A stretch of 33,800 nt of DNA from an uncultured Alphaproteobacteria bacterium (GTDB taxonomy: Bacteria; Pseudomonadota; Alphaproteobacteria; MPNO01; UBA830): the NCBI GenBank assembly GCA_905479125.1, contig CAJQLI010000300.1, forward strand, positions 1 through 33,800, read 5' to 3'. Shown piece after piece: positions 1-33,800 of this stretch. Below the pieces are notes generated by a model, which was not told where the DNA came from, searched no databases, and was given only the letters and a program-made list of their open reading frames with translations. The stretch's first letter is position 1. Every line of letters starts with the position of its first letter. Made by a program: the position numbers and the translations under genes.

Positions 1-96
1 ACCATACGTGGCGGCGGCGATGCCGGGGCAGCGCTTGAAGCGGCGGATAAGGCTATGTACGCGAATAAGGCAGGCAGCCGCACGGAACCGGCCTGA
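1..96 (+). CDS. C-terminal end of a GGDEF-domain (diguanylate cyclase-like) protein, truncated by the window start
   Basis: Frame 1 reads TIRGGGDAGAALEAADKAMYANKAGSRTEPA*. The AxxAxDxAMYxxKxxG pattern is typical of a GGDEF domain C-terminus. Confidence 0.75.
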   Translation, partial: TIRGGGDAGAALEAADKAMYANKAGSRTEPA

Positions 97-152
97 CGGG
101 ATTCCTGACGGGATTCCTGACGGGATTTCTGACCGGATTCCTGACTGGATTC
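93..152. repeat. 12-bp tandem repeat, 5 copies (consensus CTGACGGGATTC)
   Basis: Direct read: CTGACGGGATTC x2, CTGACGGGATTT, CTGACCGGATTC, CTGACTGGATTC. Confidence 0.95.
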
Positions 153-205
153 TGGCCATATAACTGCCGTCGGGGCGTCCCCGTCATGGTGTTTTCAGAT
201 AATGA

Positions 206-406
206 TCAGGCGATAATATCGGGCAGTAACTGGTCTTCGATACGCGACATCTGATCCTTCAGCACCAGTTTGCGCTTTTTCAGCCGCTGCAGCTGCAGCT
301 GATCGTAGGGCGCGCGCTCGGTCAGCCGGGCAATAACGTCATCCAGATCGCGATGTTCAAGCTCCAGCCCTACAAGCTTTTGGCGAAGGGCTTCCTGTTC
401 GCTCAT
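206..406 (-). CDS. YdcH/DUF465 family small coiled-coil protein
   Basis: 66 aa; LxxKLxxLExEHRDLDDxI...LQLQRLKKRKLxLKDQMxRIE matches the DUF465 pattern. Confidence 0.85.
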   Translation of the reverse strand: MSEQEALRQKLVGLELEHRDLDDVIARLTERAPYDQLQLQRLKKRKLVLKDQMSRIEDQLLPDIIA

Positions 407-510
407 GAATTCGGTCTCATTCCAGTTTCCTGCGGTGACGAGGATAGCAGAAACGGCCGCGTGCTGTTAATTTTGAGCACGTCCTCGCAGCAGATTTATG
501 AGGCTTATTC

Positions 511-1617
511 GTGGCGGAAGCAAAGAGAATTGGCGTTCTGACAAGCGGCGGGGACTGCGCGGGGCTGAATGCCGCCATCCGCGCGGTCGCGTATCGCGCG
601 ATAGAGGGATACGGGTTTCGGGTGTTCGGGATACATCACGGCACGCACGGCCTGATGGAAACCCCGGTGGCGGCCGAAGAACTGACCCTGGATCAGTTCG
701 ACGGCAATATACTGCGACTGGGTGGAACAATTCTCGGTTCCATGAACCGGGGTGACCCGTTCGCCTATCCGATGCCGGACGGATCCGTCAAAGACCGTTC
801 CGAAGAGATCATAGACGGCTATCATGAGCTGGGCCTCGATGCATTGATTGGTATCGGCGGCGACGGCAGCCTCGACATTCTGCGCCGGCTTGCCCTTCAG
901 GGTGGGCTGAACCTGGTCGGTATTCCCAAGACCATCGACAATGATGTCGATAAAACCGAAAACGCCATCGGCTATGTGACTGCCGTGGATGTCGCGTCAG
1001 AGGCGCTTGATCGTCTCCAGCCGACGGCGGCGAGCCATGATCGGGTCATGGTGCTGGAAGTCATGGGCCGGAGTGCCGGGCATATCGCCCTGTCGGCGGG
1101 AATCGCGGGCGGCGCCGATGCCATCCTGATGCCGGAAATCCCATGGACGACCGAAGGCCTCACCCGGAAAATTCTCGACGTGCGCGAACACGGTCGGAAT
1201 TTCGCGCTTGTGATCGTCGCCGAAGCAGCGCATCTGCCGGATGGAGAAGCGGTCGGCCGCAGGCGTGCCGATGGCGGTTTCACGTTTGGCGGGGTCGGCC
1301 AGCGGGTAAGTGAACTGATAGAACAATCGACCGGGGCGGAATCGCGGATCACGGTGCTCGGCCATGTTCAGCGCGGTGGCGCGCCGTCCCCGCGCGACCG
1401 GCTGTTTGCCTCCGCGTTCGGTGTTTGCGCCGTGGACCTGGTCGCAGAAGGGCAGTTCGACCGTCTCGTCGTCTGGTCGGACCGTGAATGCCGCCATGTG
1501 CCGTTGGCCGACGGGATTGCGAAAAGCCACCGGGTCGATCCGAATGGCACCCTGGTGCATACCGCGACCGGGCTCGGTATTTATATCGGCGACCCGGCTG
1601 CATCCGGGGCTGCATGA
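511..1617 (+). CDS. pfkA: 6-phosphofructokinase
   Basis: GTG start; RIGVLTSGGDCAGLNAAIRA, GGDGS, PKTIDNDVDKTE and EVMGRSAGHIAL motifs of the PFK family. Confidence 0.95.
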   Translation: MAEAKRIGVLTSGGDCAGLNAAIRAVAYRAIEGYGFRVFGIHHGTHGLMETPVAAEELTLDQFDGNILRLGGTILGSMNRGDPFAYPMPDGSVKDRSEEIIDGYHELGLDALIGIGGDGSLDILRRLALQGGLNLVGIPKTIDNDVDKTENAIGYVTAVDVASEALDRLQPTAASHDRVMVLEVMGRSAGHIALSAGIAGGADAILMPEIPWTTEGLTRKILDVREHGRNFALVIVAEAAHLPDGEAVGRRRADGGFTFGGVGQRVSELIEQSTGAESRITVLGHVQRGGAPSPRDRLFASAFGVCAVDLVAEGQFDRLVVWSDRECRHVPLADGIAKSHRVDPNGTLVHTATGLGIYIGDPAASGAA

Positions 1618-1649
1618 TCCGCATATGATTTTCAATAAGGAGCGATAGA

Positions 1650-2207
1650 TTGGCTGAATTTCCCGAGCACCCTTTCTGGGATTTTTCCCTGGGCGTTTAC
1701 ATGTCTGAAGGGGTCGGCCCTGCCTGCCTCGAACTGCAGGACGCCCATGAACTGGATGTGAATGTACTTCTGTTTTGCATGTGGCTGGGCGCCTCCGGCC
1801 GCGGAACGCTGGATGCAGCGGAGATGACGACGGCTCTGGAGGCAGTGGAGGCGTGGCACCACGATGTGGTGCGCGGCCTGCGGGCGGTGCGGGTGCGGAT
1901 GAAGGGCGGCATGCCGCCGGCTCCCGACAAGCTTTCAGAATCGCTTCGCCAGCGAATACAGAAAGCGGAGATAGATTGTGAACATACCGAACAGCTGATG
2001 CTAGCAGGGACGATCGACCGGGACGCCGATGAGTCGCGAGTTGCAGATGCGCGGCTCGCGGACGCGATCGCGAATCTTGCCGGCTATTTCTCCGCGATTG
2101 CCAGCGTCGCCACGGATGCGGATCGGTCCAATCTTGCCCATATGCTGGGTTTTGCATTCACTGACCTGGATACCGGCATTGTCCGCGAGGCGTGCGACAG
2201 TCTTTAG
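1650..2207 (+). CDS. TIGR02444/DUF2390 family protein
   Basis: TTG start with AAGGAG about 7 nt upstream; FWDFSLGVY...CLELQDxHxLDVNVLLFCMWLG is the family signature. Confidence 0.8.
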   Translation: MAEFPEHPFWDFSLGVYMSEGVGPACLELQDAHELDVNVLLFCMWLGASGRGTLDAAEMTTALEAVEAWHHDVVRGLRAVRVRMKGGMPPAPDKLSESLRQRIQKAEIDCEHTEQLMLAGTIDRDADESRVADARLADAIANLAGYFSAIASVATDADRSNLAHMLGFAFTDLDTGIVREACDSL

Positions 2208-2317
2208 TATTTCACGCTTCGTGGACTCACAGGGCGAGAAAAACGCCGATTTACATTCGAGGCGAGTGAGGTTTAGACTTCATATGTTCTGTTTTCTACT
2301 GATGAAGGGTATGCAAC

Positions 2318-2485
2318 ATGGGTGAGAGCGAGCGGATTGAGTTTTTGAAGACCAAGCATGAATCACTCGAGACGGAGCTGAAGGACGAAAAACGAAAACT
2401 TCAGCCGGACCTGGCCACCCTGGCAGATATCAAGAAACGAAAACTTGACGTCAAAGATGAGATGAAGCGCCTCACAGATGCCTGA
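2318..2485 (+). CDS. DUF465 (YdcH-like) small protein, 55 aa
   Basis: Below the ORF-track size cutoff; translated by eye: MGESERIEFLKTKHESLETELKDEKRKLQPDLATLADIKKRKLDVKDEMKRLTDA*. Followed by a strong terminator. Confidence 0.8.
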   Translation: MGESERIEFLKTKHESLETELKDEKRKLQPDLATLADIKKRKLDVKDEMKRLTDA

Positions 2486-2520
2486 GCCGACGTATGTCTG
2501 AACAGTCACACGCATAATTA

Positions 2521-2558
2521 AAAGCCCGCCCGGGATATGCCCGGGCGGGCTTTATTTT
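2521..2558. terminator. Intrinsic terminator between the DUF465 gene (+) and trcR (-)
   Basis: Perfect 14-bp stem AAAGCCCGCCCGGG / CCCGGGCGGGCTTT with a 5-nt loop, then ATTTTT. Confidence 0.9.
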
Positions 2559-2580
2559 TGTCGTATGTGTCGCCCGATGC

Positions 2581-3195
2581 CTAGAGTTTGAATTCCGGCA
2601 TGGCCGGCGTCGAGGCTTTGGGTGTTTCTTCTATGACCGGCGCTTCTGACGTCGATGCGTAGCCAGCGCGCTTCACTTCCTTGTCCAGGTCCTGTCGGTT
2701 GCAAAGGCCAAGACCCACCGGGTCACGTGCCGTGATGGTTGCCATGTTCCAGTGCGAGCGATCGCGGATCGCGGTGATCGTCGGCTTGGTTGTGCCGATA
2801 AGGCGCGAAATCTGGGCGTCTTTCAGGTTCGGGAAATGCTTCACGAGCCACGCGATTCCATCCGGTTTATCGCCGCGCCGTGCGACGGGCGTGTAGCGCG
2901 GGCCTTTGGTGCGGGTCGCCGGCCGGGGCACTCTTGTGACAGCCATCGTAAGGCGTTCCGCTGCATCCGCCTCGCAGCGTTCGATTTCTTCCTTCGTCAA
3001 TTGCCCGTTTACGATCGGGTCGTACCCGACCATACCCACGGCAACCTCGTCATCGGCGATGCTTTGGATTTCCAGATCGTGGAGACCGCAGAACGCGCCG
3101 ATCTGGCGGAACGTCAATGCGGTGTTTTCGATCAACCACACGGCGGTGGCCTTTGGCATCAGCGGCTTGGTGCTTTCGTTTGCTTCACGGCTCAT
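2581..3195 (-). CDS. trcR: DUF1013 family, cell cycle transcriptional regulator TrcR
   Basis: MPKATAVWLIENTALTFRQIGAFCGLHDLEIQSIADDEVA...PNLKDAQISRLIGTTKPTITAIRDRSHWN is the highly conserved alphaproteobacterial DUF1013 sequence. Confidence 0.88.
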   Translation of the reverse strand: MSREANESTKPLMPKATAVWLIENTALTFRQIGAFCGLHDLEIQSIADDEVAVGMVGYDPIVNGQLTKEEIERCEADAAERLTMAVTRVPRPATRTKGPRYTPVARRGDKPDGIAWLVKHFPNLKDAQISRLIGTTKPTITAIRDRSHWNMATITARDPVGLGLCNRQDLDKEVKRAGYASTSEAPVIEETPKASTPAMPEFKL

Positions 3196-3255
3196 AACGT
3201 TGTGCTCTCTTGCTACGTTCAGTATCCAGGTTGCGACCGTCGCGCGGCGCAGGGG

Positions 3256-4275
3256 TCAGCCTGCGTCGTCGACCGTCAGCATGATCTTCCCGATATGGCT
3301 GCTCGATGCCATCAAGGCGTGGGCTTCGGCAGCATTTTCCAGCGGGAAGGTTTTGAAAATCAGGGGTTTGATATCGCCTTTTTCGAATAACGGCCAGAGA
3401 TTCTCGTATACGGCCTTCGCAACGACCCCTTTTTGTTCGGTCGTTCTCGGCCGCAGGGTCGACCCGGTATAGCGAATCCGCTTGGCCATGATGGTCGGGA
3501 TAAACAGTTCGACCTTCGCGCCTTTCTGTACCGCGACCTGCACCATGCGCCCGTCGGGCGCGAGCACATCGAGATTCCGGTTGAAATAATCGCCCCCGAC
3601 CATATCCATCACGACCGTACACCCGACGCCGCCGGTGGCGTCCTTGACGACTTCGACGAAGTCTTCTTCGGTGTAGTTGATCGCCCGGGTCGCACCCAGG
3701 TCTTCGCAGGCTTTGCATTTTTCAGCATTGCGCGCGGTGGTGAAGACCGTCGCACCAAAGGCCTTCGCGACCTGGATAGCGGCGGTACCGATACCGCCCG
3801 ATCCGCCATGGATCAGGATGGTATCGCCTGCCGTCAACTGCACACCGTCGAACAGGTTGGTCCAGACGGTGAAGAAATTCTCGGGGATCGCTGCCGCGTT
3901 GAGCATGTCGTAGCCCTTGGGCAACGGCAGGGCCGTTGCGTCGGGTATGACACAATACTCCGCATATGCGCCGCCCGAGACGAGCCCGCAGACGGAATCG
4001 CCCGGCGCAAATCCGTCGACGCCGCTGCCGACCGCGACCACGGTGCCAGCGAGTTCCAGGCCGGGGATATCGGTGGTGCCGGGCGGCGGCGGATAGGCAC
4101 CCTGGCGCTGCATGGTATCGGGGAAATTAATGCCCACGGCCGCCGTCTTGACCAGCAATTCGCCCGCACCCGGTGTCGGGGTCGGACGTTTCGCAGGTTT
4201 CAATACCTCGGGGCCGCCAAACTCGGCGATCTCGATTACGGTCATGGTTTCGGGTATCTCGAAGGACACGGACAT
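3256..4275 (-). CDS. NADPH:quinone oxidoreductase family (zinc-less MDR) protein
   Basis: GVNFPDTMQRQGxYP, GxELAGTVVAVGSGV, ILIHGGSGGIGTAAIQVAKAFGATVFTT (Rossmann motif). Confidence 0.9.
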   Translation of the reverse strand: MSVSFEIPETMTVIEIAEFGGPEVLKPAKRPTPTPGAGELLVKTAAVGINFPDTMQRQGAYPPPPGTTDIPGLELAGTVVAVGSGVDGFAPGDSVCGLVSGGAYAEYCVIPDATALPLPKGYDMLNAAAIPENFFTVWTNLFDGVQLTAGDTILIHGGSGGIGTAAIQVAKAFGATVFTTARNAEKCKACEDLGATRAINYTEEDFVEVVKDATGGVGCTVVMDMVGGDYFNRNLDVLAPDGRMVQVAVQKGAKVELFIPTIMAKRIRYTGSTLRPRTTEQKGVVAKAVYENLWPLFEKGDIKPLIFKTFPLENAAEAHALMASSSHIGKIMLTVDDAG

Positions 4276-4360
4276 CTGCGCTCGGAAATGATGGAAAAGA
4301 AGGTTGAAGGTCTATCGTCTCGGCGGCACACTGGCAAGCCCGGTAAAAGGAGAATTGCAG

Positions 4361-4543
4361 GTGCTGGAAAACGATGATCTGCCAAAAAACATGCCGAAAC
4401 CCAAGCGGGACCTGTATCCGATCTCGATTGAAGAACTGCATGAGTATATTGCAGAGATGCACGAAGAGATAGAACGCGTCCGCGCAGAGATAGAGCGGAA
4501 AGAGGCGCACCGGGCAGGTGTGGAAGCGATCTTCAAATCCTGA
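4361..4543 (+). CDS. DUF1192 family small protein
   Basis: MLENDDLPKNMPKPKRDLYPISIEELHEYIAEMHEEIERVRAEIERKEAHRAGVEAIFKS. GTG at 4361 preceded by AAAAGGAG, preferred over the ORF-track start at 4304. Confidence 0.82.
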   Translation: MLENDDLPKNMPKPKRDLYPISIEELHEYIAEMHEEIERVRAEIERKEAHRAGVEAIFKS

Positions 4544-4735
4544 CCCTGAAGGGTGCCGTGCCAGCGGCCAAATATTAACGCGGTTCGTAAAAAAAATAAT
4601 TTTTTTAACGGGTGAGAAGTTTTCTATCGCTGGCCATGAGTTTATTAATATATTGAAAAATAAGATGATTTTGGAATATTGGGGCTGAGAATAAAAATGC
4701 GCCGGGTTGAGTTTTTTGCGTATTTTCCCCTTTTT

Positions 4736-4754
4736 TTAAACTTTTGTTAACCAT
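4736..4754 (+). promoter_or_regulatory. Putative CtrA binding box (TTAA-N7-TTAACCAT)
   Basis: Direct read TTAAACTTTTGTTAACCAT: TTAA (4736-4739), 7 nt, TTAA (4747-4750), CCAT. Matches the alphaproteobacterial CtrA consensus. Confidence 0.7.
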
Positions 4755-4770
4755 TTGGGCCGTAATCTCT

Positions 4771-4873
4771 TTTTTGACGGCTCGGGAGACTGGGCCGTCG
4801 AAAAGGATCCTCATCCCATCCTTTTGACGCCTCCCTGTTGACTTGAGCCGCCCTCCGGGGCGGCTCTTTTTTT
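4771..4873 (+). ncRNA. Candidate structured RNA (sRNA or leader) between a CtrA-like box and a terminator
   Basis: Hairpin GACGGC(4776-4781)/GCCGTC(4794-4799), extendable by TTTTT/GAAAA; hairpin AAAAGGAT(4801-4808)/ATCCTTTT(4818-4825) with loop CCTCATCCC; intrinsic terminator 4845-4873. No supported ORF. Confidence 0.5.
4845..4873 (+). terminator. Intrinsic terminator upstream of the rcdA-like gene
   Basis: GAGCCGCCC TCCG GGGCGGCTC TTTTTTT: 9-bp perfect stem, 4-nt loop, 7 T. Confidence 0.92.
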
Positions 4874-4883
4874 ACTTTACGCT

Positions 4884-4911
4884 TTGTTCAGGTCGCTGGA
4901 AGTAGTGTAAA
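4884..4911 (+). promoter_or_regulatory. Possible sigma70-type promoter immediately upstream of the DUF1465 gene
   Basis: TTGTTC (4884-4889), 16-nt spacer, TGTAAA (4906-4911). The implied start site is almost at the ATG (4921) and no Shine-Dalgarno is visible, so the mRNA might be leaderless. Confidence 0.35.
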
Positions 4912-4920
4912 CACAACGCT

Positions 4921-5370
4921 ATGACGGAAAACCAGCCGAATATGGAACCAAACACGATGTCCGGCCCGATGACTGCTTTTATTGAAGAAGCCTACCAGGA
5001 CACGTTGTCCCTGATGACCGAGTTACGTGATTTTCTGGCGGAGGTTCAGGCCGCGCCCGAGGATCCGAATGCCGACCGGCCCCCAGATGTGCGGGCGCGT
5101 ATCGTTAAGGAAATTTCGTCGATCACGCGGAACCTGACCGAGGCGATGGCATGGCTGTTGCTGCAGAAGGCGGCGGGAGCGGGCGAAATAACCCCCGAAG
5201 AAGCGGAAACCCGGGCTGACGGACTATTGGCACAGGTGGATGCGGATCGAATCGCGGCCGCTGACGGCGCGGAATTGCCGCTGGAAATCCGCGGGTATAT
5301 GGATCGCAGCCGCAGGCTATACGATCAGGTGCTCAGTCTTCGTGAAATGGTGTCAAAACAGACGGGCTGA
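4921..5370 (+). CDS. rcdA: DUF1465 family protein, regulator of CtrA degradation RcdA-like
   Basis: TEAMAWLLLQKAAGAGEITPEEAETRADGLLAQ...LPLEIRGYMDRSRRLYDQVLSLREM resembles the DUF1465/RcdA core. Confidence 0.75.
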   Translation: MTENQPNMEPNTMSGPMTAFIEEAYQDTLSLMTELRDFLAEVQAAPEDPNADRPPDVRARIVKEISSITRNLTEAMAWLLLQKAAGAGEITPEEAETRADGLLAQVDADRIAAADGAELPLEIRGYMDRSRRLYDQVLSLREMVSKQTG

Positions 5371-5432
5371 CGGTTCATGTCCGGCACCCAAAATTTCACA
5401 GATCTGAGAACATATCAGAGATAAAACGCAAA

Positions 5433-5455
5433 AAAGGACGCCAATGGCGTCCTTT
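5433..5455. terminator. Bidirectional terminator between convergent rcdA-like gene and rpmE
   Basis: AAAGGACGCC AAT GGCGTCCTTT, 10-bp stem with an A-tract giving a T-run on the minus strand. Confidence 0.85.
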
Positions 5456-5487
5456 CTGCATTTCTGAGGCTTGAAGCCGCAGGCGTC

Positions 5488-5724
5488 TTAGCTGCCGCCT
5501 GTGCCGAGCCCGATTCCCTGGAAGCGCTTGTTGAACTTCGCAACCTGTCCGCCGCTATCGACAAGGCGCTGTGAACCGCCTGTCCATGCCGGGTGGGACT
5601 TGGAATCGATATCGAGCTTCATCGTATCGCCCGGTGCGCCCCATGTGGAGCGGGTCGTGTAGGTCGTGCCGTCGGTCATCACGATATTAATTTCGTGATA
5701 ATCGGGGTGAATATCTTTTTTCAA
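5488..5724 (-). CDS. rpmE: 50S ribosomal protein L31
   Basis: [50 protein letters not shown]; cysteine-free L31 type. Confidence 0.95.
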
Positions 5725-5821
5725 CGCATTTCTCCTGCGAAAGTCTGCGGTTTATAGGGAATGGGCGGGGGCATTGCAACAAAAACCGGTGGCCTGGCGG
5801 CACATCACCGATCTTTCGCTA

Positions 5822-7225
5822 TCAGCGCTGGGTCAGCTTGAATTCTATCCGCCGGTTACGGCGATAGGCGACCTCGTCGTTTCGCGCGTCCAATGGCTGA
5901 AATTGGCCGAATCCGGCCGCGACAAGCCGCTTGGCCGGGACCCCGAATGCGCGAAGCTGTTTCACGACCGCGATGGCGCGGGCTGATGACAATTCCCAGT
6001 TGGACGGAAATTTGGCGGTTCGTATGGGCAGGTTGTCTGTATGTCCGTCAACCCGCAGGACCCAGTTAAGCCCATCCGGGATGCGGTTCGATATTTCGTT
6101 CAACGTTTTTGCGAGCTTCTCGATCTGTCCTCTGCCGCCGGGGTTCAGGTCCGACGAGGCGGAGGGAAACAATACTTCTGACTGGAACACGAAACGGTCG
6201 CCGACAATGCGGATATCCTGCTGATTGCCGAGGGCCTCGCGCAGCCGCCCGAAAAATTCTGACCGGTAGCGGGCAAGTTCCGCGACCTTGCTGGCAAGTG
6301 CCTGGTTCAGACGTTTGCCCAGCGCGGTGATCTGCACATTCTGTTCCGCTGCCCTGGCTTCCGATGCGCCGAGGGCGGCGTTGAGCCGGGCAAGCTGACG
6401 CCGGAGCGCGACGAGCTGACGGTTCAGCGCCGCGACCTGTTTCTTGGCCTCGGCGCTTTCACGTTGTTCGTCCGTCAGGTCCTCGCCGATCCGCTGCGCC
6501 TGTGCGCCGAGCTCTGCGATGGTGAGATTTTTCTGCGCAATATCCTTTTGTGCAAGCGCCGTGCGTTCCTGTTCGGTCGAAAGCTTTGCTTCGAGTTCTT
6601 TCGACCGGTCGCGAAGCGCCGTGAGTGATGCGTCGCGGGTCTGCACGGTGGCGGCAAGTTCGCCAACCCGCTTTTCCAGGCTTGTACGAAGCTCGCGCAG
6701 CGCCTTTAAATCCCGGTTGAGTTGGGCGATCTCGCCAAGCTGCGCCTCGATCATGGACTTGTCCGCGGTAACCGATTTTCGCGCTTCTTCCAACTCTGCG
6801 GCGGTGCTGTTGGCGGATGCCAGGGCGGTATCGAGTTTTCCCTGTAGGTCGTCCCGCGCGCGTGTCGCATCGGCGAGCATGGATTCCAGTGCATCTTTCT
6901 GGGGCAGCAGCTCAGACAGTTGGCTCGACAGACGTTCGCGGGTGGCGGTCGACGAGGACAGATCTGCCGATAATTGCGAAACTTCGTCCCGGAGCCGGAC
7001 ATTCGCCGTGCGTTCCAGCGACAGCATTTCGCCAAGCTCGGCGACCTGACGGTTCAGGCGTTCGAGCGCCTGGTTTCGACCGGACAGCATTTCACTCAGG
7101 AAAAACTGCGCCAGCGTGAAGACCATCAGCAGGAAAATAATAATAATAAGCAGCGCTGAAAGCGCATCGACAAAGCCGGGCCAGATATCGAGCGTGGTTC
7201 GCTGTCGCCGCGACGAGCCGGGCAT
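5822..7225 (-). CDS. MotB/OmpA-like inner-membrane protein: N-terminal TM, long coiled coil, C-terminal OmpA-like peptidoglycan-binding domain
   Basis: FVDALSALLIIIIFLLMVFTLAQFFL TM helix, repeated heptads, then LRVDGHTDNLPIRTAKFPSNWELSSARAIAVVKQL (OmpA-like). Confidence 0.85.
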   Translation of the reverse strand: MPGSSRRQRTTLDIWPGFVDALSALLIIIIFLLMVFTLAQFFLSEMLSGRNQALERLNRQVAELGEMLSLERTANVRLRDEVSQLSADLSSSTATRERLSSQLSELLPQKDALESMLADATRARDDLQGKLDTALASANSTAAELEEARKSVTADKSMIEAQLGEIAQLNRDLKALRELRTSLEKRVGELAATVQTRDASLTALRDRSKELEAKLSTEQERTALAQKDIAQKNLTIAELGAQAQRIGEDLTDEQRESAEAKKQVAALNRQLVALRRQLARLNAALGASEARAAEQNVQITALGKRLNQALASKVAELARYRSEFFGRLREALGNQQDIRIVGDRFVFQSEVLFPSASSDLNPGGRGQIEKLAKTLNEISNRIPDGLNWVLRVDGHTDNLPIRTAKFPSNWELSSARAIAVVKQLRAFGVPAKRLVAAGFGQFQPLDARNDEVAYRRNRRIEFKLTQR

Positions 7226-7249
7226 TTACTTTATTCCCCCGCCGCGGGC

Positions 7250-8401
7250 CTACCGGCCCGCTTTTTCGGCGATCGCCGCGAGGGTACGCGACAGGACCCG
7301 TATTTCACTCCGCAATTCACCGATCATCTCGGCCCGCCCGGTGGCTGTTTCTTCGAGCAGGCGGGAAAGGTGGATGTCGATATTACGGATATGGGCCGGA
7401 ACTTCGTCGCTCCCGGAACCGCTGCCGAGTGCCGGCCGGTTCAGACTTTCTTCCAACCGCGACAGGATAGGTTTCAGGTCCATCTGGCTCTCCGCCAGTT
7501 TCACCATCAGGTTCTGTTCGGTCTTCATCTGGTCGGTAAGCGTCCCCAGGCGGTCCGCAAGATCGGTGATTCCCGAATTCGCACCGATCCGTGATTCCTC
7601 TCCGCGCTGCAGGGTACGTTGCAGGTTTTCCAGCCCGTCGGCGGTCTGTTCGAGCAGGGCCTGCACATAGGCCGGGACGGACTGATCCCCTTCGCCGATT
7701 GATCCGCCGGAACCCAGCCGTGTCTGGCCGGACAACCAGTCTTCCAGTTCGTTGTAAAACCGGTTCTGCGCCTGTCCGGCCTGAAGTTCGAGAAAGCCCA
7801 GAACCAGAGAGCCCGCAAGTCCGAACAACGACGATGAAAATGCCGTGCCCATGCCTGATAACGGCGCCTGCAGGCCTTTCTTGAGGTCGTCGAACACGGT
7901 GCCCATTTCGCCGGACCCGACATTGAGGGTGGCGATAACGTCGCTGACTGCGCCGATGGTCTGCAACAACCCCCAGAACGTGCCCAGCAGGCCGAGGAAA
8001 ATCAGCAGGCCGATCAGGTAGCGGGAAATATCGCGGGATTCATCCAGCCTCGATGCCAGCCCGTCCAGAAGCGAGCGCATCGACATCGTCGACAGGCTGA
8101 ACCTTGCCGTGCGTTCGCCGAGCATGGCCGCCATTGGCGCCAGCATGCGCGGTTCAGGTGACGCGGACAGCGTTGGCTGACCGGCGCGAAAGCTCTCGAG
8201 CCAGGCAACATCGCTGGTCAGGACGAAAACAGTCCGGAAAATATAGACGATGCCGAGAAGCAGAACGCCGATGATAAGGCCGTTCAAGGCTGCGTTTGCC
8301 ATGAACGCATCCCGGATGCCGCCGGACAGAACCGCTGCAAGCACAAGCACGGCGCCGAGGAAGACGACCATTCGGATCAGATAGCGCCGCGGGTGGGTCA
8401 T
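7250..8401 (-). CDS. MotA/TolQ/ExbB-like proton channel family membrane protein
   Basis: YLIGLLIFLGLLGTFWGLLQTIGAV...GLQAPLSGMGTAFSSSLFGLAGSLVLGFLELQ is characteristic of MotA/ExbB family TM segments. Confidence 0.8.
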   Translation of the reverse strand: MTHPRRYLIRMVVFLGAVLVLAAVLSGGIRDAFMANAALNGLIIGVLLLGIVYIFRTVFVLTSDVAWLESFRAGQPTLSASPEPRMLAPMAAMLGERTARFSLSTMSMRSLLDGLASRLDESRDISRYLIGLLIFLGLLGTFWGLLQTIGAVSDVIATLNVGSGEMGTVFDDLKKGLQAPLSGMGTAFSSSLFGLAGSLVLGFLELQAGQAQNRFYNELEDWLSGQTRLGSGGSIGEGDQSVPAYVQALLEQTADGLENLQRTLQRGEESRIGANSGITDLADRLGTLTDQMKTEQNLMVKLAESQMDLKPILSRLEESLNRPALGSGSGSDEVPAHIRNIDIHLSRLLEETATGRAEMIGELRSEIRVLSRTLAAIAEKAGR

Positions 8402-8466
8402 CGTCAGGTCGGCTCCGTCAGCTGGCTGTCAGCGGGAAATCGTGGGACGTGGGCGGTGGGCGCGCA

Positions 8467-9501
8467 TTATCTTTTTGTGACGATAACATCTACCCGGTCA
8501 GGCGGGCCGCCTTCGGATTTGTTTCCGAGTGCCCGCACGTCGATCCGCGTGCTGCGCACGCCTTCCTTGATCAGGCGCGAGCGAACGGCAAGTGCCCGGG
8601 ACAGGGACATGCGACGGGCCTGGCTCGGCGTTTGTGCACCACCGCCGGAATAGGCCAGCAGCTGAAGGCGCAATGACTCGTCGGCCTTGAGCGATTTCGC
8701 GATGTTATCGAGTTGCCCGCCCGCGGCGTTTTCTACCGCGGCCGCGCCGGCGCCGAACATCAGTCGGAACTGTTGGCCGGCGGCGAGCTTTCCGCCGGTC
8801 GCGGGGGCCGAGGTCAGGGCTGCCGTCTGTGTGGGCTGAGCGGCGGGTTTGGGTGTCGGTCGTGCAGCCAGGGGGGCGGGCGGTGCAGGTGGCGGTGCAA
8901 GTGTCGGCGCTGGCGGCGGTGGTGCGACGCGGGTCGGGGCGCCGGGCTTGAATGAAGGCGCCGCGGGCGGCGAAACGGGCAGGGGCGGCGCACTCGCACG
9001 TTGCTGTATGGCGGGTGCCGCTGGAACCTTGGGTGCGGCCGGCGGCTTTGCGGCGATCACCGGTGCTGCCGGGGGCGTGATGCGCGGTGCGGCAGGCCTG
9101 CTGAGAGGCTTCGGCTGTGCAGCCCTGACAGGCGCCGGACGGGCGACCATCGGACGTTTCATTTGAGTGGGCGGTTTGAGGGCGAGCCCGTTGGAGACAG
9201 GTACGGCACTGGCTCGCGGTGCGGCGGGTGTGGCCGGCGCAAACCGGCGGCTGCCGTTCTGACGGACATTGGGCATCAGCAGCGAGCGTACGCCGGGCCG
9301 AAGCATCTGCGGAACGTTCTGCGGGGTGCCGAGCGAATCAAGCACACTGAGGTCGACCGACACGGACCCGGCATGGCGCTGCGCCTGGGCTGTCGGTGGC
9401 GTGACAAGGGCGGCGGTTACAACAGCGAATGCCGCGGCGGTTAAAATGCGTGGTGCAGCGGCCGATAAATGCCGTGCAAATCTGGGAGCCATCATTTCCA
9501 A
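8467..9501 (-). CDS. Secreted Pro/Ala-rich protein with C-terminal OmpA-like domain
   Basis: Signal peptide-like N-terminus (ILTAAAFAVVTAALVTPPTAQAQ), long Pro/Ala linker, C-terminal LRLQLLAYSGGGAQTPSQARRMSLSRALAVRSRLIKEGVRSTRIDVRALG (OmpA-like). Confidence 0.75.
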   Translation of the reverse strand: MEMMAPRFARHLSAAAPRILTAAAFAVVTAALVTPPTAQAQRHAGSVSVDLSVLDSLGTPQNVPQMLRPGVRSLLMPNVRQNGSRRFAPATPAAPRASAVPVSNGLALKPPTQMKRPMVARPAPVRAAQPKPLSRPAAPRITPPAAPVIAAKPPAAPKVPAAPAIQQRASAPPLPVSPPAAPSFKPGAPTRVAPPPPAPTLAPPPAPPAPLAARPTPKPAAQPTQTAALTSAPATGGKLAAGQQFRLMFGAGAAAVENAAGGQLDNIAKSLKADESLRLQLLAYSGGGAQTPSQARRMSLSRALAVRSRLIKEGVRSTRIDVRALGNKSEGGPPDRVDVIVTKR

Positions 9502-9626
9502 CCCGAATTATGAACGCGGTACCGGGCCTGATCCTGAGGCTCCGGACAGGGCAACATAGCTGAGAGCGGGTGCGGCGACAACCGCTTTGGCAAGGTGTTA
9601 ATCAAGCAACCCATTGAAAATGCGGA

Positions 9627-10448
9627 TCAATCGGTGAGCTTTAGCCCTTCGTTGCGGACCGCTTCCATCAGCATTTTCCGCAGGGGGTCATACAGGTGCT
9701 GATTTGCCGCGAGGATCGAGTCGCCATAGAGCATGTTGTCACGCCCGTCGATCTGGCTTACCAGCCCGCCGGCTTCGCGGACGATGACAATTCCACCTGC
9801 CACATCCCAGGGTGACAGGGCCGTTTCCCAGAAGCCTTCGTAGCGTCCGGCAGCGACATAGGCGAGGTCGAGCGCCGCGGAGCCCTGGCGGCGGACCCCG
9901 GCCGTGCGGTTCATCACGACATTGAGCATCGCGGAGAAGGCTTTTTTGCCCGGCCGGTTGCCAAAGGGAATGCCGGTCGCCAGCAGCGCATCACGCATAT
10001 CGCTGCGTCCGGAAACCCGCAGGCGTTGCCGGTTCAGATAGGCGCCTTCATTGCGCTCGGCCCAGAAAACCTCGTCCCGGACAGGCTCGTAAACCATGCC
10101 GGCGACAAGCTCCTTGTCGCGTTCGACCGCGATGGAAATTGAAAAATGGGGGATGCCGTGAAGGAAATTCGTCGTGCCGTCGATCGGATCGATAATCCAG
10201 CGCTCGTTCGCGTTTTCACCTTCGATCGTGCCGCCTTCTTCCATCAGGAAGCCGAACCCGGGACGTGCCTTGTGCAGTTCCTCGTGCAGAATTTCTTCGG
10301 TGCGTTTATCCGCTTCCGACACGAAATCGCCGGGCCCTTTGCGGGAAACCTGCAGCTGTTCGACTTCGCCGAAATCGCGCATCAGCAGTCGCGACGCCTT
10401 GCGGGCGGCATTATTCATTACGTTAATAAGGGGGGTCGGCATCGACAT
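9627..10448 (-). CDS. suhB: Inositol monophosphatase family protein
   Basis: DFVSEADKRTEEIL, WIIDPIDGTTNFLHGIPHFSISIA, SPWDVAGGIVIVREAGG motifs. Start moved to the internal ATG at 10448 (MSMPTPL...), preceded by AGGAAAG; the ORF-track start is 10502. Confidence 0.92.
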   Translation of the reverse strand: MSMPTPLINVMNNAARKASRLLMRDFGEVEQLQVSRKGPGDFVSEADKRTEEILHEELHKARPGFGFLMEEGGTIEGENANERWIIDPIDGTTNFLHGIPHFSISIAVERDKELVAGMVYEPVRDEVFWAERNEGAYLNRQRLRVSGRSDMRDALLATGIPFGNRPGKKAFSAMLNVVMNRTAGVRRQGSAALDLAYVAAGRYEGFWETALSPWDVAGGIVIVREAGGLVSQIDGRDNMLYGDSILAANQHLYDPLRKMLMEAVRNEGLKLTD

Positions 10449-10513
10449 TGCGTTTTCGGCTTTCCTGCAATACCGGGCCCGGAATACCAGGAATGCCGGC
10501 AAATGGGACGATA

Positions 10514-11080
10514 TCAGTCCTTGGCGCGCTCTACGTAGGTGGCGTCTTCGGTGTTCACGACGATCCGTGTGCCTGTCCCGATATGTGGCGGGACCATCAC
10601 GCGGACGCCGTTTTCGACCATGGCCGGCTTATAGGAAGACGACGCGGTCTGGCCTTTCACCACCGCGTCCGCTTCCGTGACCTCCATGGTGACGTGCTGC
10701 GGCAGTTTTGCCCCCGCGACCACGCCGTCGATCAGCTCTGCTGTGACGACCATGCCGTCCTGCAGGAACGCCGCCGAATCCCCGATATCGTCTTTCGCGA
10801 GGGAAAACTGTTCATAGGATTCGCTGTCCATGAACATGATCTGTTCGTCTTCGGCATAGAGATACGTCGCGTCTCTTTCCTCGACCATCAGCTTTTCGAC
10901 GGTCTCGCCGGTCCGGAAGCGTTCGTTGGTCTTATTGCCGGATTTCAGGTCGCGCATTTCGACCTGGATAAAGGCATTGCCCTTGCCGGGCAGCAGTATC
11001 TCGGTTTTGAGTACGCGCCATTGCTTGTTGTCATGCTCGATGACGTTGCCGCCTCGAATGGTATTAGCCTGGATTTTCAT
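10514..11080 (-). CDS. efp: Translation elongation factor P
   Basis: 188 aa; MKIQANTIRGGNVIEHDNKQWRVLKTEILLPGKGNAFIQVEMRDLKSG; PGKG loop Lys present. Confidence 0.97.
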   Translation of the reverse strand: MKIQANTIRGGNVIEHDNKQWRVLKTEILLPGKGNAFIQVEMRDLKSGNKTNERFRTGETVEKLMVEERDATYLYAEDEQIMFMDSESYEQFSLAKDDIGDSAAFLQDGMVVTAELIDGVVAGAKLPQHVTMEVTEADAVVKGQTASSSYKPAMVENGVRVMVPPHIGTGTRIVVNTEDATYVERAKD

Positions 11081-11171
11081 CCTGCAGATCCGCTTTGTAA
11101 GTTTTCCGGGTAAGGGCGGCGGAAACTATCAGCTTGCCCCGGAATTGGCAATCATATCGGCAGCTTCCGAA

Positions 11172-12218
11172 TCACCCATCATTATCGGCATAATCGTGTG
11201 TTTGGCCGCGGAAATCGCGCAAATTCCATCTGCCGGGGAGTGCGCCGTCAGGGGTGACGTCCTGTGCCGGGGCTTTGCCGTGGCCGCCGGGGATATCGAC
11301 CACATAGGTCGGCTGGCACAGGCCTGAAATATTGCCACGCAGCGCGGATACCAGCGCGCGTCCTTCCTCCAGCGTCAGCCGGAACTTTGCCGTGCCGCGG
11401 GCGCGGTCGGGGTGGTGCAGGTAATAAGGTTTGACCTTCAGCGCGATCAGGCGGCGCATCAGGTCGGTCAGTGCATCAACGGTGTTGTTCACGCCTTTGA
11501 GCAGCACCGTCTGCGACAACAGCGGGATGCCGGCCCGGGTCAGCCGGTCGCAGGCGGCGGCAACATCATCGGTCAGTTCGCGGGCGTGGTTGGTGTGCAG
11601 CGCCATCCAGACGGGGATGTCCGATGTCAGCGCCGCGATCAGCCCGTCGGTCACGCGGTCGGGCAGGATGACCGGCACGCGGGTGTGGATGCGCAGGTTG
11701 TTCAGGTGCGGGATTGCATTCAGACGGGCGACGATGCGAGCCAGACGCACGTCCGACAGCGACAGCGGGTCGCCACCGGTCAGAATGACTTCGCGAATCC
11801 CGGGGTGCTCTTCGATGTATCGGTAGGCGACCTCCAGGTCGGCGGCGGTTGGCGTGCCCGCCGCCCGGCCCACGCGGTCGCGGCGAAAGCAGTACCGGCA
11901 ATAGACGGGGCAGGCCAGTGTCGGCATCAGCAGCACGCGGTCGGGATAGCGATGAACAAGACCGCGGACCGGTGAATGGGTCTCGTCGCCGATGGGATCG
12001 TCAAGTTCGTCATCGGCCCGGATCAGTTCGGCAGGGTCAGGCACGAACTGGCGCGCGATTGGATCAGTCGGGTCGGCCGGATCTATCAGTGCCGCAAGTC
12101 CCGACGGGATCGCGATGCTGTATTCGGTGCCGACCGCATCGAGCGCGACGACCTGCGATTCGGCGGCGAGCCCTGCCCGGGCAAGGTCGGCACCGGTGCG
12201 CAGCGTGGCGGATTTCAT
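11172..12218 (-). CDS. epmB: EF-P (R)-beta-lysine mutase EpmB / lysine-2,3-aminomutase-like radical SAM protein
   Basis: CPVYCRYCFRR (CX3CX2C radical SAM motif), DIPGGHGKAP (PLP-Lys motif), located next to efp. Confidence 0.9.
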   Translation of the reverse strand: MKSATLRTGADLARAGLAAESQVVALDAVGTEYSIAIPSGLAALIDPADPTDPIARQFVPDPAELIRADDELDDPIGDETHSPVRGLVHRYPDRVLLMPTLACPVYCRYCFRRDRVGRAAGTPTAADLEVAYRYIEEHPGIREVILTGGDPLSLSDVRLARIVARLNAIPHLNNLRIHTRVPVILPDRVTDGLIAALTSDIPVWMALHTNHARELTDDVAAACDRLTRAGIPLLSQTVLLKGVNNTVDALTDLMRRLIALKVKPYYLHHPDRARGTAKFRLTLEEGRALVSALRGNISGLCQPTYVVDIPGGHGKAPAQDVTPDGALPGRWNLRDFRGQTHDYADNDG

Positions 12219-12292
12219 GGCGTGCAGACCTGTTTAAGCGTGGTCGATGACAAAGGTGACGTTCCCTGCGTTGATGGGGCATTATCGCCGCC

Positions 12293-13363
12293 ATGAAGAA
12301 TAACGAAACCCCACCCGAAAAACCCGCCGCCGCCGCCTGGTGGCATCCCGACCGTTTTGAAGACCGCGCCGACGCTCTTGTCCGCCGTGCCGACATGGTC
12401 AAATCCGTCCGCGAATTTTTCGACCGGCGAGGCTATGTCGAGGTCGATACCCCGGCACTCCAGCTGTCGCCTGGGATGGAGCCGCACCTGACGGCGTTCG
12501 AAACAGCGCTGGGTGAGCCCAATGGCGACCGTCAGCCGGTCTACCTGCATACCTCACCCGAATTCGCGATGAAAAAACTGCTGGCGGCAGGGATGCAACG
12601 GATTTTCCAGCTTGCCCGCGTCTTCCGTGACGGCGAACGCTCGCCCCGGCATCATCCCGAATTCACCATGCTCGAATGGTACCAGACCGGTGCAGGTTGG
12701 CGGGATATCGCAGAAGAAGCCGCCGAGTTCGTGCGCGCCGCCTGCGGGCCGGTCGTGCAGCGTGGTGACGTGAGTTGCGACCTGAGCCAGCCATGGGAAT
12801 TCCTGTCCGTACAGGACGCGTTCGCGCGCCATGCCGGGATCGACCTGCTGGCGACGGCGGACGATCCGCTGAACCCCGATACGGACATGCTGTGCATGTT
12901 CGCAGACGGGCTCGGCATACGGACAGCCGATACCGATACCTGGGAAGATATATTCTTTCGTATCTACCTGGACCGGATCGAACCCCAGCTCGGTGTCGGT
13001 GCCGCGACGGTGCTGCATTCCTATCCGGCGGCCCTGGCGGCTCTGGCCCGGCTGTCGCCGGAAGACGTGCGCGTGTCAGACCGTTTCGAGATTTTTATCT
13101 GCGGGTTGGAGCTTGCCAACGGCTATGGCGAACTGACCGACGCCACTGAACAGCGCAGGCGCTTTGCCGTGATGACGGCGCAGCGCATTGCCGAAGGCCG
13201 CGCGCCGTATCCGGTGGATGAGGATTTTCTGGCCGCACTGGAAAACGGGATTCCGGATTGTGCCGGGATCGCGCTCGGCTTCGACCGGCTGGTCATGCTG
13301 GCCGCAGGGGCGGATCGGATCGAGGATGTCTTGTGGGCGCCGGTGGTAAACCCGGACGTCTAA
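12293..13363 (+). CDS. epmA: EF-P lysine aminoacylase EpmA (GenX/PoxA, class II LysRS-like)
   Basis: [86 protein letters not shown]. Confidence 0.93.
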
Positions 13364-13998
13364 CCCGCCATCTTTTCGTTGAATGCTTTCACCGCCGCGC
13401 CGGGACCGTCCTTGTGGTTCCAGACACCGCCGCCGACGGCGAGGAAATCTGCCCCGGCCTCGATAATCGTTTCACAATTATCGACCGTGATCCCGCCAAT
13501 GGCGACGCACGGGATGGTCATAAGTTCCTGCCACCAGGTCAGGATATCGGTGTCTGCCGGCGTGGTGATCTCTTTGGTGGTGGACGGAAAGAACGCGCCA
13601 AAGGCCACGTAATCGGCGCCCCGTTCGCCGGCATCGAAGGCAAGGTCGCGGTCGGCCTTGCAGGTGACGCCGACGATGGCCTCGTCACCGACAAGCCGCC
13701 GCGCGTCGTCATAAGGTGTGTCATCCTGGCCGACATGGACACCGTCGCAACCGAGTTCGGCGGCGAGATCGGCACGGTCATTCATGATAAAGGCGACGTC
13801 GCGGTCCTGCGCGACGGGCCGCAATATATCGCAGGCCCGCCGGATGTCGTCGTCCGACACGTCTTTCAGGCGAAGCTGAATGCAGGCGACGTCGCCGCCA
13901 TCCAGAGCCGCCGCCATGATTTCCGCGAATGCTTCCGGTCCCCCCGCGTCGAAAGACGGCGGGGTGATCAGGTAGAGCTGGCAGGATTCGGCGCGAAT
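13360..13998 (-). CDS. thiE: Thiamine phosphate synthase
   Basis: ORF track gives 13360..13917. The open frame extends upstream (ATT)[45 protein letters not shown], restoring the first beta strand; no ATG/GTG/TTG in the extension, ATT at 13998 proposed. [10 protein letters not shown] and [12 protein letters not shown] motifs. Confidence 0.85.
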
Positions 13999-14002
13999 GG
14001 GG

Positions 14003-14938
14003 CTAGGCCTTGCCCTGATAGATTTTGACGATTTCGCCGAGCATTTTCAGCGCATCTTCCTTCGGACGCTGGAAGGTGTTGCGGCCGATGATCGAGCCGT
14101 TACCGCCGCCGTCGCGAATGGCCTTGGCTTCGGCATAGATGCCTTTCAGGTCTTTCGCTTCGCCGCCCGAGAACACGACGATACGCCGGCCGTTGAAGCA
14201 GGACTGCACGACGTGCTCGATGCGCTGGGTCATCGTCTTTACGGGGATCTTGTGGTCCTTGTAGACCTTCTTAGCCGGGTCGAGGAACATTTTGTCGGTC
14301 GGCGGTTTGACCTTGATGATATGCGCGCCCATCAGGGCGGCCATGTGGGCTGCATAGGCGCAGACATCCATCGCGGTTTCAGCTTCCTTGGTCACCATGC
14401 CGCCGCGCGGGTAGGACCACATAACAACCGCAAGACCGACAGACTTGGCTTCTTCTGCCAGTTCGCGAATCTCTTCCATCAGTTCGAACTGGTATTCGGA
14501 ACCGGGGTAAATCGTAAAGCCGATCGCGGCGCAGCCGAGGCGCAGGGCATCGTTGACCGAGGCGGTGACGGCCTGGTCTTTCTCGGTTGCAAGCGAATTG
14601 GCGGAGTTGCATTTGAGGATCGTCGGGATCGCGCCCGCGAAACTGTCAGCGCCCGCTTCGAGCATGCCGAGCGGTGCGGCGAAAGCCGACAGGCCGGCAT
14701 CGATGGCAAGCTGATAATGATAATGCGGGTCGTAGCCGGCGGGGTTCGGCGCAAAGCTGCGCGCCGGGCCGTGTTCGAAACCCTGGTCGACGGGAAGGAT
14801 CACGAGCTTGCCTGTGCCGCCCAGTTTCCCTTCCATCAGTATCCGCGCCAGATTTCCCTTTGTTCCGGGATTGTCACTTTCGTAACCGGCAAGAATTTTT
14901 TTGACTTTCTGACTGACGCGCATGTTCGGATTCCTCAT
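14003..14938 (-). CDS. fbaB: Class I fructose-bisphosphate aldolase (DhnA/FbaB type)
   Basis: [65 protein letters not shown]. Confidence 0.92.
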
Positions 14939-15074
14939 TTAACTGGTTGCCTCTGCTTAGCCTAAAGGCGCCGGCATTTCAATCGGTCGATTGCCTGTCC
15001 GGGGCGGAATTCCGGGGTTTTTTATCAGCGGAAATTGCGATGATTCTGAACGCTATTTCAGCTGTCTGCCCCTG

Positions 15075-15104
15075 TTGACGCGGCTTTGATGTGCATCGTA
15101 TGGT
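15075..15104 (+). promoter_or_regulatory. Putative sigma70-type promoter for the DUF4164-like/zapA pair
   Basis: TTGACG (15075-15080), 18-nt spacer, TATGGT (15099-15104). Confidence 0.5.
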
Positions 15105-15141
15105 GCAAAAACAACTAAAAATCGGCGGTTTACGCGGTTTC

Positions 15142-15399
15142 ATGTCTAAACTGGATGAAGCAGAACAGCGCTTGCAGCGCGCAGTCGCAGGGCTGGAAGA
15201 GGCGGCCCGGGCGGTAGCGTCTTCGGCGCAGTCTGCTGTGTCGAAGGCCGAAAATGCTGCCGCGGCCCCCGACCCGGCGGTTGCTGCCGCACTGGAAACA
15301 GCTCAGGCCCGCAATGCCGAGCTGGAAGATGTTAATACTGTTGTTGCCCAGCGCCTCGATGGCGCCATCACGCGTATCAAAACCATATTGGAAGACTGA
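15142..15399 (+). CDS. Small coiled-coil protein (DUF4164-like) upstream of zapA
   Basis: MSKLDEAEQRLQRAVAGLEEAARAVASSAQ...ARNAELEDVNTVVAQRLDGAITRIKTILED; coiled coil, adjacent to zapA. Start at the internal ATG 15142 preferred over 15091. Confidence 0.7.
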   Translation: MSKLDEAEQRLQRAVAGLEEAARAVASSAQSAVSKAENAAAAPDPAVAAALETAQARNAELEDVNTVVAQRLDGAITRIKTILED

Positions 15400-15400
15400 C

Positions 15401-15751
15401 ATGCCGGAGGTCGACGTTGCCATTAACGGGCGCAATTACCAGATTGCCTGCGGTGACGGGGAAGAAGCGCATCTTGCCCAGCTTGGGGAATATGTTGATC
15501 GCCGCGTCAAGGAACTCGTGGCGGCTGTGGGCCAGGTCGGGGATTCCCGGCTGCTGGTAATGGTGTCGCTGATGATCGCCGACGAACTTGCCGAGACCTA
15601 TGCCGACCTGAAAAATGCGTCATCCGAGGCCGAGGGCGCGGTGTCGCCCCAACAGCTTGAAGACCGGGTCGCCGAAATAGTTGATGCCGCAGCCACACGG
15701 ATCGAGGCCGCCACGGCGGGTCTGACCGGTGCCGCACCTGTGGCCGAATAG
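15401..15751 (+). CDS. zapA: Cell division protein ZapA
   Basis: MPEVDVAINGRNYQIACGDGEEAHLAQLGEYVDRRVKEL...DSRLLVMVSLMIADEL; ATG at 15401. Confidence 0.9.
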   Translation: MPEVDVAINGRNYQIACGDGEEAHLAQLGEYVDRRVKELVAAVGQVGDSRLLVMVSLMIADELAETYADLKNASSEAEGAVSPQQLEDRVAEIVDAAATRIEAATAGLTGAAPVAE

Positions 15752-15841
15752 CCGGCCGCTGGAGGCGTCTGGCGGAATTGATTTCGTCTGACTGTGTAAG
15801 TTGATTTCCCGTTTACTGTTTATGCACTAGGTTAATCTCCA

Positions 15842-16000
15842 GGCGGGGCTGTCCGGTGCGATGTGTCTCTACATCCCTGGGGCCAATACATCTCTCTAGG
15901 GAGCTGTCTCTGCGGGGACCTTGGTCTCAGCACGCGGCGCCCACCTGTCTCGTACAGGCCACAGAGGATCACATAGACTGCCGGCTGTGACGGCTCCGCC
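15842..16000 (+). ncRNA. ssrS: 6S RNA (SsrS)
   Basis: Lies between zapA and the 5-FTHF cyclo-ligase gene, the classic ssrS position. Closing stem GGCGGGGCTGTC (15842-15853) pairs fully, with G-U wobbles, to GACGGCTCCGCC (15989-16000). About 159 nt. Confidence 0.82.
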
Positions 16001-16052
16001 GCCCGCGAATTCAGCCAGCGTCCACCACCGGCGCCGACGACCAGCGCCTATA

Positions 16053-16679
16053 ATGAGCATTTCCGACGTGACACCCCCGACGGAACCCAGGCCTGACTTT
16101 AACAAGTCCGGCATCAAACAGTCGCTGCGCGATGAAGCCGCCAGGCGTCGCGCGGACGTCCATGCGGTGCGCAGCGATGCGGCCGGGGCGGCACTGGCCG
16201 TCAGGTTTCTTGACGCCTTTTCAGGCCGATTGTCTGGACGTGTCGTCTCGGTTTATTGGCCGATGCGCGACGAGATCGACGTGCGGGGCCTGATCGGCGC
16301 ACTCGCCACTGCCGGCGCACAGGTGGTATTGCCGGTCATGGCGGGGGCGGATTTGCCTCTGGTGTTCCGTGAATGGCGGGCCGGCGACGAGCTGCTGCCG
16401 GGGGCGTTCGGTGTCCGGGAACCTGCGGACGATGCCCGCGTTTTGACCCCTGATATCGTTGTTGCGCCGCTGCTTGCTTTTGATGTTGCCGGTAACCGGC
16501 TCGGCTATGGCGGGGGATATTACGACCGCACCCTTCGCGATCTGCGGGCGGGCGGTGCTATTATTGCCGTCGGCGTCGGCTATGACGAGCAGGAAATTTC
16601 ATCCGTCCCGGGGCATACGGGCGATGAAATTCTCGATATGATTATCACCGACCGGCGCACTCTCCGCGTCGGCAAGTAA
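16053..16679 (+). CDS. 5-formyltetrahydrofolate cyclo-ligase
   Basis: IKQSLRDEAARRRADV...VYWPMRDEIDVRGL...LAFDVAGNRLGYGGGYYDRTL. ATG at 16053; the ORF-track start at 15921 lies inside the 6S RNA. Confidence 0.92.
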   Translation: MSISDVTPPTEPRPDFNKSGIKQSLRDEAARRRADVHAVRSDAAGAALAVRFLDAFSGRLSGRVVSVYWPMRDEIDVRGLIGALATAGAQVVLPVMAGADLPLVFREWRAGDELLPGAFGVREPADDARVLTPDIVVAPLLAFDVAGNRLGYGGGYYDRTLRDLRAGGAIIAVGVGYDEQEISSVPGHTGDEILDMIITDRRTLRVGK

Positions 16680-16693
16680 GGAAGTTATTCTCT

Positions 16694-17506
16694 ATGCGAA
16701 TTCTGATATGCGGCGATGTGGTCGGGCGGACCGGGCGCAAGGCCGTGGTCAAGCATGTTCCCATGCTGCGCGAACGCTATGACCTCGATTTCGTCATCGT
16801 GAATGGTGAAAACGCGGCCGGCGGGTTCGGTATCACGCCGAAAATCTGCGATGAATTCTATGGCGTCGGCGTCGATGTGATCACCACCGGCAACCATGTC
16901 TGGGACCAGCGCGATATCATTCCCCATTTCGATAAAGAACCTCGGATTCTCAGGCCTGAAAATTTCCCGGCCGGGACACCGGGCAAGGGAGTTGCCGAAT
17001 TCAGGGACGCGCGCGGGCGGCGGATTGTCGTGATGCATCTGATGGCGCGATTGTTCATGGATCCGCTGGACGACCCGTTCGCGGCGATGACTGCCATGCT
17101 CAATACCTGGCGGCTTGGTGCGAATGCCGATGCCATTATTCTTGATTTTCACGGCGAGGCATCGAGCGAAAAAATGGCGATGGGCCATTTCGTCGATGGC
17201 AAGGTGTCGGTCGTGGTCGGGACACACACGCACGTGCCGACGGCGGATGCGCAGGTTTTTCCCGGCGGTACCGGCTATCAGACCGATCTCGGCATGTGTG
17301 GCGATTACGATTCCGTCATCGGCATCCGCAAGGAAATCTCGGTCGAACGCTTCGTGCGCAAGATGCCGACGGCACGGATGGAAGCGGCAGCGGAAGAGGC
17401 CACATTATGCGCCGTGATGGTCGATATCGACGATGGCACCGGGCTTGCAACCGATATCCGCCCGGTCCGCATCGGCGGACGGTTGCGCGGGGAAATGCCG
17501 GACTAG
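16694..17506 (+). CDS. TIGR00282/YmdB family metallophosphoesterase
   Basis: MRILICGDVVGRTGRKAV, VNGENAAGGFGIT, DVITTGNHVWDQRD, VVGTHTHVPTADAQ. Confidence 0.92.
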   Translation: MRILICGDVVGRTGRKAVVKHVPMLRERYDLDFVIVNGENAAGGFGITPKICDEFYGVGVDVITTGNHVWDQRDIIPHFDKEPRILRPENFPAGTPGKGVAEFRDARGRRIVVMHLMARLFMDPLDDPFAAMTAMLNTWRLGANADAIILDFHGEASSEKMAMGHFVDGKVSVVVGTHTHVPTADAQVFPGGTGYQTDLGMCGDYDSVIGIRKEISVERFVRKMPTARMEAAAEEATLCAVMVDIDDGTGLATDIRPVRIGGRLRGEMPD

Positions 17507-17640
17507 GCGACGGGCCTTAGCGGTGGCGGTCGAATTCTGTCCGCTCACGACAAATTTTGGCGTTTTCATACGTAATTCATTCGACGCCGGGGGCGTTCTC
17601 GCTGTATTGTTCGGCTCCATTGAATTTGTGAGTTGTAGAT

Positions 17641-17853
17641 ATGTTCGGATCCAGCCGCGCCCGACGCCATGACATTCCCGATGGACAGCTTTTCAAAGCG
17701 GTCGGCGGTGGCACATGGGAATATACCGGACCGGCGCCGACGGTTGCGCCAGAACCCCACGCACGCCTTGTGCGTCCGGGTGATCCGCGCACCATCAAGA
17801 TCATCTCGATGGATGCCCTGACCGATACCAGCCTGTTCGAGCGGGTTTCCTGA
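17641..17853 (+). CDS. Hypothetical small protein (70 aa)
   Basis: MFGSSRARRHDIPDGQLFKAVGGGTWEYTGPAPTVAPEPHARLVRPGDPRTIKIISMDALTDTSLFERVS; protein-like composition, but no family recognised and no clear Shine-Dalgarno. Confidence 0.5.
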   Translation: MFGSSRARRHDIPDGQLFKAVGGGTWEYTGPAPTVAPEPHARLVRPGDPRTIKIISMDALTDTSLFERVS

Positions 17854-18099
17854 TCCCGGGCAGGCGTAAGCCTCTGGACATTACGATGTAATTTGCGTCT
17901 TCCCGGCGGAGGCGCAGATTCTCCCATGGGGTAACCCATTGGCATTCATATTCCCGCCCCCGCGCCCCATTCCTGCCACATTGCAGGGTTACATCTTTGC
18001 CAATCGCCCGAATCTCGCGGAAATGTGGGGGTTCAGGGTCGCATTTGCACCAGATATGGTGTAATTTGCGGCACTTTACGGGCATCTGACGGAGCGATC

Positions 18100-18846
18100 A
18101 TGGCGGGCCATTCCAAATTCAAGAATATTCAGTTCAGAAAAGGGGCGCAGGATGCGAAGCGCGCCAAGGTTTTCACCAAGCTGATCCGCGAGCTGACGGT
18201 TGCGGCCAAGCACGGCGAAGACCCGGACGCGAACCCGCGTCTGCGTTCCGCGATCGCGGCCTCAAAAAGCGCCAATATGGCGAGGGACACCATGGAGCGC
18301 GCCATCGCGCGTGGTGCTGGCAATGACGATACCGATCAGTACGAGGAAATCCGCTACGAAGGCTATGGCCCGAAAGGCGTTGCCGTGATCGTCGAGGCCC
18401 TGACCGATAACCGCAACCGGACGGCCAGCGACGTGCGCGCCGCCTTTACGAAGTTCGGCGGCAATCTCGGCGAGACCGGGAGTGTCAATTTCATGTTCGA
18501 CCAGGTCGGCCAGGTGGACTACCCGGCCGATGTCGCGTCCGCCGACGAGGTGTTCGAGGTCGCGCTGGAGGCCGGTGCGCAGGATGTTCAGTCCTCTGAT
18601 GACGGCCACGAGATCATCTGCGAAGTGAACGATTTCAACGAAGTGCGCGACGGGCTCGAGGCAAAATTCGGCACAGCGGAATCGGCTGAACTGACATGGA
18701 AGCCGCAGAATACGGTCGAGCTCGACGCCGATAGCGCCGGCACGATGCTGAAGCTGATCGACGCGCTTGAAGATAATGACGACGTGCAGAAAGTATCGTC
18801 CAATGTCGAGATCGACGATGCCGTTCTCGAACAGCTTGCCGGCTGA
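18100..18846 (+). CDS. YebC/PmpR family transcriptional/translational regulator
   Basis: MAGHSKFKNIQFRKGAQDAKRAKVFTKLIRELTVAAKHG. ATG at 18100. Confidence 0.95.
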   Translation: MAGHSKFKNIQFRKGAQDAKRAKVFTKLIRELTVAAKHGEDPDANPRLRSAIAASKSANMARDTMERAIARGAGNDDTDQYEEIRYEGYGPKGVAVIVEALTDNRNRTASDVRAAFTKFGGNLGETGSVNFMFDQVGQVDYPADVASADEVFEVALEAGAQDVQSSDDGHEIICEVNDFNEVRDGLEAKFGTAESAELTWKPQNTVELDADSAGTMLKLIDALEDNDDVQKVSSNVEIDDAVLEQLAG

Positions 18847-18859
18847 AGGATAGAACGGG

Positions 18860-19372
18860 ATGCGCATCAGGTTGATTGGTCTTGATCCCGGTTTGCGGCG
18901 CTCCGGCTGGGGCGTCATCGAGGTCGAGGGCAGCAGCCTGATTCATGTCGCGAGCGGGGCCGTCACATCCGATGCAAAGGCATCGCTGGCCGATCGCCTG
19001 TCGCAATTATTTAACGCCCTTACCGATGTAATTTCGACCTATCGGCCGGCAGAGGCCGCGGTCGAGGAAACCTTCGTCAACAAGAACCCGGCCTCGACGC
19101 TTAAGCTCGGCCAGGCGCGCGGCGTGGTGATGCTGGCCCCGGCACAGCTCGGGATTCCGGTGGCCGAATACGCCGCGAACCTGATCAAAAAATCACTGGT
19201 GGGCAACGGTCATGCCGACAAGAACCAGGTGCAGGCGATGATCAATATCCTGTTGCCCGGCGCAAAACCCGAAACCCCGGACGCCGCCGATGCGCTTGCC
19301 GTCGCCATTTGTCATGCCCATCACCGACGCGCCAACGTTCTTGCTGAAGCCGTGTTGAGGCAATCCGCATGA
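18860..19372 (+). CDS. ruvC: Crossover junction endodeoxyribonuclease RuvC
   Basis: RLIGLDPGLRRSGWGVIE, AVEETFVNKNPASTLKLGQARGV, DAADALAVAICHAH. Confidence 0.97.
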   Translation: MRIRLIGLDPGLRRSGWGVIEVEGSSLIHVASGAVTSDAKASLADRLSQLFNALTDVISTYRPAEAAVEETFVNKNPASTLKLGQARGVVMLAPAQLGIPVAEYAANLIKKSLVGNGHADKNQVQAMINILLPGAKPETPDAADALAVAICHAHHRRANVLAEAVLRQSA

Positions 19373-19980
19373 TTGCGAAGCTGACCGGTATTCTCGATTC
19401 CGTCGGTGACGACTGGGCCATACTCGATGTCGGCGGGGTCGGCTATCTGGTGTTCTGTTCGAGCCGGACGCTGGCACAACTGCCCGGCACCGGCGAGGCG
19501 GTCTCCTTCGTGATAGAGACCCATATCCGCGAAGATCATATTCATCTGTACGGCTTCCTCGACCATGCCGAACGCGACTGGTTCAAGCTGCTGACGACTG
19601 TGCAGGGTGTCGGCGCAAAGGTCGGGCTCGGTATTCAGTCGGTGCTCGGCCCGAAGGAGTTGACCGACGCGATCCTCGCCCAGGACAAGGGCATGATTAC
19701 CCGCGCGCCCGGGGTTGGTCCGAAGCTGGCGACAAGGCTGCTGACCGAATTGAAAGACAAGGTCGGTGGGATGGCATCGGTCGCACCTGCGATGGCGGGT
19801 GCCGTTGCCGCAAACGATACCGACCGGGCTGCAATGGAAGATGCGGTCTCGGCGCTGGTCAATCTCGGCTACCGCCGGGGTGATGCTTTCGGTGCCGTGA
19901 CCGGCGCCATGCGCAGTATCGGCGATGATGCCGGGGTTGAAGACCTGATCCGTGCCGGGCTCAAGGAGCTCACGGCATGA
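19369..19980 (+). CDS. ruvA: Holliday junction branch migration protein RuvA
   Basis: [60 protein letters not shown]; overlaps ruvC by ATGA. Confidence 0.97.
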
Positions 19981-21023
19981 ACGATGCCAGACCAATCGCA
20001 CCGGGCTTTGGCGAAGACGATCTCGGCGAAGGCCATGTCCGCCCGCAACAGCTGGATGATTTCGTCGGCCAGCCGGCGCTGCGCCAGAACCTTCGCGTGT
20101 TTGTCGAGGCCGCCCGCGGGCGCGCCGAGGCAATGGATCATGTATTGTTTCACGGTCCGCCGGGCCTGGGTAAAACCACGCTGGCACAGATTGTGTCGCG
20201 CGAACTCGGTGTCGGTTTCCGCGCGACGTCCGGGCCGGTGATTGCCAAGTCCGGGGACCTCGCCGCGATCCTCACCAACCTGGAACCGCGGGATGTTCTG
20301 TTCATCGACGAGATCCACCGTCTTAATCCGGCAGTAGAGGAAATCCTCTATCCGGCAATGGAAGACGGCAAGCTCGACCTGATCATCGGCGAGGGGCCGT
20401 CTGCGCGTTCGGTGCAGATTGAACTGCCGCCGTTTACGCTGGTCGGCGCGACCACGCGCTCCGGCCTGCTGACGACACCGCTGCGCGAACGGTTCGGCAT
20501 TCCGCTGCGGCTTGAGTTCTACAATATCGACGACCTTGTCAAAATTGTCCGCCGGTGTGCCGGCGTGCTCGGCGTGACCGTCACCGCTGACGGGGCGACC
20601 GAGGTTGCGGCGCGGTCGCGCGGCACGCCGCGGGTTGCCGTCCGGCTGCTCCGCCGGGTCCGTGATTTTGCCGGCGTTGCAGGGGCAGACGCGATCGACG
20701 CGAAGCTTGCCGACCACGCGCTTGGCCAGCTCGAAGTCGACAAGATCGGCCTCGATTCCATGGATCGCCGCTACCTGCTGTGCATTGCGGATAATTATGC
20801 TGGCGGCCCGGTCGGGGTCGATACGCTGGCGGCCGCGTTGTCCGAGCAGCGTGACGCAATCGAAGACGTGATCGAGCCCTTCCTGCTGCAGTCGGGTCTG
20901 TTGCAGCGCACGCCGCGCGGCCGGATGCTGACACTGAATGCCTATCGTCATCTCGGCGTATCGGCGCCGAAAGAATACGATTCCCAGATGGACCTGCTGT
21001 CGCGGGAAGACGGCGATGACTGA
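19977..21023 (+). CDS. ruvB: Holliday junction branch migration ATPase RuvB
   Basis: [12 protein letters not shown]-like start, [20 protein letters not shown] (Walker A), [30 protein letters not shown]. Confidence 0.97.
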
Positions 21024-21444
21024 TATCAGCGCCGAACACGTGTTCCCGGTCCGGGTCTATTACGAGGACACCGATGCGGGTGGCGTGGTTTATCACAGTA
21101 ACTACCTGCGTTTTGCCGAGCGCGCGCGCACGGAACTGCTGCGTGATTTCGGGATCGATCATCAGAGCCTGCTGGCCGATGACGGGCTGATGTTTGCCGT
21201 CCGCCGCTGTGAGGCCGAATACGTTCTGCCCGCGCATCTCGATGACGCGCTGGATGTCCGCACCCGCTGCATTGAATCGTCCGCCGCGAGCTTTTGGCTC
21301 GAACAGCTGGTTCAGCGCGGCGGCGAAACACTGGTTGAGATGAAAGTGCGGCTGGTCTGTCTGAAACCGGGTGGCCGCCCAGCTCGTATCCCGCCGTTCC
21401 TGCGCTCGGCGCTGGATCGTGCCGCTGCCCATACGAAACACTAA
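21016..21444 (+). CDS. ybgC: Tol-Pal system-associated acyl-CoA thioesterase
   Basis: [40 protein letters not shown] at 21016 overlaps the end of ruvB. Confidence 0.93.
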
Positions 21445-21462
21445 GAAACGAACGGAAGCTCC

Positions 21463-22188
21463 ATGGAAACAACCGCCGTACAGTCCGCCGCCCTCGCAGG
21501 TTCAGTCGTCCACGATATGTCGATCTGGGGTCTGTTCATGCAGGCGGATATCATCGTCAAGGCGGTGATGATCGGCCTCGTCCTCGCCTCTTTCTGGTGC
21601 TGGGCGATCATCTTCGAAAAAATCATGCGGATGCGCCGCCTGCGCCGCCAGGCAAGCCAGTTCGAGGAAAGCTTCTGGTCGGGGGGCTCGCTCGACGATC
21701 TCTTTGACCGTATCGGCTCGCGCCCGGTTGATCCGATGTCGTCGGTGTTTTCATCGGCGATGCGCGAATGGCGCCGTTCGACTTCTCGTGGCGGAAAAGA
21801 CAGCGATCAGCATCACAGCCTGTCGGAACGCATCGACCGGGTGATGCAGATCACCCTGAACCGCGAACTTGAACAGCTTGAACGCTACATGACGTTTCTG
21901 GCCTCTGTCGGGTCGACTGCGCCGTTTATCGGCCTGTTCGGCACCGTCTGGGGAATCATGAACAGTTTCGCCGCCATCGCCGTCAGCAAGAACACGTCTC
22001 TTGCGGTCGTTGCGCCCGGTATTGCCGAGGCGCTTTTTGCGACGGCACTCGGGCTTGTCGCGGCGATACCGGCGGTCGTCGCCTATAACAAGCTGTCGAC
22101 CGATATAAACAGGTATGCCGGCCGCCTCGAAGCGTTTGCCGGCGAGTTCGGGACGATCCTGTCGCGCCAGAACGAGGATGAGGCCTGA
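21463..22188 (+). CDS. tolQ: Tol-Pal system protein TolQ
   Basis: MSIWGLFMQADIIVKAVMIGLVLASFWCWAIIFEK...FLASVGSTAPFIGLFGTVWGIMNSF. Confidence 0.97.
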   Translation: METTAVQSAALAGSVVHDMSIWGLFMQADIIVKAVMIGLVLASFWCWAIIFEKIMRMRRLRRQASQFEESFWSGGSLDDLFDRIGSRPVDPMSSVFSSAMREWRRSTSRGGKDSDQHHSLSERIDRVMQITLNRELEQLERYMTFLASVGSTAPFIGLFGTVWGIMNSFAAIAVSKNTSLAVVAPGIAEALFATALGLVAAIPAVVAYNKLSTDINRYAGRLEAFAGEFGTILSRQNEDEA

Positions 22189-22191
22189 GCC

Positions 22192-22653
22192 ATGGCAATG
22201 ATGTCAGGAAACGGCGGTCGGGGCAGGCGAAACAGGCGGGGCAGCTATGTGCCGATGTCTGAAATCAACGTGACGCCCATGGTCGACGTCATGCTGGTGC
22301 TCCTCGTTGTCTTTATGGTGTCTGCGCCGCTGATGACCGTCGGCGTGCCGGTCGACCTGCCGAAAACCGATGCCTCGCAGATGGTCGGCCAGGACGAGCC
22401 CTTGGTGGTGAGCGTCAATGATAAGGGCGAGGTTTTTCTCCAGGAAACCAAAATCACCCTCGAACAGCTGGTGCCGCGACTGGTGGCGATTACGCAGAAT
22501 AAAAAAGACACGCGCATTTTCGTGCGCGGCGACAAGGCTATCGCCTATGGGCAGGTGATGGAGGTTATGGGGACCGTAAATCTGGCGGGCTTTACCCGCG
22601 TGGCGCTCCTGACCCAGTTACCGACGGGAACAGGCGCCGGAGGGGCAAAGTGA
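22192..22653 (+). CDS. tolR: Tol-Pal system protein TolR (ExbD family)
   Basis: MSEINVTPMVDVMLVLLVVFMVSAPLMTVGVPVDLPKTDA. Confidence 0.97.
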   Translation: MAMMSGNGGRGRRNRRGSYVPMSEINVTPMVDVMLVLLVVFMVSAPLMTVGVPVDLPKTDASQMVGQDEPLVVSVNDKGEVFLQETKITLEQLVPRLVAITQNKKDTRIFVRGDKAIAYGQVMEVMGTVNLAGFTRVALLTQLPTGTGAGGAK

Positions 22654-22656
22654 ACC

Positions 22657-23604
22657 ATGCGGTATGGCGCGATATTCTCCGGACTGCTGCATCTCGTGAT
22701 TCTGATCGTCGTGATCGTCGGGATTCCCGGCATCCTGCAGTCGGATCGTCGGGAAATAGTGCCGATTTCGGTCGAGGTCGTATCGATCGAGGAACTGGCG
22801 AAGCAGACCGAAAAGAAGAGGCCGCCAAAGCCTGTGGCCAAAAAACCGCCGCCCAAGAAATCACCGCCCAAAAAACCGGACCCGCCGAAGGCGACGAAAA
22901 AACCGCCTCCGCCGCCAGCGCCACCCAAAACCCCTCCACCTGTCGCGCCGAAGCCGCCCGAAGTGAAGCCGGAACCCGCGCCGAAAGCGCCCGAAGTCAA
23001 ACCGGAACCGGTGCCGAAACCGAAAGCTGCTCCGGCGCCGAAACCAAAGGCGAAGCCAGCGCCGCCGAAGAAACCGAAAACACAGGTTACGGCAAAAACA
23101 CCGCCGGCACCGAAGCCGAAGCGCAAGCCCAAACCGCCGCCGCCCAAGCCCGACGAATTTCAGTCACTGCTGAAAAACCTGGCGAAAGACCGCCGCGCCG
23201 CGGAGAAGGCGAAAGCCGATGCGCCGGTCAAGGTAGCGAAGCAGGCGGTAGAGACGCCCAGGCGCTCTGCCCTGCAGGACCGGCGAATTGCGGCGGGCCT
23301 GTCCCAGGCGATCAATCAGCAGATCACGCCGTGCTGGAAAATCCAGGCGGGCGCCAAGGATGCCGCCAATATGAGCGTGGCCGTCAATATCCGGCTGAAC
23401 CCCGACGGCTCGCTGAGCGGTGTGCCAAAGATCGAGGATACGGCACGGCTCGGACGCGACCCGTTTTTCCGGGCGGTCGCCGAAAGTGCGCAACGCGCCT
23501 TGCGGGACCCGGCCTGTATGCCGCTGAAGCTGCCATACGAAAATTACGACCTCTGGAAAAACATCATCTTCACGTTTGACCCCAAGGAAGCGCTTGGACA
23601 ATGA
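22657..23604 (+). CDS. tolA: TolA-like energy-transducing protein
   Basis: N-terminal TM helix, Lys/Pro/Ala-rich linker, C-terminal [36 protein letters not shown], between tolR and tolB. Confidence 0.9.
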
Positions 23605-24956
23605 AAATACTTTGTAGCATTGGGGCATTTGCCCGGCTGGCCGGGATGTCCATCTCCGCAGCGATGATCTTCGTTGTCGCCGTGGCGGCGCCCGCGGAGG
23701 CACAGCTGCGCGTCGATATAACGCGGGGCACAGTCGAGCCTATGCCGATTGCCATCCCCGAATTTTTTGGCAAGACGCCGCAGGAGATAGATACCGGCCG
23801 TAAGATGGCAAACCTGATCTCGGCAGACCTTGAACGTTCCGGGCTGTTCAGGCCGATCGATCGTCGCGCCTTCATTCAGAAGGTCGCGGCGTTGCGGGTG
23901 AAGCCACGTTTCGGCGACTGGCGTCAGATCAATGCTCAGGCGCTGGTCGCGGGCAGCACGCAGGCCCAGCGCGACGGCCGCCTGAAAGTGGAATTCCGCC
24001 TGTGGGACGTCTTCGGCGAAGTGCAGATGACGGGGCTTGCCTATTTCACCGCGCCGGATAACTGGCGCCGCGTGGCCCATATAATTGCCGACGAGATCTA
24101 CAAGCGGATTACCGGCGAAAGCGGGTATTTCGATACGCGCGTGGTTTATATCTCTGAGCAGGGCCCTCCCAACCGGCGGATTAAGCGCCTCGCCATCATG
24201 GACCAGGACGGCGCCAACCACCGTTTCCTGACCGATGGTCGGGCATTGGTTCTGACACCGCGTTTCTCGCCCCAGGCGCAGGAAATAACCTATCTGTCCT
24301 ATGGCACAGGGCAGCCGCGGGTCTATATCTACAATATCGATACCGGCCAGCAGGAAGTCCTTGGTAATTTCCCCAGCATGACCTTCGCCCCCCGGTTTTC
24401 ACCGGATGGCAAAAAAGTCGTCATGAGCATGGCGCAGGACGGTAACTCCGAAATCTATTCGATGGATTTGCGCACCCGTCGGACCGCGCGTCTCACCCGG
24501 CATCCGTCAATCGACACCTCCCCGTCCTATGCGCCGGATGGACGCCAGATCGTCTTCACATCGGACAGGGGCGGTGCGCAACAGATTTACGTGATGAATG
24601 CCAATGGCGGTGGCGTAAAACGGATCAGTTTCGGACGAGGTGAATATTCAACCCCCGTGTGGTCTCCGCGCGGCGACCTGATCGCCTTTACGCGAATCAC
24701 CGGCGGTGTCTTCTCCATCGGAGTGATGCGGCCCGACGGATCGGGGGAACGGCTGCTGACGGACGGGTTCCACGTCGAAGGACCGACCTGGGCACCCAAC
24801 GGCCGCGTGCTGATGTATTTCCGCGAAGAGCGGGGGAACGGACGCACCGGAAGCACGTCGAAACTCTATTCGATCGATCTGACAGGTAATAATGAACGTG
24901 TTGTGGCGATCCCCGGTGGGGGCTCCGATCCGGCATGGTCCCCCCTTGTGAAGTGA
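23601..24956 (+). CDS. tolB: Tol-Pal system beta-propeller protein TolB
   Basis: Signal peptide, then [67 protein letters not shown] propeller repeats. Confidence 0.97.
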
Positions 24957-25129
24957 CGGGACGACGTGATGACAAAGTCAGTGCCGGGTGGTTTTCGGTT
25001 GAACTCGCATAAACGTGCGCCACATACCCTTGATAAATCTTGTGATTTCGGACTGCCAGAACTAGTATTCGTGACTTCTGCGATACTGAATTTCAACTCC
25101 TTGCCAAATTCCGATTGGGGGAAAATCTG

Positions 25130-25678
25130 ATGCGATTCTCATATGTCATTTGTGCGTTGGCCGGACTTGCGCTCGCGGCGTGCGAATCGTCTCCGGAAGT
25201 AAATTCCAGCGCAACCGGCGACGGTTCTTCCTCCGGCGCCGCCAGCCAGTCGGGCACGGGCGGACCCGTCACCAGCGGTGTCACCAGCCAGCAGGTTACG
25301 GCGCAGGCCCCGGGCAGCGCAGAGGATTTCGTCGTCAATGTCGGGGACCGGGTGCTGTTCGGTCTGAACCGCTTCGATCTGTCGCCTGAGGCGCGGACGA
25401 CGGTTGAGAACCAGGTCATCTGGCTCAAACGTTTTCCTTCCGTCACGATCACCGTCGAAGGTCATGCCGACGAACGTGGAACCCGCGAATACAACCTTGC
25501 GCTCGGCGAACGCCGCGCGAACTCGTTACGCGATTACATGATCGCACTCGGCGTCGATCCGAACCGGGTGAAAACGTTGAGCTACGGCAAGGAACGCCCG
25601 GTTGATCCGGCATCGAACGAGGAAGCCTGGTCGCGCAACCGTCGTGCGGTTACGGTCGTCGACGGCGTCACCGGCTGA
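25130..25678 (+). CDS. pal: Peptidoglycan-associated lipoprotein Pal
   Basis: Lipobox LAACES; VTITVEGHADERGTREYNLALGERRANSLRDYMIALGV. ATG at 25130 preceded by GGGGGAAAA; the ORF-track TTG start at 25115 is less likely. Confidence 0.95.
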   Translation: MRFSYVICALAGLALAACESSPEVNSSATGDGSSSGAASQSGTGGPVTSGVTSQQVTAQAPGSAEDFVVNVGDRVLFGLNRFDLSPEARTTVENQVIWLKRFPSVTITVEGHADERGTREYNLALGERRANSLRDYMIALGVDPNRVKTLSYGKERPVDPASNEEAWSRNRRAVTVVDGVTG

Positions 25679-25821
25679 GGAACATCCCGCCCGGTTTCCG
25701 TATGACGCGGATGTCTGTTACGCGGTGACCGGGCGCCACATTATCGCCACGATGTTCCGGTATGCTCTGCTTTCAGGGTGACCCGGGAAACGGGGTGCGG
25801 GATTTGGGGATGCGTCATCCG

Positions 25822-25893
25822 GATCCCGGTTTTTGGTTAGAATCCGGTTTTTAGATGGGCTCGGGTTTTTAGTGGGCTACGGTTTTCAACGGC
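25822..25893. repeat. Degenerate tandem repeat, about 4 units of 16-19 bp (core TCCGGTTTTTAG...GGGC)
   Basis: ATCCCGGTTTTTGGTTAGA / ATCCGGTTTTTAGATGGGC / TCGGGTTTTTAGTGGGC / TACGGTTTTCAACGGC. Confidence 0.6.
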
Positions 25894-25912
25894 GAAGCAG
25901 CGGCATGACAGT

Positions 25913-27091
25913 ATGAGAGCAACCTCCATTTTCAAGCGTCGTCTTCCGTCAGCGTTTTCGGGTTCCGTTATATGCGCGACGCTGGTGTGTCTTGCGGTGA
26001 TTGTCCCGTCCGTTCCGGTGCAGGCGCAGAACACCGGCATGCAGGAATTGCTGAACCGGGTTGAACGCCTGCAACGTGAACTGTCCACCCTGCAACGCCA
26101 GGTTTACAAGGGCGAAGCTCCACCGGCATCGGCTGCGACACCGCTTGCGCCCGCGGCAGGTGATCCGCGCAACGCTGCCCGGAATTCAATCCGGATCAGC
26201 CAGCTTGAGAATGAGCTTCAGCAACTGACCGGGCGTATCGAAGAAATCGGTTTCCGCACGCAGCAAATTCAGTCACGTCTCGAAAAACTGGTTTCCGATA
26301 TGGACCAGCGACTGACGGCGCTTGAAGGCGGCACGCAACGGGGGGATGCGCCGCAAAGCGTCAGCCCGCCGTCGAATGTCGGTCTTGCCCTGCGGCCACC
26401 TGCTGGTGCCGCCGTGCAGCCGGCGCCGGTGGGAAGCCCGGTCGTGACGCCGCTTCCGTCTCCGCCAAATAGTCAGGCCCTGCCTCAGCCTCAGTCTCAA
26501 TCTCAGCCTCAGCCAAAGGGGGCGCCGCCGGGTGTACTCGGTACCATCCCGGCGGGCATGGCGGTGTCGACCCCGCGCGGTCCGGCAACTGTACCGCCCC
26601 AGCCGCCGCTTCGCGCACAGCCTGCGCCACCTGCAGCGCCAGCGTCCCAATCGGCTGCTGTTGCGCCCGCTGCTGCAAGCCCCGCCTCGATTCTCCCGGC
26701 GGGGCCGCCACAGGCGCAGTATGATTACGCATTATCGCTGATGCTTCAGAAGCAGGATTTCGCCAAGGCGGAAACAGCGTTGGCGGCTTTTATCGAACAG
26801 AACCCCAAAGACGGCCTGGCCGGAAATGCGCATTACTGGCTGGGTGAGACCTATTATGTCCGCAAGAGCTACCAGGAAGCGGCGTTTGCCTTTGCCGAGA
26901 GTTTTCAGAAATTCCCCAAGGGCAACAAGGCCCCGGACAGCCTGCTGAAACTCGGCATGTCGCTGGACCGGCTCGAAAAACGCCGTGAAGCCTGTACGGC
27001 CTATTCCCGATTGCTCTCTTCATATCCGAATGCCGGTGCGCGGCTGAAAGCCCGCGTCAAGCGGGAACAGAGCCGGGCCAAGTGCCGTTGA
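25913..27091 (+). CDS. cpoB: Cell division coordinator CpoB / YbgF (TPR)
   Basis: Signal peptide, coiled coil, Pro/Gln linker, C-terminal QYDYALSLMLQKQDFAKAETALAAFIEQNPKDGLAGNAHYWLGETYYVRKSYQEAAFAFAESFQKFPKGNKAPDSLLKLGMSL. Confidence 0.93.
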   Translation: MRATSIFKRRLPSAFSGSVICATLVCLAVIVPSVPVQAQNTGMQELLNRVERLQRELSTLQRQVYKGEAPPASAATPLAPAAGDPRNAARNSIRISQLENELQQLTGRIEEIGFRTQQIQSRLEKLVSDMDQRLTALEGGTQRGDAPQSVSPPSNVGLALRPPAGAAVQPAPVGSPVVTPLPSPPNSQALPQPQSQSQPQPKGAPPGVLGTIPAGMAVSTPRGPATVPPQPPLRAQPAPPAAPASQSAAVAPAAASPASILPAGPPQAQYDYALSLMLQKQDFAKAETALAAFIEQNPKDGLAGNAHYWLGETYYVRKSYQEAAFAFAESFQKFPKGNKAPDSLLKLGMSLDRLEKRREACTAYSRLLSSYPNAGARLKARVKREQSRAKCR

Positions 27092-28437
27092 ACGGACCTG
27101 CCGCAGCAGCTCTTTCGACGACCGAATTTTCCGAACTTATGCGTGCCGCCGGGCCTTTTTCCGGCAATACCGCCCTGGCCGTCGCCGTCTCCGGCGGGGC
27201 CGACAGTATGACCCTTCTGGCCCTGGCCCATGACTGGGCCGCGAAGATTGGGGCGTCGGTGACGGCGTTGACGGTGGATCACGGATTACGGCCGGAATCG
27301 GGTATCGAGGCCGCGCAGGTAGCTGACTGGTGCCGCGAGCACGGTGTCGCCCATGAGACGCTGGTCTGGGAAGGCGACAAGCCGGATAAGGGTATTCAGG
27401 CTGCTGCCCGCGCCGCAAGGTATGCCTTGCTCGAAGACTGGTGCCGGGTGCGGTCACATACCGAGCTGCTTGTTGCCCATTCGCAGAATGACCAGGCAGA
27501 GACATTCCTGATGCGGATGAATCGCGGCAGCGGCATTGACGGGCTGGCGGCGATGCCGCTGGTGTCCTTTCACGACGGTGTTCGCCTGATCCGGCCTTTG
27601 CTCACCGTGCCGCGGCCGCGCATCGAGGCGACCGCCGATGCCCGCTCCCTGAAACCTGTATCGGATCCCAGCAATCTGGATCGGCGCTATGCGCGGGTGC
27701 GGATGCGCGACAATCTGAAGCTGCTTGATGCGCGCGGCGTGTCGGTTGAAGCGATTGCCGGGACCGCCCGGATTTTCGGAAAAATGCGTGCGGTCCGCGA
27801 ACGCGCAATCGCTGCGCTGGCCGGTGATATTCTGGTTCTGCATCGCGAAGGATATGCAGAGATCGCGCGCGAAGACTTTGCCGGGGCAGACAGGGAGCCT
27901 GCAGGCGGACTGGTGGCGGCGGTCCTGATGTCGGTCGGTGGCCTGGAATATGCTCCGCGCCGCGAGCGGCTCGACCGGCTCATGGGAGATATGCTTCACA
28001 ACAGCGATTTCCGCCCGCGGACGCTGGGAAACTGTGTGATCAGCACCCGTGGAGATCATTTTCTGATCCGTCGGGAACATCGAACGATCCGTCACGGTCT
28101 TTCGGTTGAGCCGGGGCGGAGGGTCGTCTGGGACGGTCGTTTCACGGTCGAATTCGCTCCCGATCCAAGGATCGGCGCTTCAGGATACAGCCTGAAACCG
28201 CTTGGGGAAGACGGGTGGCGGTACATTGTGTCGATCTCTGCGCGCGCGAATTTGAGAGATTATCGCGATATTCCGGGTCCGGTCCGTTATGCGTTGCCGG
28301 CGATCTGGCAGGGCGAAAAAGTGGTCGAAGTGCCGCACCTGGGTTATTTTTTCGGCCAAGCTGTTGAAAAAATTACAAAAACTGCGGAATTCCGGTCGCG
28401 GCAACTTATCGCGGGGCACACCTTTTGGGTTGTTTAA
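27082..28437 (+). CDS. tilS: tRNA(Ile)-lysidine synthase
   Basis: VAVSGGADSMTLL PP-loop, LTVDHGLRPES, HSQNDQAETFLMRMNRGSGIDGLAAM; GTG start overlaps the end of cpoB. Confidence 0.95.
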   Translation: MPLNGPAAAALSTTEFSELMRAAGPFSGNTALAVAVSGGADSMTLLALAHDWAAKIGASVTALTVDHGLRPESGIEAAQVADWCREHGVAHETLVWEGDKPDKGIQAAARAARYALLEDWCRVRSHTELLVAHSQNDQAETFLMRMNRGSGIDGLAAMPLVSFHDGVRLIRPLLTVPRPRIEATADARSLKPVSDPSNLDRRYARVRMRDNLKLLDARGVSVEAIAGTARIFGKMRAVRERAIAALAGDILVLHREGYAEIAREDFAGADREPAGGLVAAVLMSVGGLEYAPRRERLDRLMGDMLHNSDFRPRTLGNCVISTRGDHFLIRREHRTIRHGLSVEPGRRVVWDGRFTVEFAPDPRIGASGYSLKPLGEDGWRYIVSISARANLRDYRDIPGPVRYALPAIWQGEKVVEVPHLGYFFGQAVEKITKTAEFRSRQLIAGHTFWVV

Positions 28438-28605
28438 CGGTTCCGGCGCATTATTTGATACGTAGGCGATCTATGATAAGCATACGGGTACAGTACAACG
28501 TCGATCAGTAGGTCGGTAATTCAGCGGTATGGCGATGCACCCCGGTCAAATCCGGCCGGGTAGGATGCAGCCGGGTACCATGCCGCTTTTCGGGAAGCAG
28601 GGTCA

Positions 28606-30543
<1,938 letters not shown>

Positions 30544-30580
30544 TCCGTATTTGCCGGTCTATGTGAAAATTACGTTCAGC

Positions 30581-30609
30581 GACCCCGGCTTTGTCCGGGG
30601 TCGTCTGCT
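30581..30609 (+). terminator. Hairpin between ftsH and folP, possible weak terminator or attenuator
   Basis: GACCCCGG (30581-30588) / CCGGGGTC (30595-30602), 6-nt loop, followed by the imperfect T-run GTCTGCTTT. Confidence 0.5.
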
Positions 30610-31650
30610 TTGAGGGAGGAACGCGGCGTGTTCAATCCGCTTGGGTTACTCACCGGTGATGCGGCATCCCACGGGATTGAGACGGGGACGGCCTTTCCGC
30701 TCGCAGGCGGATCTGTGGCATTTTCAATGATTGAGACCCTCACCGCGGGCCCGGGAAGGATCGATAGCGCTTACGCGCCGGCGGCTGACCTGCCCGCTGC
30801 CGTGTCGACCCTTGCCGCACCGCGTCCGCCTTTCGCGGGCATAGATATCTCCCGCCCGGTCGTGATGGGTGTGGTCAACGTCACGCCTGACAGTTTTTCG
30901 GATGGCGGTGATTTTTTTGATGTGGACCGGGCAATAGATCACGCGCTGAGACTGGCGGATGAAGGGGCGACAATTATCGATATCGGCGGCGAATCCACCC
31001 GGCCCGGTGCGGATCCGATGTCCGTTGCCGATGAGATCGACCGGGTGTTGCCGATCGTTGAAGCGGTTCTGGCGCAGGGGGTGACGGTGTCCGTGGACAC
31101 CCGGCGGAGTGCCGTGATGCGCGCGGTCATAGAGGCCGGTGCACAGATCATCAATGATATCACGGCGCTGACAGACGATCCGGAGGCCCCCGGCGTGGTT
31201 GCCGCATCGGACGTGTCTGTGGTGCTGATGCATATGCAGGGCACACCGGAAACAATGCAGCACGCGCCGGTCTACCGGCTTGCATCCCACGACATTTTCA
31301 ACTGGCTTGCCGCGCGCGTAGATATATGTGTGGCGGCGGGTATTCCGCTTGGCAGAATAGCGGTTGATCCGGGCATCGGGTTTGGCAAAACCGATACCCA
31401 CAACATGGAAATTCTGCAGCGGGTGGGCGCTTTTCATGGTACCGGCTGCGCGGTTGCTATCGGCGTGTCGCGCAAAAGTTTCATTGGCCGGATTGCGGGA
31501 ATCGACAATCCAAAGGACCGGCTACCCGGTACTCTCGCGGCGACGATGCTGGCCCTGTCGCGCGGGGTTCAGGTTCACCGGGTACATGATGTGGCAGCGG
31601 CGGTGCAGGCAATTGCGATCTGGAATGCGGCAAACGGTGAGAATGAATGA
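30610..31650 (+). CDS. folP: Dihydropteroate synthase with N-terminal extension
   Basis: PVVMGVVNVTPDSFSDGGDFF, IIDIGGESTRPGADP, DPGIGFGKT, GVSRKSFIGRI. Confidence 0.95.
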   Translation: MREERGVFNPLGLLTGDAASHGIETGTAFPLAGGSVAFSMIETLTAGPGRIDSAYAPAADLPAAVSTLAAPRPPFAGIDISRPVVMGVVNVTPDSFSDGGDFFDVDRAIDHALRLADEGATIIDIGGESTRPGADPMSVADEIDRVLPIVEAVLAQGVTVSVDTRRSAVMRAVIEAGAQIINDITALTDDPEAPGVVAASDVSVVLMHMQGTPETMQHAPVYRLASHDIFNWLAARVDICVAAGIPLGRIAVDPGIGFGKTDTHNMEILQRVGAFHGTGCAVAIGVSRKSFIGRIAGIDNPKDRLPGTLAATMLALSRGVQVHRVHDVAAAVQAIAIWNAANGENE

Positions 31651-31736
31651 CAACGCGTGAACGACGCAGCATTCCTTGCTATAAGGTCAGTGTTTCCGCC
31701 AATGAAAATCAGTAAACGCCGACAGGACAGTAAGTG

Positions 31737-33086
31737 ATGGCACGTAAATATTTCGGAACAGATGGTATTCGCGGAACGGCCAATATCGATCCGATGACCG
31801 CGGAAACCGCGCTTAAGGTCGGGATGGCGGCCGGGCGGATTTTTACCCGGGGCGCTCATCGTCATACCGTGGTGATCGGCAAGGACACGCGGCTGTCCGG
31901 CTATATGCTCGAACCCGCGATGGCAGCCGGCTTCATCGCCATGGGCATGGATGTGATTTTTGCCGGGCCGATGCCGACGCCGGCGGTTGCCATGCTGACC
32001 CGCTCGCTGCGAGCCGATCTCGGTGTGATGATTTCGGCGTCGCATAACCCGTTCCATGATAACGGCATCAAGCTGTTCGGACCGGATGGTTACAAGCTGT
32101 CCGATGAAACCGAAGAACAGATCGAAAGCATGATCGAAGCGGAAATGCAGTCGGCGCTGGCAGATTCCGACAAGCTGGGCCGGGCCAAGCGGCTGGATGA
32201 TGCCGAGGGCCGTTATATTGAATTCGTGAAGAACACCTTTCCCCGCGGGCTCCGTCTCGACGGGCTGAAGATCGTCGTCGATTGCGCCAATGGGGCGGCT
32301 TACAAGGTGGCGCCTGCCGCTCTGTGGGAACTGGGCGCCGATGTCGTTACTTACGGGGTTGAGCCCGATGGTTTCAATATCAATAAATACTGCGGCAGCA
32401 CCGACACGCGCACGATGTGCCGGATGGTGCGTGAGCATGGCGCCGATATCGGTATCGCCCTCGACGGCGACGCCGACCGAGTCCTGGTCGCCGATGAGAC
32501 CGGCAAGCTGATCGATGGTGATCAGCTGATGGCGACGGTTGCGGAATCCTGGCACCGCGATGGCAGGCTTACCGGCGGTGGCGTTGTGGCGACGGTAATG
32601 TCGAACCTCGGCCTGGAGCACTACGTGCAGGGACTGGGGCTCGACCTGGTGCGCACGCAGGTTGGTGACCGTTACGTCGTCGAACACATGCGGGCCAATG
32701 GATTCAACGTCGGCGGTGAACAATCCGGCCATATCGTGCTGAGCGAATACACCACGACCGGTGACGGCCTGATCGCCGGGCTCGAGGTATTGTCGGCCAT
32801 GGTTCAGACCGGCAGGCCGTTAAGCGAGGTCGGCCGGCGGTTCGATCCGCTGCCCCAGATTCTTGAAAATGTTCGCTTCACGGGCACCCCGCCGCTGGAA
32901 GAGGCCTCCGTTATCAAGGCCGTACAGGCTGGCGAGGCACGTCTCGGCAATACGGGGCGGATATTGATGCGCAAGTCGGGAACCGAACCGCTGATCCGCG
33001 TCATGGCTGAAGGCGAGGATGCCGACCTCGTCCAGGGTGTGGTGTCCGATATCGTCACCGCGATTGAGCACGTATCGGCGGGCTGA
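31737..33086 (+). CDS. glmM: Phosphoglucosamine mutase
   Basis: [70 protein letters not shown] at 31737; a GTG lies directly upstream at 31734. Confidence 0.97.
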
Positions 33087-33094
33087 GAAATCTG

Positions 33095-33800
33095 ATGAAC
33101 GGGCGTGTCCTTATTATTGCCGGTTCGGACTCCGGCGGCGGTGCCGGTGTCCAGGCCGATATCAAATCTGTGACTGCGCTTGGCGGTTTTGCAGCGACCG
33201 CGATCACCGCACTGACGGCGCAGAATACCGTCGGCGTGCATGATGTGTTTCCGGTCGATGTCGACTTTATCCAGAAACAGATGCGGGTGGTGCTCGACGA
33301 TATCGGCGCGGATAGCCTCAAGACCGGCATGCTGCACAGTTCCGATGTGATCGAAGCGGTATGCGCCGTGATCGAGACCGAAGCTGCGGGCATTCCGCTG
33401 GTGGTAGACCCGGTGATGGTCGCCAAGGGCGGGGCATCTCTGCTCGATACAGATTCCGTAACCACGCTGCGTGACCGACTGTTGCCGTTGGCGCGGGTGA
33501 TCACGCCGAATATCCCGGAAGCGGAGGAAATCCTCGGTAAACCGGGGACGATCTCAACCGTCGCCGACATGAAGCAGGCGGCAGAGGCGCTGAAAGCCAT
33601 GGGACCGGGGGCGGTCCTGGTGAAGGGAGGGCACATGGAAGGCGATGCACTGTCCGACGTGCTGCTCGATGATACCGGCTTTCACGTGTTCGAGACACGG
33701 CGGATCGATACCACGCACACCCATGGCACTGGCTGTACGCTTGCGTCCTCCATAGCGACCGGCATTGCTCAGGGAATGGGCCTGCCGGAAGCCGTCGCCC
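33095..33800 (+). CDS. thiD: Bifunctional hydroxymethylpyrimidine/phosphomethylpyrimidine kinase, cut by the window end
   Basis: Not in the ORF track (no stop in window). Translated: MNGRVLIIAGSDSGGGAGVQADIKSVTALGGFAATAITALTAQNTVGV...LVVDPVMVAKGGASLL...ITPNIPEAEEI...HTHGTGCTLASSIA. Confidence 0.95.
   Translation, partial: MNGRVLIIAGSDSGGGAGVQADIKSVTALGGFAATAITALTAQNTVGVHDVFPVDVDFIQKQMRVVLDDIGADSLKTGMLHSSDVIEAVCAVIETEAAGIPLVVDPVMVAKGGASLLDTDSVTTLRDRLLPLARVITPNIPEAEEILGKPGTISTVADMKQAAEALKAMGPGAVLVKGGHMEGDALSDVLLDDTGFHVFETRRIDTTHTHGTGCTLASSIATGIAQGMGLPEAVA

Follow-up and report, generated by a model that had tools for sequence, protein, structure and literature searches.

The box, the RNA and the rcdA-like gene

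The stretch of DNA analysed here (33.8 kb, referred to as the window) carries on its forward strand a CtrA-type box, a predicted small RNA (sRNA) and an rcdA-like gene, in that order. CtrA is a master cell-cycle regulator of the Alphaproteobacteria. The box, TTAA-N7-TTAACCAT (4736..4754, +), was correctly placed by the original prediction and is an exact match: TTAAACTTTTGTTAA occupies 4736-4750, and the following CCAT extends it to 4754. It is the sole full TTAA-N7-TTAA on both strands of the window, where 0.07 would be expected from shuffled sequences. A full box at promoter distance marks the site as a putative CtrA-regulated promoter, and a candidate -10 element (TAATCT, 4763..4768, +) was read by eye between the box and the RNA.

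The sRNA is predicted, from a covariance model, its fold and covariation, to span ~98 nt (4776..4873, +), with its 5' end near 4776. It scores 102 bits with R1, the covariance model for the order, among whose building sequences the window copy is included. Folding of 4775-4873 gave an energy of -47.5 kcal/mol (z = -4.9) and three hairpins, outperforming 200 of 200 shuffled sequences. The layout comprises a 5' hairpin, a hairpin with a C loop, a single-stranded GACGCCUCCCUGUU and a terminator. The first hairpin (SL1, 4776..4800, +) differs in sequence among relatives, most of which keep a hairpin there, and the second (SL2, 4801..4825, +; AAAAGGAU-CCUCAUCCC-AUCCUUUU, with a C-rich loop) is supported by the folds and by covariation. 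The region GACGCCUCCCUGUUGACUU (4826..4844, +), strongly conserved across 17 order copies and common to the SorY, SorX, BjrC1505 and mmgR models, is anti-Shine-Dalgarno-like and would serve as the pairing seed. To call the CCUCCC motif single-stranded is a simplification, because in many single-sequence folds it is not fully open, a weak hairpin holding it in its loop or some of its bases being paired. The intrinsic terminator (4845..4873, +), which also shows covariation, consists of a stem of 9 pairs, 8 of them G-C, with a loop of 4 (4845-4866), followed by T7 (4867-4873); hairpins and terminator are as originally claimed.

In a class-wide alignment, which was fitted to the structure of the model and so favours that structure, 97.7% of cells form pairs and 11 of the 12 modelled pairs have changed on both sides, values reached by none of 500 shuffles. 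An RNAalifold consensus of the order copies only missed SL1, because its sequence varies.

The reading frame downstream (4921..5370, +) had been called DUF1465/RcdA-like, and its protein passes the family search for PF07323 with 50.6 bits against a cut-off of 25. Compared with the same-genus genome G002, its codon positions 1/2/3 are conserved to 84/94/65%, a pattern of purifying selection. Similarity to the RcdA of two genomes of the same family (G002 and G004) starts at the in-frame ATG 4957 (residue 13), so the likely true start may lie 36 nt further on; the gap of 47 nt originally given between terminator and start codon holds for ATG 4921 and becomes 83 nt for 4957.

Other features of the window include a gene for TrcR, a transcriptional cell cycle regulator (2581-3195, -; PF06242, 209 bits), ~1.5 kb from the RNA locus, and a 6S RNA (15843-16000, +; 61.3 bits). 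At 5822-8401 (-), an OmpA-domain coiled-coil protein adjoins a membrane protein; the two are MotA/MotB-like by eye, and Pfam backs only OmpA. At 10514-12218 (-), an elongation factor P (EF-P) gene and a lysine 2,3-aminomutase-like gene, both recognized by eye, suggest an EF-P modification pair.

Conservation of the RNA upstream of rcdA

By family search, DUF1465 is present in 13 of the 27 genomes of the order. Twelve order genomes have a nearly identical RNA upstream of rcdA; strong copies (>70 bits) were found in 12 order genomes, all 12 with rcdA, and in none of the 14 without a DUF1465 match. The thirteenth rcdA-bearing genome (G017), which has no strong copy, has its rcdA at a contig edge. 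RNA and rcdA have been lost together, their co-occurrence giving ~7e-7 in a Fisher's exact test worked by hand with kinship ignored. The order copies share the core GGATCCTCATCCCATCC-N-TTTGACGCCTCCCTGTT and the GAGCCGCC terminator, and most have a TTAA-N7-TTAA(C) box 91-95 nt 5' of the GCCTCCCTG seed. Three genomes (G014, G018 and G016) contain tandem copies spaced by ~200 bp and terminated separately, and G010 contains duplicated copies broken over contig ends. The full box accompanies all of these duplicated copies except the first in G016, whose box is imperfect, and one in G010, whose upstream DNA is cut off.

Across the class, R1 matches 94 of 387 genomes, while the Rfam BjrC1505 model has matches in 41 and exceeds its cut-off in 16 of these. 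When the positions of RNA matches were compared with those of DUF1465, 21 further class genomes proved to have the RNA immediately before rcdA and in the same orientation, and 12 had it within ~5.5 kb. At 125.9 bits, the top BjrC1505 match lies directly upstream of the DUF1465 gene in a Bradyrhizobium-like genome (G386; 8.0 Mb, single contig), and in Shinella and Methylobacterium bullatum the RNA is likewise upstream of a DUF1465 match. The gene order in S. meliloti Ak57 is DUF1192-RNA-DUF1465-rpmE; since R1 scores are low in Sinorhizobium (19 bits), the RNA there was identified by position, box, CTCCCTGTT motif and terminator jointly. Copies away from rcdA also occur: the two are 41-45 kb apart in G193, G066 and G289 and on different contigs in several draft genomes, and G027 has two RNA copies and no DUF1465 match. 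The co-conservation at issue in the original prediction is seen in relatives, box, hairpins and terminator recurring upstream of rcdA in both order and class. On this sequence evidence the location upstream of rcdA is ancient, so that the sRNA and rcdA would be neighbouring members of the CtrA regulon.

A perfect box precedes 26 of 65 RNA copies, where dinucleotide shuffles would give 0.8, and a box with at most one mismatch precedes 56 of 65 (~10 expected), mostly at positions -95 to -82 relative to the seed. The excess is found whether copies adjoin rcdA (18/21), lie near it (11/12) or sit elsewhere (13/16). Because the intergenic region is AT-rich, the box might be a chance match and the promoter of the RNA unrelated to it; the near-constant position and the strong excess over 65 copies, which include relatives of S. 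meliloti, with its published CtrA binding upstream of rcdA, make this extremely improbable and already bring it close to refutation. In S. meliloti, Shinella and Sinorhizobium sp. K101, there are two perfect boxes, one 5' of the RNA and the other between its terminator and rcdA (L238:2815-2829 and L240:2819-2833). Outside the Rhizobiaceae such a second box is merely sporadic, and it was rejected as a consistent feature.

A predicted trans-acting sRNA and its relatives

The original prediction allowed for either an sRNA or an attenuator. The RNA could be the 5' leader of rcdA, the terminator a regulated attenuator and the short RNA merely its terminated product, as the synteny and co-loss with rcdA and the short distance between the two in the window's order would suit. 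Such a leader is hard to reconcile with complete copies in tandem, with copies that carry the same box though they lie ~40 kb from rcdA or belong to a genome in which DUF1465 was not matched, with an RNA-to-rcdA spacing that ranges from ~25 to ~500 nt, or with the separate box of rcdA in the Rhizobiaceae; moreover, informal inspection of the folds brought no consistent alternative (antiterminator) pairing to notice. We consider it quite unlikely that the RNA is solely a leader. For the same reasons (tandem copies, copies away from rcdA, variable spacing and the separate rcdA box), a trans-acting sRNA is favoured over a pure attenuator: the locus is probably an independent small-RNA gene with a CtrA-box promoter, terminated and most likely acting in trans, with read-through into rcdA possible. 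The sRNA part of the earlier proposal is thereby preferred to attenuation as the sole role.

We hypothesize that a promoter with the full CtrA box would drive an RNA of ~98 nt that forms three hairpins, contains the conserved CCUCCCUGUU motif and ends at the intrinsic terminator. The RNA would act in trans, probably with Hfq, and its C-rich motifs would pair with the ribosome-binding sites of target mRNAs, by analogy with related alphaproteobacterial sRNAs. The rcdA gene, about 25-100 nt downstream in the order, may also be fed by terminator read-through; where the terminator-rcdA gap narrows to 25-50 nt, as in some order members, rcdA could be transcribed chiefly in this way. At the level of sequence there is strong support for the RNA first proposed, driven from a CtrA box, closed by a terminator and lying upstream of rcdA, with box, RNA and synteny kept class-wide.

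Published data can be set beside this proposal. In S. meliloti, a CtrA ChIP-seq signal was reported at the rcdA promoter, with rcdA mRNA unchanged on CtrA depletion (PMC4433202), and in Agrobacterium rcdA has multiple TSSs and, further upstream, a CtrA site (PMC10469942). The former data fit a CtrA-driven RNA between box and rcdA, and the latter agree with it too, each coming from a study not designed for that question. In the Rhizobiaceae, the second box directly before rcdA may contribute to the ChIP signal alongside the sRNA box.

Assignment of the window RNA to a known Rfam family was rejected, as none was matched at its gathering score. BjrC1505 (RF02356), the closest named relative, gives a full-length match of 39.8 bits; its gathering score is 50, which homologues in G386, G035 and Methylobacterium exceed. 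BjrC1505 matches share the position upstream of rcdA, a trait found here and outside the Rfam definition: the likenesses are a place upstream of DUF1465/rcdA in the Bradyrhizobium-like genome, a module of GACGCCUCCCUGUU with a GAGCCGCC-type terminator, and a CtrA-like box upstream (G386, one mismatch), whereas the window copy has other SL1 and loop sequences. Neither a link of BjrC1505 to CtrA or rcdA, nor one of any sRNA to the rcdA upstream region, was found in the literature searched, a body that leaves outside it most subscription papers and the original description of BjrC1505.

The alphaR8/MmgR/SisA-D family (RF00519) comprises trans-acting sRNAs that associate with Hfq and have an anti-SD core (PMC12559287), and it resembles the window RNA in its hairpin, single-stranded CCUCCCU motif and terminator. 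It differs in its core, UUUCCUCCCU, in place of which the window RNA has GACGCCUCCCU, and in usually adjoining an FGase gene (PMC12559287); the window RNA reaches 35.3 bits against a threshold of 41, and its genome has a separate alphaR8/mmgR paralogue (C408) with no CtrA box. SorY and SorX (RF02651, RF02784) have the CCUCCCUGUUGGACUU and terminator module, but are Rhodobacter stress sRNAs for which the window RNA falls far under gathering (43.5/111 and 28.4/46.6 bits). Since the 3' module is common to BjrC1505, SorY, SorX and alphaR8/MmgR/SisA and no cut-off is reached, the window RNA is a divergent relative rather than a member, filed by analogy as one that would work like these relatives. 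The promoter of the Caulobacter sRNA CcnA also has a CtrA box, and CcnA acts in the CtrA network (PMC8959179); it overlaps part of the replication origin, a different locus. CcnA, EcpR1 and GspR, all sRNAs tied to the CtrA network, are not located upstream of rcdA according to the papers that name them. At L092, L093, L095, L096 and L059, other sRNAs of the CCUCCCUG type were seen that lack a CtrA box and in some cases have an ACGTCTCCCAGACGT hairpin; they are apparently another paralogous sRNA group.

CtrA in the window's lineage

With a closer query and a loose E-value limit, a ctrA ortholog was not found in the window's assembly, which at 90.7% completeness leaves absence unproven, nor in 24 of its 26 order relatives; the only order orthologs are in G014 (frameshifted) and G016. 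In the class, the YGGxDEP codon signature, a proxy for CtrA, was matched in 44 of 47 RNA-bearing genomes. The best OmpR-type match in the window genome was rejected as a CtrA substitute, because it is only 41% identical and has a different DNA-binding domain. ChpT was rejected as a witness of the pathway, being present in few order members and not found in the window genome. A flagellar/chemotaxis cluster is conserved (L231 in G012, L229 in G018, L234 and L236), the G012 copy being without the ctrA-cheR-cheB-cheY segment; in G018, synteny breaks inside cheB.

Box and RNA in this lineage could be relics of a CtrA circuit whose regulator has been lost. Such decay would agree with the missing ctrA in 25 of 27 order assemblies, with the complete genome G012, where ctrA, cheR, cheB and cheY are absent from an otherwise syntenic locus and RNA and rcdA are absent too, and with decay of the box, the RNA or the RcdA frame in G005, G004 and G021 (G002, G005 and G021 have a frameshifted or broken RcdA, possibly through assembly errors). 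Against it, the box (18/19 identical, 95%) and the RNA (94%) are far closer to those of G002 than flanking non-coding DNA (43-64%; 52% for the intergenic DNA 5' of the box), and the codon pattern of rcdA is that of purifying selection. A relic is accordingly conceivable but rather unlikely. In the window lineage, some substitute may occupy the box, the box may have become a relic only recently, or the assembly may lack a ctrA that the genome has.

The negative-feedback loop of the original prediction is not supported for this organism. CtrA-RcdA feedback is doubtful here, because the searches brought up no ctrA ortholog, even though the genus keeps box, RNA and RcdA. Elsewhere, ctrA mRNA was rejected as a direct target: in 24 genomes, duplex energies of the RNA with ctrA leaders were no better than with shuffled leaders.

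The locus suggests that the CtrA network has an RNA arm, seemingly undescribed so far, with CtrA itself not found in the window genome. In the window's order, loss of ctrA goes alongside loss of the RNA and rcdA. Few sRNAs are tied to the CtrA network, and a CtrA-box sRNA next to rcdA across many families would explain how CtrA binds there in S. meliloti without a change in rcdA mRNA.
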